Source: an uncultured bacterium (lineage in GTDB: Bacteria > Verrucomicrobiota > Lentisphaeria > Victivallales > UBA1829). From it: DNA of 64,000 nucleotides. The notes beneath the pieces were generated by a model. It had not been told where the DNA came from and ran no database searches. It worked only from the letters and a program-made list of their open reading frames with translations. Below, piece after piece: positions 1 to 64,000 of the stretch. The DNA lies in assembly GCA_949297765.1 (NCBI GenBank), contig CASFTV010000001.1, forward strand, positions 62,001 through 126,000, written 5' to 3'. Each line of letters opens with the position of its first letter. Position 1 is the stretch's first letter. A program made the position numbers and the translations under genes.

Positions 1-586
1 GAGGCGCCGGGTACTCCGGGACGAACGCCAGAATAGTCTCGTGTTTCCGCCGGTTCCGCTCCAGAGCCGACCGGAGCGCATCCGGCGTCCGGGTCCGGAA
101 GACGGGATTGCCCCAGGCGACGCGCTGAAGACGGAAGCCCCGTCCATACTCTCCGCGCAGCTCCAGCTGATGGATTCCGCGCAGATCAACGTCCACTCGT
201 TCCGGTTCTGCTCCGAGAGCCAGAGTCCGTTTCAGGACAATCCGGTGATCCGCGAGAATCACGAAGTGAACGTCGGTTTCTTCCGGTCGATCGTTCGGAA
301 GGTGTTCTTCGTCAACTCCGATCATTGCGGAGAAGGCGTCGGCACACCCGTCCAGGCGATAGACGATGCTGAAACCGGTGTGTCCGCAGATTCCTTTCGG
401 AAAGACCGTTCCGCCGATCCGGATCGGACCTTTCCCGCTGAGGTTCCGGTTGATCCGGGGAAGCTGCGGTCCGTCGGGCGTCCAGCTGTATGCCGCGTCG
501 GTCCACGGCAGCGTGTCGAGGCCGATCTCCTCCGCCCCGCAGAACAGGACAAGGAAAAGAAGCAGAAAACGGATTGTTCCACGCAT
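1..586 (-). CDS. NPCBM-domain secreted protein, 3' end missing (off left edge)
   Basis: An open frame runs from ATG at 586 to the left edge without a stop (about 195 residues seen). It begins with a hydrophobic signal peptide (residues 1-17, RFLLLFLVLFCGA). A region then resembles the NPCBM/NEW2 sugar-binding module: an AAYSWTPDGPQLPRINRN segment, then GGTVFPKGICGHTGFSIVY and a YRLDGCADAFSAMIGVDEE block. NPCBM modules are normally attached to glycoside hydrolases or surface proteins. Whether an enzyme domain follows cannot be seen. It starts 6 bases after the stop of the LamG-like gene, so it is the last visible gene of the cassette led by the LacI regulator. The domain call rests on motif resemblance only. 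Confidence 0.75.
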   Translation of the reverse strand, partial: MRGTIRFLLLFLVLFCGAEEIGLDTLPWTDAAYSWTPDGPQLPRINRNLSGKGPIRIGGTVFPKGICGHTGFSIVYRLDGCADAFSAMIGVDEEHLPNDRPEETDVHFVILADHRIVLKRTLALGAEPERVDVDLRGIHQLELRGEYGRGFRLQRVAWGNPVFRTRTPDALRSALERNRRKHETILAFVPEYPAP

Positions 587-592
587 CGCCGG

Positions 593-1351
593 TTACTCTT
601 TCGCCATCCGGTCCAGCATGTCTTCCGCTTCCCGGAGAATCTCCGTCGAGCTCAGAAGTTCGTTGCGGATGGAAAGTTCCGCAATGTCGATCCGGATCGG
701 CTGTTCCGCATCCTCTTGCCCTTTGGGAAGAAGCGTGGAGAACAGCGGCTTTTTCGGATAGAGATTCTCCTTTTCGTACGCCCGGATCGACTTCGATGCC
801 GCAAGTTCTCCGTTCACAAACAGCTGAAGATCGCCGGAACGGTTCGCCGAAAGCGTCAGAACAGTCCACTTGCCCGGCTCGATGCGGAGATCCCGGTTCA
901 TGCGGACGGAGACAAAGTGGTTGCTTTTTTCATTGCCGGACACCGCCACAAACAAGCCGTATGCCTGCAGCCCCTCCTTGTCCGCCCGGATGCCGAGACG
1001 AAGTCCCGGTTTCCGAAGACTGCCCGCTCCCGCGTAGAGCGGGTAGGCCTCTCCCGATTTTCCTTCCGCACGAAGCAGAACCGTGAAGGTCAGGTTCTCC
1101 GTTCCGCAGCCTTCTCCGCCGGAAAGCTGATACAGCGTGCTGGAGCCGCTCTGATACCGCGCGATCGTTTTTCCCTTTTCCTGTACGGCTTCGACTCCGG
1201 TTTTGCTGGAGCCGGTGGAGAAGTTCTTATGCAGTTTTTTGTTCCAGCGGTCCTGAAGAACCGTACCCGGAGCAACCTCCAGGAGCGTATCGGCCGGAAG
1301 AAGCGCGGCGGTGCACAATGCGCCGAGGACGATGGAAAGTTTTGCGTTCAT
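593..1351 (-). CDS. Secreted LamG/concanavalin-like lectin domain protein
   Basis: 252 residues. ATG at 1351 is chosen over an upstream in-frame ATG because AAGGAGG lies 8-9 bases before it and because it overlaps the previous stop as ATGA (translational coupling). A signal peptide is visible (MNAKLSIVLGALCTAALLPA). The rest has the beta-sandwich features of LamG/laminin-G-like folds: GCGTENLTFTVLLRAEG, then WTVLTLSANRSGDLQLFVNGELAAS near residues 150-180. Such domains bind glycans or act as jelly-roll accessory modules. No catalytic motif is seen. In this cassette it is probably a carbohydrate-binding or enzyme-accessory protein of the cell envelope. The exact family is uncertain. Confidence 0.7.
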   Translation of the reverse strand: MNAKLSIVLGALCTAALLPADTLLEVAPGTVLQDRWNKKLHKNFSTGSSKTGVEAVQEKGKTIARYQSGSSTLYQLSGGEGCGTENLTFTVLLRAEGKSGEAYPLYAGAGSLRKPGLRLGIRADKEGLQAYGLFVAVSGNEKSNHFVSVRMNRDLRIEPGKWTVLTLSANRSGDLQLFVNGELAASKSIRAYEKENLYPKKPLFSTLLPKGQEDAEQPIRIDIAELSIRNELLSSTEILREAEDMLDRMAKE

Positions 1352-4300
1352 TGCTGTTCCTCCTTGAAAATTTCGATTCCGTTGATGGCGGGGTCGCCGC
1401 CGGCCTTGATGGTCAGCAGTCCCCGTTTGACTTCCACATGTTTCCACGTCTCCACCGCCGCGGACTGGAAGCCGCCGCCGAGATGGACCGGATTCAGATT
1501 TTTCCGGCTCGTGCCGCCGACCTGAAGATGGAAGGTCCGGCCGTTTTCGCGGTTCGGCGCATAGGTCTCCGCAAAATGGATCTTTACGGTATAGTGTCCG
1601 TTCGGGAGGGGAATCTGATAGAACATCTGCGAGCCGTAGGCTTCGGTTGTGAAGATCTCGGGAAAGTCCGTGTTTTTCACGGTGATTCTGCCGCGCGAGA
1701 CAAATGTGCCGTATTCGCAGCCGTAGGCGTTGAAGCCGGTGTAGAGCTGATCGGCGAACCAGAGGTTGCCTTTGGAATCGGTCAGGTCCTCCGGTGCGCC
1801 GCAGTTGATCCGCGCTACGCCGCGCTCATTCAGTTCCCGGACGAGGCGCTGCTGTTTTTCCATCTGCGGTTTGCTGTCGAAGAAGCGTTTGGCATAGAAG
1901 AGAACTTCAAAATCGTCCATCTCCTTTTTCAGAGCATAGATGTCCCTGGTTTTCAGGAACTTCGCAATCCGGCGGAGATTTTCTTCCGGGATTTTCCGGG
2001 TGAGGGAGCGTTCCTTGAGAATCTGGTTCCCCATCAGGAGAATCTCCTGTTCATCCTTCGGAAGAAAACGGAAAGAGCCTTTGAACTTCTCCGCTCCGCC
2101 TTCCGAGCGCCAGACCAGGAGGGAGAACGGACGGATGGAAAGAGTCTGTTTCCCGCGGAAGGAACCGTCATAGACAAGATCCTCGAAGGAGCCCGGATAT
2201 TCCAGAGTTCCGGTCAGAGGGAAGGGGGTCGCGTTGATCAGGATCAGGTAATTGCCGAGGAAGCGGGCATCGACGCCTTTCACGGAGTTCTGCTTCTGCG
2301 ATTCGCCGGTCGGAATGCTGTAAAAGGCTTTGAGGAAACGGCGGGCCTGATCGCCGTGGGCGGTCGGCAGATTGATGTCGTTCCATGTGTGGAAAACGTG
2401 CTTCGGAACGTGGCTGCGGATCAGCGGGATCAGATCCGCATAGGCGAAGTCTCCGGCCCCTTTCCGGTCGTAGACGGTGACGTTGTTGGCGCGCCAGTAC
2501 CATCTTTTCGCGGCTTTCGCGTGCGTGCCGATGTTCTCATTGAGTCCTGCGCAGGTGAGGGCAAGCGCATCGTTTTTCCGGTAAAGCTCCATGGAGCCGC
2601 GGTTGGTGTTCCGGCCGTAGAGATGGAGATCGGCGTTGTTTTCAAGTCTCCTTGCGGTGTTCGCTGTGGCGATGAGAATGACGCCGTCTTTTTTCTCTTT
2701 TCCGTAGAGTTCCTGCGGAAATCCGGCCTCCCGCTGAATCCGCTCCATGTATTCGTCGCGGACCTGCGGACGGATTCCGGCGGTGTTGAACGCATTCCGT
2801 TCCTTGGAGATTTTCGCCGGCCAGGAGAAGAGCTGCCATTTCTGCTTGCCCGAGCTGACAATCTTCCGCATTTCGAGCAGTTTTTCCCGGATCTTTTTTC
2901 CGCGCCATGCAAAGAACTGCTGTTTGTATTTTCCGGTCAGGAGTTCATAGCGGGCGGGGAAGCGTTCCGCACCGGTGCGGGGGAGGTTGAGATGGATTCC
3001 GGTGTCGTGCTCAAACTGCTCCACGGAATCGTCGTCGTAGCCGACTTCCGCGGCTTCCATGTTGGAGTAGGAGGGGAAGCCGGGCAGCCACCAGCCGCCG
3101 TTCAAGGTGACGAGTCCTTCCACGTTCCCGATTCCGTCGTAGCGCTCGTAAAGTTCCTTCAGCAGATCCGTGACCGTTCCCCAGACGACCGGATTCATGC
3201 AGTTGAGTCCCATGCCCATGTAGCCGACCACCTGCCGTCCGTAACGGTCGATCATGTAGACGGAACGTTTTTTCCCCGCATGGACCTCGGCGTCGCTGGT
3301 GTCGTAAGCGCCCATCGCGTCGAGCGCCGAGGAACGCATGTATTCAAAGCCGACAAAGGTTTTGATGTTGTTGTGTTTGTAGAGTTTCAGCAGCGCGTGA
3401 TAGTAGTCGAAGCGGTCGTTGTTCAGCACGATCTGAGAGTGACGCGAAGAGAAAACTCCTTTTTCATACATGAAGGCTCCTTCGACGCTGGCATTGTGTC
3501 CCTGAAAGCGGAGAAACTGGATTTTCCGCGCAATCGCCCGATAGGCGTTGAGCCAGGCTCCGTCGTAGTACTGCACCAGATGCGCTTCGGTTCCGTAGGC
3601 GAGCGCGTTTCCGTACGAGCCCCATGCGTTGAAGATGAGACGTTCGTTGTGATTGCCGTAGGTCCGGTCGGTCTTCGGGATCTTGAGCGCGGGAAGTCCG
3701 CCTTTGACCGCGTAGATGTTGATCTCGCAGACCGCCGCCGGAATGCCCGCACGTCCGTTCTGGACGAGCAGTGTGGTATTTTTTGTCCCGGGGAAGAAGA
3801 CGTAGCGGAATTTCTTCTTCCCGTTGCTGAGCGGATAGAGATCCCCCGTGGACACCGTTCCGCTGGCGTTCGGCCAGGCCTTGCTCCCGAGCGACGGAGT
3901 ATTGTGCTCCATGCCCGCCGGGACCGTTTCCAGGACGGCGCTGTAGATATAGCGGTCCGCATCGTCCGGAATGACCAGTTCCGCGATCATTGCTTCGCCG
4001 GTGGACGGCAGATTCAGTTGATAGCAGAAATAGTCCAGCAGTCCGCTTCCCGTTTCCCGGTATGTCATGCCGTTCCGGGTGACGACTTTTCCCGCATTGA
4101 GAGTTGGTTTGGTATATTTGCCCGTGTGATCCAGAAAGGTGTCCGGCGCGGGATTCGGATCGGTACAGTCGATCTTCTGGACAAGCTGAAGACGTTTTTC
4201 CAGCTCCTGTTCAAAGTCCTTGAGGGCAAACTCCTCCTGCGCAATCGGACCTGCGATTATCATTTCCCCGCGGCAGGTGTCGAGTGTTTTTCCGTTGGAG

Positions 4301-5670
4301 CCGAGGGTCCAGAACGTGCGGTAGGCTCCGGTTTTGCGGAGCTTCGGACGAACGGTGAATTCCCGGAAATCCCCGTTGACGCGGGAGGAATCCACCATCA
4401 GACTCTCCTGAAGAGTATTGGTGTCGGCTTCCCGGATCTCCAGTCGGAGCGTCGGCCGGACGAGTCCGGCGGGGACGCGGACCAGCCATGCGATCTCCTT
4501 GTCGTAATCGAACACCGGATAGGGCGTCCCCTGTTCACGGATCTCCAGCAGTCCCATGTGATCGGGCGCAAAGCCGGTGGAGATCGGCGTCTTGTTCGGA
4601 AGATATGAGATTCCCGCGCTCCGGAGCACAGGCGTCTGCCAGGTTTTGACCGCAAAATCCGGCTTTTCCCATCCTTCCGGAGCCTGATAGCTCCAGCGCC
4701 ACTGCCGGTCGCCGGGAATGCGCAGAATTTCTCCGTTCCGCCCGATAATGATCCCTTCCAGCTGGAGGGCGGAGTTCTGCGAAAGTCCGCCGTAGAACTG
4801 GTCGCGGATGGCGATGACGTTCTTTCCCTGCTTCAGATGCCGGAGAAGATCGAACGTTTCAACGCCCGTCCGGAGAATGTGCTTTCCCGATGCGATTTTC
4901 TCTCCGTTCACGAACACGTCGTAATTTCCGGTCTTGTGCATCCAGGAGAGCTTTGCGGCGATCGGACGGAACGGAATCTGTATCTCCCTGCGCCAGAAGA
5001 GATTGCCGGAAAACGGGACGATCCGGATCGAGCGGATGCGGATGTTCGCGCCGGGAGTGCGGCATTCAATTTTCAGTCCCCGCGCAATCTGCGGAACCGG
5101 ATAGCCGATCCAGCCCATTTTCCGGATGAATTTCTGACGGCCCCTGCCTTTGATCGAGAAAAATTGATTGTTCGAATAGAACTTGGAGTCTCCGCTGGAG
5201 CGGGAGATCATCCAGTCGGTTTTTTCGACATCCTGTTCGATCTCCAGTTCGATTCTCCACGCGTTGGAGCGATCCTTTCCCCATCCGGCTCCGAAGCGGA
5301 TGGCCGGGGTTTTTTCATCGCCGGGCCCGGCGCCGAACTGCATGCTCCATCCTTTTTTCCCGGTGCGGAACTGGAGCGCCCCGTCGGAGATCCGGTACGG
5401 TGCAGAGGTCTTGATCCCGAATTCCCGGAACAGATCCGACTGGAAAACAAACGGTTTTCCATACTGAATCGTGAAAAAGTCGTCCGCTGTTTCAAAAAGT
5501 TCATCGGGACGGATTTTCCGAGTCGCGTCCATGATCTGCGTCCGCCAGAGATTGTTCTCCTTTGCGCTGACGGCGATTCCCATTGTCGGCCCCGGCGTAT
5601 AGATCAGCTCCTGCGCGGAAAGAAGCGCGGAAGAGAGGAGAATTCCTGCAAAGATAGGATTCCGTTTCAT
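1348..5670 (-). CDS. Large secreted glycoside-hydrolase-like protein with C-terminal malectin domain
   Basis: 1440 residues with a signal peptide (FAGILLSSALLSAQ). Around residues 230-300 lies a GH2-type sugar-binding jelly roll (NYDVFVNGEKIASGKHI, later GKNVIAIRDQFYGGLSQ). The central third reads like a TIM-barrel glycosidase (NERLIFNAWGSYGNALAYG, KTFVGFEYMRSS, YDGIGNVEGLVTLNGGWWLPG, VGYDDDSVEQFEHDTG). The last 160 residues form a malectin-type module (VARINCGAPEDLTDSKGN, HFAETYAPNRENGRTFHLQV, GGDPAINGIEIF), known to bind disaccharides. Its stop overlaps the LamG-like start by 4 bases, and it begins 25 bases after the pseudopilin stop. I infer an exported polysaccharide-degrading enzyme. The GH family is not assigned and the catalytic acids are not pinned down. 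Confidence 0.75.
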   Translation of the reverse strand: MKRNPIFAGILLSSALLSAQELIYTPGPTMGIAVSAKENNLWRTQIMDATRKIRPDELFETADDFFTIQYGKPFVFQSDLFREFGIKTSAPYRISDGALQFRTGKKGWSMQFGAGPGDEKTPAIRFGAGWGKDRSNAWRIELEIEQDVEKTDWMISRSSGDSKFYSNNQFFSIKGRGRQKFIRKMGWIGYPVPQIARGLKIECRTPGANIRIRSIRIVPFSGNLFWRREIQIPFRPIAAKLSWMHKTGNYDVFVNGEKIASGKHILRTGVETFDLLRHLKQGKNVIAIRDQFYGGLSQNSALQLEGIIIGRNGEILRIPGDRQWRWSYQAPEGWEKPDFAVKTWQTPVLRSAGISYLPNKTPISTGFAPDHMGLLEIREQGTPYPVFDYDKEIAWLVRVPAGLVRPTLRLEIREADTNTLQESLMVDSSRVNGDFREFTVRPKLRKTGAYRTFWTLGSNGKTLDTCRGEMIIAGPIAQEEFALKDFEQELEKRLQLVQKIDCTDPNPAPDTFLDHTGKYTKPTLNAGKVVTRNGMTYRETGSGLLDYFCYQLNLPSTGEAMIAELVIPDDADRYIYSAVLETVPAGMEHNTPSLGSKAWPNASGTVSTGDLYPLSNGKKKFRYVFFPGTKNTTLLVQNGRAGIPAAVCEINIYAVKGGLPALKIPKTDRTYGNHNERLIFNAWGSYGNALAYGTEAHLVQYYDGAWLNAYRAIARKIQFLRFQGHNASVEGAFMYEKGVFSSRHSQIVLNNDRFDYYHALLKLYKHNNIKTFVGFEYMRSSALDAMGAYDTSDAEVHAGKKRSVYMIDRYGRQVVGYMGMGLNCMNPVVWGTVTDLLKELYERYDGIGNVEGLVTLNGGWWLPGFPSYSNMEAAEVGYDDDSVEQFEHDTGIHLNLPRTGAERFPARYELLTGKYKQQFFAWRGKKIREKLLEMRKIVSSGKQKWQLFSWPAKISKERNAFNTAGIRPQVRDEYMERIQREAGFPQELYGKEKKDGVILIATANTARRLENNADLHLYGRNTNRGSMELYRKNDALALTCAGLNENIGTHAKAAKRWYWRANNVTVYDRKGAGDFAYADLIPLIRSHVPKHVFHTWNDINLPTAHGDQARRFLKAFYSIPTGESQKQNSVKGVDARFLGNYLILINATPFPLTGTLEYPGSFEDLVYDGSFRGKQTLSIRPFSLLVWRSEGGAEKFKGSFRFLPKDEQEILLMGNQILKERSLTRKIPEENLRRIAKFLKTRDIYALKKEMDDFEVLFYAKRFFDSKPQMEKQQRLVRELNERGVARINCGAPEDLTDSKGNLWFADQLYTGFNAYGCEYGTFVSRGRITVKNTDFPEIFTTEAYGSQMFYQIPLPNGHYTVKIHFAETYAPNRENGRTFHLQVGGTSRKNLNPVHLGGGFQSAAVETWKHVEVKRGLLTIKAGGDPAINGIEIFKEEQQ

Positions 5671-5695
5671 ACAATTTTTCTCCGTACGAATGTTT

Positions 5696-6406
5696 TTATT
5701 TCAGCCAGCCGAGACCGCGTCCGTAGATCTGCCATCGCGGGTCTGTTGTTGTATTGGTCGTATGGACGGAGGTCGAGATCTCCCCGACATGACCGTCCAG
5801 AAACTCCACATTGCAGTTGCCCCCCGGTTTCCAGACTCCGCCGGCACGAAAATCGGTGCTTCCGCCGGGACCGTGAACCTGATAGTAATGGCGATCCCCG
5901 GACGGCACAACCGGGCGTCCCCAGCAACTCTCCACAATCAGATACCGGATCGACGGCTGGGTGATCCGCGCCAGATTCACATAGTGATCCGCAAAGTTCT
6001 GATATTGGTCTCCTCCGGAAACCCCTTCCAGACAGGAAAGACTGGAGATCATTGCATAGCTGATCTCGGGATCCATGCATCGCAGAAGTTTCGCATTTCC
6101 GAAGTTTGCCCCTGCGCTGCTCTCTTTTTCGACGGGAATCAATTTGGCCGCCCAGAGTTTCCCCATCCAGTTCTGCATGTTCGCCGGATAGCCGTTGGCC
6201 TGATCGTTGCCCGCCGGAAGACGGCCCGAGTCCTGTTCATACTGGAAAAAAGCCAGCCCCAGCTGTTTCAGATTGTTCTTGCAGGCCGTGCTTCTGGCGG
6301 TCTTCCGCGCGGAATTCAGCGCAGGAAGAAGAAGTCCGGCAAGAATGGCAAGGATCGCAATGACGATAAGAAGCTCAATTAAAGTAAATCGTTTTCTCTG
6401 TTTCAT
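5696..6406 (-). CDS. DUF1559-like protein with type II/IV pseudopilin N-terminus
   Basis: 236 residues. The short basic leader MKQRKR is followed by [20 protein letters not shown], the classic type IV pilin/pseudopilin methylation segment with Glu at mature position 5 (residue 11). The residue before the Phe is Arg rather than the usual Gly. [21 protein letters not shown] stretch follows, typical of DUF1559/H-X9-DG proteins abundant in planctomycete and lentisphaeral genomes. The C-terminus ends [12 protein letters not shown], keeping the DG but with no His nine residues upstream. RBS GGAGAA precedes the ATG. It lies 3 bases after the LacI gene and just before the big glycosidase. An envelope-tethered, possibly fibre-forming or glycan-handling protein is inferred; none of the family's proteins in such loci is functionally defined to my knowledge. 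Confidence 0.85.
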
Positions 6407-6409
6407 TTT

Positions 6410-7425
6410 TTATTCTCCGTATTTTAATTTTGATCGAAAGGGTTCATAGTAGGGATCCGCGAGCTGGAGATCGCGATAGGATCGGAGTTCTTCCGGAGAG
6501 AAGAAACGGACAGGTTCTTTTCTGTGAAGAACTTCCGCTCCGGGATGTTCCAGCATTTGAATCATCCGATGGACGATTCCGCTGAGACGATGCTTGAAGT
6601 TGCAGACCGTCACGCCGATGATCGCCGGATCGTCAATGTAGTCGCAGGGAAGCGCGTAGCTGTAAAACAGATACGGCGTCGGCAGTCCCAGTTCCCTGCA
6701 TTTGCGGCGCAGCAGCTTGATGTAGATGCTGGAATCGGCGGCCACCGCATCCGGACGCAGTTCCTTCAGAAATTCAAAATTTTCCGCGTCCGATGTGGCT
6801 CTGCTCCGTCCGCCGACAATCTCGACTCCGTGCGTCGTCAGCACTTTTTCCAGAATGTCCGACCAGGAGCGATGGGGTACCAGAACTCTCCGGCATCCCA
6901 GTTCGCGGATTTTCCGGGCCACCTCTTTGAGCGCTTCCTCCAGATCCAGCGCCGCACTGTTGAAGCCGGGATGGGCTGAACTCAGCTGGAGAATCGGATA
7001 ATCGTTCATTCCCAGCTCATTCAGAAGATCTGCGGGAAAAAGGTTCAGGGCGTGAAAGATTCCGTCCGCCTGCCGGGAAAGCAGGTTTTCAAGGGTGCGG
7101 CGTTCCTCCTCCGGATTGAAATGAGTGAGGCCGATCAGCAGCTGATAGCCGTGCCTGGAACATTCATCGAGAAGGGTCTGGACGAAAAAACTTCCGTACT
7201 CGCTGCAAAGGTTGGCGGTGACAAGTCCCAGCGTTTTGCTCCGTCCTTTTTTCAGTGCCAGTGCCGTGGCGGATGGTTCGTACTTCAGCTCCTTGACCGC
7301 TTCGTCGATTTTCTGTTTCGTCGATTCCGCAATCCGCGCCGCCAGCGGACGTTTGTTCAGGTACAGCGACACCAGCGACGAGGAAACCCCACCCGTTTCG
7401 CAATATCTTTGATCGTCGCTCTCAT
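6410..7425 (-). pseudogene. LacI-family transcriptional regulator, frameshifted in the HTH
   Basis: From ATG at 7425 the frame reads MRATIKDIAKRVG, the canonical first helices of a LacI HTH. It is then thrown out of frame in a run of four C (7387-7390, G on the coding strand). One extra G would join it to VSSSLVSLYLNKRPLAARI and the full ligand-binding domain (SKTLGLVTANLCSEYGSFFV onward), giving about 338 residues. As read, only an alternative frame from ATG at 7435 is open; it replaces helix 1 of the HTH with unrelated residues. The rest of the gene is intact, so this is either a recent mutation or a base-calling error in a homopolymer. It heads the glycan cassette, 3 bases before the pseudopilin gene, and a LacI-type palindrome sits in its own promoter, implying autoregulation. 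Confidence 0.75.
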
Positions 7426-7451
7426 CCGAAACCATCCTGTTTTATTTCTTG

Positions 7452-7465
7452 TTCAAACGTTTTAA
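7452..7465. promoter_or_regulatory. LacI-family operator candidate
   Basis: TTCAAACGTTTTAA contains the perfect palindrome AAACGTTT around a central CG, the usual design of LacI-family operators. It lies between the -10 hexamer and the start codon of the lacI-type gene, covering the probable transcription start. That position would allow repression of the whole cassette. Confidence 0.6.
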
Positions 7466-7473
7466 CAAAGAAT

Positions 7474-7502
7474 ATTATAGCACATTTCCGGAGATTTGAC
7501 AA
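7474..7502 (-). promoter_or_regulatory. Sigma-70 promoter of the LacI/pseudopilin/glycosidase cassette
   Basis: On the minus strand, TTGTCA (7497-7502) and a perfect TATAAT (7474-7479) are separated by 17 bases. It lies about 50 bases upstream of the regulator start. The five genes downstream have gaps of 25 bases or less or overlap, so they may be one transcript. Confidence 0.7.
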
Positions 7503-7560
7503 GAGGGGGAAAGGAAATTTTCCCGAAAAAAGAGGGGTTGGGCGTTTTTCGGATTTCCGT

Positions 7561-8094
7561 TCAGCGCAGGAACGTGAGAATCTCCTCCAGAGGGAAGCGG
7601 GCGGTTGGTTCCCGCTGCTCCGCGGGATAGCCGAGCGAGAGAAACGAAACCGGCGTCACATCAAACGGAAGATGGAGGATTTTCTTTGTCTGCGCGGCTT
7701 TGATCCAGCCGATCCAGCAGCTTCCAAGTCCGCGCTCTTCTGCCGCGAGAACCAGATGCTCTCCCGCGATTCCAAGATCCAGATACTCATAATGAATCCC
7801 GGAGAGAAGCGGTGCAAGAAAATGGGTCGTCAGTTTCTTTTTCATGCAGAGGACCAGAATCACCGGAGCCTGCCGGAGCCACGGCATGCGGACCCCGGGC
7901 AGAAGACACTCCGAACAGAGCTTCTCCCGCAGTTCCGGCGAAGTCACCGCATAGAATCTCCACGGCTGTTTGTTGCAGGCGGAAGGCGCAAGACGCGCCG
8001 CCTCCACGCATTCCCGGATCAGATTGTCCGGAACGGGAGTTGTCTCGTAAGAGCGGCAGCTGCGGCGGTTTCGGATGGCGGTGCTGAGTTCCAT
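7561..8094 (-). CDS. Nitroreductase-family FMN oxidoreductase
   Basis: 177 residues. The start MELSTAIRNRRSCRSY is chosen because GAGAGGA precedes it and it begins right after the methyltransferase stop. Nitroreductase-fold signatures are present: RNRRSCRSYETTPV (FMN phosphate-binding arginines), ARLAPSACNKQPWRFY (residues 32-47) and GLGSCWIGWI towards the C-terminus, ending LSLGYPAEQ. Enzymes of this family use NAD(P)H and FMN to reduce nitro compounds, quinones or enones; the physiological substrate is not predictable. It is the last gene of a long minus-strand operon starting at the PHP gene. Confidence 0.85.
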   Translation of the reverse strand: MELSTAIRNRRSCRSYETTPVPDNLIRECVEAARLAPSACNKQPWRFYAVTSPELREKLCSECLLPGVRMPWLRQAPVILVLCMKKKLTTHFLAPLLSGIHYEYLDLGIAGEHLVLAAEERGLGSCWIGWIKAAQTKKILHLPFDVTPVSFLSLGYPAEQREPTARFPLEEILTFLR

Positions 8095-8095
8095 A

Positions 8096-8740
8096 TTATG
8101 CGTCCTCTCGTTTTTTCCCGGCAAAATAGAAGCCTCTGGACGTGTGTCCGTTCATGGTCCGGTAGGTGACGTCCTCCTGCTCCAGCGTGTCGAAATCCGC
8201 CAGAAGCTCCCGGATCCGCGCAGGATCATGGTGACGCAGAACCGCGCCTTCCGGCAGTTCGAAAATGCCGTATGTCCCATACACTTTTTCCCAGGCAAGA
8301 TAGCGTTCCCGGTTGCGGACGTCGCTGTTCAGAAGAAAATCGTTGACGTAAAGCAGTCCGCCCGGACGGAGAACACGCTTGATTTCCGCCAGAAGCGCCT
8401 CCTGTGCCTCGTTCGAAACGATGCAGGTCAGGACCGCGCAGAGCAGGACCGCGTCGAAGGATCCGTCCGGAAAGTCGATGGTGTCGGCCGGCTGCAGGCG
8501 AAGATCCAGAAACGGAAACTGGCGTTTTCCCCGCTCAATCAGCCGCTCCGAAAAGTCGATCCCGAGAAGACGGGTGAATCCGAGTCCGTGAAGCTCGTTC
8601 AGAACTCTTCCGTATCCGCAGCCGACATCCAGGATTGCCGCGTCGCGGTTTACATAGCGGCAGAACACCGCCGACTGCATCGGTGTGGTGAACTCCTTGG
8701 TATCGGCGACGCTGTTCCAGTATTCCTTCTGCGTGCTCAT
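8096..8740 (-). CDS. Class I SAM-dependent methyltransferase
   Basis: 214 residues. The ATG at 8740 overlaps the dCMP deaminase stop as ATGA. The SAM-binding motif I is AAILDVGCGYGRVLNEL (around residues 32-48), followed by the acidic loop end LLGIDFSERLIERG, motif IV SFDAVLLCAVLTCI and post-motif VLRPGGLLYVNDF. This matches the Methyltransf_11/25 type of small-molecule methyltransferase. The substrate is unknown; sharing an operon with nucleotide and topoisomerase genes does not reveal it. Confidence 0.85.
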   Translation of the reverse strand: MSTQKEYWNSVADTKEFTTPMQSAVFCRYVNRDAAILDVGCGYGRVLNELHGLGFTRLLGIDFSERLIERGKRQFPFLDLRLQPADTIDFPDGSFDAVLLCAVLTCIVSNEAQEALLAEIKRVLRPGGLLYVNDFLLNSDVRNRERYLAWEKVYGTYGIFELPEGAVLRHHDPARIRELLADFDTLEQEDVTYRTMNGHTSRGFYFAGKKREDA

Positions 8741-9213
8741 GTCGGTCCGGATTCTCCGAGTGCCCGGATTTTGACGCCCGCCTCCTGAAGAATGGAACGG
8801 GCGGTCGAGTCGATGGAGTAGCGTTCCTGATAGACCACCTCGCGAATGCCTGCATTGATGATCATCTTCGCGCACAGAAGGCACGGGCTGTATGTCGTAT
8901 ACAGCGTGGAGTCCTTGACGCAGATTCCGTGATAGGCCGCCTGCACAATCGCATTCTCCTCGCCGTGCGAACAGAGGCACTCGCCGAGATTCGTTCCGGA
9001 CGGCGCATGCGAAGAACAGCGCGGACATCCTCCTTCGCTGCAGTTCCGGATGCCGCGCGGCGTCCCGTTGTATCCCGTGGAAATGATCCGTCGGTCCTTC
9101 ACGATCACGGCGGCGACATGGCGCCGCAGGCAGTTGCTGCGCAGCGCCACCACTTTCGCGATCTCCATGAAATACTCATCCCACCCGGGACGTTTTTCCA
9201 TCGGCTCGCTCAT
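8737..9213 (-). CDS. dCMP deaminase-family protein (ComEB-like)
   Basis: 158 residues. Zinc and catalytic motifs of the cytidine/deoxycytidylate deaminase family are visible: HGEEN (zinc His plus proton-shuttle Glu) and SPCLLCAKMI (two zinc Cys). The N-terminal part carries VAAVIVKDRRIISTGYNGTPRG, characteristic of dCMP deaminases and ComE operon protein 2. A NCSEGGCPRC stretch adds further cysteines that could bind a second zinc, as in some family members. Predicted role: dCMP to dUMP for thymidylate supply. It starts 15 bases after parC and overlaps the methyltransferase start. Confidence 0.88.
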   Translation of the reverse strand: MSEPMEKRPGWDEYFMEIAKVVALRSNCLRRHVAAVIVKDRRIISTGYNGTPRGIRNCSEGGCPRCSSHAPSGTNLGECLCSHGEENAIVQAAYHGICVKDSTLYTTYSPCLLCAKMIINAGIREVVYQERYSIDSTARSILQEAGVKIRALGESGPT

Positions 9214-9228
9214 CTTCGACTCCTTCCG

Positions 9229-11862
9229 TTAAAAGAGATCCATCTGCGAGATTCCCCAGTTCTCCTCTTCCGGAGGCGGAACCGGGCGGATCGGCTCTCT
9301 GGGTTTTTCCGGCTCTCCGGATTTCTCCGGCTCTCCGGTCTTTTCCGGCTCTCCGGATTTCTCCGGCTCTCCGGTCTTTTCCGGCTCGACCGGAGTGGAT
9401 TGAACGGATTTTTTCTTTCCGGATTCCACGGAGGTTTTTCCGGGTGTCTTTTCCGGTTGTTCCGTTTTTCTTTCTCCGGGCTTCTTTTCTGTTCCGCTTT
9501 TCCCGGCGGCGGGAGGTTCCGGACCATCCTTTGAAGAAGATTCCGCGGAGGGGGGAGTGGCGGGTTTCTCTTCCGTTCCGGTATTTTCAGCGGCGGGAGA
9601 TTCCGGACTTTCCTTCGAGGGGGATTCTTCGGGCGGAAGTTCCAGCAGCGGGGGATCGTCCGGTTCTTCGGTGCCGTCCAGATATTGAAGAAAGGTGATT
9701 TTCAGGAGTTTGCGCGGAAAGAGGAGTGCTCCGCCCGCCTGGGGGGATGAGCGCAGGGGCGCTTTCGAGAGATCCACATTCTGAATCTGGCGCGCCTTGA
9801 TCGGCGTGTCGATCCGGCATTCGTAGATTGCGTTCGGGCGGGGCGTAATCAGCTCCAGACGGCAACCGTCCGGGCAGATCCGGTACTCCTTGTCCTTGAT
9901 GAACTGGCTGATGACGCAGCGTTTGTAGTAGACTTTGCCCGACTTCACATCGGAATAGACCACGCCGAACTCGGTGGATTTGTCATATTTCCGGAATTCA
10001 TAGAGCTTGTCGATGAAGATTTTTTCGGGAATGTCGATGATCCGGTAGACTCCTTTGCGCTCAATGCAGAGCAGATGGTCGAATTCGTTGCAGAGGACAA
10101 GATCCTCGCTCTTGACCCCGGTTCCGACATAGCAGTTCCGACGGTCCCAGTAGACGCGGATGTTGTTCAGCGCAATGGCCTTTGCGTCGATCTTGTCGAA
10201 TCCTTCCAGACGGATTTCCGTGCGGCGCGGGAAGTTCTCGCCGTATTTGTCGATCAGCTCCTGAAGTTTGCGGATCGCATATTTCTTGAGCTGTTTCAGA
10301 TTTTTCTGCGCCTCGCTGAGCAGTGCGTTGAGTTCCGCCATCTCCTTGCGGTTCTGCTCAATATCGAACAGCGAGATGCGGCGGATCGGGATCGCAAGCA
10401 GTTTTTCGATCTCCGAATCCGGAATGATGCCGGAAGCAAGCTGCTCCAGACGGAGACGGGTCTCCTTGTCTCCGGAGGCTCCGCCGCGCGCACGCACGCT
10501 TTCTTCCAGCTGCTGAACCAGCGGAAACCATTCGTCGCGGAAACTTTCGAGTCCGGAACGGACCTCGGCGGTGATTTTTTCCTGCGTTTTGCAGGTTTCG
10601 ATCCGTTTGTAGATCCGCTCTTCGATGAAGATCTGCGCAAGGGTCCGGAACAGGAGTTTGTCCAGATGTTTCCCGATCTCGATATTGAGTTCCGCGCGCA
10701 GATAGTCGAGCAGTTTTTCCGTATTGCGCCGAAGAACGTCGGAGACGGTCATGCGGACCGGTTTGTTGTCCCGGATGACCATCAGATTCAGCGAAAGGCT
10801 CATGGAGCAGTCCGTGTATTTGTAGAGCGCCTGAATCGCGCGCTTGGGATCGTAGCCGCGCTGCGGAACAATTTCAATGCAGACCTCTTCCGCGGTCAGA
10901 TCGTGGATCGAGGCAATTTTGATCTTGCTCTTGTTGATCGCACGGTCGATGGATTCCAGGAGTTTCTGCGTATCGGTGAAGGCGGGGATTTCGCGGATGA
11001 TCAGATTGCGTCCGTCGATGTCGATCCGGGCGCGGAGCGTGATCTTGCCGTTCCCGTCCTCGTACTCGGAGGCGTCCATGACGGCGCCCTGGAGAAAATC
11101 CGGATAGAGCTGGAACGGTTCGTCGCGCAGCACCGCGATCTGTGCATTCAGCAGCTCGTTGAAATTGTGCGGCATGATGTCCGTCCGCGTTCCCGGAGCG
11201 AGTCCGGAGGCCCCCATCAGAAGAAGAGAGGGAATCTTGATCGGCAGACGGACCGGTTCCAGATTGCGGGAGTCATACGACTCCACCAGTTCGGTGATGT
11301 CGTCGTTGAAGAGCACTTCGCGCCCGAGCTGGGAGAGACGCGCTTCAATATATCGGGAGGCCGCTGCCCGGTCTCCGGTCACCACACTGCCGAAATTCCC
11401 CTGCTTCTCAATGAAAAGCTCCTTGTTCGCCAGATAGACCAGCGCTCCTTCGATCGACGCATCGCCGTGCGGATGGAACTTCATGGTCCCGCCGACAATG
11501 TTTGCCACTTTGTGGAAGGAGCCGTCGTCAATGCGGTGCATCTCCCAGAGGATGCGGCGCTGAACGGGTTTGAGTCCGTCGTCCACATCGGGAATCGCGC
11601 GGTCCTTGATGACATAGGAGGCGTATTCGATATAGTTGTTGTTCATCATCCGGCGGAGCTGTTCATTGGCTCCGGCGGACTGCTCCGCAACTTCGGTCAG
11701 ATCCTCATCTTCCTCCTCGTCGACATCGGCGGATGTCGTTTCCGGAGGCTCCGCGGCCGGCTCTTCCGGAGGAGGCACGGACGCCTCCTCTTCCGGAACG
11801 GGCGGATTGACCGGTTCCTGCTGTTCGCCGCCGGAACGGGATGCGGTTTTTTTCTTTGCCAT
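9229..11862 (-). CDS. parC: DNA topoisomerase IV subunit A (ParC-type)
   Basis: 877 residues. After an acidic, proline-rich N-terminal tail (1-60) comes the type IIA breakage-reunion domain: YIEYASYVIKDRAIPDVDDG, KPVQRRILWEM, KFHPHGDASIEGAL. The active-site Tyr is about residue 171 in RAAASRYIEARL. The C-terminal domain lacks the GyrA box QRRGGKG, which favours topoisomerase IV over gyrase; the overall text resembles the Bacteroidetes-type ParC. The last 130 residues are low-complexity, with repeated EPEKTG/EPEKSG, ending GISQMDLF. It follows parE by 3 bases and acts with it in decatenation. Confidence 0.92.
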   Translation of the reverse strand: MAKKKTASRSGGEQQEPVNPPVPEEEASVPPPEEPAAEPPETTSADVDEEEDEDLTEVAEQSAGANEQLRRMMNNNYIEYASYVIKDRAIPDVDDGLKPVQRRILWEMHRIDDGSFHKVANIVGGTMKFHPHGDASIEGALVYLANKELFIEKQGNFGSVVTGDRAAASRYIEARLSQLGREVLFNDDITELVESYDSRNLEPVRLPIKIPSLLLMGASGLAPGTRTDIMPHNFNELLNAQIAVLRDEPFQLYPDFLQGAVMDASEYEDGNGKITLRARIDIDGRNLIIREIPAFTDTQKLLESIDRAINKSKIKIASIHDLTAEEVCIEIVPQRGYDPKRAIQALYKYTDCSMSLSLNLMVIRDNKPVRMTVSDVLRRNTEKLLDYLRAELNIEIGKHLDKLLFRTLAQIFIEERIYKRIETCKTQEKITAEVRSGLESFRDEWFPLVQQLEESVRARGGASGDKETRLRLEQLASGIIPDSEIEKLLAIPIRRISLFDIEQNRKEMAELNALLSEAQKNLKQLKKYAIRKLQELIDKYGENFPRRTEIRLEGFDKIDAKAIALNNIRVYWDRRNCYVGTGVKSEDLVLCNEFDHLLCIERKGVYRIIDIPEKIFIDKLYEFRKYDKSTEFGVVYSDVKSGKVYYKRCVISQFIKDKEYRICPDGCRLELITPRPNAIYECRIDTPIKARQIQNVDLSKAPLRSSPQAGGALLFPRKLLKITFLQYLDGTEEPDDPPLLELPPEESPSKESPESPAAENTGTEEKPATPPSAESSSKDGPEPPAAGKSGTEKKPGERKTEQPEKTPGKTSVESGKKKSVQSTPVEPEKTGEPEKSGEPEKTGEPEKSGEPEKPREPIRPVPPPEEENWGISQMDLF
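9303..9392. repeat. 18-bp tandem repeats coding the EPEK(T/S)G tail of ParC
   Basis: About five 18-base units, alternating between two variants so that the true period is 36 bases (9321-9356 against 9357-9392). They encode EPEKTG/EPEKSG repeats near the C-terminus of ParC. The count may vary between strains by slippage. Confidence 0.85.
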
Positions 11863-11865
11863 AAA

Positions 11866-13773
11866 TCACACCAGATTGTTTTGAATGAATTCCCAGCGTT
11901 CCGGGGTGTTGTCGCCCATGTAGAAGCGCAGCATTTCGCTGATGCCCTTGGTCTGATCAATCGTCACCTGCTCCAGACGGATGTTTTCGTCGATGAACTG
12001 CCGGAACTCTTTCGGAGAGATCTCTCCAAGTCCTTTGAAGCGGGTGATTTCCGCGTTTCTGCCGATCAGGGCGGCTTTTTCGTCGCGTTCCTCCTCGGAA
12101 TAGCAGTAATAGGTTTTTTCGTTCGGTTTCTCTTCGGGCGCGTTCTCTTTCTTCGCACTTCTGCGGACGGTTTTCCGGTCGTCCTTCTTCCCTTTCGGGC
12201 GTACACGGAAGAGCGGGGTTTCAAGGATGTAGAGATGCCCCGTCTGCACAAGCTGTTCAAAATACGAGAGAAAGAACGTAATCAGAAGATTGCGGATATG
12301 CAGTCCGTCCACATCGGCGTCGGTCGCGATCACCACCTTGTTGTAGCGAAGATTGGCGATGTCCTCTTCGATGTCGAGGGTCCGCATGATGCAGAACAGC
12401 TCCTCCACCGTGTAGACCGTTTCCAGCTTCTTGCCGAAGCAGTTGAACGGCTTCCCCTTCAGCGCGAAGACCGCCTGTGTATTGGGATCGCGGCTCTGGA
12501 CCATGGATCCGCCGGCGGAGTCTCCCTCCGTCAGGAAGATCATGGTTTCTCCGCCGTGTCCGGAGCGGTCGCCGAAATGGTATTTGCAGTCCCGCAGCTT
12601 GCTGTTGCGGATGCTGAGTTTCTTTTCGAATTCCTTGCCTTTTTTCTTGACCGCCTGGATTTCTTTGCGGACGTCCTCATTCTTCTTGATCTTTTCGAGC
12701 AGGAGGTTGGCTTCCTCGGTGTGGCGGTAGAGATAGTCTTCCACGGCCTGACGGACCGCCGGAACGATCCAGCTTTTCACATCGGTGTTGCCGAGTTTGT
12801 TCTTGGTCTGGGATTCGAACACCGGCTCCTGCAGCTTGATCGCGACCGAGCCGACGATTCCGCCGCGCAGGTCTTTTGCGTCGTAATCCTTCCCGGAATA
12901 TTCATTCACGGCGCGCAGCAGCGCCTCCTTGAACGCGGATTCGTGAGTTCCGCCGTCGTTGGTGTACTGTCCGTTCACGAAGGAAAAATAGCTTTCCCCG
13001 AAGTCCGCGACATGGGTGAAGGCGAACTCCAGAGTCTTGTCCTTGTAGTGGACGACCTCATAGAGACTCTCATCCTGCACGCGGTTTTCGATCAGGTCCT
13101 TGAGTCCGTTTCTGGAATAGAAGCGTTCCATTCCGTTCAGGTAGAGGGAGAGTCCGCTGTTCAGATAGGCGTACATCCAGAGCCGTTTTTTCACAAATTC
13201 GGGATTGATGTGATATTTCGGGAAGAGCTGTCCATCCGGCACGAATTCGATCAGAGTCCCGTTGCGTTCCGCGGTATCGCCGTCGTCTTCGGAGACGAGC
13301 TTGCCGCGTTCGAATTCCGCCCGTTTGAATTTTCCGTCGCGGTAGGAGGTCGCGATGAACCGTTCCGACAGCGCGTTGACCGCCTTGGTGCCGACTCCGT
13401 TGAGGCCGACCGAAAACTGGAAGACGTCGCTGTTGTATTTTGCTCCGGTGTTGATCTGTGAGACGCAGTCCACCAGTTTCTCCAGCGGAATGCCGCGTCC
13501 GTAGTCACGGATCTTCACAAAATTCTCCCGCAGAGTCACATCGATTCTCCGTCCGCACCCCATGATGAATTCGTCCACGGAGTTGTCGATCACCTCTTTG
13601 ATCAGCACATAGACTCCGTCGTTTTCATGGGTGCCGTCGCCCAGCTTTCCGATATACATGCCCGGACGATGGCGGATATGCTCCAGTGAGCTCAAAGTCT
13701 TGATTGCATTCGCATCATACACCGCCGCGGTCGGGACCGGGGTGGAGATGTTGTCCAGTTCATCATCCGTCAT
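11866..13773 (-). CDS. parE: DNA topoisomerase IV subunit B (ParE-type)
   Basis: 635 residues. GHKL ATPase motifs are LIKEVIDNSVDEFIMG (catalytic Glu, Mg Asn), VKIRDYGRGIP and VGLNGVGTKAVNALS. The TOPRIM domain has FLTEGDSAGGSM and ATDADVDGLHIRNLLITFFL, and the C-terminus has EITRFKGLGEISPKEF. At 635 residues it is short like ParE and lacks the large GyrB insertion. It is the ATPase subunit that drives strand passage with the neighbouring ParC. RBS GGAAG precedes the ATG, and a promoter candidate lies in the 88-base gap before it, so it may be transcribed separately from bioD. Confidence 0.93.
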   Translation of the reverse strand: MTDDELDNISTPVPTAAVYDANAIKTLSSLEHIRHRPGMYIGKLGDGTHENDGVYVLIKEVIDNSVDEFIMGCGRRIDVTLRENFVKIRDYGRGIPLEKLVDCVSQINTGAKYNSDVFQFSVGLNGVGTKAVNALSERFIATSYRDGKFKRAEFERGKLVSEDDGDTAERNGTLIEFVPDGQLFPKYHINPEFVKKRLWMYAYLNSGLSLYLNGMERFYSRNGLKDLIENRVQDESLYEVVHYKDKTLEFAFTHVADFGESYFSFVNGQYTNDGGTHESAFKEALLRAVNEYSGKDYDAKDLRGGIVGSVAIKLQEPVFESQTKNKLGNTDVKSWIVPAVRQAVEDYLYRHTEEANLLLEKIKKNEDVRKEIQAVKKKGKEFEKKLSIRNSKLRDCKYHFGDRSGHGGETMIFLTEGDSAGGSMVQSRDPNTQAVFALKGKPFNCFGKKLETVYTVEELFCIMRTLDIEEDIANLRYNKVVIATDADVDGLHIRNLLITFFLSYFEQLVQTGHLYILETPLFRVRPKGKKDDRKTVRRSAKKENAPEEKPNEKTYYCYSEEERDEKAALIGRNAEITRFKGLGEISPKEFRQFIDENIRLEQVTIDQTKGISEMLRFYMGDNTPERWEFIQNNLV

Positions 13774-13824
13774 TGTATTTCTTCCGTTTCTCCGTCAGGG
13801 GCTGACCCTGTTCTGAATCTGAAA

Positions 13825-13852
13825 AATATATATCGGCGGCTCCGATTTTCAA
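13825..13852 (-). promoter_or_regulatory. Promoter candidate for parE-parC
   Basis: Minus strand: TTGAAA (13847-13852), 16-base spacer, TATATT (13825-13830), about 50 bases before the parE ATG. It lies in the only sizeable gap of this operon. Confidence 0.45.
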
Positions 13853-13861
13853 GTTTCTTTC

Positions 13862-14527
13862 TCAAAAAATATGGCGGAGTCCGAGATCGTCGAGAAATCC
13901 CGTGCCGATCCCCGCCTGAGCGAGAATTTCGGTCCGGCCGAATTTTTCGATCATTTTGAGATTGTCGCGGATCAGGATTCCCGGTTCGGACGGCATGCGG
14001 TTGACGATCACGCCGCGCACTTCCACATCCCTTCTCCGCAGTTCGTTGATCGTCAGCACCGTGTGATTGATTGTCCCGAGGGCGGCGTCCGCAACGATGA
14101 TCGCCGGTATGCCGAGCATCGCCGGAATATCCGCCATGATCTCCCGCTGGTTCAGCGGAACATAGACTCCCCCCGCGCTTTCCAGCAGAATCACATCCGG
14201 ATTGAAGCGCGATTTGATCTCCGCATACGCCTTCGCAATCTTCCGCAGATCAATCTCGATCCCCGCCAGCTCCGCCGCAAGATGCGGCGACGATTCAAAC
14301 TCCAGGCAGTACGGACATGCCAGCTCCATCGGAAGATCCAGAATTCCCGGCGCCGCCTCCTTCACCTTTCCGAGATCCCCCTTGCGCGGATCGGTCATGC
14401 CGGTCTGCGCGGGCTTCATCACGGCGGTGGAGAATCCGCGTTTCGTCGTATATTCCGCCAGCAGCGCGGTTACATAGGTCTTCCCGATATCGGTTCCTGT
14501 TCCCGTTACAAAAAATGTCTGACTCAT
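13862..14527 (-). CDS. bioD: Dethiobiotin synthetase
   Basis: 221 residues, close to the usual BioD size. The P-loop is FFVTGTGTDIGKTYVTALL (residues 5-23). VMKPAQTGM follows (residues 36-44, Lys binding the carbamate), then VILLESAGGVYVPL and TINHTVLTINELRRR (adenine-recognition region). It catalyses ATP-dependent ureido ring closure from diaminopelargonate and CO2 in biotin synthesis. No other bio gene is in the window. The ATG overlaps the stop of the upstream binding-protein gene as ATGA. Confidence 0.92.
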   Translation of the reverse strand: MSQTFFVTGTGTDIGKTYVTALLAEYTTKRGFSTAVMKPAQTGMTDPRKGDLGKVKEAAPGILDLPMELACPYCLEFESSPHLAAELAGIEIDLRKIAKAYAEIKSRFNPDVILLESAGGVYVPLNQREIMADIPAMLGIPAIIVADAALGTINHTVLTINELRRRDVEVRGVIVNRMPSEPGILIRDNLKMIEKFGRTEILAQAGIGTGFLDDLGLRHIF

Positions 14528-15336
14528 TTCGATCTGTCCTTTCTGATTGGAATAAATCCATGCTTAAGCAGCAGTTCTCGGAATCTGCCGTCCCGGAGAC
14601 GTTCCGCCAGACGCCGCACTGCATCCGGCGCATCCGGCGCCATGGAAAGATAGTATGTCCGGACCAGCGGATAGCGTCCGCCGAGGATCTGCTCGAACTC
14701 CGGCGCGATGCCGTCCACCGGCAGCAGTTTGATCTCCGCATCCCCCTCCGCTGCAAAACTGAGAGGCAGAAGAGCTATCGCTGTTACATCTTTTTTCACC
14801 AGCTCCGCCGCAATCCGCGCGGAGGAAAGCTCCGTAAAATGGGTTTTCCCTTTCTGGGCGCCGCCTTTTGCCCTCAGCGAACCTGCGACCAGATAGATGT
14901 TGCGGACCGGAATATCCGTTCCCGGCCAGATCGGATACTGGTTTTTCATGATCCGGAGAACCTCTTTCGACGTGAATCCTGCGGCCGGATTGCTTTTGTT
15001 GACCGCAAGAAGCGCTCCCTTCAGGGCAAGCGGGAGAGCCTCTGTCTTCGGGAGTTTTCGGGGAGAGACCGCCAGAACCGGCGGGGCGTCCAGCGCATCC
15101 GGATCGGAGGAGAGCACCGTCTGATGCTCCGGCATCTCTTCCGCGAGCGTCCGGACAAGAGGGCGGACCAGTTCCGCCGTTCCCCCTTCCGTGACAATCC
15201 GGATCTTCGGAAGTTCAAGATCTCCGCCCCCCAGCACCGACACCGCGGCGGCAGCCGTCATGGCGGCCAGCACGTTCCGGAGCGTTCGGAAATGCGGTTC
15301 CCCCGTCCCCTGTTTCTTCCGGGTCAGACGGCGCAT
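14524..15336 (-). CDS. PstS-like substrate-binding protein
   Basis: 270 residues. An N-terminal hydrophobic segment after basic residues (RTLRNVLAAMTAAAAVSVLGG, about 17-37) suggests export or membrane anchoring. The rest resembles the PBP-like/phosphate-binding family: KIRIVTEGGTAELVRPLV, GFTSKEVLRIMKNQYPIWPG and IAALELVKK-like helices, ending RYPLVRTYYLSMAP. The family binds phosphate or other oxyanions for ABC uptake, but no transporter genes are nearby. AGGAGG lies 7 bases before this ATG, which is inside the PHP gene's last codons (13-base overlap), supporting the start. Ligand unknown. Confidence 0.72.
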   Translation of the reverse strand: MRRLTRKKQGTGEPHFRTLRNVLAAMTAAAAVSVLGGGDLELPKIRIVTEGGTAELVRPLVRTLAEEMPEHQTVLSSDPDALDAPPVLAVSPRKLPKTEALPLALKGALLAVNKSNPAAGFTSKEVLRIMKNQYPIWPGTDIPVRNIYLVAGSLRAKGGAQKGKTHFTELSSARIAAELVKKDVTAIALLPLSFAAEGDAEIKLLPVDGIAPEFEQILGGRYPLVRTYYLSMAPDAPDAVRRLAERLRDGRFRELLLKHGFIPIRKDRSK

Positions 15337-16181
15337 TTCCGCGCCTCCTGCATCCGTTCGAGAAATTCAAGCGGCACCGCGAGCGATCCGTATCCGCTGC
15401 CCAGTTCGATGCCCGGCTGATTCACTCCGTGATAGTCGCTCCCGCCGGATTTCAGGATTCCGGCCGCGTCCGCAATTTCGTGCATCATCCGGGTCTGGTG
15501 TTCCGAGAACATGGAATAGTTGGTTTCGACGGCGTCGAGTCCCAGTTCCATGAGTTTGCGGAGCATTTTTTTTGCGTATCCGCGTTCGCCGGCCTGTCCG
15601 CTGACGGGATGCGCCCAGACAGCCAGTCCGTCCGCCGCGTGAATGACTCCGATGGCTTCCGCCGCCTCCGGCAGTTCCCGCGGCACATACGCCCGGCATC
15701 CGCGCTTGAGGCACTGCTCAAATGCCGCCTGCATGCTCTTGAAATATCCTTTCCGGATCAGCAGTGCGGCGATATGAGGCCGGCCGATGCTTTCCCCGCC
15801 CGCAAGAGCAAGCAGCTCTTCATACTCAATCGGATAGCCGAGAACGGCGAGCTTCCGGACGATTTCGCGGTTCCGCTCCTCCCGTCCTCTGCGCATTCCC
15901 GCAAGAAGTTCGAGTAGGCGCGGTTCGTCCGGACGGATGAACAGTCCGACAATATGAATCTCCTTGGAAAACAGATGCGAGGAAATTTCCACTCCCGGCA
16001 CCCCGGTGATTCCGCACCGTTCCGTCTCTTTCAGGAACTCGCTCAGCCCGGAGACGGTGTCATGGTCCGTCAGAGCGATTCCCCGCAGTCCTTTTTCCAC
16101 GGCCAGATGCGCCAGGCGCGCGGGTGCGTCCGACCCGTCCGAGGCCGAACTGTGTGTATGCAAATCAATGAAATCCGACAT
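15324..16181 (-). CDS. PHP-domain phosphoesterase
   Basis: 285 residues. PHP metal-binding motifs are DLHTHSSASDG (residues 6-16), ALTDHDTVSG (36-45), VPGVEIS, and near the C-terminus GGSDYHG; the AVWAHP motif lies between them. This is the layout of the YciV/RNase AM and 3',5'-nucleoside bisphosphate phosphatase group, with two or three metals in the active site. A cytosolic role in RNA 5'-end trimming or pAp-type turnover is likely but unproven. It is the first gene of the operon running to the nitroreductase and has a strong promoter directly upstream. Confidence 0.88.
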   Translation of the reverse strand: MSDFIDLHTHSSASDGSDAPARLAHLAVEKGLRGIALTDHDTVSGLSEFLKETERCGITGVPGVEISSHLFSKEIHIVGLFIRPDEPRLLELLAGMRRGREERNREIVRKLAVLGYPIEYEELLALAGGESIGRPHIAALLIRKGYFKSMQAAFEQCLKRGCRAYVPRELPEAAEAIGVIHAADGLAVWAHPVSGQAGERGYAKKMLRKLMELGLDAVETNYSMFSEHQTRMMHEIADAAGILKSGGSDYHGVNQPGIELGSGYGSLAVPLEFLERMQEARKCAV

Positions 16182-16206
16182 CTTTCCCTGTTCCGTTCAA
16201 CCGGTT

Positions 16207-16235
16207 AGTATAGCACGGATTTCCCGATTTTGCAA
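16207..16235 (-). promoter_or_regulatory. Promoter of the PHP-bioD operon
   Basis: Minus strand: TTGCAA (16230-16235), 17-base spacer, TATACT (16207-16212), 25 bases before the PHP start codon with AGGGA as RBS between. Confidence 0.65.
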
Positions 16236-16263
16236 ACCGGAAACGCAAAGAACCCGTTCCATG

Positions 16264-17628
16264 TCATCCGTTTCCGCGAAAGGGGAGGGCGGGATGGCGG
16301 ACTGCCAGTTTCTCATCCATGCATTTCCGGATAAGAGCCGAATCCGCTCCGAAGCGGGCGTGCTGTTCATAGAGGACTCCGAGGGCAACACGTTCTTCGT
16401 TGGTCAGATCCGCGTTCATCCGGATCGGAAAATCCCGTTTTCCCGGGAAGAACTCCAGAAAATCTTCCCGGTCGGCCCAGGCGTGATCGGCGCTTTTCAG
16501 GTCTTTGCGCAGGGAGATTGCTCCGGAGAGCGCGGTCAGCTGTTTCTGCATCTCCCGTCCGCAGAGCAGACGCAGGAATTTCCAGATCCGTTCCGTCTCA
16601 TTGGTTCCGAGCGGGGCGCGGAGATAGGTTTGCAGAAAATAGAAACTGTACGGTATGATTTTCCGTCCGCCGCTCCGCAACGGCAGAATCCGGCACTCAT
16701 CCCGGAATCCGTTCCGGAGTCTGCTCTGCACCGTGAACCAGGATCCGGTCTGAAGCAGCAGCGCGGTATTGCCTCTGCAGAACTCCTCATACGGATTTTC
16801 GCAGGGATAACTCTCCCGGAGGAAATGGAACAGACGTTCTCCGGAAGAGGTGTCGAACACGGGAATGCGCAGCAGTTCATCTTCCTTCTCCCGTTTTGCC
16901 GCCTGCATCAGCAGCGCGGGGAACATGCCGGGAAAGTTCCAGAGATTGGAATTTCCGCTTTCCCGGAGCGCCGGATGGCAGTTGTGTTCCCGGCAGCGCT
17001 GAACGAGACGGTCCCAGCGGGGGCTGAACGGCAACCCGGCGATGTCCTCCGGCACCTCCCGGATCCCGAGTCTGTTCAGAACCCGCAGATTCACACACGC
17101 CTGCCAGGTGACACAGTAGAAGGGAAGCTGCAGATTGTTGATCCGGCTGCCGAATGTTTCGAATTCCGCCGAGAACGCGCTGTATCCGGGAAGCGAGGAA
17201 AGATCCAGCAGTGTGCCCTTGACGGGAAGCCATCCGTTGTCCTCCACGATCGCCGCCTTTCCGGGGTATTCCTGAAGGGGATGGGTGTTCAGCTCATCTT
17301 TTTCCCGGACGAAAATTTCCATGTTCAGATCGTTGCGGACCGCGCATTCCGTCGCCAGCGCCTGGACGCGAAGCAGATCAAACGTGGAGCCGGAGACGAA
17401 CAGATCCACCTTCAGCGGCGTCCCTCCGGCAAGATAGGTTCCGCTGCCCCGGCGGATTTCGACGATGCCGCGGTTCTCCAGTTTCTTCAGTCCCCGCTGA
17501 CAGGATGTATACGAGATCCCCAGCATTTTCCGGAATGTTTCGCAGGTCGGCAGCCGGTCGCCCGGATGCAGCCGCCGCTCCGCCGCCATTTTCCGGACGG
17601 CCTGAAGAAGGTCCCGTTCTATTCCCAT
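16264..17628 (-). CDS. GntR-type winged-helix regulator fused to a solute-binding-protein domain
   Basis: 454 residues, no signal peptide. Residues 1-66 are a GntR winged helix (LHPGDRLPTCETFRKMLGI, then GLKKLENRGIVEIRRGSGTY). The remainder, about 385 residues, looks like an ABC extracellular sugar-binding protein: PLKVDLFVSGSTFDLLRVQA, QLPFYCVTWQACVNLRVLNR, NTALLLQTGSWFTVQSRL, ending FLRLLCGREMQKQLTALSGA. The typical FadR/HutC effector domains are absent. Being cytosolic, the binding domain would sense an internalised sugar. It is divergent from the beta-helix gene, with similar TGTA-containing sites at both promoters, so it probably controls both. Confidence 0.8.
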   Translation of the reverse strand: MGIERDLLQAVRKMAAERRLHPGDRLPTCETFRKMLGISYTSCQRGLKKLENRGIVEIRRGSGTYLAGGTPLKVDLFVSGSTFDLLRVQALATECAVRNDLNMEIFVREKDELNTHPLQEYPGKAAIVEDNGWLPVKGTLLDLSSLPGYSAFSAEFETFGSRINNLQLPFYCVTWQACVNLRVLNRLGIREVPEDIAGLPFSPRWDRLVQRCREHNCHPALRESGNSNLWNFPGMFPALLMQAAKREKEDELLRIPVFDTSSGERLFHFLRESYPCENPYEEFCRGNTALLLQTGSWFTVQSRLRNGFRDECRILPLRSGGRKIIPYSFYFLQTYLRAPLGTNETERIWKFLRLLCGREMQKQLTALSGAISLRKDLKSADHAWADREDFLEFFPGKRDFPIRMNADLTNEERVALGVLYEQHARFGADSALIRKCMDEKLAVRHPALPFRGNG

Positions 17629-17645
17629 GAATCAATACTCCAAAA

Positions 17646-17658
17646 TAAATGTATATCA
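17646..17658. promoter_or_regulatory. Candidate GntR-type operator at the regulator's own promoter
   Basis: TAAATGTATATCA partly matches the perfect palindrome TAATGTACATTA on the other side of this divergent region. Its last base touches the -10 hexamer. Autoregulation is inferred. Confidence 0.35.
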
Positions 17659-17685
17659 CTATAATACTTATTCCGGTTTTGTCAA
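17658..17685 (-). promoter_or_regulatory. Promoter of the GntR-binding-protein fusion gene
   Basis: Minus strand: consensus TTGACA (17680-17685), 16-base spacer, TATAGT (17658-17663), about 30 bases before the start codon. Confidence 0.6.
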
Positions 17686-17734
17686 GGGAAATGAGCTTTT
17701 TTCTTATTTATAAACAGTTTTTTCCGCTCTCTGC

Positions 17735-17762
17735 TTGAAATGGAAAAATCCGGATATATATT
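17735..17762 (+). promoter_or_regulatory. Promoter of the beta-helix gene
   Basis: TTGAAA (17735-17740), 16-base spacer, TATATT (17757-17762). The transcription start would fall inside the palindromes that follow. Confidence 0.5.
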
Positions 17763-17768
17763 TAAAAG

Positions 17769-17795
17769 TAATGTACATTAATTGAAATTTTCAAT
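17769..17795. promoter_or_regulatory. Two adjacent palindromes, candidate operator
   Basis: TAATGTACATTA (17769-17780) is a perfect 12-base palindrome with the GTAC core seen in GntR-family sites. Directly after it lies ATTGAAA-T-TTTCAAT (17781-17795), a perfect odd palindrome. Both lie between the -10 box and the RBS of the beta-helix gene. Confidence 0.5.
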
Positions 17796-17812
17796 CAGAA
17801 AAGAGGACGCTC

Positions 17813-19159
17813 ATGGCCCATGTCAGTTCAGCGGCGGAATTCGGATTCCGCCCTTTTGAAACACCGGAAAACAACACCGCCGCGCTCCAGCGTGCGGTCG
17901 ATCAGGGGGGAACCATCCGGATTGAGGAACCGGGAATCTACGAAGTTTCCGGTCCGGTCCGGATTGGGAGCAACACCGCGCTTGAATTCGGAGCCGGAGT
18001 CTTTCTGCGGCGGAACGGCTCCCGGGGATACACTCTGATAAACAAGGGCGCATTTTCGCGGACATACGATGAAAACATCCGTCTTTCCGGGCTGCATCTG
18101 ATCGTGAACGGATGCGATGTCGTGGAGCAGGAGATTGTCGGGATGAACGCCCATGTCGGATTCCATTTCGTGAAGAATCTGACGGTCCGCGACTTTGTCT
18201 GCCGCGACCTGATGAAGAGAGGCTTCTGCCTGCAGATCTGCACCTTCGAGAACATCGTGCTGGAAAATCTCCTGATCGAAGGGGGCAAGGATGCGGTGCA
18301 TCTCGGCCGCGGGAAAAAATTCGTGATCCGGCACGGAATCTTCCGGACGTTCGATGATCCCATTGCCCTGAATGCCCACGACTATGTCATGTCGAATCCC
18401 CAGTTCGGCTGGATTGAGGACGGCGTTGTGGAGGACTGCTACGATCTCGATCAGCCCGACACCACCGGATTCTTCTGCCGCCTTCTCGGTGGCGCATGGA
18501 TCGACTGGAAACCGGAGATGCCGATCCGCCGCTCCGATCTCGTGGTCAGCTCCGGAAAACTCTACAGCGCGAAGCTTCCGGTGGACGGACTGGAACGCAT
18601 CTCCCGCACCGCGCCTGTTCACGAGGACGGAATCGTGGAACTGGACGGGATCCCGTGGAAATATGTTCAGCCCGCCGACGGATACAGCTGCGGTGTCCGC
18701 AATGTCCATTTCCGGGACATCGTCCTGGAAAAACGGCGTTCCCGCGCGTTCTCCATGACCTTTGACAACGACAAATGGTCCCGGAGCGTCTATCCCGGAG
18801 CGGAAATGCCGGTGCAGTCCGGCATCATTCTGGAGAACATCCGTTTCCGGAACCGCGTCGACGCGCTCGCCGAAATCCGGACCCCCTGCGACGTGCTGAA
18901 AATCCTCCATTCGGAAATGGAGAATTCCAGAATCCTCCTGAACTCCTGGGATTATCTCGCCGACCGCTATCCCCCGACCGGAATCCTCTTCTGCGGAACA
19001 ACGTTCAAAGGTCACGGCTGTGTGATCGTGGACGCCGGAAAGGGACGCTCCGCCGATCTCCGGATTTTCGCTTCCGTTCCGGAAGATCCGGAAGCGGTCT
19101 TCCAGGTCCGCGGGGATGTCCGGGTGCTTTCGTCGGATCTCAGGCTCGAAACCGTCTGA
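17813..19159 (+). CDS. Right-handed parallel beta-helix protein (pectate-lyase/GH28-like fold)
   Basis: 448 residues, no signal peptide, RBS AAGAGGA before the ATG. The N-terminus (FGFRPFETPENNTAALQRAV) is the typical opening of GH28 and pectate-lyase-3-like proteins, where a missing-gap segment precedes the coil. Repeated rungs follow: NIRLSGLHLIVNGCDVVE, HFVKNLTVRDFVC, FENIVLENLLIEGGKDAVHL, VRNVHFRDIVLEKR, IILENIRFRNRVDAL. The GH28 Asp triad is not clearly present, so the reaction is undefined (polysaccharide lyase, hydrolase or epimerase). Divergent from the GntR-type regulator, which probably controls it. Confidence 0.75.
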   Translation: MAHVSSAAEFGFRPFETPENNTAALQRAVDQGGTIRIEEPGIYEVSGPVRIGSNTALEFGAGVFLRRNGSRGYTLINKGAFSRTYDENIRLSGLHLIVNGCDVVEQEIVGMNAHVGFHFVKNLTVRDFVCRDLMKRGFCLQICTFENIVLENLLIEGGKDAVHLGRGKKFVIRHGIFRTFDDPIALNAHDYVMSNPQFGWIEDGVVEDCYDLDQPDTTGFFCRLLGGAWIDWKPEMPIRRSDLVVSSGKLYSAKLPVDGLERISRTAPVHEDGIVELDGIPWKYVQPADGYSCGVRNVHFRDIVLEKRRSRAFSMTFDNDKWSRSVYPGAEMPVQSGIILENIRFRNRVDALAEIRTPCDVLKILHSEMENSRILLNSWDYLADRYPPTGILFCGTTFKGHGCVIVDAGKGRSADLRIFASVPEDPEAVFQVRGDVRVLSSDLRLETV

Positions 19160-19188
19160 ACGTTCTCTGCCGGAGATCCGTATCCGGA

Positions 19189-20085
19189 TCATCCTTCCGC
19201 CGGAAACACCTCTTCCGCCTTCGGAATGGAGACGGCGGCTCCGGCCCGTCCGACCGCGATGCTGCCCGCGAGCGCCGCGGTTTCCATGGCCCGTTCCGGG
19301 GAATAGCCCCGGAGTTTTGCGGCCAGATAGTATCCCGTGAAGGTGTCTCCCGCGCTGGTCGTGTCCACCACGGCAACCGGCGGACTGGCGACATGGAAAC
19401 GGTCCGGTCCCTTTGCCCGACATGCGCCATCCGCACCCAGAGTCATGATAATTTCGCTGTGCGGATAACGGGCGCAGAGAATGTCGAGCACCTCGGCGGG
19501 AGAACCTCCGCAGCCGGAGAGTTCAGCCCCCTCTACCTCGTTGACAAACAGCGTTTCCGCCAGCTCCAGCGGATAAGCGGCAACCTCCGGTCCGCAGGGC
19601 GCCGGATTGATCGCAATGGAGAGTCCGCGCTCCGCCGCCTCCTTCATCAGAAACGGAAGATCGTTGATCTCGTTCTGGAGCAGCAGAATGGTCCCTTTCC
19701 GGATTTGACCGAGGATGCCCCGGATTTCCGTCCGTGTGATGGAGCAGTTTGCGCCCGGATAGAGAAGAATGCAGTTCTGCCCCTCCCGGTCGACCTGAAT
19801 GACGGCGTGGCCGGTCGGTTCCTCTCCCCGGAGCAGGAAGTGGGTGTCGACACCGGCATTCCGGAGCGTCTCCGCAAGGAATTCTCCGTCCGGCCCGATC
19901 TTTCCCGCGTGCGCAACCCGGACTCCCGCACGGGCGAGCGCCACCGACTGATTCAATCCCTTGCCTCCCGCAAAACGTGCGAATTCCGTACAGGAGAGGG
20001 TCTCCTTCGGCCGCACAAAGTGAGGAAGCTGATACACAAGGTCAATGTTCAGAGATCCGAAATTCAAGACGTCAATCTGATCCAT
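19189..20085 (-). CDS. PfkB/ribokinase-family sugar kinase
   Basis: 298 residues. Motif 1 is FAGGKGLNQSVALARAG (residues 38-54) and the anion-hole signature is VVDTTSAGDTFTGYY near residue 235 (Ser in place of the usual Gly, catalytic Asp in AGD kept). NFGSLNIDLVYQL at the start and NPAPCGPEV in the middle fit the ribokinase branch. It phosphorylates a sugar, possibly ribose or another pentose, after uptake. RBS CAGGAG; the ATG is 8 bases downstream. It converges on the beta-helix gene, with only 29 bases between their stops. Confidence 0.85.
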   Translation of the reverse strand: MDQIDVLNFGSLNIDLVYQLPHFVRPKETLSCTEFARFAGGKGLNQSVALARAGVRVAHAGKIGPDGEFLAETLRNAGVDTHFLLRGEEPTGHAVIQVDREGQNCILLYPGANCSITRTEIRGILGQIRKGTILLLQNEINDLPFLMKEAAERGLSIAINPAPCGPEVAAYPLELAETLFVNEVEGAELSGCGGSPAEVLDILCARYPHSEIIMTLGADGACRAKGPDRFHVASPPVAVVDTTSAGDTFTGYYLAAKLRGYSPERAMETAALAGSIAVGRAGAAVSIPKAEEVFPAEG

Positions 20086-20115
20086 AACACACTCTCCTGA
20101 AGTTGTTCCGGGTAT

Positions 20116-20143
20116 ACAATATCCGCTTTTCCTCCGAAGTCAA
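20116..20143 (-). promoter_or_regulatory. Promoter of the PfkB kinase
   Basis: Minus strand: TTGACT (20138-20143), 16-base spacer, TATTGT (20116-20121). It lies downstream of the terminator that ends the TPR gene, so the kinase has its own transcript. Confidence 0.45.
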
Positions 20144-20180
20144 TTTTTCCCCGGATTTTCTTTTCCGCGGAGGACGAATG

Positions 20181-20217
20181 AAAAAAATCCATGGAATGAC
20201 GTGCATCCCATGGATTT
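20181..20217 (-). terminator. Intrinsic terminator of the TPR gene
   Basis: On the minus strand a perfect 10-bp stem AAATCCATGG/CCATGGATTT (20208-20217 and 20185-20194, 13-base loop) runs into a seven-T tract (20181-20187). It lies 43 bases after the TPR stop. Confidence 0.7.
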
Positions 20218-20259
20218 CCGTATGCTTTTCCGCTTTGAGCGGGGATGCGGTGCGGAGAA

Positions 20260-21690
20260 TCAGCCCTGCGCCGTTTCCTTTTCTTTTTCGCGGGCGGCAT
20301 TGATCCGGGCGTAGTAGGCGTCCATGCGCTTGGCGACGTCCAGATAGTTGACGTTGGCGGAGTAGATCTGCTTGAAGCACTCCATCGCCTTTTTGTCGTT
20401 GCCCATTTCCTCGCAGGTGACGCCGAGGTGATAGATGGCGTTCATCTTTTCCTTGTCCATCACGGGCATCTCTTCAATGGCCTTGTCATACTGCTCCACC
20501 GCCATGTCATACTGCTTCTTCGCCGCAAAGCAGCGGCCCAGATAAACAATGGCGGAAAGGCGTTTCTGCGGGTTGCGCTGGGCAATCTGGAACTGCTCCA
20601 GAGCCTTGTCGACCATCTGGAATTCCCAGTAGAGAACCGCAAGATCGTAGCGGATGAGCGTATCGTTCGGGTAGAGGCGGATGCGCTCTTCGCCGCGTTC
20701 GAGACGATAGTCGTTGATGGCCTTGATTTCCTTGTCGATCTCCTCCTGCGGTGCGTTCTGATCTTTGAGTTCCTTGATGCGCAGATCGGAAAGTTCGATG
20801 CGGCAGGCTTCGATGGCTTTGTCGATGGTCGGGTCGAGCGTTCCCATCTTTTTGACGAGCCAGTTGTAGGTTTCGATGGCGTCGTTGAACCGTTTGTCTC
20901 GCTGGTAGAGTTCGGCGAGCTTGCGGCGCATGTCGATGGATTCGTCGCCGTTGGCAACCCGTTTTTCGTAGACGCCGATCATTTCGCGGACATCCTCTTC
21001 CGCACGGATGATCCGGTCGTCGCGGACCTGCTTGTCGCCGCCCTTCTTCTTCGCCGCTGCCGCCGCCTTGGCGACGGAGCTTCCGGATTCGTTCCATTTT
21101 CCCTGTTCCATCGTTGCGAGCGCTGCCGCGGCGCGCAGAGCGGCCTGAGCTTCGAGGTTGTCCGGGTATTTGGCGGCGATGATCTGACGGATGTGGAGAA
21201 CTTTGGCTCCCTGTCCGTCGGCCTCGTAGAGTTCGGCGAGTTTGCGCAGATTGGCTTCGTTTTTCGGGTCGCGGTCGACGAGCGCCTCATACGCCTCCAC
21301 CGCGATGAAGTTGGCGTCGAGCGCCGCTCCGGCTTTTGCAAGAAGTCCGTAGGCGAGCGGCGAGGCGATGTTGATGGCCAGCGCATCCTCCGCCAGTCCG
21401 AGTGCATCCAGCGGTTTCTTGGCGATCAGCGCTCCTCCTTTCAGCACGGGGGGAATGGAGAGAATATGGGCAAGAATCTTCTGCACGATGTTCATGTGCG
21501 AATACTTTGTCTTTTCCGCTTTTCGGAGCATGATCCTGGCATCGAGGAATCCCGGATCCTTCTTGGTGATTTCCTTCAGAAGTTCAATTCCGTATTCCAG
21601 ACTGTTCTTGGAGAGGACATCCTGTGCTTTCTGGAATGCAGACCGGATTGCCGGAGAGACTTCCGACAAAGTTTTTTTCGCAATCGGCAT
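20260..21690 (-). CDS. Tetratricopeptide-repeat protein
   Basis: 476 residues, start MPIAKKTLSEVSPAIRSAF with GGAGA upstream; the open frame extends further but that part is antisense to mnmE. TPR units are clear: NIASPLAYGLLAKAGAALDA, NFIAVEAYEALVDRDPKN, EANLRKLAELYEADGQGAK, RRKLAELYQRDKRFNDAIET, IYHLGVTCEEMGNDKKAMEC. A lysine/alanine-rich stretch (KAAAAAKKKGGDKQ, about 210-225) separates two TPR blocks. No signal peptide or enzyme motif is seen. It probably acts as a cytosolic scaffold; partner unknown. Confidence 0.85.
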   Translation of the reverse strand: MPIAKKTLSEVSPAIRSAFQKAQDVLSKNSLEYGIELLKEITKKDPGFLDARIMLRKAEKTKYSHMNIVQKILAHILSIPPVLKGGALIAKKPLDALGLAEDALAINIASPLAYGLLAKAGAALDANFIAVEAYEALVDRDPKNEANLRKLAELYEADGQGAKVLHIRQIIAAKYPDNLEAQAALRAAAALATMEQGKWNESGSSVAKAAAAAKKKGGDKQVRDDRIIRAEEDVREMIGVYEKRVANGDESIDMRRKLAELYQRDKRFNDAIETYNWLVKKMGTLDPTIDKAIEACRIELSDLRIKELKDQNAPQEEIDKEIKAINDYRLERGEERIRLYPNDTLIRYDLAVLYWEFQMVDKALEQFQIAQRNPQKRLSAIVYLGRCFAAKKQYDMAVEQYDKAIEEMPVMDKEKMNAIYHLGVTCEEMGNDKKAMECFKQIYSANVNYLDVAKRMDAYYARINAAREKEKETAQG

Positions 21691-21709
21691 GAAAAATCTC
21701 CATATTTTT

Positions 21710-21737
21710 TTGACAAATGCAAGTTTTATAGTAATAT
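21710..21737 (+). promoter_or_regulatory. Promoter of mnmE
   Basis: Consensus TTGACA (21710-21715), 16-base spacer, TAATAT (21732-21737), 43 bases before the mnmE start, in the 90-base divergent gap to the TPR gene. Confidence 0.6.
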
Positions 21738-21780
21738 ATACCCTTAATTGTATGCAAATCAAGTCAATTCCGGAAAAAAG

Positions 21781-23145
21781 ATGAGAAAGAATGATACGAT
21801 CGCCGCTCTCTGCACCGCTCCCGGCGGAGCATTGGGCATACTCCGTATTTCGGGACCCGGTTCGCTGGAGGCCGCGCGCCGGGTCTGGACTTCGCGGAAA
21901 GGGCTTTCCGCCGACTCTCCGCGCCGTCTGACCTTCGGACACACTCTGCGCGAAAACGGGGAACCGGGGGAGAGTTGCATGGCTGTCTACATGCCCGCTC
22001 CCGCGAGCTATACCGGCGAGGATGTGGTGGAAATTCAGTGCCACGGAGGGGAATATGCTCCCCGCGCTCTGCTGGAACGCCTTTTCCGGACCGGCCTCTG
22101 CCGGGCGGCGGAACCGGGAGAATTCACAAAACGCGCGTTCCTGAACGGAAAAATTGATCTGACGCAGGCGGAAGCCGTTGCGGATCTGATCTCCGCAAAA
22201 TCGGATGCCGCCGGACGCCTGGCGGAACGGCAGCTCTCCGGCGCGCTTGGAGAACGGATCCGGGAAATATCCCGTACCCTTGCCGACATTCTGGCGGAGA
22301 TTGAGTCCCGCCTGGACTTCCCGGAGGAGGAGCTGGACTGGAAAAACGGAAACGAATTGATCCGGGAACTGGCATCTGTCCGGGAGACGATCGGAAGACT
22401 GCTCTCCGGAAAGGAGGCTTCGGCGATTCTGCGGTCCGGGGTGCGTCTGGTGATCGCGGGTGCGCCGAACGTCGGGAAATCGAGCCTTCTGAACCGGCTG
22501 CTCGGATACGACCGGGCGATCGTTTCGGCGATTCCCGGCACCACGCGGGACACCCTCCGGGAATCGGCCGCCATCCGCGGCATCCGCGTGGAACTGACCG
22601 ACACCGCCGGAATCCGGGACACCGCCGAAGATCCGGTCGAACAAATGGGCATCGAACGCTCCCGATCTTCCCTCCGGCTGGCGGAGATCGTCTTCTGGGT
22701 CTTCGATGCGTCCGCCGTTTCCGCGGAGGAGATCCGGAAAATGCGGGAAAGCGTCCCCGAACGGAGTACAACCATCGCGGTCTGGAACAAGACCGACCTT
22801 CTGTCCGGCGGATTCTCCATCCCCGACACCGGCGTGAAGAGCGCCGCCGTCTCCGCCCGGACAGGGGAGGGGGTCGATGCTCTGCAGGATCTTTTCGAAC
22901 AGGCGGTCTGGAAAAATGGAGAACGATCCGAACCGGAATGCGCCGTTTCCGCCCGTCATGTCCGCGCGCTGGAGGAGGCGGATTCCGCGCTCGGCCGCGC
23001 CTGCGAGGAAATCGCGGACGAGGCGTATGAACTGGCTGCCGACGGACTGCGCGCGGCGGTGGCGGCGATCGCCTCCATTACCGGGGAATCCGCTTCCCCG
23101 GATGTGCTGGAGGAGATTTTCTCCCGTTTCTGCATCGGGAAATAA
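21781..23145 (+). CDS. mnmE: tRNA modification GTPase MnmE
   Basis: 454 residues from ATG 21781, which gives the family-typical MRKNDTIAALCTAPG start; an in-frame ATG 33 bases earlier lacks an RBS. The N-terminal folate-binding domain has GEDVVEIQCHGG and PGEFTKRAFLNGKIDL. The inserted GTPase domain has P-loop GAPNVGKSS, switch IPGTTRDT, DTAGIRDT and NKTD. The C-terminus ends in CIGK, the conserved C(I/L)GK box needed for catalysis. With MnmG it installs the aminomethyl group on wobble uridine 34. Confidence 0.95.
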   Translation: MRKNDTIAALCTAPGGALGILRISGPGSLEAARRVWTSRKGLSADSPRRLTFGHTLRENGEPGESCMAVYMPAPASYTGEDVVEIQCHGGEYAPRALLERLFRTGLCRAAEPGEFTKRAFLNGKIDLTQAEAVADLISAKSDAAGRLAERQLSGALGERIREISRTLADILAEIESRLDFPEEELDWKNGNELIRELASVRETIGRLLSGKEASAILRSGVRLVIAGAPNVGKSSLLNRLLGYDRAIVSAIPGTTRDTLRESAAIRGIRVELTDTAGIRDTAEDPVEQMGIERSRSSLRLAEIVFWVFDASAVSAEEIRKMRESVPERSTTIAVWNKTDLLSGGFSIPDTGVKSAAVSARTGEGVDALQDLFEQAVWKNGERSEPECAVSARHVRALEEADSALGRACEEIADEAYELAADGLRAAVAAIASITGESASPDVLEEIFSRFCIGK

Positions 23146-23189
23146 TCGCTTCCCCGTGCAGGAAAATACGGAAAAATCTCCGCCGGCGG

Positions 23190-23217
23190 TTGCGGAACCG
23201 TTTTGCGGCTTTATAGT
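23190..23217 (+). promoter_or_regulatory. Promoter candidate for the GH39/two-component operon
   Basis: TTGCGG (23190-23195), 16-base spacer, TATAGT (23212-23217), about 45 bases before the GH39 start and 45 bases after mnmE ends. Confidence 0.45.
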
Positions 23218-23262
23218 ACAGAACGACAGAAAAAACGGATGAATTTCAAGGAGTCTGACCGG

Positions 23263-24705
23263 ATGAAACAGCTGATTCTCAACCTGGAGAGCCGATCGGA
23301 ATCATCCCGCTACTGGGAGTTCGGCGTGAACACCTGCCATGCGCCGCTCTGGTTCCGGAATGATCTGACGGCTCAGATGAAACGAATGCGGGAGGAACTC
23401 GGGTTCCGGTATGTCCGCTTTCATGGAGTCCTCAACGACGATATGGATGTCATGCGCGCCGACGGAACGTTTCATTTCGACCGCGTGATTCAAGTTTACG
23501 ATGCCGTCCGGAATGCGGGGATGAGGCCGTTTGTGGAACTTTCGTCGATGCCGTCCGCTCTGGCCTCCTCCGATGCGTCGCTCTGTCACTATGGTTTCCG
23601 TTCGGCGCCTCCGCGCAGCTGGAAGACCTTCCGTGAACTGATCGCGGCGTTTGCCCGCGCTCTGACGGAACATTTCGGCGCGGACGAGGTGAAAAACTGG
23701 TATTTCGAGGTCTGGAACGAACCGGATATCCCGTTCTGGAGCGGAACGATGGAGGAGTATTTCAAGCTGTACGATCTTGCCCGCAGCGCGGTGAAATCGG
23801 TCTGCGCGGAATACCGGGTCGGCGGGCCGGCCACCTCCAAAACCAAGTGGATCGCTGAATTCATTGAACATGCGTCGAAGCCCTCGCCGGAGGATCCGTC
23901 CGAAGGGATCCGCTGTGATTTCATCTCGACCCACGCCTATCCGAGCGATCTCCCGTTTCTCGACAGCGCCGAAGGCGATGTGAAACTTCAGGAAGCCGGC
24001 GTCCTGAGAACTCTTTACGCCGCCGCCCGTGCCGAACTCGACAAAACCTGGGGAACGGATTTCCCGCTCTTCATCGGGGAATGGAACTCCTCCGCCGGAC
24101 CGTATGCGTTCAACCACGACGACTGCAACAATGCGCCGTTCATCTGCAAGACGATGGCGGAACTGAGAGCCTTCTGCTGCGGAAGCCTGTTCTGGAATGC
24201 GTCGGACATCTATGAGGAGGGCGGCTTCCACTACACCCCCTTCCACGGCGGATACGGACTGATGACCGTCAACGATTTCCCGAAAGCCGCCTGGCATGCC
24301 TTCCGCTTCCTCCGGGAGACCGGTCCGGAGATTCTGGAGGCCTCCTTTGACGAACCCTGCGAGGAGCATGGCGTTCTGGCGTCCGGCGGAGAGGGGGAAC
24401 TCCGGCTGCTTGTGTGGAACTACCGCCGTCCGGGAACGGCCGGAGTTCCTCTGGAATTTTCGCTGCCGCCCTGCTGCGGAGCGGGAGGAACGATCGAACG
24501 GATTCTGCCGGGAAAGGGGAGTGCGTATGAAACATGGATCGCGCTGGGGAAACCGGACTTTCTGAACAAGGAGTCGTTCGACGCGCTCGACCGCGCCTCG
24601 CGGGTTGTTCCGGAAACGTTTTCCGGCGGAGAAGCCGTGCGTCTTATGCCCGGAAGCGCCGCCCTTCTGAAGATCCGGCGGGACGGGAAGGAGGAGAACC
24701 GGTGA
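23263..24705 (+). CDS. GH39-like glycosidase (beta-xylosidase/iduronidase type)
   Basis: 480 residues. ATG 23263 follows AAGGAG by 9 bases; upstream in-frame ATGs lack such a site. The fold is a (beta/alpha)8 clan-A barrel of GH39 type: FRYVRFHGVLNDDM, MRPFVELSSMPSALAS, YFEVWNEPDIPFW with acid/base Glu about residue 153, FISTHAYPSDLPF, and FIGEWNSSAGP with nucleophile Glu about residue 273. The last 110 residues form a beta-sandwich. No signal peptide, so it acts on imported oligosaccharides, probably xylosides or related sugars. Its stop overlaps the response-regulator start by one base. Confidence 0.85.
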   Translation: MKQLILNLESRSESSRYWEFGVNTCHAPLWFRNDLTAQMKRMREELGFRYVRFHGVLNDDMDVMRADGTFHFDRVIQVYDAVRNAGMRPFVELSSMPSALASSDASLCHYGFRSAPPRSWKTFRELIAAFARALTEHFGADEVKNWYFEVWNEPDIPFWSGTMEEYFKLYDLARSAVKSVCAEYRVGGPATSKTKWIAEFIEHASKPSPEDPSEGIRCDFISTHAYPSDLPFLDSAEGDVKLQEAGVLRTLYAAARAELDKTWGTDFPLFIGEWNSSAGPYAFNHDDCNNAPFICKTMAELRAFCCGSLFWNASDIYEEGGFHYTPFHGGYGLMTVNDFPKAAWHAFRFLRETGPEILEASFDEPCEEHGVLASGGEGELRLLVWNYRRPGTAGVPLEFSLPPCCGAGGTIERILPGKGSAYETWIALGKPDFLNKESFDALDRASRVVPETFSGGEAVRLMPGSAALLKIRRDGKEENR

Positions 24706-25373
24706 TGCGGATCCTGATTATTGAAGATGATGCAAAAACCGCTGATTTTGTCGGGAAGGGACTCCGTCAGGCGGGATTTCAGACCTGTCACTGCGCCGAC
24801 GGACCTTCCGGCCTTGAAAAGGCCTGCGGAGAACCGTTCGATGCGGCGGTGATCGACATCATGCTGCCCGGGATGGACGGTTTCGCGGTCATCGACGGAA
24901 TCCGGGCGGCGAAACTCAGTCTGCCGATTATTGTCCTCAGCGCGAAGGATTCGGTCGAGAGCAAGATCAAAGGTCTGGAAAAGGGCGGGGACGATTATCT
25001 GGCCAAACCCTTCTCTCTCTCGGAACTGATCGCCCGGATTCAAGCTCTGCTGCGCCGCGCCAGCGCCATTGCGGAGCCGGGGGTTCTGGTGGTGGAGGAC
25101 CTGCGCCTGGAGCTGATGACTCGCAAGGTGTCGCGCGCCGGGGAGCAGATTGATCTGCCGCCGCTGGAGTATCAGCTTCTGGAGTATCTGATGCGCAACA
25201 AGGGACGGGTTATTTCCAAAACGACGATTCTTGAACATGTCTGGGAGTACAATTTCGATACGCAGACCAACATTGTCGAGTCGCGGGTCTGCCGTCTGCG
25301 GGAGAAGATCGACAAGGATTTCGAACGGAAACTGATCCGCACCGTGCGCGGATTCGGGTATGTGCTGGGATGA
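24705..25373 (+). CDS. OmpR-family response regulator
   Basis: 222 residues; the ATG overlaps the glycosidase stop (TGATG) and AAGGAGG precedes it. The receiver domain has IIEDDA and the phospho-acceptor Asp51 in AAVIDIMLPGMDG, then VLSAKD and the Lys in DYLAKPFSLSEL. The C-terminal winged helix shows LPPLEYQLLEYLMRNKGRVISK and NIVESRVCRLREKID, ending IRTVRGFGYVLG. It is the DNA-binding partner of the histidine kinase that overlaps it by 4 bases. Confidence 0.94.
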   Translation: MRILIIEDDAKTADFVGKGLRQAGFQTCHCADGPSGLEKACGEPFDAAVIDIMLPGMDGFAVIDGIRAAKLSLPIIVLSAKDSVESKIKGLEKGGDDYLAKPFSLSELIARIQALLRRASAIAEPGVLVVEDLRLELMTRKVSRAGEQIDLPPLEYQLLEYLMRNKGRVISKTTILEHVWEYNFDTQTNIVESRVCRLREKIDKDFERKLIRTVRGFGYVLG

Positions 25374-27022
25374 TGCGGTTCCTGAAAAGCGTCAAGTTCC
25401 GGATCACCTTCTATTTTGCGGTGACGTTCGCGGCGGCTTCGCTCCTCTGTTTCCTGATCGTGGTGTTTCATCAGTACCGGGTGCAGCGGAGCGAACTGCG
25501 GCAGCGGCTGGTCTTTTTCCAGAACGAGTTTTTCATCGATTATCTGACGGGGGGAGGAGTCCGGTACACCTGTCGTCTGCTTGACCGGTCTGTGTTCCGC
25601 GGAAAGGCCGCGGAGCAGACAGCGCGCAGGCTCGGAACGTTTGAGCCGCTCCTGGTGTTCACCGACTCTTCCCCGGAGAAGAGATATACGGTCTACGGTT
25701 CCTCCGCCGGAAGAATTTACGCGGTCACGGTGGAACGGAACGGCGAATCCGTGTCGGTGCGGGAGATCCCGCCCGCCGCCCGGATCGCCGCACTGAACGA
25801 GGAGTTCAACGGGGAATCCTACGGCGAGGGGACAAACCGGATCTTTTTCCTGCTTCTTTCTGGGGACCGGAAGGTTCTGGTGCGTTCGCCGTTTTCGGCC
25901 AGTGTGGTCTACGGGTTTCTGGAACGGGAGTCGCTGTCGCATTCCGCTCCGGCGTTCTGGGAGGAGATGGTGCACTGCCGGAATCGCGACATCCTGACGA
26001 TGAACCGGCGCCTTCCGGACGGCAATGTGCTGGTGACGGGATACAATCTGCGGCCGCTCTACCGGACGATCCGGAGTCTTGCGTTTGTGCTCGCGATGAT
26101 GACTCTGGTCATTACCGGGATCGGGGCGCTGACCGGCTGGCTGCTCTCGAAACGGATCATGCGGGGGGTCGACCGGGTGAGCCGGAGCGCCATGCGGATC
26201 GCTTCCGGCGATTTCTCCCAGCGGGTCGAATACAACGGGGAGGGCGCCGAAGTGGAACGGCTGGTGGATTCGTTCAACACCATGGCCCGGAACACCGGAG
26301 AACTGCTGCGGGAACTGAAAACGATCTCCGACAACATCGCCCATGATCTCCGCACCCCGATCACCCGGATGCGGGGACGCGCGGAACTGGCCGTCGCCGA
26401 AGGGCGGGATTCGGAACTGGCCTATGACGTCGCGGAGGAGTGCGGAAGCATGCTGACCATGATCAACACCATGCTGGAAATCACACGTCTGGAGGCGGGA
26501 TCCGGAAAAAACCGTCGTTCGCAGGATCTTGCCGCGCTCTGCCGCGGTGCCGCGGAACTCTTTTCCACCGTTGCGGAAGACCGGTCGATTCAGCTGAAAA
26601 CGACGCTGCCGGACACGCTTCCGTTTGTCTATGCGAAGGCGGATCTTCAGCGGATTCTGGCGAATCTGCTGGACAACGCGCTGAAATTCACTCCGCAGGG
26701 CGGACGCGTGGAACTGCTGCTGCGCACGGCCCCTGACGGAATCGTCCTTCAGGTCCGGGACAGCGGCAGAGGAATTCCTCTGAAGGATCAGCCGCACATT
26801 TTTGAACGCTTCTACCGGGCCGATTCCAGCCGCTCGCTGCCCGGAAACGGACTCGGACTGAGTCTGGTCGCCGCGATTGTGAAGTCCTATGACGGATCCG
26901 TCTCGTTTGAGTCCTCTCCCGGCGAAGGAACGTGCTTCACCGTTCATCTGCCGCGGCAGACGGAAGAGGCGGAACCGACGGATAAAACGGAAAATTCGAA
27001 TGGAAAAGGAGGAAATTCATGA
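25370..27022 (+). CDS. Membrane sensor histidine kinase
   Basis: 550 residues. TM1 is about 11-34 and TM2 about 237-260, enclosing a periplasmic sensor of about 200 residues with no recognised domain. A HAMP linker (LLSKRIMRGVDRVSRSAMRI) follows. HisKA has the phospho-His at about 325 in SDNIAHDLRTPITRMRGRAE. HATPase motifs are LANLLDNALKFTPQGG (N box), VRDSGRGIP (G1) and NGLGLSLVAAIVKSYDG (G2). It pairs with the preceding response regulator. Because the operon starts with a glycosidase, a saccharide or envelope signal is possible. It overlaps the glycosylase gene by 4 bases. Confidence 0.93.
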   Translation: MMRFLKSVKFRITFYFAVTFAAASLLCFLIVVFHQYRVQRSELRQRLVFFQNEFFIDYLTGGGVRYTCRLLDRSVFRGKAAEQTARRLGTFEPLLVFTDSSPEKRYTVYGSSAGRIYAVTVERNGESVSVREIPPAARIAALNEEFNGESYGEGTNRIFFLLLSGDRKVLVRSPFSASVVYGFLERESLSHSAPAFWEEMVHCRNRDILTMNRRLPDGNVLVTGYNLRPLYRTIRSLAFVLAMMTLVITGIGALTGWLLSKRIMRGVDRVSRSAMRIASGDFSQRVEYNGEGAEVERLVDSFNTMARNTGELLRELKTISDNIAHDLRTPITRMRGRAELAVAEGRDSELAYDVAEECGSMLTMINTMLEITRLEAGSGKNRRSQDLAALCRGAAELFSTVAEDRSIQLKTTLPDTLPFVYAKADLQRILANLLDNALKFTPQGGRVELLLRTAPDGIVLQVRDSGRGIPLKDQPHIFERFYRADSSRSLPGNGLGLSLVAAIVKSYDGSVSFESSPGEGTCFTVHLPRQTEEAEPTDKTENSNGKGGNS

Positions 27023-27645
27023 AATTCCGGATTCGGAAAAATGATCTGGAAGCGCTTGTCCGCCGGGTTCCGGAGTTCGAAGCGCTTGTCCGCCGGGAAC
27101 CTCCGAAGAGCTTTGAATGTGTCCGGGATCTGTTTGAGGCGCTGGTGCGGAGCATTGTCGCCCAGCAGCTCTCGGTAAAGGCGGCGGACTCCATTACAAG
27201 GCGTCTGGAAGGACTGCTCGGCGGATTCGATGCGGAAAAACTGCTTGCGGCGGAGACCGGTGATCTGCGCGCCTGCGGGCTTTCCGCCCAGAAGATCGGC
27301 TATCTGCGCGGAATTGCGGAAGCAAAATGTTCCGGAAGGGTGAACTTCCGCTCGCTGGCGCGCAGACCCGATGCGGAAATCGTTGCGGAACTGGTCAAAC
27401 TCAAGGGGGTCGGGGTGTGGACTGCGGAAATGCTGCTGATTTTTGCCCTCGGACGTCCTGATGTGATGAGCTTCCGGGATCTGGGAATCCGGCGCGGCGC
27501 GATGCTGCTCCTGGGACGGACGGAGGAGCTTTCTGAAGAGGAATTTGAAGATTTCCGCCGTCGCTGTTCGCCCTGCGGGACGCTGGCATCGCTCTGTCTC
27601 TGGCGGATCAAGGACGGCGGACTCTCTGTATCGAAAACTCCCTGA
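27019..27645 (+). CDS. HhH-GPD DNA glycosylase (AlkA/MAG-like)
   Basis: 208 residues. HhH-GPD features are FEALVRSIVAQQLSVKAADS, the hairpin LVKLKGVGVWTAEMLLIFAL, and the catalytic Asp in MSFRDLGIRRGA. This is the 3-methyladenine DNA glycosylase II group, which excises alkylated purines in base excision repair. No iron-sulfur cysteine loop is present. The N-terminus holds a short duplication (EALVRR twice, with a third similar copy). Its ATG overlaps the kinase stop, an odd partner for a two-component operon. Confidence 0.87.
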   Translation: MKFRIRKNDLEALVRRVPEFEALVRREPPKSFECVRDLFEALVRSIVAQQLSVKAADSITRRLEGLLGGFDAEKLLAAETGDLRACGLSAQKIGYLRGIAEAKCSGRVNFRSLARRPDAEIVAELVKLKGVGVWTAEMLLIFALGRPDVMSFRDLGIRRGAMLLLGRTEELSEEEFEDFRRRCSPCGTLASLCLWRIKDGGLSVSKTP

Positions 27646-27741
27646 AGCCGCAGCGGAGAGCTGCCGTTCCGATGGAAAATCGGGGACGGGACTGGATTTT
27701 TCCGGAAAAAACGGTATCTTATAGGGAAAACGAGGAATCCC

Positions 27742-29799
27742 ATGAGTCTGTTTCAACTAGTATCCGAATATGCCCCCGCCGGAGATCAGCCTGCCGCGAT
27801 CGACGCTCTTGTCCGCGGACTGAACAGCGGACGGCGCTATCAGACTCTTCAGGGGGTGACCGGATCGGGAAAAACCTTCACGCTGGCCAATGTGATCGCG
27901 CGGATGGACCGTCCGGTGCTGGTGCTTTCCCATAACAAGACTCTGGCGGCCCAGCTGTACAGCGAATTCAAAACCTTTTTCCCGAACAACGCGGTGGAAT
28001 ACTTCATCAGCTATTACGACTACTATCTTCCGGAGTCGTATATTCCGCAGACGGATACCTACATTGCGAAGGATGCAAGCATCAACGAGAACATCGAACG
28101 GCTGCGGCTTTCCGCGACGGCGTCGCTGATCGAGCGGCGGGATGTGATCGCGGTTGCGAGCGTTTCCTGCATCTACGGCCTCGGCTCGCCTTCCGATTAT
28201 GAGGATATGTGCATCGAACTGCGCACCGGCATGCGGATGGACCGCGATAAACTGCTGGAGCTGCTGGTCGCGATTCAGTATACGCGGAACGATCAGGCTC
28301 CGGAGAAAGCCCAGTTCCGCGTGAGGGGCGACTGCGTGGATATCTTCTCCGCACAGAAGGAGGAGTTCATCCGCGTGGAGTTCTGGGGCGACGAGGTGGA
28401 ATCGCTCTCCCGCCGCGAAGTGGTGGCGGGAAATATCCTCGCCAAACCGGAAAAAGCGTTCATTTTTCCGGCAAAGCTCTTTGTCATGCCGCAGGAGAAG
28501 CTGGAGGCTGCAACAATTTCGATCCTTGCCGAGATGAAGGAGCGGGTCCGGGAGCTGGAAGGACAGAATAAACTCGTGGAGGCGCAGCGCCTTTTCCAGA
28601 GAGTGAATTACGATCTGGAGATGATGCGCGAGATCGGATACTGTTCGGGAATCGAAAACTATTCGCGGCATCTTGCGGGGCGGGCGCCCGGATCGCGTCC
28701 GTACTGCCTGCTTGACTTCTTCCAGAAGGACTTCATCACGATGATCGACGAGTCGCATGTGACGATTCCGCAGCTTCAGGCCATGTACCGCGCGGACCGG
28801 AGCCGGAAGGAGACACTCGTGGAACATGGATTCCGTCTGCCGTCCGCACTGGACAACCGTCCGCTGAAGTTCGAGGAATTTTCCCGGATTACCGGCGACA
28901 CCATCTATGTTTCCGCCACGCCCGCGGAGTACGAACTCCGTCAGTCGGGCAATGTTGTGGTGGAACAGGTGGTCCGGCCGACCGGTCTGCTGGACCCGGT
29001 GGTGGAGGTCCGCCCGCTGGAGGGACAGGTGGACGATGTGATGGAGGAGATCCGCGCCAATGCCGCGGTCGGCGGCAGAACCATCGTCACGACGCTGACC
29101 AAGAAGAGCGCCGAACGTCTGGCGGATTATCTTTCCGATCTTGGGATGCGCGTGAAGTATCTGCATTCTGAAATCGACGCCATTGAGCGGGTCCGCATCC
29201 TGTCGGAACTGCGGGACGGCGCATTCGACTGCCTGATCGGCATCAATCTCCTGCGTGAAGGAATCGACCTTCCGGAAGTGCGTCTGGTGGCAATTCTGGA
29301 TGCGGACAAGGAGGGATTCCTGCGTTCGGAGCGTTCGCTGATCCAGGTGGCGGGACGGGCCGCCCGGAACGCCGAAGGACGGGTGATCCTCTATGCGGAC
29401 ATCATCACCGATTCCATCAAAAAACTTCTGGAGGTTACGGAGGAACGCCGTTCGAAACAGATCGCCTACAACGAGGAGCACCACATCGTTCCGAAAACGA
29501 TCGTCAAGACAAGACGGAAAACCATCGAGGAAACGGTCTTCGGCGATGATGAGGACGACGACAGAACAATCCTGACGGTCGCGGAAGGCCGCGCCCGGTA
29601 CACTGCGGGCGCCGGAAAAGGAAAAAAGATGGAACTTCCCGGACATACGATGAAACGTCCGCTGTCACAGGCGGAGGTGACCGAAATCATTTCCGAACTC
29701 GAACGCGAAATGATGGAAGCCGCCGAGGCGCTCGAATTCGAACGGGCCGCCGAACTGCGGGATAAAATCAGAGAAATCGAAAAGGGCGGATTGAAATGA
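27742..29799 (+). CDS. uvrB: UvrABC system protein B
   Basis: 685 residues, normal length. Walker A is GVTGSGKT (38-45), and the beta-hairpin that clamps DNA is YYDYYLPESYIPQTDTYIAK. Also present are ATASLIERRDVIAVASVSCI, the helicase motifs MIDESHVT, VSATPAEYEL and GINLLREGIDLPEV, then RSLIQVAGRAARNAEG. The C-terminal UVR coiled-coil segment (SELEREMMEAAEALEFERAA) binds UvrC. It verifies damage in nucleotide excision repair. RBS GAGGAA. Its stop overlaps the next gene by 4 bases. Confidence 0.97.
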   Translation: MSLFQLVSEYAPAGDQPAAIDALVRGLNSGRRYQTLQGVTGSGKTFTLANVIARMDRPVLVLSHNKTLAAQLYSEFKTFFPNNAVEYFISYYDYYLPESYIPQTDTYIAKDASINENIERLRLSATASLIERRDVIAVASVSCIYGLGSPSDYEDMCIELRTGMRMDRDKLLELLVAIQYTRNDQAPEKAQFRVRGDCVDIFSAQKEEFIRVEFWGDEVESLSRREVVAGNILAKPEKAFIFPAKLFVMPQEKLEAATISILAEMKERVRELEGQNKLVEAQRLFQRVNYDLEMMREIGYCSGIENYSRHLAGRAPGSRPYCLLDFFQKDFITMIDESHVTIPQLQAMYRADRSRKETLVEHGFRLPSALDNRPLKFEEFSRITGDTIYVSATPAEYELRQSGNVVVEQVVRPTGLLDPVVEVRPLEGQVDDVMEEIRANAAVGGRTIVTTLTKKSAERLADYLSDLGMRVKYLHSEIDAIERVRILSELRDGAFDCLIGINLLREGIDLPEVRLVAILDADKEGFLRSERSLIQVAGRAARNAEGRVILYADIITDSIKKLLEVTEERRSKQIAYNEEHHIVPKTIVKTRRKTIEETVFGDDEDDDRTILTVAEGRARYTAGAGKGKKMELPGHTMKRPLSQAEVTEIISELEREMMEAAEALEFERAAELRDKIREIEKGGLK

Positions 29800-30770
29800 T
29801 GAAGAAAATTCTTTTGCCGCTGTTCGCCGCGGCGGTTTTGAGTCTCCCGGCGCAGGAACAGGTGTCGCTTGGAAGGGAGACCCGGAGCGATTCGGTGCTT
29901 GCATCGGTCAACGGGGAACCGGTCACGCTGCTGGATGTCATTCTCGAAAGCGGACACGACGAGGCCCGTCTGGCGGCCATGTTCTCCGGAGAACGTCTCT
30001 ATGCGGAAACCGCGAAAATCCGGAAAAAAATCGTGGATGAGATTGTCGTACGGAAGCTGGTCTACAATGAATACAAGGCGAATCCGTTTGAAATCAAGAA
30101 ACAGCATATCGAGGATGTCGTCGATTCGATCGCGCTCACGATGGGAGACGGCACCCGCTCTTCGCTGGAACGCAAAGTGAAAGCCTACGGATCCAATATG
30201 TGGGAAATCCGGGAAAAGGCTCTGGAAAAAATCGCGGTCGACGTGCTGATGATGGAACACTGCGACCGCAAGGTCTTCATCACGCCGCGCCAGATCTACG
30301 AATACTACCGGAACAATCCGGAGCTCTGGACCCGTCCGGCTGTGATTTCGCTCCAGCTCCTGCTGGTCCGGAAGGATACCGGAAAAGATGTCAACGCCAT
30401 TGTTGCCAATCTCAGGGAGATGCTGAAAGATGCGGATGAAAGCACCTTTTCCCGAATCACAAAGGAAAACTCCGAAGGCCCGAATGCGTCGCAGGGCGGC
30501 CGGATCGGCTCCATCGAGCGCGATAAACTGCGCCTGGAATTCCGGGACATTCTGAAGAACGCCGGACCAGGGACCATCGCGGGGCCGGTGGAGACCCCCG
30601 AAGGATTCTACTTCATCCGTGTCGCGGAAATCCGGGAGGCCGAAAAACAGCCGTTCAGCAAGGTCTCGGAACAGATCCATAACGACCTCCGGAAAAAAGC
30701 CATCGAGAAGGTGCGCTCACAGTATCGGGAATCCCTGCTCAAAGAAGCAATCGTCCGCTACTTCTTCTGA
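29796..30770 (+). CDS. Periplasmic parvulin-type peptidyl-prolyl isomerase (SurA-like)
   Basis: 324 residues starting ATGATG inside the uvrB stop. Signal peptide KKILLPLFAAAVLSLPAQ (3-20). A SurA-N-like helical part (SVLASVNGEPVTLLDVILES, IRKKIVDEIVVRKLVYNEY) is followed by one PPIC rotamase domain (VISLQLLLVRKD, FSRITKENSEGPNASQGG, IAGPVETPEGFYFIRVAE). It would aid outer-membrane or exported protein folding. Coupling to uvrB is by position only; no functional link is obvious. Confidence 0.88.
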   Translation: MMKKILLPLFAAAVLSLPAQEQVSLGRETRSDSVLASVNGEPVTLLDVILESGHDEARLAAMFSGERLYAETAKIRKKIVDEIVVRKLVYNEYKANPFEIKKQHIEDVVDSIALTMGDGTRSSLERKVKAYGSNMWEIREKALEKIAVDVLMMEHCDRKVFITPRQIYEYYRNNPELWTRPAVISLQLLLVRKDTGKDVNAIVANLREMLKDADESTFSRITKENSEGPNASQGGRIGSIERDKLRLEFRDILKNAGPGTIAGPVETPEGFYFIRVAEIREAEKQPFSKVSEQIHNDLRKKAIEKVRSQYRESLLKEAIVRYFF

Positions 30771-30774
30771 AAAA

Positions 30775-30802
30775 CCGGGGAAATATCGCGCATTTTCCCC
30801 GG
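30775..30802 (+). terminator. Hairpin after the parvulin gene, possible terminator
   Basis: CCGGGGAAA (30775-30783) pairs perfectly with TTTCCCCGG (30794-30802) across a 10-base loop, 4 bases after the stop. There is no following T tract, so termination is uncertain. Confidence 0.4.
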
Positions 30803-30867
30803 GAAAGAAGGGAGTCTCCTTTTGTGTTCCTGCAGCGGAACACCGGCCGTTCGAAACTCGAATCCGC

Positions 30868-30907
30868 AAAAAAAAACGCCACAGACCGCGGAATACGGCC
30901 TGTGGCG
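30868..30907 (-). terminator. Intrinsic terminator of the GH106-like gene
   Basis: Minus strand: stem CGCCACAG/CTGTGGCG (30900-30907 and 30877-30884), extended inward by further pairs after one mismatch, followed by nine T residues (30868-30876). It starts 20 bases after the stop of the GH106-like gene. Confidence 0.8.
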
Positions 30908-30926
30908 AAAAACTCCGAACCGGAGA

Positions 30927-33900
30927 TCAGAACTTGAGGACCGGCGGTTCAAGAAGTCCGCACGGGACAAGCTGACGGCCTGTAACATCATAATGTTTGA
31001 ATTCGGCGGGACCCGTCCAGTTCGGCCATTTGGTCATGAGATAGAACGGTCCGTGGGAATTCCGGCGATGGCCGAGAACTTCGATTTCCAGCACATTTTC
31101 CCCTTCTTTGAGAAGATTTGAGATCTCTGCGGAGAAGGGCGGCCACGGGAGCATGATCTGCCCGCTTCCGTTGACGCGGACTCCGAGGGCGACACCGCGC
31201 CATTCCGGAATTTCCAGAACGACCGGCCCGTCTGTTTCCGGTTTGCGGAAAGTGGTCCGGTAGACGAGGTTTCCTGCGTAATTCTGGAAGCCCTGATTGC
31301 ACCAGTCTCCGATGTCGAGGGTTTTCGGACGGGCAATGAGAGTGTCGCCTTTTACGCCGAAATCTCCGAGCAGATAGATCATCTCCAGTCCGGGGAGAAG
31401 TTCGTGGTAAGCGGGACAGTGGAGTTCCAGAAGATTCTTCCCTTTCTGAACGAGTCCGGCGGGAACGGGGATTTTTCGCATGGAACGGTCGCACCAGAAT
31501 CCGGAATCGGTCATGGGGAACTCCCTGCCGTTGAGGGTGGCCGTGTAGAGATCGGGCCGCTCAATGCCGAGGAAGAGCTCTCCCGGAATGGCCTCACACT
31601 GGAACGTGTAACGGAGTCTGAGATCAATGGTCCGCGAGGGAGTTTCCTTCAGACGGCACCAGGGCTGGACCATTGCTCCGCCGCGCGGCCGTTTCCCGAG
31701 CAGTTCCCGCAGATAGTCATCAACTTTGTTGACGTAGGCGGGAAGCATGAAATATCCGCCGTCCGCGGAGCAGGAGGGATGGTCGAGAACGAGGACATTC
31801 GGATCATCCGTCACTGCTTCCCATCCGGTCCGGGGGAGGGCGGCTGTCGCGGAGAGCTGCACCGGGGCTTCGCGTTCCATGACGGCGGCCGGCTCGTCCG
31901 AGGCAATGAAGAAGCGGCTCTCCAGCGGAGCAAACGAGGTTTCAAAGACCAGACATCCGTTCCGGTAATCCGTTTTTACCGCATAGCGTTTTCCCGTCCG
32001 CAGATCCAGTTCGCAGATGTTCCGCTTTTCCGGCTGTTTCCATGCGATCACCGCGTTCGGGAAGGAAAGTCTGCGATCCCGGGAGAGCGGCGCGTCGAAC
32101 TGATGGACTGTCTGATTCATGGAGGTGTTGCAAAGGAAGAGCGTGTCGAAATCCTCCGCCCGGTGGATTGAAAGGAGAATCGGATCAATCTCCTTCCCGT
32201 CCGCCTGAACGGAGACATTGCGTGCTTCGGGAGCAACGCTTTCCGCAAGGTTCTCCTCCTCCACCGGACGGAAGAGCTTGTAGATTTCCGCCGGAAGCGC
32301 GGAGGGCTGTCCGTCCGCACAGCGGGGAATCCCGCCGAGATAGACCACTTTTCCGCCGTTTTCGGCAAACGCTTTCAGCAGGTTCAGCGTCGTTGTCCGG
32401 ATGGTTCTCATGCGGGGCAGGACCACCGCCTTGTAGCCCGCAAGGGCAACAAAGATCGTTTTTCCTTCGACACGGGCATGACGGGACATGACCTCTTCCT
32501 CTCCGTAATCGAAGTCGATGTTCTCCTTGAGCAGGCGGTTGCGCAGGGAGATCAGACGGTTGTTCTCCTCATTCTTTTCCTGGTCGGTCATGGCGGAGAT
32601 CGGTTTTCCGAACCAGGTGGACTCGATCGGATGCACGACGAGCAGATCCCGGGCCTCCTCTCCCTCGGAGAGAGCCGCGCCGAGACGGGCATAGTAGTCC
32701 TCGACCACCGAGTAGCGGCTGCACCACGGCGACTGATACGAAATGCTCGCCGGATAATCCCGTTTTGCCTCCGCCTCCATGGAATACCAGGCAAGATGCT
32801 GGCAGCGGAGATTGATTCCGAGCGCCGCCTGCCAGTCGCCGAGCGCCTTATGTCCCATGAACGGGAAATCCCATCCGGTGCATCCATAGGTTTCGCTGAG
32901 ACGGGTCTTGCGGCCGAACTGCCGGGCCATCGACACACACTGCTTCGCGGTATCGTAAATGGTCCAGTGCTCGGTAAGGAGGTCGATTCCGGGCGCCTGC
33001 ATGTATTCGTAGAAGCGCATCGCGGAGCCGACAACCGAACTCTGGCTGATGAGATTGTCTTCGCAGAGAACATGACCGGTGAACATCAGATGGTGCTTTT
33101 CGCACCAGTCGCCGATCTGTTTGGAGAAGGATTTGACAAACAGATCCGTCATAATCTCATAGTGATTCAGGCGGATGCGGGAACATTCCTCGCCATTGAT
33201 CTGGAAAAAGAGTTCCGGCAGATGATCGAGAAGATCATAGCCGCAGCGTTTCCGGGTCTCCTCCACGACGGCGCCGGTCCAGTTGGAGTAGTTCGGTTCG
33301 TCCGTGAAGATTCCGGGAACGGTTTTCCCGAAATCCCCGGAAATCTCCCGGGCGTATTTTTCATGGGTGACTTCAATGAATTTCCGGACGGCTTCCGGAT
33401 TGCAGGTATCCAGATAAGCTCCGCCGTTGTACCAGTCGGAGTCCTCTTCGATGACTTCAAAGAAGCGGAGGAAGGTCTCTCCTTCCGCAAGAGAATCGCC
33501 GCGTTTGAGGCGGCGGGGATTCCAGGCTTCCGTTCCCTTCCGTTTTGCGGCGAACCATGCCAGATCGGATTCGGAATACTCGGGATGATCCAGTTCCTGA
33601 ACCTTGAGTCTTCTGCGCCGGAATTCCGGATGGTCTTTGGTGACGAGTCCGCCCGCGGCGCCGGAGGGCCAGCGATCTTCATCGTAGAGCCATGCGTGCA
33701 TTCCGTTTTTTGCCGCTTCGTCGATGCAGGCGCGGACGCACTCAAACCAGTCGTCGCTCAGATACGCAGTGTTGAGGCCGACCCGCGAGTGCATGAAAAA
33801 ACCGCCGAGCCCCATCTGTTTCATGTTGCGGATCTGTCTGCGGAGTTCTTCCGGTTCCAGTTTGCTGTTCCACGCCCAGAAGGGCGCACCGCGAAAATCT

Positions 33901-33941
33901 GAAGAAGGATTTTCTGTTTTCTGAAGCAGTTGTTGAATCAT
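30927..33941 (-). CDS. GH106-like glycosidase (alpha-L-rhamnosidase type)
   Basis: 1004 residues, no signal peptide, RBS AAAGGA. The N-terminus shows the GH106 opening: FRGAPFWAWNSKLEPEELRR, MGLGGFFMHSRVGLNTAYLS, HAWLYDEDRWPSGAAGG. Further barrel segments are GIFTDEPNYSNWTG, FTGHVLCEDNL and LSETYGCTGWDF. An Ig/jelly-roll C-terminus contains GVALGVRVNGSGQIM and LKEGENVLEIEVLG. GH106 enzymes cleave alpha-L-rhamnose from plant rhamnogalacturonan or other glycans. Being cytosolic it would act on imported oligosaccharides. Divergent from an AraC regulator. Confidence 0.82.
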   Translation of the reverse strand: MIQQLLQKTENPSSDFRGAPFWAWNSKLEPEELRRQIRNMKQMGLGGFFMHSRVGLNTAYLSDDWFECVRACIDEAAKNGMHAWLYDEDRWPSGAAGGLVTKDHPEFRRRRLKVQELDHPEYSESDLAWFAAKRKGTEAWNPRRLKRGDSLAEGETFLRFFEVIEEDSDWYNGGAYLDTCNPEAVRKFIEVTHEKYAREISGDFGKTVPGIFTDEPNYSNWTGAVVEETRKRCGYDLLDHLPELFFQINGEECSRIRLNHYEIMTDLFVKSFSKQIGDWCEKHHLMFTGHVLCEDNLISQSSVVGSAMRFYEYMQAPGIDLLTEHWTIYDTAKQCVSMARQFGRKTRLSETYGCTGWDFPFMGHKALGDWQAALGINLRCQHLAWYSMEAEAKRDYPASISYQSPWCSRYSVVEDYYARLGAALSEGEEARDLLVVHPIESTWFGKPISAMTDQEKNEENNRLISLRNRLLKENIDFDYGEEEVMSRHARVEGKTIFVALAGYKAVVLPRMRTIRTTTLNLLKAFAENGGKVVYLGGIPRCADGQPSALPAEIYKLFRPVEEENLAESVAPEARNVSVQADGKEIDPILLSIHRAEDFDTLFLCNTSMNQTVHQFDAPLSRDRRLSFPNAVIAWKQPEKRNICELDLRTGKRYAVKTDYRNGCLVFETSFAPLESRFFIASDEPAAVMEREAPVQLSATAALPRTGWEAVTDDPNVLVLDHPSCSADGGYFMLPAYVNKVDDYLRELLGKRPRGGAMVQPWCRLKETPSRTIDLRLRYTFQCEAIPGELFLGIERPDLYTATLNGREFPMTDSGFWCDRSMRKIPVPAGLVQKGKNLLELHCPAYHELLPGLEMIYLLGDFGVKGDTLIARPKTLDIGDWCNQGFQNYAGNLVYRTTFRKPETDGPVVLEIPEWRGVALGVRVNGSGQIMLPWPPFSAEISNLLKEGENVLEIEVLGHRRNSHGPFYLMTKWPNWTGPAEFKHYDVTGRQLVPCGLLEPPVLKF

Positions 33942-34107
33942 TTGCCCGAAGTCCTTTTTTTGTTTGGTTGAGGATAATATAGAGGCTCTCCTCCTTGAAA
34001 ACCTTCATTTTTCAGAGAAAAACAAGGACGATCTGATAAAAATAGAAATCCTCTTCGGGAAAAACGGTACGGAATGAAAAATTTTCCGGGGTTTCACCGG
34101 ATTTCCG

Positions 34108-34136
34108 TTGAAAAGTCGCAAAAATGCGCATACAGT
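34108..34136 (+). promoter_or_regulatory. Promoter candidate for the AraC-family regulator
   Basis: TTGAAA (34108-34113), 17-base spacer, TACAGT (34131-34136), 33 bases before the start codon. Confidence 0.4.
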
Positions 34137-34169
34137 ATTCCCGCCTCAGGAAAAAAAGAAAAGGAAACA

Positions 34170-35069
34170 ATGAGAAACTATCTCGTCAATCTGGAAGATC
34201 TTCCGCGGATTCTGCAGGGACCGTTCCAAATCACCGCGATCCTTTCGACCGGACGGGCGGAGGCTCCGTGGCATGGAGTCCGGGGCAATTATCTGGAGTT
34301 TTGTCTGCGCCTCTCCTGCCGGGATGAGTATGCGGAGGATCTTCAGAACGGAGTCCGCACACGGATGCCGTATCCGCACATCTATCTCAAGTACCCGAAA
34401 AGCGATTATCACACCATGCCGTTTTCCACCCGCAGCGCATTTGCGATTCTCTATTCCGGCGATGTCTGCGAAGAGCTGCTCCGTCAGGGCTTCCTGCTGG
34501 ATACGCCCGCATGGCCGGTCACTCTCACCAACTCCATGGAGCACCTGATGCGCGAAATCGACTCCCTCTGCGACGGCATGACCAAACCGGGCGTTGTCGA
34601 CTGCATTGATGCGCGCGGCATCTGTTTCCTCCGGGAAATCATGCTCCAGCATCCGGCGAACAAGGCGCGCATGGAGATGAATCAGAAAGAGAGTCCGTAT
34701 CAGAGCAAGATCCAGCAGATCGCCGCCTATATCCGTCTCCATCTCCTGAAGGAGATCGATCTTGACCGGATCATTCAGGAAAACGGTCTTTCCCGCCGTT
34801 CCTTTTTCCGTCACTGGAACATGATATATCCCTTCTCCCCGCTTGAATACATTCAGGAACTCCGGATCCGGGAGGCCTGCAAGCTGCTGCGCAACACCGC
34901 ACTTTCCGTTTCAGATGTGGCTTACCGGGTCCGCATTCAGAACAGTTCTTATTTTGCGGCGCTCTTCAAACGCTTCTGCGGAATGACTCCGCGGGAGTTC
35001 CGGAAAAATCCCGATTTCCTCCCTCCCGAAACCGGCGAAGGATGGTTCCACTCTCTTCGCAAGCGCTGA
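34170..35069 (+). CDS. AraC-family transcriptional regulator
   Basis: 299 residues from ATG 34170 (AAGGAAACA precedes it; an in-frame ATG 96 bases upstream has no RBS). Residues 1-190 are a cupin-like sensor half without a clear ligand motif. Residues 200-299 hold the two AraC helix-turn-helix motifs: IDLDRIIQENGLSRRSFFRH, then LSVSDVAYRVRIQNSSYFAALFKR with the closing CGMTPREFRK. An inverted repeat suited to an AraC dimer lies in front of the following DUF6259 operon, so that operon is the likely target, along with the divergent GH106-like gene. Confidence 0.88.
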   Translation: MRNYLVNLEDLPRILQGPFQITAILSTGRAEAPWHGVRGNYLEFCLRLSCRDEYAEDLQNGVRTRMPYPHIYLKYPKSDYHTMPFSTRSAFAILYSGDVCEELLRQGFLLDTPAWPVTLTNSMEHLMREIDSLCDGMTKPGVVDCIDARGICFLREIMLQHPANKARMEMNQKESPYQSKIQQIAAYIRLHLLKEIDLDRIIQENGLSRRSFFRHWNMIYPFSPLEYIQELRIREACKLLRNTALSVSDVAYRVRIQNSSYFAALFKRFCGMTPREFRKNPDFLPPETGEGWFHSLRKR

Positions 35070-35176
35070 TCTTCTTTACTCCCGGCGTGTCGGGATTGTG
35101 CAACGGATTTTCCATAAGCGGGGAGGGTGCGGCCTTTCTGTTTCAGACATGCGGATTCTTTCGCTGTTTTCCTCTT

Positions 35177-35242
35177 TTTGTGCCAACTAAATTCCCAATA
35201 TAAATATTTTTTATGTCTGAATAAATTCCTGTTTGGCACAAA
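35177..35242. promoter_or_regulatory. Inverted repeat, candidate AraC-type binding sites
   Basis: TTTGTGCCAA (35177-35186) and TTGGCACAAA (35233-35242) are perfect inverted 10-mers, with centres 56 bases apart (about five helical turns). They lie upstream of a TATAAT at 35292-35297 that has no good -35 at 17 bases, as expected of an activator-dependent promoter. Confidence 0.55.
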
Positions 35243-35291
35243 TGCGTTAAAATTTGACATTTTTCAGATAGACGTTTCGGCAAACTTGCAG

Positions 35292-35297
35292 TATAAT
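35292..35297 (+). promoter_or_regulatory. -10 box of the DUF6259 operon
   Basis: Perfect TATAAT 28 bases before the start codon. A TTGACA at 35254-35259 lies 32 bases away, too far to serve as its -35. Confidence 0.45.
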
Positions 35298-35325
35298 AAA
35301 CAGCAGATTTCGAAAAGGAAGGAAG

Positions 35326-37413
35326 ATGTGCGGAATGTATTTCATCGAGAATGAATTTACCCGTCTGAGCTGGGATGCGGACGGGAATCTGTTGGAAATG
35401 AGAAACCGGAAAAGCGGACGCAGCAGGGTGCGGAGTCATCGGCTTTTCCGGCTGATTCTGGAAAGACCGGGTCTGCTGGAATTTGAGGTTTTCCCCGCGG
35501 GGGGATGCCGCATCGAGACCGCGGACGGACGGGCGCGCCTCTCTTTCGAAGAGGTGGCGGATGAGGAAGGAACGCGATATCGGATTCCGACAGCGGTTAC
35601 GGCCGTGCTGGAAGAGGAGGATGTCCGATGGGAGATTGAAGTGGAAAACCGGACGGAGGAGACGGTGATCCGGGAAACGCACTGTCCGCTTCTCTCCTTT
35701 GACGACGCGGAGGGATCGCCCGCGCTGATTTCCTCGGAAAACATCTCCACCCGCTATGAGAATCTGCGCCGGACTCTTTTCGGTTCATTCAGCGCGTATA
35801 TGGCGCCGGATCATAAATACATCCGGAAAATCGGGACCTATCCCGGAATGAGTCTTTCGATGAATTTCTCTGTTCTGGATTACGGGACGGAAGGGCTGTA
35901 TCTCGGCTGTCACGATCCGGAATTTTTCATGACCACGCACGGTTTCGAACTGGAAAAGGGAGAACGTGTCAATGCGTTCATCGCCCGTTTCCCGTTTGCG
36001 AAGAGCGGAGAGAAATCGGCGGACCGGACCGTTGTCACTTCCGTCTATTCCGGGAACTGGTTCCGGGCCACGCGGAAATACCGGAAATGGGCGGACAGCT
36101 GGTACACCCCCGTTACGATGCCGGAACATGTCCGCTCCTCTCTCGGCTGGCAGCGCGTGATTATGCACCATCAGTACGGCGAGTATTTCTTTCACTATAA
36201 GGATCTTCCGCGGATTCTGGAACACGGGAAGGCTGCGGGGATCGACACCATCTTCCTCTTCGGCTGGACGCGGGAAGGAATGGATGCCGGATATCCTCAA
36301 TACACCGCCGATCCGGAATCGGGCGGTCTGGAGGAGCTGCGGAAAAATATTCTCAAGGTCCGCAGAAACGGCGGCCATGTGATCCTCTATTTCAATGGAC
36401 AGCTGATCGACACATCTTCGGACTTCTACCGGAAGGGGAACGGACAGAAAATATCGGTGAAACGGCCCGACGGGACGGAACATCGGGAATTTTACAATTT
36501 CAGCAGCACCGGAACCCTGATCCGCCAGTTCGGCAACAAGACCTTCACACTGGCCTGTCCGAGCAGCGAGGAGTGGCTCGGGATCCTGAAGGATCATGTT
36601 GATTTCGCCTGGGAGGCGGGAGCGGACGGGGTCTTTTTCGATCAGCTCGGCTACACCCGCTGCATGTGCGCAGATCCTTCGCACGGCCACCCGGTTCCGT
36701 TTGTCGGAATCATGAATTGCCGCAGGGAGTCTTTGAAGAAACTTTACGAATATGTGAAGAGCAAAAGTCCGGAATTTGCGCTCGGCGTGGAATATCCGGT
36801 GGATCTGGAGGCGCCCTTCTGTGATTTCGTCCACATCTGGGGGAATACGGCGCAGGTCTGGAATCCCGATTTCCGGGAGAGAGGGACACGGCCCGAATTG
36901 AAAAATCAGGCTCATCTGTTCCGTGCGGCGTTTCCCGAAGTCTATCTTTCCGACCGTGATATCCGGGACGACCGGGACGTGGTTTTCCCGGTCAACATGG
37001 CGGCTTTCTGGGGCGTACGGAGCGATGTGGAGATTTACCGCTGCCGGGCGGATCTTTCCGCGGCGCCGGTTTACAGAGCGTATCTGGGAAAAGCGAATCG
37101 CCTGCGGAACCGGTATCGGGAGCTTCTGATCAACGGAACGTTTGCCGGGCAGGAACTGCATTCCGTGGACCATCCGCTGGTGCTGAGCAACGGTTTCACG
37201 GCCGGCGACCGGCTGGCTGTGATCCTGACACAGAGTTCCGCAGAGTCGCTGGAGACGCATGTGTCGGCTCCCGGATTCGAGCTTCAGGAATTCGATTCGA
37301 TCCGGGGGGATGTCATCCGCCGCGGAGAGAGGTTCCTTCTGCCCCGGGATGCGTTTGCTGTCCTGATCTACAAAAAAATATCCTTGAACACAAACAGGAG
37401 GATGGAAGAATGA
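35326..37413 (+). CDS. DUF6259-type TIM-barrel protein, putative glycosidase
   Basis: 695 residues, no signal peptide. AAGGA precedes ATG 35326; a second ATG at 35335 is a possible start. Residues 1-240 are a beta-sandwich like GH N-terminal domains ([20 protein letters not shown]). The middle is a TIM barrel: [86 protein letters not shown] small beta domain ends it. This matches the DUF6259 group, whose activity is not established. Candidate acids are the Asp of FFDQLG and the Glu of GVEYP. First gene of an operon with a pseudopilin and a secreted glycosidase. Confidence 0.75.
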
Positions 37414-38192
37414 CGATGGGAATGCCTTGGATTTCAAAGAGTTCTGATTCTTTCCGGAACAACGGGAAAAGAAGAAGAGATAATTTCACGATTATAGAAT
37501 TGCTGGTCGTGATCTCTGTCATCGCGATCCTTGCTGCGCTTCTTCTGCCCGCACTGAACAGTGCGCGTTTGAAGGGGAAGGCGGTTGTCTGCGTGGGAAA
37601 TCAGAAACAGCTCGGCCAGATTTTCGGAATGTATTCCGGCGACAACAAGGATATTGTCTATGTCTACGGCGGAGGCAACATCTTCGATCCGCTCGCCTAC
37701 GACTGGGCGAGAGCTTATTATATTTATTATGACGGCCGGCATAAGAATGCTTACAGCGATCTGCTGATGACAGCCCGTTTCTGGATGTGTCCGATGAATC
37801 CCACCAATCCGGAGGATTTTGTCTCTCGCCACAGCTACGGCATGAAAAAGGATGCCTACTCCGAGGCGTGGGAAAACGGTGCTTTTCTGGTGAACGGCAC
37901 TTCGAGCGGAGTGCTTGTGACCCGGGTGAAGCAGGCAAGCCGATATTTTCTGCTGGGAGATTCGGTCTGCTTCAATTATTCGACCGCATCGTATGTGGGA
38001 AAGGGTTTTTATTATCTGTCGCTGAACAGTCACGGATTCCATCTGCGTCATTCGTCGCGGGCGAATCTGCTCTTTGTCGACGGTCATGTTGCCGCTTTGA
38101 ACGGGGGCAATCTGTATGAGATGAAAAAACTGGCGGATTCGACTCGTTTTCCTTCGACTCGCAAAGAGGACTACCGTGTGAGTTATTACTGA
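37410..38192 (+). CDS. H-X9-DG protein with pseudopilin N-terminus
   Basis: 260 residues; the ATG overlaps the DUF6259 stop and AGGAGG lies 8 bases upstream. A long 25-residue leader rich in Lys/Arg (NNGKRRRDN) precedes [20 protein letters not shown], with Glu5 at residue 30. Position -1 is Asn, not Gly. The middle contains [20 protein letters not shown]. The family's C-terminal H-X9-DG box is exact in [17 protein letters not shown]. As in the cassette at the left end, it sits immediately before a large secreted glycosidase. Role inferred as envelope-anchored accessory; function undefined. Confidence 0.85.
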
Positions 38193-38204
38193 GGAGGGAA
38201 AAAG

Positions 38205-41186
38205 ATGATGCGATTCGTTGTTCTGCTTGTTTTTATCGCATGTTCTCTTTCCGGAGCGGAGAATCTGTTTCGGAACAGCGATTTTTCCCGGAACAGGGAG
38301 GAGTGGATCTATGGTCAGTGGGGGAGGTTTGAGAAAGGGCGTTTTGTTGCACCGCTGGGGGAAATGACCTCGCGAGGAAAACTCCTCGGTCAGAAACTCA
38401 AGCTCAAAACCGATCATTTTTACCGGTTTCGCTGTCAGCTGAAGAACAGCAGGTCCGGGATACTCCGGATTTTTCTGCAGCAGACGACTCATCCGTATCC
38501 CTCTCTGGGACTGCGCCGGGATTTGACGCTCGCCCCGGGAACTCATTCTTTTGATATCGTCTTTCAGGCGGAGGAGGTGCCGCCGGGGAAGGAGGCGCAA
38601 TGGCTCTTCAGCTTTTCCGATCTGCCGGGCCGCAGTGAACTTTCCGGTCTGAAACTGGAGGAGTTGAAGACCCTTTCCTCTGCGATTCTTGCCCGCTCCT
38701 GGACGGTGCAGAAACTGACCCGTGTTCCGGAACGGATGGACCGCCTCCCGGATGGAAAACGTTCCTCCTGGAACCCCGGGAAGGGAGAACTGGTCCTCAA
38801 GCCGTTCCAGAGAGAGCGTTCTCTTGCGCTGATCTCCAACCGTTTCCAGTCGGCGGAGGAGGGGATTCTTCCGCTGGATTTCAGCGCGAACTGGTATTAT
38901 ACCGTCTATCTGAACGGGAAAGAGATCCGGCGCACGAGCGGGAAACGGTTGGAAACCTGTCTTCTCCCTGTCCGGAAAGGAGAAAATCTCCTGTGTGTTC
39001 TGGTGCGGGCCGGAGGAAATGGATGGAGTTTCGATGTCGGGGAGGCACGTCCTCCGCTCCGTTTCCGGGAGGGGAAGGATTGGAAAGCGTACCGGGCGTA
39101 TGGACCTTCTGTGCAGCCGGGAAGTGCGCTGGATCTTTCCGGAGAGATTCCGGTTCCCGCCGGTGCATCCGGTCCGCTTGTCGCGGGGAAAAACGGCAGT
39201 CTTGTGTTTGAAAACGCTCCGGAAAATCCGGTCCGTCTGCTGGGATTCAACGGGACCGATCTGTTCGATTCGCCTTTGTCCATTGCCGAATTCCGCGAAA
39301 AGGCAAAACGGTTTGCCCGGGAGGCCCGGCGGCAGGGATATCAGCTCTTCCGGGTGCATGGATATCTGGATCTGCTCTGCAAAGGCAGCGGTGCGGATAA
39401 GAAGATCAATCCCGAGATGCTCGAAAAATGGGACATCCTGCTTGCCGAACTGAAAAAGGAGGGGATCTATCTGCATCTGGTTCTGCTTTCCTTCGGGCTT
39501 TATTCCAATGATCCGGCCGCAAATTTCATAAACCGCGATCTTCACCGCCTGATGATGTATCTGGATGGCAAATGGGAGTATGAGCGTCTCCGTTTTGCCG
39601 CGGAGACTCTGTTCGGCCATGTCAATCCTGAAACCGGGATCGCATGGAAAGACGAACCGGCAATCGCGTTTGTCGAATATTACAATGAGCAGTCGCTCGG
39701 AATGGAGCGCGCTTCCATGGCGGTGAAACGGCATCCGGAGGCCCGCGCCGCTCTGAAACGGATGTTCGCCGAATGGCAGAAGAAAAACGGCGGAAAAGTC
39801 CTTGCGGAACTTCCGTTCGACCGTCAGGGGCCTGCCGCGAACGCCGCCGCGGAATTCTGGATGGAACGAGCCCGGAAATCCGCGGAACGCTGTGAAGCTA
39901 TTGTCCGGGATGCCGGATTCCGCCGGCTGGTGATTCCCTTCAGCTTTTCGAAACGGATCGGACATGCGGCCGCACGGTGGAGCACCGCGGATGTCGTAGA
40001 CTGCCATGCGTATTTCAACCATCCGACCGGGTCCCGGATCGCGTCCAACAGTTCGATTGAAAAAAAAGGCAATTACTGGAAGGAGAGCTGCAGTGTCCGT
40101 CTTCTGGGGCGCCCGATGAGCATCGGAGAGTACAATCACTGTTTCTGGAATCCATACCGCTATGAAATGGGGGCGCTGTTCGGCGGATACTCGGCGTTTC
40201 AGGGATTCGGAGCTCTGATGATCCATTGCAATCCGGTTCTTACCGGGGAGAACAGCGGCATTGTCAATGCGTTTACGGTGGCAACATCTCCGCTGGCCCG
40301 TGCCGCTCAGTTCCTGACCTTCTGTCTGTTCCAGCGTGGGGATGTGCGGCCGTCGCCGCATCAGACGGCCCTTGTGATTCCCGCCTCGTTCCTTGCGAAA
40401 AACCGGAATGCCGCCCGGGCCGTCCATCCGGCTCAGAGCGATATCGCCCTGCTGACGGGATTCGGACTGATTTTTCCGGATCTCCCGTCAAATCGGGAGT
40501 CGCCGACGGTGTCCCGGCCGGATTTCGCCTTCGCTCCGGACGGCGCCGCGGATATCCTTTCCACCGACTGGTTCTCCAGTGTGAACAGCGACTCCGCCGG
40601 GAAATTCAATGCGGATTCCGTTGTCCAGGCAATGAAGAAGAACGGAATCCTCCGCCCCTCCAACCGGAGCCGTCCTTCCAGAGGAATTTTCGAGAGCGAC
40701 ACGGAGGAACTGTTCCTTGACGCCGGACGCAAACTCCTGACCATTTCCACTCCGGGAACCGAAGCGGTCTGCACGCCGGCCGGTGAACAAGTCAGTCTGA
40801 GGGTTTTGAAGAATCTCGAACTTTCCGTTCCCGGGTGTGCGGCGCTCTGCTCGATCGACGGACGAAACCGCCTTGAGGAGAGCCGCCGCATGGTTCTGCT
40901 CTTCATGACCGAGGAGGCAAATTCGCACATGGTGCTTTCCGGCGATCATGAAGTCATGCGGATGCAGGGAAATCCGCCGGTTCTCTGCCGGACCGGAACG
41001 CTGAAGGCGGAGCTGATGCTGCGTGGAAAATGGAAGCTCCATGCGCTCGCTCCCGACGGATCGCGCGGAGAGGAACTGCCGCTGGAACAGACGGGAGAGA
41101 GTCTCCGGCTGAATCTGGATACGTCGGCTCTTCCCGGTGGGGCAACCGTCTTTTTCGAGCTGGTGAAGGAGGACTCCGCTTCCTGA
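38205..41186 (+). CDS. Secreted clan-A glycoside hydrolase with N-terminal CBM-like domain
   Basis: 993 residues, RBS GAGGAGGG, start ATGATG. Signal peptide MRFVVLLVFIACSLSGA. Residues 20-155 resemble a CBM4/9-type jelly roll (NLFRNSDFSRNREEWIYG). A second beta domain at about 225-290 has YYTVYLNGKEIRR. The clan-A barrel (about 335-680) has LFRVHGYLDLLCKG, AIAFVEYYNEQSLGM with probable acid/base Glu495, CHAYFNHPTG, and MSIGEYNHCFWNP with probable nucleophile Glu642. The order Asn-Glu then Glu fits GH5/GH39-like retaining enzymes. The GH family is not assigned. Exported enzyme of the AraC-linked cassette. Confidence 0.78.
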   Translation: MMRFVVLLVFIACSLSGAENLFRNSDFSRNREEWIYGQWGRFEKGRFVAPLGEMTSRGKLLGQKLKLKTDHFYRFRCQLKNSRSGILRIFLQQTTHPYPSLGLRRDLTLAPGTHSFDIVFQAEEVPPGKEAQWLFSFSDLPGRSELSGLKLEELKTLSSAILARSWTVQKLTRVPERMDRLPDGKRSSWNPGKGELVLKPFQRERSLALISNRFQSAEEGILPLDFSANWYYTVYLNGKEIRRTSGKRLETCLLPVRKGENLLCVLVRAGGNGWSFDVGEARPPLRFREGKDWKAYRAYGPSVQPGSALDLSGEIPVPAGASGPLVAGKNGSLVFENAPENPVRLLGFNGTDLFDSPLSIAEFREKAKRFAREARRQGYQLFRVHGYLDLLCKGSGADKKINPEMLEKWDILLAELKKEGIYLHLVLLSFGLYSNDPAANFINRDLHRLMMYLDGKWEYERLRFAAETLFGHVNPETGIAWKDEPAIAFVEYYNEQSLGMERASMAVKRHPEARAALKRMFAEWQKKNGGKVLAELPFDRQGPAANAAAEFWMERARKSAERCEAIVRDAGFRRLVIPFSFSKRIGHAAARWSTADVVDCHAYFNHPTGSRIASNSSIEKKGNYWKESCSVRLLGRPMSIGEYNHCFWNPYRYEMGALFGGYSAFQGFGALMIHCNPVLTGENSGIVNAFTVATSPLARAAQFLTFCLFQRGDVRPSPHQTALVIPASFLAKNRNAARAVHPAQSDIALLTGFGLIFPDLPSNRESPTVSRPDFAFAPDGAADILSTDWFSSVNSDSAGKFNADSVVQAMKKNGILRPSNRSRPSRGIFESDTEELFLDAGRKLLTISTPGTEAVCTPAGEQVSLRVLKNLELSVPGCAALCSIDGRNRLEESRRMVLLFMTEEANSHMVLSGDHEVMRMQGNPPVLCRTGTLKAELMLRGKWKLHALAPDGSRGEELPLEQTGESLRLNLDTSALPGGATVFFELVKEDSAS

Positions 41187-41194
41187 GCGGAGTC
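41172..41194. terminator. Hairpin between convergent operons, possible bidirectional terminator
   Basis: GACTCCGCT (41172-41180) pairs with AGCGGAGTC (41186-41194) across 5 bases. It overlaps the stop of the plus-strand glycosidase and lies 17 bases beyond the DUF4159 stop. No T tract. Confidence 0.35.
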
Positions 41195-41210
41195 TCCGGA
41201 ATCCTCCCCG

Positions 41211-41918
41211 TCAGTTGTACATGGAATAGACGTAGATGTTGGCGGCCATTTTCAGCGCAAAGGATCTCTGGCGCTGGGAGAAGTGGAAGCCGACCCATCC
41301 GCAGTGAAGGTCGCTGGAATTCATCAGGGCGACGAGGCGTCCTTTGTACCAGGCGCCCCAGAGTCCGTTGTTGATTCCCTGGAGATGGGCCCATTCGGTG
41401 ATGGTGTAGTAGGTGAAGAAGACGCCGTCGCTCATCGGGATTTTCCGCATTTCGATGCCCGGAAGGATTTCCCGGAGGAGGGTTTTGACGCTGTCGAAGA
41501 AGAGATCCTCCTTGATCTGACGGAGTGCCACGCAGTCGTCTACGAACAGAAAGCCGCCGCGGAGAATGTACTCCTTCAGATTGAGTTTCTGACGCATGGT
41601 CGCGTCGATTGCGCCTTTGCCGCTGAGAAAGAGAAGGGGAAAGTCGGTCATCTGGTCGAGACGGTCGATGTCGGCGATGTTCCATTCCAGCTTCATGTTC
41701 ATGGAGGTGTTCTTCCGGAGCCAGTCGACGATGATGACGTCGCCGCTCGGATGGTAGAACCAGCCGAGACTGTCTCCGCGCCGGTACCCCGTCGTCGGAA
41801 ATTTGAGTCTGGCCCAGGAGATGCGGCTGCCCCGCGCATTTTCAAAATTGTCCGCGGAATACAGCGGCGGAAGAACTGAAAGCGCAGAGAAAAGAACAAG
41901 AAGGATGACCGGTTTCAT
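41211..41918 (-). CDS. DUF4159-family exported protein
   Basis: 235 residues. Signal peptide KPVILLVLFSALSVLPPLYSA. The DUF4159 pattern is visible: RISWARLKFPTTG, DWLRKNTSMNMKLEW, FPLLFLSGKG, LRGGFLFVDDCVALRQIKED, and TITEWAHLQGINNGLWGAWY. The fold is thought to be a glutamine-amidotransferase-like Rossmann domain; the biochemical role is unknown. DUF4159 genes often sit near MoxR/DUF58 and transglutaminase-like genes. Here it is the last of three exported proteins and its ATG overlaps the stop of the transglutaminase gene. Confidence 0.82.
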   Translation of the reverse strand: MKPVILLVLFSALSVLPPLYSADNFENARGSRISWARLKFPTTGYRRGDSLGWFYHPSGDVIIVDWLRKNTSMNMKLEWNIADIDRLDQMTDFPLLFLSGKGAIDATMRQKLNLKEYILRGGFLFVDDCVALRQIKEDLFFDSVKTLLREILPGIEMRKIPMSDGVFFTYYTITEWAHLQGINNGLWGAWYKGRLVALMNSSDLHCGWVGFHFSQRQRSFALKMAANIYVYSMYN

Positions 41919-44278
41919 TTTCCGGATCCTCCGTTTGCGGCCGCGCGCAGAGAAATCCGCAGTTCATTCAGGGCTTTGCGGATCGCGGCATATTCTTCCG
42001 GTGCAATGGCGGCGGCGCCTCTGCCCGAGACAACCGCTTCGACAGTTCTGCCGTCCGAGTCAAGGCGCAGACGGACATGCTCCGTTTCGCGTTTCAGCGA
42101 ACATTTCCTGCCCGCGCATTCCACGCGGAGACGGAACTCCCAGTCGCGTCCGTCGAAGACTCTGCACGGCGACAGAATCCGCCGGGCGGAGAAGGGACGG
42201 AGAAGCTCTGTCGGAAGATCCGGCGCCGGAAGAGATTCTTTCGCATCTCCGGAGAGGTTCGCAAAAAGGGTGAACTCGGACTTTCCGCCGGCATCTCCCG
42301 CTGAAACCGTGACGTTTTCCAGTTCGGCCGCCGGAAGCACCGACTCCAGAACCGAAGCGAAAAAGTTTGTTTCCGTTTCCGGAAGGAGACGTTTCAGGCG
42401 GCTCCGGAACGTATAGTCGAACAACCCGGTGCAGCTGGTCCGGATTTCGATCCGGGAACCGTTTCGGCGGATTGTCCGTTCGAACCGCCCGGCGTCCTGC
42501 GCGGTCTTCACGGTCCGGAAGCGGACGCCCGGAGCGTCGAGGGAGAGGCCGAGCGTCCCGTGATCGCCGGGAGGAAGATCTCCGAATGGCGTAAGTCCGT
42601 CGGTCGCGTCGAGCCAGAGGTCGAGAGAGGGAAGATACACGATCATGTGGTTGAACTGCCAGGAGGGAAACTCCGGATCAATGCTCCCGCCGCGCCGGAC
42701 CAGCACCCGTTCCGCCCGGATGCCCGCCCGGGCGCACATCGCGACAAGTGCGGAGGCTTTGTCCTTGCAGTCGCCATAACGGTTGCGGATCACGTCCCCC
42801 GTGCTCTGGGGGCGGAACGCCGCCGCGCCGAGCGGGATGGTCACATAGCGCAGTCCGTTCAGAAAATCGTAAATCCGGCGGATTTTTTCCCGGTCGGTTC
42901 CCGCCCCTTTCAGCAGACGGTCGGTGAAACGTTCCGCATCGTTGTCGAGCGTCATGGCGCGGTCGGTCATCCGGCGTGCCCACGCAAGAAATTCCGTCCA
43001 CGAGGGGAGGGTGGTGATGACGATCCGGGGTGTTTCCCGGACAGCGGAGCGTTCCGGAATCAGCGGTGGAAGTTCCGGCGTTGTCAGATGGTACGTCTTG
43101 ATCCGGTAAAGTTCCGTCGCTCCGGAGGCCCGGAAGGTGTGCGCCGCAACCGGAAGTGATGTCTGAAGGGAGATGACCGCGTGAAATTCCGGAAGATGAC
43201 CGGTCGTCCGCAGGGTGCGGGAACTGGTGATTTCCAGAAGAGAGCCGGGCTGCGGCGTCGGGATCGGTCCGCGCTCGATGAGCAGAAACGTGCCGTCGGG
43301 ATGAATCAGCCGGGCGGGAACGGCCGTTTCATTCCGGGTGGGCGCAAAGCGTTCACTGCCGGCGGAGGTCCGGAAATAGATGGCGTCGCCGATCCGGATC
43401 TGGGCGGTCTTGTCGCCGTTCAGCACGGCTGTGATGTCGCGCTTCGTGTAGAAGGCCGGATAGACGCGATAGCGTTCCGCAAGTTTGCGGGCTTCGGCGA
43501 TCCTCTGTTTAGTTTCGTCGGTCGCCGGATGGAGGGTGCGTTTCCCGGAGGGGCGCGGCGGACGCGCAGCGGTGCGGGGCTTTTCCGCATTCCCGGAGTC
43601 CGCCGGTGAAACGGCGACCGTCCGCGGACGGGATGTGAATGGATGGGAGAGTTTTTCCTTTCCGTTGAAATACTGGGAATTCTCCGTGATGGCGAGTTTG
43701 TGCGATTCGTAAAACTGACGGGTCAGATCTCCGGCGCGCGTCAGATACTCCGGAAGCGCTTTCCCCGGACCAAGATCCTTCAGCGCCTGAAGAAAATAGA
43801 ACGGATAGCGCGGCGGATTGAGCTGACGGTCGGAATCGGTCGCCGAGACGAGAATCCGTCCCGGTGCGCGCAGCGCGTCAAGAAACGGCGCACTCATGGT
43901 GTTGAACAGGAAAACGGTTCCGCAGTTCCTCTTTCGGAGCAGTTCGTTCAGAGCGGATGCCGTGAGCCGACCGCCCCGCATGGAGAGCGTGACCCGCCGT
44001 CCGTTCGCGGAGCCGTGGCCGAACAGAAAAAGATCCACAGATTCCCGGTCCTTTTCTTCCGCGAGACGGGTAAATTCCGTTTTCACCTCGTCGAGGGTCC
44101 GGCAGATCCGCACTTCGGCGTTCCGATGTGTTTCATACCATCGGCCCAGCTCCGTCCGGCAGTGTTCGATTTCCTGTTCGAGTTCCGGCGATCCCGCCCG
44201 GCCGAGGATAAACAGAACCGCCGGTTTCGCCTCAAGAATGCAGGACGCAAGAAAAAGCAGCGCAATCCGGAGCAGCAT
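41915..44278 (-). CDS. Exported fusion: degenerate caspase/C13-like domain plus transglutaminase
   Basis: 787 residues. Signal peptide LLRIALLFLASCILEA. Residues 20-215 look like a caspase/legumain-type fold: DLFLFGHGSANGRR with the His (about 88), then a strand VFLFNTMSAPF where a DxCxSG-like motif would carry the Cys; here the Cys is missing. A Pro/Arg-rich linker (216-260) follows. The C-terminal half is a transglutaminase-like domain with Cys504 (NRYGDCKDKASALVAM), His544 (FNHMIVYLP) and Asp557 (LWLDATDG), so it may be active as a peptidase or cross-linker. Flanking beta regions resemble DUF3857. It lies 2 bases after the 1643-residue gene. Confidence 0.75.
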   Translation of the reverse strand: MLLRIALLFLASCILEAKPAVLFILGRAGSPELEQEIEHCRTELGRWYETHRNAEVRICRTLDEVKTEFTRLAEEKDRESVDLFLFGHGSANGRRVTLSMRGGRLTASALNELLRKRNCGTVFLFNTMSAPFLDALRAPGRILVSATDSDRQLNPPRYPFYFLQALKDLGPGKALPEYLTRAGDLTRQFYESHKLAITENSQYFNGKEKLSHPFTSRPRTVAVSPADSGNAEKPRTAARPPRPSGKRTLHPATDETKQRIAEARKLAERYRVYPAFYTKRDITAVLNGDKTAQIRIGDAIYFRTSAGSERFAPTRNETAVPARLIHPDGTFLLIERGPIPTPQPGSLLEITSSRTLRTTGHLPEFHAVISLQTSLPVAAHTFRASGATELYRIKTYHLTTPELPPLIPERSAVRETPRIVITTLPSWTEFLAWARRMTDRAMTLDNDAERFTDRLLKGAGTDREKIRRIYDFLNGLRYVTIPLGAAAFRPQSTGDVIRNRYGDCKDKASALVAMCARAGIRAERVLVRRGGSIDPEFPSWQFNHMIVYLPSLDLWLDATDGLTPFGDLPPGDHGTLGLSLDAPGVRFRTVKTAQDAGRFERTIRRNGSRIEIRTSCTGLFDYTFRSRLKRLLPETETNFFASVLESVLPAAELENVTVSAGDAGGKSEFTLFANLSGDAKESLPAPDLPTELLRPFSARRILSPCRVFDGRDWEFRLRVECAGRKCSLKRETEHVRLRLDSDGRTVEAVVSGRGAAAIAPEEYAAIRKALNELRISLRAAANGGSGK

Positions 44279-44280
44279 CG

Positions 44281-47200
44281 TTATTTCTTCTCCTTTTCCG
44301 TCGTTTCCGGGAAGACCGTTTCAAATGCAGCGACGGCGCCGGGGGAAAACTCTTTGCCGGAGCGGACTCGTTTGCGGTAGTCGGGAGTGACAAGATCCGT
44401 GTACTCCTTCAGAATCTCAAGATTGGTTTTGTCGTCGACATGCAGCACATATTCGAGCAGGTACGGAAAAATGTTCCGGGCGTCTTTTTCCGTGAGGACC
44501 GGGAAGGTTTCCAGCGAGTTGACCGCCAGAGGAGAGACCAGCTTCCGGAATTCGGCTTTGGAAAGAGTGTTCTTGAACGAAAGTCCCTCTTTGAGCAGCT
44601 GGAGATACGCGGCGGGCGCCTGCTCCGGATTGTTCCGGGTCCGCCGGTTCAGCGCACGGACTTTCCCCGAATAGAGAACGGTCAGGAATTTCGGATCGTC
44701 AAAAACTCCGGGGAACTCTTTGCGGAGATCGTCGATGTTCAGCTGGGCGGCGATCGGACGGATCAGGCGGATCAGCTCCTGTTTCATCGTGTCCGGGAGC
44801 GGTTTTTTCTGCCGGCAGAGATCGCGGGCTTCCGTAAAGAGAACACCCGTTTTCCAGACCGGATTCTTCGGATCCTTCTTCCGGGCGGAGCGGAGCTGTT
44901 CCGCAAGAGCGCCGGTGCAGAAGTTCCGGGTGTGCCAGAGAATCTGGAAGGTCTGGCGCTCGTCAAGCCGGCCGGGATAGATCTCCTGCAGTTCGTTCAG
45001 AAGAGCGAAAAGATCCGGATTCTTCTCTCCCCGGAGTCCGTTGACTGCAAAGCGTCCGAGAGAGGAAAGAGGGAGGTTACGCGGACTGCGGTAGCCGCAT
45101 TTGTGCAGAAGACGCGCCATTTTCAGCGAACGGGTGAAATACGGCACAGAACAGTTTTCCAGCGTAATGCCGATCCCCTCATTGTCGGAAAGCTGTTTCA
45201 TGTGGCGCAGAAGCCGTTCCGCCATGACGGGATCGCTGTTCAGGATTCGCTCCGCATGACGGAACACCCGGTTCATTTCCCCCCATGCGTTGCTGTTCCG
45301 GAGTGTTTTCCGGCTGAGAAATTCCAGAATTTGCTGATTGTCGATGGTTTCAAACCGTTTCTTCATGCCCATTTCCGGCGCACCGGCAAAGTCGGAATCG
45401 GTCAGAAGATGGTTGGAAAGGTTCAGAAGTATTGTCAGGATTTCCTGTTTGCGTGCTTCGGGAAGGGCGTTCCACTCCTCCTTGCGGCGGATCAGGATTT
45501 TTGCCAGATCCTCCACCCGTCTGTTGATCGGAAGAAGATAGATGGCGATGTCCATTCCGAAGGTCCGCTTGTTTTCCGGAAGCGCCTGGAGCTGCTTCAG
45601 AAGAGCCTGTCGGGTTGCCTGGGTGAGAAGACGTTCAAACGGCGTGCATTCCGGAAGAAGCCGGAAGTCGGTCATTGTGCCGAAGACGGGGGTCCCGGAA
45701 AACACCTCGAACGGATTATCCACCTCAAGCATGAGATAGGGACGATGAAGAACGTTTTCCGGTTCCGTCGCGCAGGCGCGCAGAAGTGCCCGGCGGAACT
45801 TCGGATCCCTGCGCGAATATTCCGTCAGCAAATTCCGGAGTTCGTGATGAACGTAGGAAACGCTGCCGCGGAAGTTGCCGTACGAATCGACGATATCCGG
45901 ATTCTGTTTCCGCAGATTGCGTCCCGCACGCAGGAGTTCCTGCATCAGCATTTCCGGATCCATGGAGCGCAGATAGCGTTTCAGATCCTGAAGCAGAAGG
46001 CTGGAGGAGCCGGACTGATAGAGCGAGAGCACTTCCCCGAGATCCAGTATGATCTTCCGTTCCCCCGCGATCAGCAGGAGTTCGCTGAGGCGCAGATTCT
46101 TTTCTCCCGGTTCCAGATTCCGGAGCGCGGCCGGTTCCTTTGCAAACTCCGTTTCCGGGAGGTTTGCCAGACGATCCCATTCCTTCATCCGTTTTTCGAA
46201 TCCCAGTTTCTGAAGAAGCGGACGCATCGTTCCGGGATCCCTCCGGTACTCCTTCAGGAAAAAGCTGCTGTAAAAAAGCTGAAGATAAGGGTCCTCGAGC
46301 GGCATATAGCGTGCGATCAGTCCTTGCCGCAGGGATTTCGGCAGCGGCTCGGAATGTTCCATGCTGAAACGGAGTGCTTCTGCCCGGGCGCTGTATTCAA
46401 GATTCGGATTTTTCAGCGCGGAGTCCAGAATCTCCAGCAGAAGGGCGTTGCACCGTTTCTGCAGGGCGGGATCCGGCGCCGGGTTCTGGGAATATTGATC
46501 CTCCCGGAGCTTCCCCGTCAGGAAGTAGTACTGGCTTGCGGTCAGGTCCGGCAGATTCCGGAAAAAGTATTCGACCACCCGGAATGCCCCTTCGCGATCC
46601 CGTGCGGGAATGGCGAAATTCCAGAGTTCCACGGGCGCATCCTTCAGATTCTTCAGCAGAGCCGGATCCGCACTTTTCCGCAGCGCGCAGAGTTTCGCGG
46701 AGGCGATGCGGTTGTGGGGGTCGCGTTTCAGAATTTCCGCATAGGCTTTTTCCGCCTCGGCCGGATTTTTCAGGAGAAAGTCGTAGAGGACGGCGATCAG
46801 GAGCGGATCGCTGTTTTCCTGCTTGAGTTCCCGGACGGCCTGCTCCAGCGCTTCGCGGGTTTGCGGATTCCCGAACCAGTGAAGGGATTGCGGAACGCGT
46901 CCTCTTGCCAGAAGAAGAGGCATGGCGTTTTCCAGACACTCTTTCAGACAGCGGATTGCCTCCTTCCTGTTCTTTTTGAAATGTCCGGCAAACGATCGGT
47001 TCAGATAGTCCATGCCGGGGAAGGGGGGCTGTTCCGGATACTTTCTCCTGAGTGCGGCAAGCTGCTGGTCCGGAAGGTGCTGCGCCAGCGTTTGAATCAA
47101 TTTGTTCCGGCCGCCCGGAAGCGTTGAGAAAAGATAGTCTGCGATTCCGGGATCTCCCAGATTCCTCTTCTGCATGCTGTGTTTCAGCAGAAGCACAGCC

Positions 47201-49212
47201 GCAAACTGGCGGTGCAGAACCGGAGCATCGGTCCGGACGAAGAGATGGCGCGCGACCCGTTCCACTCCCTGCCAGTCGGAAAAAGAAAGATGAAAGGCCG
47301 CAAGATTGAGCAGTTCGGCGGAGCTTTTCCGATCCAGGGAGGAATCCAGTTTGGCGAGCAGTTCTCTGGCTTCCGCCTTCCGTTCGCACTGGAGGGCAAG
47401 CCAGATTTTCAGCGGCACCGGAAGATCCTGTCGGCTGACCGCGTTCCAGATTGCACTGGGATCCGGTTTTTCCCCTCCGCGGCGCTGGGAAAACACCACC
47501 TGGAGCGGCTGGAGATCTCCGATTCCGGCCAGTACCCGGGGAAGAGCCTGCTGAGACCGCGGATTGAACAGATCAAGAACGGCGGCCGTGGAATAGGGGA
47601 GAGAATAGCTGGAATGAAGAAGATTCCCGTCCAAATAAAGTCCGTCTCTTTCCGGGAAGTCCGCACAGAACAGGGCATATTCCCGGAACATGACATCATA
47701 GTCCCTCCGTTTCGAGAAGGTGTTGTAGTAACTGTAAAGCATCCACTGGTACTGGCCCGGTTCTGCCTCGTACTCCGACGACATCGTTTTCAGAACATTT
47801 CTCATGCTTCGGGCGACAATCGGCTGAAGTTCCGGTGGAAATTTCATGAAATAGGAGGTATAGGTCGGTTCAAAGAATTTCAGAAGGCTTTCCAGAGCTT
47901 TCCTGCGTCGTTCCAGCGGGACAGCCTGCATCGTGCAGTATCGGCTGAGAACCTGCGGATGAAAGAGTTCTCTCTGTTCCTGCGCCTTCAGGATCCGCTC
48001 CATTTCCGGAATGGAAAGATCATCATTCACCCGGAGATTCTGAAGATAGAAAACAAGTTCGCCGGTTTCCGGAAGTCCGTTTTCCAGTTTTTTGCGGATG
48101 CGCGCCAGATTCTGTTCTTTCCGTGCCACTGCCAGAAAAAGCTCCGGTGCCGGCCAGTTGTTCCGCCGAAGCGTTTCCACAATCTTCTCCTGCTCCTTCG
48201 GAGAGCTTTTCAGATAATATTCCAGGATTCCCGCAGACAGAAAACGCGATTGGAAGAGCTGGCGCTGGAGCGGAGGAAACAGATCCGGAATCGGAAGAAT
48301 GGGAGGCTGCATGAGAACTTGGAGAGCGATTTTGTTGAAATTCCGGACCACGCTGCCGTTTCTCCGTCGCGGCAGACGGTTGAGCTGAGCCAGAAAAGTC
48401 GAACGGAAGGTGACGGGCGTGAGTTTTTGGATTTCCAGCAGTCCGTTCCGGTCCAGCAGTTCAAAGCCCTCCTTTTCCCGATGAAGCAGAAAGAGGAGAA
48501 TGGCTTCCAGTTCACAGACTGCCTTTGTCCGTTTTTTGCTTTTCCGGAGCACCCGGAGCGCCTCGTCGGGCTGGTTCAAAGAGAACAGAAGCTCTCCGAG
48601 AATCTGAAAATCCCTGTCCGTGGAAAAGCGCTTTTCCGCCTCCCGGATCCGCTGGAGCGTCCGGTCGGTCTGCAGAATCTGCTGCTCGTAGAGCGCAAGT
48701 GCCTGAAGATTGACGGCGGTCGGTTCCCGCCGGTATGCTTCTTCAAGGAATTCCCCGGCTTTCTTCCCGAGGTTTTTCCGCATCAGCACGATTCCGGCTG
48801 TCCGCAGCAGCGTTGCGGAAGGAAGGTCCGCAATCCGGAGCGTATAGAGATACGGATCTTCCGTTTCCCCGTTTTCCTGAATCAGGGAAAGATGCAGAAG
48901 ACGGTAGAGCGGATTCTCCGGTTCGGTTCGGGAAAGTTCGTAAAACGCAAACTGCAGATAATTCTGAAAGACGGGCGACAGATACGTTCTCTGCCCGGAA
49001 AACAGCTGAAGACGGGCTTCATCATCGGGCTGCTGTTCCATCAGGCGTTTCAGTTTCCGGGTGAATTCCTCTTTGCTTCCCGGATTCCGGCGGATCGTTT
49101 TCAGTTCCGTTTCCCGCTTCTGCGTTTCCGCTGAATAGCTGTCCGGGATGGAGACGACGGGCAGAGCGCCCGTCAGAACACCACAGAGCAGTGCCGTGCA
49201 GAGTCTCTTCAT
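44281..49212 (-). CDS. Giant exported helical-repeat (TPR-like) protein
   Basis: 1643 residues. Signal peptide CTALLCGVLTGALPVVSI. Almost entirely alpha-helical with loosely TPR-like pairs, for example AGIVLMRKNLGKKAGEFLEE, DFQILGELLFSLNQPDEALR and LLIAVLYDFLLKNPAEAEKA. No enzyme motif, coiled-coil run or C-terminal anchor is apparent; the end is charged (VFPETTEKEKK). Such solenoids usually hold protein complexes together. First gene of the three-gene operon with the caspase-like/transglutaminase fusion and DUF4159, and preceded by a near-consensus promoter. Specific function unknown. Confidence 0.8.
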   Translation of the reverse strand: MKRLCTALLCGVLTGALPVVSIPDSYSAETQKRETELKTIRRNPGSKEEFTRKLKRLMEQQPDDEARLQLFSGQRTYLSPVFQNYLQFAFYELSRTEPENPLYRLLHLSLIQENGETEDPYLYTLRIADLPSATLLRTAGIVLMRKNLGKKAGEFLEEAYRREPTAVNLQALALYEQQILQTDRTLQRIREAEKRFSTDRDFQILGELLFSLNQPDEALRVLRKSKKRTKAVCELEAILLFLLHREKEGFELLDRNGLLEIQKLTPVTFRSTFLAQLNRLPRRRNGSVVRNFNKIALQVLMQPPILPIPDLFPPLQRQLFQSRFLSAGILEYYLKSSPKEQEKIVETLRRNNWPAPELFLAVARKEQNLARIRKKLENGLPETGELVFYLQNLRVNDDLSIPEMERILKAQEQRELFHPQVLSRYCTMQAVPLERRRKALESLLKFFEPTYTSYFMKFPPELQPIVARSMRNVLKTMSSEYEAEPGQYQWMLYSYYNTFSKRRDYDVMFREYALFCADFPERDGLYLDGNLLHSSYSLPYSTAAVLDLFNPRSQQALPRVLAGIGDLQPLQVVFSQRRGGEKPDPSAIWNAVSRQDLPVPLKIWLALQCERKAEARELLAKLDSSLDRKSSAELLNLAAFHLSFSDWQGVERVARHLFVRTDAPVLHRQFAAVLLLKHSMQKRNLGDPGIADYLFSTLPGGRNKLIQTLAQHLPDQQLAALRRKYPEQPPFPGMDYLNRSFAGHFKKNRKEAIRCLKECLENAMPLLLARGRVPQSLHWFGNPQTREALEQAVRELKQENSDPLLIAVLYDFLLKNPAEAEKAYAEILKRDPHNRIASAKLCALRKSADPALLKNLKDAPVELWNFAIPARDREGAFRVVEYFFRNLPDLTASQYYFLTGKLREDQYSQNPAPDPALQKRCNALLLEILDSALKNPNLEYSARAEALRFSMEHSEPLPKSLRQGLIARYMPLEDPYLQLFYSSFFLKEYRRDPGTMRPLLQKLGFEKRMKEWDRLANLPETEFAKEPAALRNLEPGEKNLRLSELLLIAGERKIILDLGEVLSLYQSGSSSLLLQDLKRYLRSMDPEMLMQELLRAGRNLRKQNPDIVDSYGNFRGSVSYVHHELRNLLTEYSRRDPKFRRALLRACATEPENVLHRPYLMLEVDNPFEVFSGTPVFGTMTDFRLLPECTPFERLLTQATRQALLKQLQALPENKRTFGMDIAIYLLPINRRVEDLAKILIRRKEEWNALPEARKQEILTILLNLSNHLLTDSDFAGAPEMGMKKRFETIDNQQILEFLSRKTLRNSNAWGEMNRVFRHAERILNSDPVMAERLLRHMKQLSDNEGIGITLENCSVPYFTRSLKMARLLHKCGYRSPRNLPLSSLGRFAVNGLRGEKNPDLFALLNELQEIYPGRLDERQTFQILWHTRNFCTGALAEQLRSARKKDPKNPVWKTGVLFTEARDLCRQKKPLPDTMKQELIRLIRPIAAQLNIDDLRKEFPGVFDDPKFLTVLYSGKVRALNRRTRNNPEQAPAAYLQLLKEGLSFKNTLSKAEFRKLVSPLAVNSLETFPVLTEKDARNIFPYLLEYVLHVDDKTNLEILKEYTDLVTPDYRKRVRSGKEFSPGAVAAFETVFPETTEKEKK

Positions 49213-49244
49213 AAAGTCCGGTTCCTTTCGTTGATTCGGAGTCT

Positions 49245-49273
49245 ATAATAGCTCCAGCCGCGGCGCTTGTCAA
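49245..49273 (-). promoter_or_regulatory. Strong promoter of the three-gene exported-protein operon
   Basis: Minus strand: perfect TTGACA (49268-49273), 17-base spacer, TATTAT (49245-49250), 32 bases before the 1643-residue gene. RBS AAAGGA follows. Confidence 0.7.
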
Positions 49274-49285
49274 ATACGGATGGAA

Positions 49286-49942
49286 TTATTCCGCAAGAAA
49301 ATCGCCGACGCTCATCACGCGGAATCCGTTCTCCTTCAGATGCACCATGTATTCCGTGAAGCGCGGAAAGTTCGTGTTGACCCACGGATGGACCAGATCC
49401 GGAACGCCGTGGAAGACCAGGCAGACCGCCTCATCCCCCTCCGCCCGGGCGACCGTGTCGTAAAACAGATGCGGATTCTCCCCCTGAACGGGAAACGACG
49501 GCAGATTCATCCAGTCGTCCCTCCGCTTGTTGAAGGTCCTCTGCTCCGTGGACCGGGCCGAGAGAAATCCCCGCGACGCAAGATGCGCAACGGCATTCCC
49601 CGCATACGGTCCTCCCGGATAGGCGAAAGTCCGCGGCTTCGGAATGCCCGCACGGATCAGGAAGCTGTCCAGCTCGTCCACCTCGCGGAGAACGGTCTCC
49701 CCGTCGCATCGGCGCAGATCGGGGTGGTTCCAGGTGTGATTTCCGATTTCAAATCCCGCGTCCGAAAGCGCCTTCAGCTGTTCCGCGGAAAGCAGAGCGC
49801 GTGAATGCGCGGTTCCCCACGCTTCCGGGAAACGGCAGATATAGAACGTCGCCCCGAACCCGAGACGGAGAAGGAGCGGCGCCACCAGATGATACTGACT
49901 GGTCACCGCGTCGTCGAAGGTCAGAAGAATCGTCTTTTCCAT
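49286..49942 (-). CDS. Cytosolic CE4/NodB-type deacetylase
   Basis: 218 residues, no signal peptide. NodB motifs: motif 1 LLTFDDAVTSQYH (Asp pair, residues about 9-10), motif 2 IGNHTWNHPDL (zinc His, H-x3-H), motif 3-like TFAYPGGPYAG, and late CLVFHGVPD. CE4 enzymes deacetylate peptidoglycan, chitin or small N-acetylated compounds. It lies 3 bases after nspC in the polyamine operon, and its cytosolic location argues against a wall substrate. A role on an acylated polyamine or sugar precursor is only a possibility. Confidence 0.82.
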   Translation of the reverse strand: MEKTILLTFDDAVTSQYHLVAPLLLRLGFGATFYICRFPEAWGTAHSRALLSAEQLKALSDAGFEIGNHTWNHPDLRRCDGETVLREVDELDSFLIRAGIPKPRTFAYPGGPYAGNAVAHLASRGFLSARSTEQRTFNKRRDDWMNLPSFPVQGENPHLFYDTVARAEGDEAVCLVFHGVPDLVHPWVNTNFPRFTEYMVHLKENGFRVMSVGDFLAE

Positions 49943-49945
49943 GCT

Positions 49946-51091
49946 TCAGGAAAGCCTCGTCTTGAAATCGCTGTAGCTGAAGCGGCGCACGACGCGGTAT
50001 TCCTTCGTCTTCGGGTCCCAGGTCGCAATGGAGGGAAGTTTGAGTCCGTTGAAGGTGTTGGTTTTGACCATCGTATAGTGCGCCATATCGCAGAAAATGA
50101 GCTTGTCGCCGGGCCGGAGCGGTTTGTCGAACGAATAGTCTCCGATGACGTCCCCCGCAAGACACGACGGACCCGCCAGACGGTACCGGTACGGCTTTTC
50201 CTCCGGCTGTCCCGCGCCGATCACGTTCGGCCGGTAGGGCATCTCCAGCACATCCGGCATGTGGGTTGCCGCGGAAACGTCCAGAATCGCAATGTCGATT
50301 CCGTTGCGGACCGTGTCCAGCACCGTTCCCACCAGATATCCCGTGTTCAGCGCCACCGCCTCTCCCGGTTCCAGATAGACCTCTGTTCCATACTTCTCCC
50401 GGAAGTTCCGGATCAGACGGCAGAGAAGATCCAGATCGTAATCCGGACGGGTGATGTGGTGTCCTCCGCCGAAATTGATCCATTTCATGCGGCAGATAAG
50501 ATCGCCGAATTTCTCCTCGAAGGCCGCAAGCGTCCGTTCCAGCGAATCGGCATTCTTTTCGCAGAGGGTGTGGAAGTGAAGACCGGAAAACGGCGAAAGA
50601 TCGTGTCCGGCGAAGTCGCTCCGGAGAATTCCCAGACGCGATCCCGGCGCACACGGATCGTAGATTGCCGTATCCGCCTCCGAATGTTCCGGATTCACCC
50701 GCAGCCCGAACTGCACCCGGTTCGCATACCGCATCGCCAGCGGACGGAAACGCTCCCACTGCGAGAACGAGTTGAACACAATATGATCGCAGATCGGCAG
50801 AAGCTCCCGCAGATCCTGTTCGGAATAGGCCGCCGCGAACGCATGGACCTCTCCGGGGAAACTCTCCCGTCCGAGTCGGGCTTCGTGCGGAGAACTGGCG
50901 CAGGTCCCGCAAAGGACCTTCGCCAGCAGCGGATAGACGCTGAACATGGAAAACGCCTTCTGCGCAAGCAGAATCCGTGCTCCGGTCTTTTTCTGCACGT
51001 CGTCCAGAATCGTCAGATTGCGGCGGAGAAGATGCAGATCGACAACGAAACTCGGAGTTTCAATCGAATTCAGCGGCAGTCCGGCGTTCAT
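49946..51091 (-). CDS. nspC: Carboxynorspermidine/carboxyspermidine decarboxylase
   Basis: 381 residues from ATG 51091, which overlaps the dehydrogenase stop as ATGA; an ATG 21 bases earlier is possible. Fold III PLP decarboxylase: TPSFVVDLHLLRRNL, Schiff-base Lys45 in ILLAQKAFSMF, SPHEARLGRESFPGEVHAFA, GLRVNPEHSE, SGLHFHTLCE, WINFGGGHHIT, and the C-terminal CDMAHYTMVKTNTFNG. It converts carboxyspermidine or carboxynorspermidine to spermidine or norspermidine. With the upstream dehydrogenase and speA it forms the alternative polyamine route that avoids decarboxylated SAM. Confidence 0.94.
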   Translation of the reverse strand: MNAGLPLNSIETPSFVVDLHLLRRNLTILDDVQKKTGARILLAQKAFSMFSVYPLLAKVLCGTCASSPHEARLGRESFPGEVHAFAAAYSEQDLRELLPICDHIVFNSFSQWERFRPLAMRYANRVQFGLRVNPEHSEADTAIYDPCAPGSRLGILRSDFAGHDLSPFSGLHFHTLCEKNADSLERTLAAFEEKFGDLICRMKWINFGGGHHITRPDYDLDLLCRLIRNFREKYGTEVYLEPGEAVALNTGYLVGTVLDTVRNGIDIAILDVSAATHMPDVLEMPYRPNVIGAGQPEEKPYRYRLAGPSCLAGDVIGDYSFDKPLRPGDKLIFCDMAHYTMVKTNTFNGLKLPSIATWDPKTKEYRVVRRFSYSDFKTRLS

Positions 51092-52278
51092 TCGGAAAAG
51101 ACTTCCTTCCACGGCAGACCGTACTCATTGAGCTTCGCCATGAACGGATCGGGATCGAACTGCTCCATGTTGAAGACGCCCGCGCCATTCCATGTTCCGG
51201 TGGCGACCATCATTGCGCCGATCATCGCCGGAACGCCGGTCGTATAGGAGACCGCCTGCGACTGAACCTCCCGGTAGCATTCCTGATGATCGCAGACATT
51301 GTAGACATAATAGGTCCGCGGCTTTCCATCCTTCGTCCCCTTGATGAGACAGCCGATGCAGGTCTTGCCGACCGTTTTCGGCCCGAGCGTGGCGGGATCG
51401 GGCAGCAGTTTCTTCAGGAACTGCAGCGGAACGATCTCCTTCCCCTCGTACATCACCGGCTCGATTCCGGTCATGCCGACATTCTGCAGCACTTCCAGAT
51501 GCTTCAGATAGTTGTCGGAGAACGTCATCCAGAACCGCGCCTCCTTCAGTCCCTTCTTCTGAAGGAACGGAACGAGGGATTCCAGCTCCTCATGCCACAG
51601 CAGATAGATCTTTTTCGGTCCGATTCCGGCCGGGAAGTCGTAAACTTTGGAAAACTCCATCGGTTTGGTCTCGACGAATCCGGTTTTTTCGGTCCAGTAC
51701 TTGCCCGGCGAGGTGACTTCGCGGATGTTGATTTCCGGATTGAAATTGGTGGCGAACGGATGTCCGTTGTCGGCGGCGTTCGCGTCGATGATGTCGAGCG
51801 TCTCGATCGTGTCGAAATGGTGTTTTGCGGCGTAGGCGCAGTAGACGTTGGTCACGCCGGGATCGAATCCGGATCCGAGAAGCGCCATGATCCCCTTCTC
51901 CTTGAAGCGGTCATGGTACGCCCACTGCCAGCTGTATTCAAAATGCGCCTCGTCGAGGGGTTCGTAGTTCGCGGAATCCACATAGTTCACGCCGGTTTCC
52001 AGACAGGCGTCCATGATGTGCAGGTCCTGATAGGGAAGGGCAAGGTTGAGGACCACGTCCGGCTGGAAATCCCGGATCAGCGAGACCAGCTGGGGGACAT
52101 TGTCCGCATCCACCTGTTCGGTCCGGATCGGCCGGGAGAGCTGCGCGGCGATTGCGTCGCATTTCGATTTTGTCCGGCTCGCAAGGCAGATTTCCGAAAA
52201 AACGTCCGAGGCCTGCGCGCACTTGTGGACCGCCACCCCGCTGACGCCGCCGGCGCCGATGATTAAGACTTTCGCCAT
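51088..52278 (-). CDS. Carboxynorspermidine/carboxyspermidine dehydrogenase (saccharopine dehydrogenase family)
   Basis: 396 residues from ATG 52278, giving the family start MAKVLIIGAGGVSGVAVHKC (Rossmann GxGGVG-like). Other hallmarks are ICLASRTKSKCDAIAAQL, VVLNLALPYQDLHIMDACLE, GVNYVDSANYEP and LLGSGFDPGVTNVYCAYAAKHH. NADPH-dependent reductive coupling of aspartate semialdehyde with putrescine or diaminopropane gives the carboxylated triamine that NspC then decarboxylates. The saccharopine reductase label is the usual mis-annotation for this enzyme; the neighbours speA and nspC support the polyamine role. Confidence 0.9.
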   Translation of the reverse strand: MAKVLIIGAGGVSGVAVHKCAQASDVFSEICLASRTKSKCDAIAAQLSRPIRTEQVDADNVPQLVSLIRDFQPDVVLNLALPYQDLHIMDACLETGVNYVDSANYEPLDEAHFEYSWQWAYHDRFKEKGIMALLGSGFDPGVTNVYCAYAAKHHFDTIETLDIIDANAADNGHPFATNFNPEINIREVTSPGKYWTEKTGFVETKPMEFSKVYDFPAGIGPKKIYLLWHEELESLVPFLQKKGLKEARFWMTFSDNYLKHLEVLQNVGMTGIEPVMYEGKEIVPLQFLKKLLPDPATLGPKTVGKTCIGCLIKGTKDGKPRTYYVYNVCDHQECYREVQSQAVSYTTGVPAMIGAMMVATGTWNGAGVFNMEQFDPDPFMAKLNEYGLPWKEVFSE

Positions 52279-52300
52279 GATAGTTTCCCTTTCCTTCGGT

Positions 52301-54223
52301 TTAGCGTTCGAAATATGTGTAGCCGCGAAGACCGTCTTCATACGCGGCCATAATCGTTCTGCGTTCCGCCGGAGTGATCCGGTTTTCCCGGACCGCCCGT
52401 TCCGCCTTGTCGCGGAAACTGCCGATCAGGGTTTTCGGATCATACTCCACATAGGAGAGCACGTCGGAGACGGAATCGCCTTCGATCTCCTTGACGATCT
52501 CGAAGCGGCCGTCCTCCCGGGAGATGTTCACGCTGACCACATTGGTGTCGCCGAGCAGATTGTGCAGGTCGCCGAGCGTCTCCTGATAGGCGCCCACCAG
52601 AAACACCGCAAGATAGTACTCCTCATCTTCCCGGAGTTCGTGGAGGGGGAGGGTGTGACGTTCGTCGTGCAGATCGACAAACTTGTCGATCTTGCCGTCG
52701 CAGTCGCAGGTGATGTCCGAGAGAATCCCCTGCCGCGAGGGCATCTCCTTGAGGCGGTGAATTGGCATGATCGGAAACACCTGGTCGATCGCCCAGGTGT
52801 CGGGCAGCGACTGGAACACGCTGATGTTCGCATAGTAGATATCCGCCAGCGCCGTATCGAGTCCTTCAAATTCGTCCGGGACATATTTGAGCTTCTTGAC
52901 CTCCCGGTGCACCGCCGCCATGATATTCCAGAACGCGCTTTCCGCCGTTGCCCGTTCCCGGAAGGAGATGCGTCCGTTCTTGAACAGAATCCGGATTTCG
53001 TCCCGGTAGTAGATCGCGTCGTGAAAGCACTCCTGAAGGTTCTTCGGGGAGATATGGTTCAGAATCGCCACCAGATCTTTCGTGTGCTCGTTTGCATTCT
53101 CCTTGAGCGGCGGGATCTTGGCCGATTCAAATTTGGTCGCGTCGAGGATGTTGAACAGCAGTACGGAGTAGTAGGCCACGGTCGCCCGGCCCGATTCGGA
53201 GATGATCGTCGGATGGGCGATGTCCTTTGCCGTCAGGATTTCCGATACGGTTTCCACCACGTCCACGCAGTATTCGTCCAGCGAGTAGTTGCGGCTCAGG
53301 TTGAAGTTCGTGTGGGAGCCGTCGTAATCGACCGCCAGTCCGCCGCCCAGATCGAGATATCCCATCGTCGCGCCCTCTTCCACGAGTCCGCAGTAGATCC
53401 GCGAGGCTTCGATGATCCCGTTCCGGATGTCGCGGATGTTCGGAATCTGCGAGCCGATATGGTAGTGCAGAAGTTTGACGCAGTCGAGCATCCCGGCCTC
53501 GCGGAACGCATCCACCGCGGTAATCAGCTCCGCCGTGTTGAGGCCGAAGACGCTCCGGTCGCCGCCGGATTCGGTCCACTGTCCGCCCGCCCGGGTCGAA
53601 AGTTTCATCCGCAGTCCGATGTTCGGACGGATTCCGAGCTGGCGGCTCCGTTCGATGATCGCCTGTACTTCGCCCGGCATCTCCACCACGAGAAAACACT
53701 GAATGCCGATTTTCGTGGCATAAAGGGCGAGATCAATGAATTCGTCATCCTTGTATCCGTTGCAGATGAGGCAGGATTCCGGATCCCGCAGATTCGCAAT
53801 CGCCGCCAGAAGTTCCGGTTTGCTGCCGGCTTCGAGTCCGTGATGGAGGTCGCAGCCGAATTTTGCGATCTCCTCCACCACCTGCTGCTGCTGATTGACC
53901 TTGATCGGATAGACCCCTTTGTAGACCCCTTTGTATCCGGTCTGCTCAATGGCCTTTGCAAAGCTCTGGTGGAGCAGACGGATCTGGGAGTTGAGAATGT
54001 TCCCGATCCGCAGGAGCACCGGCATATCCATTCCGCGCTCCTTGACTCCCCGGACGATGTCCATCAGACTCACGGAGGGGGAGCCCGGTTCACGGAACGG
54101 GGTCACGGCCACTTCGCCGTCGTTGTTGACTGTGAAATAACCGGCACCCCAGTTGTTGATCCCGTAGAGGTCTGCGGAATCCCGAACGGACCACCGTTCC
54201 AGCGTTTCTCTGCGAATGTTCAT
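52301..54223 (-). CDS. speA: Biosynthetic arginine decarboxylase
   Basis: 640 residues from ATG 54223 (start MNIRRETLERWSVRDSADLY; AGGA 7 bases upstream). PLP Lys108 in GVYPIKVNQQQQVVEEIA. Further motifs are HHGLEAGSKPELLAA, RSVFGLNTAEL, LLHYHIGSQIPNI, LDLGGGLAVDYDG, and the Cys-containing TCDCDGKID segment near 490 that shapes the active site. It makes agmatine from arginine, the entry to putrescine. Agmatine-processing enzymes are not in this window. First gene of the polyamine operon, 22 bases ahead of the dehydrogenase. Confidence 0.95.
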   Translation of the reverse strand: MNIRRETLERWSVRDSADLYGINNWGAGYFTVNNDGEVAVTPFREPGSPSVSLMDIVRGVKERGMDMPVLLRIGNILNSQIRLLHQSFAKAIEQTGYKGVYKGVYPIKVNQQQQVVEEIAKFGCDLHHGLEAGSKPELLAAIANLRDPESCLICNGYKDDEFIDLALYATKIGIQCFLVVEMPGEVQAIIERSRQLGIRPNIGLRMKLSTRAGGQWTESGGDRSVFGLNTAELITAVDAFREAGMLDCVKLLHYHIGSQIPNIRDIRNGIIEASRIYCGLVEEGATMGYLDLGGGLAVDYDGSHTNFNLSRNYSLDEYCVDVVETVSEILTAKDIAHPTIISESGRATVAYYSVLLFNILDATKFESAKIPPLKENANEHTKDLVAILNHISPKNLQECFHDAIYYRDEIRILFKNGRISFRERATAESAFWNIMAAVHREVKKLKYVPDEFEGLDTALADIYYANISVFQSLPDTWAIDQVFPIMPIHRLKEMPSRQGILSDITCDCDGKIDKFVDLHDERHTLPLHELREDEEYYLAVFLVGAYQETLGDLHNLLGDTNVVSVNISREDGRFEIVKEIEGDSVSDVLSYVEYDPKTLIGSFRDKAERAVRENRITPAERRTIMAAYEDGLRGYTYFER

Positions 54224-54275
54224 TTCCCGATCCTGTCCATCTTCTTTTTCGATCCTGAAAAAACAAAAGTTCAGA

Positions 54276-54288
54276 TGTATAATATACA
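54276..54288. promoter_or_regulatory. Palindrome over the speA -10 region
   Basis: TGTATAATATACA is a perfect 13-base odd palindrome (arms TGTATA/TATACA) that covers the -10 hexamer of the speA promoter. It could be a repressor site or simply an AT-rich -10 region. Confidence 0.35.
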
Positions 54289-54308
54289 AAAAAATTTCCT
54301 TTTTTCAA
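54281..54308 (-). promoter_or_regulatory. Promoter of the polyamine operon
   Basis: Minus strand: TTGAAA (54303-54308), 16-base spacer, TATATT (54281-54286), about 58 bases before the speA start. Confidence 0.5.
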
Positions 54309-54403
54309 TCCGGATTTCGCGAAAACAGGGGTTCCCTGTTGCTTTTTCAGAAAAACAGGATACCTTACAAACAGAAAGAAAACATTTTACGGGATTTTAC
54401 ATC

Positions 54404-55516
54404 ATGAAAAAACCGCTCTTCGACTCCTGTTTCCTCGGACCGCTTCTTCTCCGCAACCGCTTCGTCCGTTCCGCGACTCATGAGGGACTCGCGGATGAAA
54501 ATGGCCTCTACACGCCGGAACTGACCGCCCTTTACGCGGCTCTGGCAAAGGCGGAGGTCGGATTGATTATTTCCGGTCATGCGTGGGTCCGTCCCGAAGG
54601 GGAGGCTTCGGCCCGTCAGGCTTCCGCCGCATCGGAGGATGCCGTTGAACTCTGGCGCATTGCGACGGATCTTGTCCATCGGAACGGCGGTGCGATTGCC
54701 CTTCAGCTCGCACACGGCGGCGGAAAGGCGCGCTGTCCGGAAACCTCGATCGGCCCGTCGCCGTTTCCCCATCCTTCGAAAAAGGGAATGTGCAGAGAGG
54801 CGGGAAAAGAGGAGCTGGATGCGATCGTCGCCGCCTTCGGAGACGCCGCCCGCCGCGCCCGCAGCGGCGGATTCGACGCGGTGCAGATCCATGCCGCCCA
54901 CGGCTATCTGCTCAGTCAGTTTCTCTCCCCGTTCTACAACCGGAGGCAGGATGAATACGGCGGTCCGCTGGAGAACCGGATGCGCCTGCTGGTGCGCGTG
55001 TACCGTTCTGTGCGTGCGGCGGTCGGAGACTCCTTCCCGGTCCTGGTGAAAATCAACAGCGAGGATTTCGTCGAGGGCGGATTCTCCCGCGAAGAGTGCG
55101 TCGCCGTCTGCCGGACTCTGGAAGAGCTCGGACTCAGCGGGGTGGAACTGTCCGGCGGAATTCCGGAAGCCGGAGCGAAACGTTCGCCCGTCCGCCTCGA
55201 AAATCCGGAACACCCCTCCGCAAAGACCTATTATGAAGACGCCTCGAAATCTCTGAAGGCTGCGCTTTCGATTCCCGTGATCCTGACCGGAGGAATCCGC
55301 TGGCCGGAGACGGCGGCGCGGCTGGTCGGGGAAAACGCCTGCGACTTCGTCTCTCTGAGCCGTCCGCTGATCGCGGAACCCGGACTCATCCGCCGCTGGA
55401 TGGAAGAGGATGATTTCCGGGCGGAATGCGTCAGCTGCAACGCCTGTTTCCGTCCGATTCTGACCGGGCGCGGATTCCGCTGCCCGAAGTTCGGCGCGGC
55501 GAGGAAAGACGCCTGA
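54404..55516 (+). CDS. Old-yellow-enzyme-family NADH:flavin oxidoreductase with a cysteine cluster
   Basis: 370 residues from ATG 54404 (KKPLFDSCFLGPLLLRNRFV); the much longer open frame upstream is antisense to speA and the dehydrogenase. FMN-barrel motifs are NRFVRSATHEGLADENG, GLIISGHAWVRPEG, IALQLAHGGGKA, GFDAVQIHAAHGYLLSQFLS, NRRQDEYGGPLENRMRL, and VILTGGIRWPETA. The C-terminus has CVSCNACF followed by Cys 11 residues later, the 4Fe-4S pattern of 2,4-dienoyl-CoA reductase relatives, but the second flavin/NAD domain of those enzymes is absent. Substrate unknown, probably an enone or ene compound. Confidence 0.87.
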   Translation: MKKPLFDSCFLGPLLLRNRFVRSATHEGLADENGLYTPELTALYAALAKAEVGLIISGHAWVRPEGEASARQASAASEDAVELWRIATDLVHRNGGAIALQLAHGGGKARCPETSIGPSPFPHPSKKGMCREAGKEELDAIVAAFGDAARRARSGGFDAVQIHAAHGYLLSQFLSPFYNRRQDEYGGPLENRMRLLVRVYRSVRAAVGDSFPVLVKINSEDFVEGGFSREECVAVCRTLEELGLSGVELSGGIPEAGAKRSPVRLENPEHPSAKTYYEDASKSLKAALSIPVILTGGIRWPETAARLVGENACDFVSLSRPLIAEPGLIRRWMEEDDFRAECVSCNACFRPILTGRGFRCPKFGAARKDA

Positions 55517-55535
55517 CTCTTTCCTCCTTCGCCTC

Positions 55536-56573
55536 TCAGCGGTTTTCCCCGTTCAGAAACGCCTGGAATGCCGAGGGCAGGGAGATGCGGGTCCGCAGTT
55601 CTTCCGGTGTGGCCCATTCATATCCGGAACACTCTTCCGGACATTCGATCTCCCATGCGCGCATCCGCCATTCCACATGGGAGAAAATGTGCTTTGCCCG
55701 TTTCCCTTCGCGAAGGGACGCAATGGAAATTCCCCGTGCGTTCAAGAATTCTTCAATCTCATTCTTCTTCCGGAATCCTGCGAGAGAAGGCAGTTCCATC
55801 ATTCCGGCGAGAAGTCCCCGGTCGGGCCGACGGCTCAGTGCAAGTTTCTCTCCGCAGCGGAGCAGCAGGATGGTCCGCTCCTCGATTTTCCGTTCTTTCC
55901 GCGCACTCCGGACAGGGATTTCCCGGACGCTCCCGTTCCGGAAGGCTTTGCACAGCGTGTTCAGCGGACAGATTCCGCATTTCGGTTCTCCGTTCGGCAG
56001 ACAGACCATTGCGCCGAGTTCCATCAGCGCCTGCGTGAAATCGCCGCATCTCCGTTGCGGATAGATGGCGCGCAGTTCCTCCGCAACTTGTTTTTTCCAT
56101 GCTTCCGAACGGATCTCTCCGCGCTTTTCCTGAAGACGGGCGTGAACGCGCAGGACGTTTCCGTCCACCGCCGGTTCCGGCTGTCCGAATGCGATGGAGG
56201 CGATGGCTCCGGCCGTATAGCCGCCGATGCCGGGCAGTTTGCGGATGTCCGAATATTCCTGCGGGAAAATCCCTCCGTACTCCTTCCGGATGATCCGGGC
56301 GGCTTTCTGAAGATTGCGGACCCGGGTGTAGTATCCGAGTCCTTCCCAGAGTTTGAGGAGAGTTTCCTCTCCGGCTTCGGCGAGTGCGGAAATATCGGGC
56401 AGCGCCTCCAGAAAACGGTTGAAATAGGGAAGGACCGCTTCGACCCGGGTCTGCTGAAGCATGATTTCCGAAATCCAGACGCGGTAAGGCGTTGCCGTCT
56501 CCCGCCACGGAAGACGGCGTGCGTTGGCGTCGTACCACGTCAGGAGCGGTTCAACGATCCGGGCAAGATCCAT
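55536..56573 (-). CDS. mutY: A/G-specific adenine glycosylase
   Basis: 345 residues from ATG 56573, giving MDLARIVEPLLTWYDANARRLPWRE; it overlaps the symporter's last codons by 23 bases. The HhH is LPGIGGYTAGAIASIAFG with catalytic Asp in PAVDGNVLRV. The iron-sulfur cysteines are CLPNGEPKCGICPLNTLC. The C-terminal NUDIX-like domain (LLLRCGEKLALSRRPDRGLL) recognises 8-oxoG. It removes adenine opposite 8-oxoguanine. Confidence 0.93.
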   Translation of the reverse strand: MDLARIVEPLLTWYDANARRLPWRETATPYRVWISEIMLQQTRVEAVLPYFNRFLEALPDISALAEAGEETLLKLWEGLGYYTRVRNLQKAARIIRKEYGGIFPQEYSDIRKLPGIGGYTAGAIASIAFGQPEPAVDGNVLRVHARLQEKRGEIRSEAWKKQVAEELRAIYPQRRCGDFTQALMELGAMVCLPNGEPKCGICPLNTLCKAFRNGSVREIPVRSARKERKIEERTILLLRCGEKLALSRRPDRGLLAGMMELPSLAGFRKKNEIEEFLNARGISIASLREGKRAKHIFSHVEWRMRAWEIECPEECSGYEWATPEELRTRISLPSAFQAFLNGENR

Positions 56574-58086
56574 GGCCGGCCGCCAGTTGCCGCAGAGCGC
56601 GGAGGTCGAGAGCGTATGCCGCGGCGAATGCCGCAATCCCGGCGACAAAGCCGTAGACGGCTCCGTTGGTGAGGGCGAACTGGAAGCCGTCGGAATCCAT
56701 CACGTCGGTGAATCCGCCGCCGATGCGCAGTCCGGTGAGGAGCATGTAGCCGATCCAGACCACGGTTGCCGTCCCCATGGTCCAGAGCGCGGAACGTTTC
56801 GTCGACTTCGGAAAATACATCGCCGTGACGACCGGAATGAAGACGATTACCAGCTGGGACGCCCAGCAGTTGATCATCAGCGCATAAATGCTCCGGACCT
56901 TCAGCGCAAGAACGGTCGCGATCAGCAGGATCAGTATTGTGACCACCCGGACGATCATCAGCATTTTCTGTTCCGGAATTTTCGGATAGAGCGTGTGCAG
57001 GACGTTGTTCGAGAAGAGACTGGAAGCCGCCAGAAGGGAACTGTCGGCGGAACTCATGATTGCGGAGATCAGCGCGCTCAGAAAAACGGTCAGAAGCACC
57101 GGATGGATGTCGCCGAGAACCTGAATTGCCATTCGCGGAAGCACCTGGTTTTCCAGATCGCTTCCGAACGCCTCCGTCGTGATTCCGAGCCGCGGAAAGA
57201 TGATTTTTGCCGTAAGGCCGATCGTGATCGGGATCATTCCGATCAGCATGTAGAGAATTCCCGAAAGAATGGAGCTGCGGCGGGCGATGGTTTCCGTCTT
57301 CGAGGCGAGGGAGCGCTGCACAAGATCCTGTCCGACCATGCATCCCAGTCCCATCACCATCCAGTTGCCGAGATAGTTCACCGTTCCGCTCCATCCGGAA
57401 AGCTCCTTTCCGGGCAGAAGCGAAAGATCCGCCTCCGGATTCCGGTAGACCGCTCCCCATCCGCCCGCAAGATCAACCGCGCCCGGAACAATGATCAGAA
57501 GCCCGATGACGATCAGCGACACCTGGACAATATCGGTCAGCGTCACCGCCCACATCCCTCCGGATGCCGTGTAGATCAGAATCACCGCCGCCCCGATGAT
57601 GGTTCCCCAGAGCATGTTGATCCCTGTCAGAAGATGGAGAATCGTTCCCAGCCCGAGCATCTGCGCGCCGAGCCAGCCGACATAGACCGGAATCATCCAC
57701 AGCGATGCGTAGATTCCCGCACGTTTCCCGTATTTCTTCTGAATGATGTCGGTCACCGTGTAGCAGTTCATCTTCCGCAGATAGCCGACGATGAAGAAGC
57801 CTGCCAGAATCAGACTGATCGACGCCGCAAACGGGTCGGCGATCACGTCCCGCAGATCTCCTGCGTAGACGGTTGCTGCGACTCCCATGCTTGATCCCGC
57901 TCCGAACCAGGTCGCAAGGAGCGTCGCGGTCGCCATCCAGAGCGGAAGGCGCCGGCCCGCAACGAGAAAATCATTCATGTCTTTGACCCGCCGGCCGGAA
58001 ATGTAGCCGATTGCGAGCATCAGAAGGGTGTAGAGGCCGATTCCGATCCAGAGGATCGTCCGCGTCTGGGTGTCCAGCTCAATCAT
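56551..58086 (-). CDS. Sodium:solute symporter (SSS family)
   Basis: 511 residues with about 13 membrane spans. SSS signatures are DFLVAGRRLPLWMATATLLATWFGAGSSMG near the start, then SLILAGFFIVGYLRKM, YTVTDIIQKKYGKRAG, GGMWAVTLTDIVQ and SALISAIMSSADSSLLAASSLFSNN (sodium site 2 Ser region). It couples sodium entry to uptake of a sugar, amino acid or carboxylate; the substrate is not deducible. Its own promoter lies upstream, and mutY overlaps its 3' end. Confidence 0.9.
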   Translation of the reverse strand: MIELDTQTRTILWIGIGLYTLLMLAIGYISGRRVKDMNDFLVAGRRLPLWMATATLLATWFGAGSSMGVAATVYAGDLRDVIADPFAASISLILAGFFIVGYLRKMNCYTVTDIIQKKYGKRAGIYASLWMIPVYVGWLGAQMLGLGTILHLLTGINMLWGTIIGAAVILIYTASGGMWAVTLTDIVQVSLIVIGLLIIVPGAVDLAGGWGAVYRNPEADLSLLPGKELSGWSGTVNYLGNWMVMGLGCMVGQDLVQRSLASKTETIARRSSILSGILYMLIGMIPITIGLTAKIIFPRLGITTEAFGSDLENQVLPRMAIQVLGDIHPVLLTVFLSALISAIMSSADSSLLAASSLFSNNVLHTLYPKIPEQKMLMIVRVVTILILLIATVLALKVRSIYALMINCWASQLVIVFIPVVTAMYFPKSTKRSALWTMGTATVVWIGYMLLTGLRIGGGFTDVMDSDGFQFALTNGAVYGFVAGIAAFAAAYALDLRALRQLAAGHGSCPDR

Positions 58087-58166
58087 TGTCGCTGTGACTT
58101 TCTATGTTGGTTTGTTCTGCATGACCGATCCATGCGTCTCCGCGCATCGGATGAAAAACGGCTCTT

Positions 58167-58195
58167 AATGTAACCGTTCCCCGGATTGTTTTCAA
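58167..58195 (-). promoter_or_regulatory. Promoter of the symporter-mutY operon
   Basis: Minus strand: TTGAAA (58190-58195), 17-base spacer, TACATT (58167-58172), 80 bases before the symporter start. Confidence 0.5.
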
Positions 58196-58200
58196 GAACA

Positions 58201-59094
58201 TCAGAAAATATTTCCCAAATAAATATTCGGAAATCCCCGCCGGACCGCATGATCGCGGATCGACCGGAGAAGTGCCGGCGGCGTCGGCGGACTCTCATGG
58301 TACCGGTACGCCGGATGATACGCCGTGAAGTGAAGCGGAACCGTCCGGTCGAGATTGGTTTCCACCCAGTCCAGCCAGGCGTCGATCATCTCCGGTGAAT
58401 CGTTTTTCCCCGGAAGAATCAGCGTGGTGTATTCCGCGTGCTTCCCGAGACGGCGGAAAATCCGGAACGCCTCCAGCACCGGCTCCAGCGAGCCTCCGCA
58501 GAGATCCCGGTAAAATTCCTCCGAAAATCCCTTCATGTCGAAATTCGCCGCGTCGATGTGGCGATAGAGAAACTCCGCCGCTTCCGGTGTGATGTAGCCG
58601 TTGGAGACCAGAACGGTCTTCCGGCCCGCCGCATGGGCGCATTGTGCAATCGCGACCGCGTACTCCGCAAAAACGGTCGGTTCATTGTAGGTGAAGGCGA
58701 CGGACGCGCAGTTCCTCCGCACCGCATCCGCCACCAGTTCTTCCGGTTCAATCTGTTCCGCGGAAAATGTTTCATATCCTCCGCGTGACAGTTCGCTGTT
58801 CTGACAGAACAGGCATCCGAGATTGCATCCGAACGTCCCGATGGAGTAGGTCCGCGTTCCCGGAAGGAACCGGTACAGCGGCTTCTTTTCGATCGGGTCC
58901 ACCTGGACCGCAACCGGACGCCCCGCACAGAGGGAACGGAGAACCCCTTTCTCGTTGCGCCGCACTCCGCAGAAACCGCTTTTCCCCTCTTCCATCACGC
59001 AGCGCCGCGGACACAGGCCGCACTGCACCGCGTTTCCCGGAAGCGCTTTCTGAAACTCCGCCTTCCAGAACATCTCCGCGGAATGCGCTTCCAT
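58201..59094 (-). CDS. AmmeMemoRadiSam-type radical SAM enzyme (AmrS-like)
   Basis: 297 residues. The radical SAM cluster is FGCNLGCLFCQN (Cys90, 94, 97), the CxxxCxxC form. The N-terminal CGLCPRRC and FC at 42 are typical of AmrS. VAFTYNEPTVFAEYA, VLVSNGYITPEAAEFLY and NFDMKGFSEEFYRDLCGG follow. The AmrA and AmrB partners that define the system are not nearby. It is instead 6 bases after nifS, which fits a need for iron-sulfur loading. Reaction unknown. An ATG 21 bases downstream is an alternative start because AAGGAG is very close to the first. Confidence 0.87.
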   Translation of the reverse strand: MEAHSAEMFWKAEFQKALPGNAVQCGLCPRRCVMEEGKSGFCGVRRNEKGVLRSLCAGRPVAVQVDPIEKKPLYRFLPGTRTYSIGTFGCNLGCLFCQNSELSRGGYETFSAEQIEPEELVADAVRRNCASVAFTYNEPTVFAEYAVAIAQCAHAAGRKTVLVSNGYITPEAAEFLYRHIDAANFDMKGFSEEFYRDLCGGSLEPVLEAFRIFRRLGKHAEYTTLILPGKNDSPEMIDAWLDWVETNLDRTVPLHFTAYHPAYRYHESPPTPPALLRSIRDHAVRRGFPNIYLGNIF

Positions 59095-59100
59095 CGCTCC

Positions 59101-60258
59101 TTATCCTTTCCAGTAGGGGGAGATTTCCCGCAGACGCGCGATCACCGGCGGCAGTTGCTCCAGAACAAAATCCACTTCCTCCTCCGTGTTGTAGCGGGAG
59201 AAACTGAATCGGATTGCTCCGTGCGCCGCCGTGTAGGGCACTCCCATTGCGCGCAGCACATGGGAAGGCTCCAGACTGCCGGTCGTGCATGCGCTTCCGC
59301 TGGAGGCGCAGATTCCGTGCATGTCCAGAAGCATCAGAATGGATTCCCCTTCGATATATTCGAACGATATGTTGCTGGTATTCGGGAGCCGGTGTTCGGG
59401 ATCGCCGTTCAGACGGGTCGCCGGCAGCCGGAGAAGTCCCTGTTCGAGCTTGTCGCGCATCGCTTTGACGCGGGTCTGCTCGGTGCCGATGTTCGCGTTC
59501 GCCAGTTCGGCCGCTTTTCCGAGAGCGACGATTCCGGCAACGTTTTCCGTTCCCGCTCTCCGTCCCCGCTCCTGATGCCCTCCGACAATGAACGGCCGGA
59601 AGCGCACGCCGCGTTTCACATAGAGCGCTCCGACCCCTTTCGGCGCGTGGAGTTTGTGTCCGGAAAGACTCAGCATGTCGATCGGCAGATCCGCAAGATT
59701 GATCCTGACTTTGCCGACCGCCTGCACCGCGTCCGTATGGAAGAGAGCCCCCCGGCTGTGCGCCAGCTCTCCCAGTTCCTGCACCGGATAGAGATTGCCG
59801 ATTTCGTTGTTCGCCCACATGACGGAGACCACCGCCGTTTCCGCGTCGATCATTTCGCGGGCGCATTCCATGTCCAGACGGCCTTTGGAGTCGACCGGAA
59901 TATGCGAGACCGCGTATCCGCGGCGCTCCAGCTCCTTTCCGAGCGCAAGAACCGCCGGATGCTCCATGCACGACATCACCACTTTCCGCCGTTTCGGACA
60001 GAGACTCAGCGCACTGTAAATCGCCGCGTTGTCGCTTTCCGTTCCGCAGCTTGTGAAGATCAGTTCGGAGCTCTGAGCCCCGAGCAGAGCCGCCAGCTGA
60101 TCCCGCGCCGTTTCAACATGCGCGGCCACCTGTCCGCCGAACGTGTGGATGCTGGAGGGATTTCCGTACAGATCCGTCAGGAACGGGCGCATCGCCTCGA
60201 AAACTTCGGGCGCCACCGCCGTGGTCGCATTGTTGTCCAGATAGATGATTTTCTCCAT
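59101..60258 (-). CDS. nifS: Cysteine desulfurase
   Basis: 385 residues. PLP fold I: IIYLDNNATTAVAPEVFEAM, YGNPSSIHTFGGQVA, FTSCGTESDNAAIY, VSVMWANNEIGNLYPV, the Schiff-base Lys in SLSGHKLHAPKGVGALY, and the persulfide Cys in GICASSGSACTTGSLEPSHV. It lacks the insertion of SufS-like enzymes, and its place directly after nifU identifies the NIF branch. It supplies sulfur to the NifU scaffold. No nitrogenase gene is present, so the pair serves general iron-sulfur assembly. Confidence 0.94.
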   Translation of the reverse strand: MEKIIYLDNNATTAVAPEVFEAMRPFLTDLYGNPSSIHTFGGQVAAHVETARDQLAALLGAQSSELIFTSCGTESDNAAIYSALSLCPKRRKVVMSCMEHPAVLALGKELERRGYAVSHIPVDSKGRLDMECAREMIDAETAVVSVMWANNEIGNLYPVQELGELAHSRGALFHTDAVQAVGKVRINLADLPIDMLSLSGHKLHAPKGVGALYVKRGVRFRPFIVGGHQERGRRAGTENVAGIVALGKAAELANANIGTEQTRVKAMRDKLEQGLLRLPATRLNGDPEHRLPNTSNISFEYIEGESILMLLDMHGICASSGSACTTGSLEPSHVLRAMGVPYTAAHGAIRFSFSRYNTEEEVDFVLEQLPPVIARLREISPYWKG

Positions 60259-60267
60259 GATGCACGC

Positions 60268-61149
60268 TCACTTTGCTTCCACGACCGTGATGGAATCCGA
60301 AACGAATTCACGCAGTTTGGCTTCGACCAGATTTTTGAGGGTCACTTTTGCCGCCATGCAGCTGGCGCAGTGTCCTTTCAGACGCACGATTGCCTGGGTT
60401 CCCTGAATGTCAACCAGTTCGATATCCCCGCCGTCGTGTTCCAGCTGCGGACGGATTTCCCGGTCGATCACCGACTGCACTTTGATGACCTTCTGGACAA
60501 CGGAAAGCGAATTGAAATCGTCTGTTTTTCCCGCTGCCGGGGCATCGCCGTCCGTCCGGTGCTCCTTCCAGAGACCGTCGAGGATCTCCTGGATCTGATC
60601 GAGGCAGGTTCCGCAGGCGCCGCCCGCCTTTGTGTACTGCGTCACCTGTTCGGCGGTGTGGAGATTGTTTTCCCGGGCGACCCGGCGGATTTTTGTGTCG
60701 GTCACGCCGAAGCATTTGCAGACGATGCGTCCTTCGTGATCCTCCGGATCCTCTTCCGCTTTTTCATAGGCCTCTCCGTGACGGGCCTTGTAATCGGCGA
60801 TGGCGGCCTGAAGCGCCTCCATCCCCATGACCGAGCAGTGCATTTTCTCTTCCGGGAGCTGGCCGAGCAGTTTGACGATGTCCTTGTTGGTGACCTTTGC
60901 CGCTTCGTCGAGCGTCATTCCCTTGACCAGTTCGGTCAGGGCGGAAGACGAGGCGATTGCGCTGGCGCAGCCGAAGGTTTTGAATTTCGCGTCGCAGATT
61001 CTGCCGTCCTTGTCCAGTTTCAGAAAAAGTTTGAGCGCGTCGCCGCAGGTGATGTTGCCGACTTCCGCAACGGCGTCGGCGTTTTCGATCTCCCCCACAT
61101 TCCGCGGGTTGAGAAAATGATCCATGACTTTTTTCGTATAGTCCCACAT
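60268..61149 (-). CDS. nifU: Iron-sulfur scaffold NifU, full three-domain form
   Basis: 293 residues. ATG 61149 is chosen because AAGGAGG sits 8 bases upstream; an earlier ATG lies inside that site. Domain order: IscU-like scaffold 1-125 (GNITCGDALK, KTFGCASAIASSSAL, MHCSVMGMEAL), central 2Fe-2S domain (VCKCFGVTDTKIRRVA ... GGACGTC), and C-terminal Nfu (GGDIELVDIQG ... LKGHCASCMAAKVTL). It builds clusters with sulfur from NifS, which is 9 bases downstream. First gene of the nifU-nifS-amrS operon. Confidence 0.95.
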   Translation of the reverse strand: MWDYTKKVMDHFLNPRNVGEIENADAVAEVGNITCGDALKLFLKLDKDGRICDAKFKTFGCASAIASSSALTELVKGMTLDEAAKVTNKDIVKLLGQLPEEKMHCSVMGMEALQAAIADYKARHGEAYEKAEEDPEDHEGRIVCKCFGVTDTKIRRVARENNLHTAEQVTQYTKAGGACGTCLDQIQEILDGLWKEHRTDGDAPAAGKTDDFNSLSVVQKVIKVQSVIDREIRPQLEHDGGDIELVDIQGTQAIVRLKGHCASCMAAKVTLKNLVEAKLREFVSDSITVVEAK

Positions 61150-61316
61150 GGAGGCTTCCTCCTTCATTTAATCCGGTTGTTCAAGTATATAAATTTACCA
61201 CAGATACACCGATTTAACAAATAAAGTTCCATAAAAAAATAAAGTTTTTCAAAGAGACGGAAATCGAAAAACTGCAGAAAAGCACAAAAATACTGCAAAT
61301 AGCACCATTATCCTGT

Positions 61317-61344
61317 TTGCGAAATCAATTATCGGCGATACATT
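61317..61344 (+). promoter_or_regulatory. Promoter candidate for the GH4 gene
   Basis: TTGCGA (61317-61322), 16-base spacer, TACATT (61339-61344), 55 bases before the GH4 start. The rest of the 250-base AT-rich divergent gap to nifU shows no gene. Confidence 0.45.
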
Positions 61345-61398
61345 AATCACAACGACTCCAACAAAACAGGTCGGAAACAGAAAAAAAGGAAACGGAAC

Positions 61399-62760
61399 AT
61401 GGCAAACGGTGTAAAAATCACTTTCATGGGGGCAGGCAGCACAGTCTTCGTCAAGAACGTGCTCGGCGACTGCATGTACCGGGAGGCGCTCAAAGACGCG
61501 GAAATCGCATTGTACGACATCGACGCGACCCGTCTGAAGGAATCCGAGAAGGTCCTCTCCGCTCTGAACCACAGCATCAACGACGGACGGGCCTCCGTCA
61601 AATCCTATCTCGGACCCGCAAACCGCAAAAAAGCCCTGAAGAACACGAACTTTGTCGTCAACGCGATTCAGGTCGGCGGTTATGAGCCGTCCACGGTCAT
61701 CGACTTCGAAATCCCGAAAAAATACGGCCTGCGCCAGACGATCGCCGACACGCTCGGCATCGGCGGAATTTTCCGCGCTCTCCGCACGATCCCCGTCATG
61801 CTGGATTTCGCTCACGATCTGGAGGAGGTCAGCCCGAACGCATGGTTCCTCAACTACACCAATCCGATGGCGATTCTCACCGGCGCAATGCTGAAAGGCT
61901 CCTCCATCAAAACGGTCGGTCTCTGCCACTCCGTCCAGGTCTGCGTCGCCACCCTGCTGGATTCCCTCGGCCTCTACACCGGCGAGGGGGAGCGCAGCGA
62001 CATCTTCGGAAAGATCGCCGGCATCAACCACATGGCATGGCTCCTGAGCATCACCAAGGGCGGAAAGGACATCTATCCCGAAATCAAGAAGGTCGCCGCA
62101 AAGAAGCTCGCTCAGTGGCGGAAGCTCAAAAAGGTCGAGGACAAGCCCGGCAACATGATCCGTCTGGAAATCATGATGAAGTTCGGGTACTATGTGACCG
62201 AATCCAGCGAACACAACGCCGAATACATGCCCTACTGGATCAAGTCCAACTATCCTGAACTCATCGACGAATATAAGATTCCGCTGGATGAGTATCCCCG
62301 CCGCTGTATCCGCCAGATCGAATCCTGGAAGAAACAGTACAAGGAACTCTGCTCCAAAGAGAGTCTGGACCACAAGCCCTCGAAGGAATACGGTTCGGGC
62401 ATCATGAATGCGATCACGACCGGAGAAACCTTCCAGATCGGCGGAAATGTGATGAACAACGGTCTGATCCCGAATCTCCCGCATGATGCGGTGGTCGAAG
62501 TCCCCTGCCTGGTGGACTGCAACGGCGTTCAGGGAACCTATGTGGGCGATCTTCCGCAGGTCTGCGCCGCGCTGAACCGCACCAACATCAACGTCCAGCT
62601 CCTGACCATCGAGGCGGCTCTGACCCGGAAAAAGGAGTGCATCTATCAGGCGGCGATGCTGGATCCCCACACCGCCTCCGAACTGAGCATCGACAAGATC
62701 ATCGCCATGTGCGACGATCTCATCAAGGCGCACGGAGACTATCTCCCGAAATACCGCTGA
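61399..62760 (+). CDS. GH4-family glycosidase (alpha-galactosidase/alpha-glucosidase type)
   Basis: 453 residues, RBS AAGGAAA. The NAD-binding start is VKITFMGAGSTVFVKNVLGD. GH4 metal and active-site motifs are LNYTNPMAILTGAM, TVGLCHSVQ (Cys/His for Mn2+) and IAGINHMAWLLSI (His). The end has AALTRKKECIYQAAMLDPHTASELS. GH4 enzymes use an unusual NAD-dependent oxidation-elimination mechanism. The closest pattern is the MelA/AglA group (alpha-galactosides or glucosides). Cytosolic, so it needs an importer located elsewhere. A strong hairpin follows it. Confidence 0.93.
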   Translation: MANGVKITFMGAGSTVFVKNVLGDCMYREALKDAEIALYDIDATRLKESEKVLSALNHSINDGRASVKSYLGPANRKKALKNTNFVVNAIQVGGYEPSTVIDFEIPKKYGLRQTIADTLGIGGIFRALRTIPVMLDFAHDLEEVSPNAWFLNYTNPMAILTGAMLKGSSIKTVGLCHSVQVCVATLLDSLGLYTGEGERSDIFGKIAGINHMAWLLSITKGGKDIYPEIKKVAAKKLAQWRKLKKVEDKPGNMIRLEIMMKFGYYVTESSEHNAEYMPYWIKSNYPELIDEYKIPLDEYPRRCIRQIESWKKQYKELCSKESLDHKPSKEYGSGIMNAITTGETFQIGGNVMNNGLIPNLPHDAVVEVPCLVDCNGVQGTYVGDLPQVCAALNRTNINVQLLTIEAALTRKKECIYQAAMLDPHTASELSIDKIIAMCDDLIKAHGDYLPKYR

Positions 62761-62790
62761 GTTCCCCCGGGAATCATTCTCTGAAAAACA

Positions 62791-62826
62791 GAAACGGCCG
62801 CGGAAAATTCAATCCGCGGCCGTTTC
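62791..62826. terminator. Bidirectional terminator between GH4 and the dGTPase
   Basis: Perfect 14-bp stem (62791-62804 with 62813-62826), 8-base loop AAATTCAA. On the minus strand it is followed by TGTTTTTC and on the plus strand by CATTTTATC, fitting convergent genes on both sides. Confidence 0.75.
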
Positions 62827-62848
62827 ATTTTATCTCTGCTGTACTTTT

Positions 62849-63982
62849 TCAACCGTGGAGGCGTTTGTACTCTTTGAGGGCGAAGAAATCGGTCATTCCG
62901 GCGATGTAGTCCGCGACGACCCGGGGCAGGGGCTCCCGGCTCCGGCGCTGGCGCGCCTTCTTCCCGAGCAGACGGGGATCGTTCATGAATACGTCAAACA
63001 GAAACTGCATCTTTTCCAGCGATTCCGAATTCAGAACCGCAATGTCCGGATGAAAGTAAAGATTGTGATACAGAAATTCGCGCAGCTGGAGCGTCAGCGG
63101 TTCGAAATCCGGACTGAATGCAATCAGCTTGCAGGACAGGGCGCGTGCGGCCGCTGAACTTTCGGGGGCATAGCGCTCCAGAAGATCGTTGGAATAGCGG
63201 ATCGCGTTGCCGACCATCATGTCGATCAGGCAGCGGACCGAATAGGCGGCATAGCGTTCATCCTTTTTGTCGAGTCCGGCTTTCCGGGCTTTTTCGGCGG
63301 CCATCTCCCAGATCGGGATGGTTTCCAGCATTTCGATGGAGATCAGACCGGAGTCGAGTCCGTCGTCGGTATCGTGGCCGTAGTAGGTCAGGTCGTCGGC
63401 GAGGTCCGCCACCTGTGCCTCCAGCGACGGATGCGGGGGCAGAAGTTTTCCGTCCAGACGGATCGCTTGTTCCCGGTGTTTCAGAAGTCCCGCCCGCACC
63501 TCCCATGAAAGATTCAGTCCGTCGTAGTCGGGATATTTGATTTCCAGCTCGTCGATGATGCGGAGCGCCTGAAGATTGTGATCGAATCCTCCCTGATCCT
63601 GCATGATGCGGTGGAGGGCGCGTTCCCCGGCGTGTCCGAACGGCGTGTGTCCGATGTCATGAGCCAGGGAGATCGTTTCCGCCAGATCCTCGTTCAGACG
63701 GAGGGCGCGCGCGATGGTCCGGGCGATCGCGGCAACTTCAATCGTATGGGTCAGGCGGGTGCGGAGGTGGTCGCCGGAACCGCTCAGGAACACCTGCGTC
63801 TTGTATTCCAGACGGCGGAACGCGCGGCTGTGCAGAATCCGGTCGCGGTCCCGCTGAAAATCGGTCCGGAACGGATGGGGCGTTTCCGGGTGGCGGCGCC
63901 CCGCCGATTCGTGATTCTTGACCGCAAAACGGGCAAGATCGGCCTCCTCTCCGGTGTTCTGGGCGGAAAGATCGCGGATCAT
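62849..63982 (-). CDS. dgt: dGTPase-like HD-domain triphosphohydrolase
   Basis: 377 residues, GGAGG before the ATG. HD motifs are RLTHTIEVAAIARTIA and AHDIGHTPFGHAGERAL, with upstream RDRDRILHSRAFRRLEYKTQVFL, the usual start of the deoxyguanosinetriphosphate triphosphohydrolase-like group. ADLADDLTYYGHDTDDGL carries the later metal Asp. It hydrolyses dNTPs to nucleosides and triphosphate, helping balance precursor pools. Beyond it only 18 bases of the window remain and nothing can be called there. Confidence 0.92.
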   Translation of the reverse strand: MIRDLSAQNTGEEADLARFAVKNHESAGRRHPETPHPFRTDFQRDRDRILHSRAFRRLEYKTQVFLSGSGDHLRTRLTHTIEVAAIARTIARALRLNEDLAETISLAHDIGHTPFGHAGERALHRIMQDQGGFDHNLQALRIIDELEIKYPDYDGLNLSWEVRAGLLKHREQAIRLDGKLLPPHPSLEAQVADLADDLTYYGHDTDDGLDSGLISIEMLETIPIWEMAAEKARKAGLDKKDERYAAYSVRCLIDMMVGNAIRYSNDLLERYAPESSAAARALSCKLIAFSPDFEPLTLQLREFLYHNLYFHPDIAVLNSESLEKMQFLFDVFMNDPRLLGKKARQRRSREPLPRVVADYIAGMTDFFALKEYKRLHG

Positions 63983-64000
63983 GGAATCCTCCGCATCAGA

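Follow-up and report, generated by a model that had tools for sequence, protein, structure and literature searches.

We found that a LacI-family regulator gene heading a gene cassette of an uncultured Victivallales bacterium is one base short within its helix-turn-helix (HTH). The gene lies on the minus strand, from its start at 7425 to its stop at 6410 of the window (the whole 64,000-nucleotide stretch analysed, G000:C1:62001-126000), and its reading frame breaks at a run of four G (four C on the forward strand) at 7387-7390. In our judgement, a real and recent one-base deletion at codons 12-14 (rough probability 0.57) is somewhat likelier than an error in the consensus, the evidence for the missing base being a single base in one draft consensus.

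The reading frame breaks within the HTH

Translation of the minus strand placed the two parts of the HTH in different frames. The frame begun at the ATG at 7425 holds the start and the first HTH helix (MRATIKDIAKRVG, 7387-7425, by translation and homology) and reads, over its 22 codons, MRATIKDIAKRVGFPRRWCRCT, continuing after the four-G run at 7390-7387 with FPRRWCRCT until it meets a premature stop at 7359-7357. One base off, the frame running from 7387 to 6410 (VSSSLVSLYLNKRP..., 325 codons and a stop) carries the recognition helix, the hinge and the putative effector-binding part of LacI, intact to the stop; its translation over this span reads VSSSLVSLYLNKRPLAARIAESTKQKIDEAVKELKYEPSATALALKKG... 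A complete two-helix HTH is thus found in no single frame of the window gene. A frameshift at this place had been claimed by the first-pass annotation, whose coordinates and reading of both frames proved exact. Measured against intact homologues, the frame-disrupting lesion makes the gene a candidate pseudogene in the given consensus.

A protein search covering 61 genomes returned matches in 48 of them, and the best LacI match outside the window lay on contig C38 of G002, a related metagenome-assembled genome (MAG) of the same genus and the nearest relative compared. This homologue is 67% identical over the post-break part and opens, in a single frame, with MRATIKDIAKRVGVSNSLVSLYLN, its first 13 residues being identical to the 13 pre-break residues of the window LacI. 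We aligned the DNA of the window gene with eight homologues (five from other genomes and three same-genome paralogues, out of 31 other loci), and found one column at the break that is absent only from the window (one of nine aligned sequences). All eight homologues thus have one more base, in keeping with the earlier claim of a one-base break, and both HTH helices lie in one frame at all 17 non-window loci that were read, including L028 and L031, where the open reading frame (ORF) just extends farther upstream. Because the 13-residue identity and the 67% post-break identity come together with a single-column gap unique to the window, the break is not a product of chance. The comparison with relatives, which the first-pass annotation had put forward as a check with five Gs as the deciding sign, yielded instead an additional in-frame base in the homologues, which show no G tract at this place; none of them is of the same species. 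A contig scan for a second genome of the species gave 11 peptide-pattern matches, none encoding a relative, in a collection from which very near records were possibly left out; a scan with the family alignment gave 14 loci, and neither the titles nor the identities to the first row of the alignment marked any of them as close to the window gene.

LacI repressors bind via their HTH, which is followed in the LacI/GalR family by a hinge motif of the Y-x-P-S-x-x-A-x-x-L type. The window protein carries this hinge (YEPSATALALKKG), and the columns of its Y, P, S, A and L are invariant in eight sequences. The N-terminal half of the G002 homologue aligns with the chains of the LacI/GalR repressors CcpA, Cra (FruR) and PurR, and in a phmmer comparison its alignment to CcpA extended up to residue 184; the window copy differs from all three in having its HTH divided between two frames. 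Pfam detected no periplasmic-binding-protein-like effector domain in either the window protein or the homologue, and no NCBIfam model scored above its cut-off for the two.

The promoter and a putative operator are undamaged

Upstream of the gene we located a sigma-70-like promoter on the minus strand (TTGTCA-17-TATAAT with a TG before the -10, 7474-7502) that matches 11 of 12 consensus positions, against a mean of 0.2 in shuffles, and sits at the same position upstream of homologous genes. Directly downstream of its -10 lies an operator-like palindrome, TTGTTAAAACGTTTGAACAA (7449-7468, palindromic at 18 of 20 positions), which is the exact reverse complement of the corresponding G002 site and the sole site in the window at no more than three mismatches. 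With its central CG and zero mismatches to the pattern drawn from the homologues, it is, by its sequence, a putative operator. Both elements are undamaged in the window. Palindromes of the TTGTTgAAACGaTTcAACAA type recur right after the -10 before LacI genes of different genomes, suggesting conserved autoregulation.

The regulator heads a syntenic cassette

Three nucleotides after the LacI stop, and likewise on the minus strand, follows a pseudopilin-like gene (N_methyl, DUF1559; 5696-6406), then a gene for a 1440-aa protein with a C-terminal malectin domain (1348-5670) and one for a LamG-like cassette protein just below the Pfam cut-off (593-1447). Identity to G002 amounts to 76%, 91.6% and 80%, respectively, and to 69% for a protein of about 410 aa farther along. 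The cassette gene order is the same in G002, and this synteny with the related MAG, together with the shared promoter and operator, bears out the earlier claim that LacI heads the cassette. Its description as a 'glycan' cassette fared less well: malectin, LamG-like and NPCBM domains favour it weakly, but no catalytic glycosidase family scored above cut-off in Pfam or NCBIfam. None of the papers listed by the literature searches dealt with this LacI regulator or its cassette.

Two side observations concern the cassette genes themselves. The two genomes share the 1440-aa malectin-domain protein (G002:C38 7226-11839) at 92% identity, as against 67% for the adjacent LacI and often 50-70% for other shared genes, which points to strong conservation of this gene or to its transfer. 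Furthermore, LacI genes are often followed by a prepilin-like (N_methyl/DUF1559) gene, overlapping or within about 200 nt. Within the window's own genome a motif search recovered this pairing for 6 of the 13 LacI matches, to which inspection by eye added L021, and in other genomes it occurred at four of five loci (window 5696-7425; L002-L004, L006, L021-L023, L027, L030 and L031). We consider the recurring pairing of wider interest than the frame break.

The post-break frame is under selection and any loss is recent

Compared with G002, the post-break part carries 79, 55 and 159 substitutions at the three codon positions, with a dN of 0.24 and a dS of 1.18 (dN/dS about 0.2), and over the first 60 codons dN is 0.09 at a dS of 1.18. 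The downstream LacI frame is under purifying selection. We found no further lesion in the 325 post-break codons. As 118 of the 2925 possible single substitutions would create a stop (about 4%; 2.6% when transition-weighted) and none is present in the 975 bases, any loss must be recent, with a neutral period of less than about 0.12 substitutions per site (a rough 95% bound).

Frame breaks are uncommon along contig C1

The draft genome comprises 4.23 Mb in 92 contigs and is 98.4% complete. We mapped the ORFs found in 1.93 Mb of G002 onto C1, over its first 400 kb (part of one contig, out of 4.2 Mb), and asked how many were split between frames. Unfiltered, 3 of 103 placed ORFs looked split; all three were rejected as antisense shadows of adjacent plus-strand genes, the substitutions in their longest pieces concentrating at ORF position 1. 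A codon-position filter dropped 42 such shadow-like pairs and kept 85 (42,227 codons), none of which was split between frames. In three of the 85, a stop interrupted the frame near the N-terminus (query positions 20, 36 and 52), and we took these as ORFs extended upstream of the true start. When C1 ORFs were placed on G002 instead, with 41 pairs dropped as shadow-like, 1 of 73 was multi-frame and three had stops. The multi-frame ORF, outside the window at G000:C1:225530-226570 (locus L058), lies in two frames against G002 and possibly reflects a broken frame there or a gene fusion. Overall, indels are not common in the assembly.

The sensitivity of this test falls off towards the ends of genes, which is why the LacI break went undetected in it. 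A separate N-terminus test, run without the shadow filter on 124 pairs, 56 of which had at least eight unaligned residues, did find LacI, with a score of 56 where shuffled sequences never exceeded 21. Five non-LacI ORFs ranked above it, and L073 fell between LacI and a LacI paralogue placed at the same locus. Two of the five (C93 and C19) were checked and are antisense shadows; the other three (L134, C90 and C77 7037), as well as L073, were set aside as shadow-like or chance matches by judgement alone.

Alternative readings of the frame break

The chief competitor to a real deletion is a consensus error, whereby the cells carry an intact LacI and one G was lost from the run, which lies in a G-rich stretch (CGGGTGGGGTTT). 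An error would leave exactly the intact frame that we see, with the remaining gene perfect and under purifying selection, the promoter and operator whole and every homologue examined in frame; a draft of 92 contigs also leaves room for it. Against it speak the rarity of frame breaks along C1 (none in 85 pairs) and the shortness of a four-base run for a homopolymer error when hundreds of longer, more error-prone runs exist (on C1, 319 G/C runs of five, 63 of six, and 177 A/T runs of seven or more). We hold a consensus error to be possible, at clearly less than even odds. A third reading starts a functional 341-aa regulator with a new N-terminus at an ATG at 7433-7435, to which the post-break frame runs upstream (MVSDESDDQRYCETGG-VSSS...) and from which it is open to 6410 as a mechanical ORF. 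This ATG has no in-frame counterpart in the nearest homologue, an AGGA stands nine bases upstream of the start at 7425 whereas none is found at the usual spacing before 7435, and the Pfam LacI match falls from 50.3 bits over the whole profile (1-46) in the G002 homologue to 28.4 bits over positions 10-46 of 46 in the window protein (P0001), making this reading the least credible of all that we considered. A gene caller would probably annotate the 341-aa LacI protein from 7435, without the first HTH helix.

Two further readings invoke slippage on the G run. The run sits exactly at the break, and slippage there could turn the repressor on and off, giving a mixed population or a reversible switch, much as the first-pass annotation had suggested in proposing that the tract could vary between cells. 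Phase variation normally relies on longer tracts. Passages of a survey of homopolymer-tract phase variation in Neisseria apply a cut-off of six, yet mention C5/C6 strain variation for one gene (PMC5084427). What the window gene has in common with the Neisseria genes is a run of G where the frame is broken; it differs in that the tract is four bases long, short of the six or more expected of a hypermutable tract, in that no tract is conserved at the break position in the eight homologues, and in that one length state is seen in a single consensus. Nothing singles out 7387-7390 among the 229 G/C runs of exactly four in the window either, so that the suggested variation found no backing and a switch appears very unlikely. 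More improbable still is a rescue during expression, in which -1 ribosomal slippage on the run, or slippage of RNA polymerase, yields some full-length repressor. A P-site tRNA (Gly-GGG) could re-pair perfectly on GGG one base back, and the protein so made would have an HTH like that of the family. On the other hand, the break occurs in none of the eight homologues, and neither a slippery site nor the frame change is conserved as a programmed -1 frameshift would require; by its sequence and on general knowledge, the heptamer G GGG TTT disallows A-site re-pairing; and transcription slippage in an Escherichia coli lacI construct is said, in part of one report, to require about nine bases in a row (PMC3694819). 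A real, recent deletion thus remains our preferred reading.

Discussion

Supposing that the cells do lack the base, a ribosome starting at the ATG at 7425 would stop after 22 codons. The C-terminal part of LacI would then have the misplaced ATG at 7435 as its sole possible start and would be missing the first HTH helix. Such a protein should fail to bind the operator, and loss of operator binding is likely. Assuming that the intact repressor normally represses its own promoter, its loss could raise transcription of the cassette, as in E. coli lacI- mutants, and the cassette may possibly be constitutive. Polarity could act in the opposite direction and lower expression of the next genes, because LacI is the first gene of the transcript and about 950 bases would go untranslated after the premature stop. 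A paralogue might bind the operator instead, for example the C4 copy, which has a similar palindrome, and the in-frame ATG at 7435 could also alter the outcome.

Frame loss in LacI-family genes is an ordinary kind of event. According to parts of one study of E. coli, frameshifts inactivating lacI are frequent through a hotspot, and lacI- mutants go to fixation when populations evolve with lactose in the laboratory (PMC8233506). The window gene shares with these mutants, as described there, the loss of frame in a LacI-family gene and an expected derepression of a catabolic operon (PMC8233506). In E. coli there is a hotspot for slippage and the phenotype was measured, whereas the window gene offers one base in one draft genome, a run of four G and sequence only. 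Unlike in E. coli, the repressor gene of the window lies inside the cassette transcript, and polarity may oppose derepression. That the break is both real and selected, amounting to a natural lacI- type derepression of a lectin-domain cassette, possibly in mixed cells of which part express it without inducer, seems unlikely to us.

Whether real or an error, the case illustrates that an in-frame ATG can conceal a frame break from a gene caller. If the break is an error, so is the 341-aa annotation that starts at the ATG at 7435 and lacks the first HTH helix. If it is real, it would represent a natural loss of a repressor in a lineage rich in LacI-headed cassettes, and the regulation predicted for one of these would need revising.

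Follow-up and report, generated by a model that had tools for sequence, protein, structure and literature searches.

A three-gene locus in a Victivallales bacterium is probably the secreted half of a MoxR-driven envelope machine with eight genes, split between two contigs

Results

Gene layout of the locus

The window, that is, the whole stretch of 64,000 nucleotides analyzed here (G000:C1:62001-126000), belongs to a genome of 4.23 Mb in 92 contigs that is 98.4% complete, with a contamination of 0.42%. Three genes are arrayed in tandem on its minus strand; P0001 (44281–49212), coding for a predicted exported TPR-type helical repeat protein of 1643 residues, P0002 (41915–44278), coding for a predicted exported protein of 787 residues with a probable pseudo-caspase domain, a DUF3857-like part, and a transglutaminase, and P0003 (41211–41918), coding for a predicted exported DUF4159 protein of 235 residues. 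P0001 and P0002 are separated by a 2-base gap, and P0002 and P0003 overlap by 4 bases, exactly as the original prediction described three open reading frames of these lengths. The N-termini of all three proteins are hydrophobic and signal-like by the Kyte–Doolittle measure, in agreement with the signal peptides proposed for them. The site TTGACA-17-TATTAT that had been noticed ahead of the trio is present at 49273–49245 on the minus strand, with 11 of 12 consensus matches, and is the best promoter-like match in 13.5 kb. It is a pattern match only; the scan returned 9 sites against 2.9 ± 1.6 in shuffled sequences, the promoter and terminator scans lie little above chance, and we regard the motif as suggestive only.

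Directly upstream of the trio, a minus-strand run (49286–54289) resembles a polyamine-biosynthesis operon; its genes, named from reading the sequence, are arginine decarboxylase-like, carboxynorspermidine dehydrogenase-like, and decarboxylase-like, followed by a polysaccharide-deacetylase-like gene ending 73 bases before P0001. A short perfect inverted repeat, GACTCCGCTcaggaAGCGGAGTC, without a T run (41172–41194) is located between the end of the trio and that of a convergent plus-strand ORF (38205–41186), and is possibly a terminator shared by both.

Domain composition of the three proteins

P0002 matches the Pfam family Transglut_core with 32.8 bits (cut-off 23; E = 9.1e-8), and DUF3857 exceeds its cut-off in one P0002 relative. 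In the predicted structure (pLDDT 85.9), residues 269–784 align with PDB 3kd4 (Z 18.7 over 423 residues), and residues 14–208 align with caspase-6 and legumain by VIA-align (Z about 17, rmsd 2.4–2.9 Å over 175–186 residues). Independently of these fold matches, the family profile finds 3kd4 at E 8e-27 and metacaspase-4 at E 3e-5. The caspase/legumain-fold domain spans about residues 19–210 (43649–44224, minus strand) and the transglutaminase core about residues 451–600 (42479–42928, minus strand), the latter carrying the triad C504, H544, and D557, which is conserved in all 39 of the 39 sequences aligned, a set in which some loci are represented twice. The transglutaminase-type Cys-His-Asp site is thus apparently intact, consistent with the possibly active transglutaminase of the original prediction. 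The fusion of a caspase-like to a transglutaminase domain, also predicted, stands as far as the caspase fold is concerned but not for a complete His-Cys dyad; the dyad His is found in most family sequences, including the window copy, whereas a conserved catalytic Cys is absent from the expected caspase position across the 39 aligned sequences, and shifting the alignment by one column reveals a Cys in only a few. This lack of a conserved Cys suggests that the caspase-like domain is probably a pseudo-peptidase. The suggested role in protein cross-linking is only putative; 3kd4, the nearest relative with a solved structure for the transglutaminase half, is labelled a putative protease. Most of the transglutaminase matches of about 1200–2000 residues in the phylum cover the DUF3857/transglutaminase part only, and were excluded from the full-length P0002 relatives. 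The window copy of P0002 also has a lipobox-like LASC at residues 10–13 (44242–44278), absent from its relatives, so that it might be a lipoprotein here.

P0003 was correctly recognized as a DUF4159 protein, its Pfam match (PF13709, 82.4 bits, E = 4.1e-23) being well above the curated cut-off of 25.9. Its AlphaFold model (pLDDT 86.7) is closest to PDB 4i66 (TM 0.68/0.79), a protein that the family profile also finds by sequence (E = 1.8e-15), and the next-best folds, glutamine-amidotransferase and ThuA-like, are weak. Asp, His, and Cys residues are retained in DUF4159 (D127, D128, C129, D203, H205, and C206). Several DUF4159 relatives (L037 3040–3789, L041 257–1123, and L038 13410–14228) begin with a Tat-like twin-arginine motif (e.g., TRRNFMK), whereas the window protein has a Sec-like start; the motif hints that these relatives may be exported in a folded form, perhaps with a bound cofactor.

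The TPR matches to P0001 fall below the Pfam cut-off (best 20.6 bits vs 27; E = 4.5e-4); judged from them, P0001 is a divergent TPR-type helical repeat protein that resembles TPR repeats only. Its relatives occur in 5 of 61 genomes, stand-alone homologues of about 1800 residues occur in genus g3, and it lies beside P0002 only in the window genome and in one congener (G001), where the homologue is directly upstream of P0002. No P0001-like gene was found upstream of P0002 in 15 of the 16 inspected loci other than those of the G001 type. On both of these counts P0001 was ruled out as a core member; it is a lineage-specific extra, and the giant helical scaffold that had been predicted as part of the system is not kept with P0002 and DUF4159 beyond these two genomes.

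An eight-gene MoxR cluster in relatives

The first clue to a larger system came from the open reading frames around the relatives of P0003 and P0002, where MoxR, DUF58, and BatA-type genes are found in the same run. A survey of 80 named genome loci with HMMs built from these families revealed a constant cluster of P0002, MoxR, DUF58, BatA, X1, X2, Y, and DUF4159 (X1, X2, and Y being labels coined here), its order and content recurring in about 30 loci. The carriers are Lentisphaerota MAGs, Lentisphaerae bacterium WC36 (a complete chromosome), and several members of the Verrucomicrobiota, including Spartobacteria, Puniceicoccaceae, Methylacidiphilaceae, and Limisphaerales. Some Lentisphaerota show a permuted order in which Y, DUF4159, or both precede P0002, and in Verrucomicrobiota X2 is sometimes undetected and DUF4159 sometimes lies beyond the fetched stretch. 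Of the 25 loci where a full-length P0002 gene has flanks long enough for the test, 24 have MoxR in the cluster, and the exception (L125) carries a short form. P0002 and DUF4159 are therefore regular members of an eight-gene cluster in Lentisphaerota and Verrucomicrobiota, and the expectation that the genes of the trio stay together in relatives holds for these two and fails for the TPR gene.

As for the other members, the DUF58 protein has a DxSxS MIDAS-type motif and no transmembrane segment, BatA has DxSxS in 11 of 11 sequences, X1 has three transmembrane segments, X2 has a hydrophobic N-terminus in most cases, and Y combines a GATase1-like stretch with transmembrane segments and, mostly, a DxSxS motif. 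In a set of 194 good genomes from the phylum, the genomes with full-length P0002 and those with close DUF4159 are the same nine (G000, G036, G040, G052, G056, G096, G098, G125, and G175), with the MoxR cluster in all nine; the cut was set post hoc, at a gap that is large for P0002 (641 to 249 bits) and modest for DUF4159 (246 to 222), and no probability is attached to the co-occurrence because the genomes are related.

Separation of the two halves in the window genome

P0002, DUF4159, and P0001 are each present once in the window genome, and all three copies lie in the window on contig C1. The other six genes are on contig C12 (L089) in the order MoxR-DUF58-BatA-X1-X2-Y, where MoxR matches AAA_3 with 207 bits, the adjacent DUF58 gene scores 133.5 bits in an order conserved in relatives, and BatA matches PF07584 with 55 bits and TIGR02226, an N-terminal double-transmembrane domain, with 58 bits. 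By BLAST, the MoxR, DUF58, BatA, X2, and Y proteins of C12 are most similar to those of congeners G001 and G003. G001 has all of the genes in one contiguous set, at the far end of which DUF4159 is convergent. In a MoxR tree made by a quick method, the C12 MoxR groups with those of G001, G003, and one Victivallaceae MAG with a support of 99; this set falls within the P0002-linked clade, apart from the other MoxRs of the same genome. From the contiguous set in G001 and this tree, it is most likely that a rearrangement separated the secreted-protein genes from the motor and membrane genes, and with the halves unlinked, their joint expression is not assured. The identity between G000 and G001 is 75% for DUF4159 and 70% for MoxR, 36% for X2, 33% for P0002, and about 30% (partial matches) for P0001; given this fast divergence of P0002 within the genus, its role in the window genome could have shifted.

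Discussion

The three genes were originally proposed as a system complete in themselves, which they are not; P0002 and DUF4159 form the secreted part of a cluster built around MoxR, DUF58, and BatA, and its six other genes are found on another contig. The trio probably belongs to an envelope machine of eight genes that is powered by MoxR, of which it would be the secreted half, the gene set having become split in this genome. In the arrangement predicted from sequence, MoxR, an AAA+ ATPase, and the DUF58 protein would reside in the cytoplasm, BatA and Y would lie in the membrane, their DxSxS motifs flanked by transmembrane segments, X1 would be a further membrane protein, and X2, P0002, DUF4159, and P0001 would be exported, with the transglutaminase and pseudo-caspase arm in the periplasm. 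The envelope location proposed earlier agrees with this arrangement. The ATP cycles of MoxR would, via the vWA proteins, remodel or mature an envelope substrate, the pseudo-caspase domain of P0002 may bind the target, and its transglutaminase-type Cys-His-Asp site may then cleave or acyl-transfer that target, with DUF4159 serving as a partner of GATase1-like fold and P0001 as a lineage-specific docking scaffold. The motor half is credible because pairs of MoxR and vWA proteins are established machines for remodelling a target or inserting a metal (PMC9976466, PMC13036017). The complete chain would be a previously undescribed trans-envelope machine. From the cytoplasm, the MoxR motor would drive an exported transglutaminase-type enzyme through membrane vWA proteins, and the pseudo-caspase would steer this enzyme toward the maturation or cross-linking of one specific envelope protein. 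This reading is put forward only tentatively, as a possible and somewhat doubtful extension.

Four other explanations were weighed against that of a split envelope machine. The unlinked loci and the rapid change of P0002 and P0001 between congeners would also be expected if the trio had been re-purposed after the split, with a new function independent of the C12 genes; we consider this unlikely, since in congener G001 the same two fast-diverged proteins, P0001 and P0002, are still encoded next to MoxR in a linked set, and both halves are intact in the window genome with the catalytic triad kept. Decidedly improbable is a stand-alone three-gene envelope system, composed of the solenoid, transglutaminase, and DUF4159 proteins and working without MoxR and BatA, in view of the location of P0002 and DUF4159 inside the MoxR cluster in relatives, the retention of the six other genes in this genome, and the irregular company of the TPR gene, even though the trio is tightly packed behind its own promoter-like site and unlinked to MoxR here. 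There is very little to be said for the split being an assembly or binning artefact of a truly contiguous cluster; the genome is indeed a 92-contig draft, but each piece is far from the ends of a long contig (413 kb and 118 kb), the two are similar in G+C and tetranucleotide make-up, the contamination is low (0.42%), and the gene order differs from that of G001 as well, DUF4159 directly following P0002 in the window. Least credible is a MoxR-vWA conflict (anti-invader) system of the type reported in PMC7159879, where P0002 would act as an effector or a regulator; this reading has in its favor the MoxR and vWA chassis, the occurrence of caspase- and transglutaminase-superfamily domains in such systems as well, and a weak match of the C12 MoxR to bpMoxR (29.5 bits vs cut-off 27), and against it the far higher AAA_3 score of that protein, the absence of any PADLOC match on the eight proteins, their predicted export or membrane location, a cluster content that is constant instead of hypervariable, and a caspase-like domain that is probably a pseudo-enzyme.

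The split envelope machine is worth comparing with known systems. The Bat clusters (PMC3557215) share with the present one MoxR, DUF58, a BatA-type protein that carries DxSxS and has two transmembrane segments at its N-terminus, a second membrane vWA-type protein (Y in the present case), and a TPR protein (here in this genus), whereas the present cluster adds P0002, DUF4159, X1, and X2, and its TPR gene is lineage-specific only. A BatD model gave no match on BatA, X1, X2, or Y at E 0.1, one representative of each being searched, so that a distant BatD could escape. A role in aerotolerance or oxidative stress is not to be assumed, since it is not supported even for the bat genes of Leptospira biflexa, the deletion of which gave no oxidative-stress phenotype (PMC3557215). 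NorQ/NorD and other MoxR AAA+/VWA pairs (PMC9976466, PMC13036017) also join a MoxR ATPase to vWA partners for target remodelling, whereas the present cluster has vWA-type motifs in three proteins, two of which are predicted membrane proteins, and adds an enzyme arm that would be exported. BDI_1141 (3kd4) shares the DUF3857-transglutaminase fold with P0002, which differs in its N-terminal caspase-fold domain and complete Cys-His-Asp triad; 3kd4 has no Cys at the nucleophile position in the profile alignment. Orthocaspases and pseudo-orthocaspases (PMC6426788), metacaspases, and legumain have the same clan CD fold, with altered catalytic residues in the pseudo-variants as in P0002. Unlike them, P0002 appears to be exported and is fused to a DUF3857-transglutaminase part, its Cys lost and its His mostly kept. 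Hoch_4089 (4i66), a DUF4159 protein, matches P0003 in sequence and fold, P0003 differing in being a separate, predicted exported protein within a cluster.

The original prediction knew of no named system with this content, and provisionally this stands; PADLOC finds nothing on the eight cluster proteins, NCBIfam gives the two-anchor domain and unrelated AAA+ names only and no system name, and in the open-access literature no paper was found on DUF4159, alone or with MoxR, and for MoxR, DUF58, and transglutaminase together the papers found concern other systems. The chassis is known from Bat-type MoxR clusters, whereas the fixed complement of P0002, DUF4159, X1, X2, and Y is provisionally new in the open-access literature, subscription papers being outside this scope. 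The function of MoxR-DUF58-BatA clusters is a long-standing question, for which C504 of P0002 offers a catalytic handle on what the machine acts on, and the window genome indicates that the genes for the secreted proteins can become separated from those of the motor without the loss of either half.

Looser DUF4159 relatives are partly found in sister clusters without P0002. In G002, of the same genus, such a cluster (L186 8148–15509) encodes one protein with two DUF4159 domains together with MoxR, DUF58, BatA, and Y, and long DUF4159-like ORFs akin to that of G002 occur in several genomes of the family. Two variant clusters (L038 2458–15536 and L040 4250–18156) contain two MoxR genes, DUF58, BatA, Y, and DUF4159 (in two copies in L040), and also encode a separate, predicted exported caspase-like protein without a transglutaminase, in which the Cys position is occupied by Ser or Thr.
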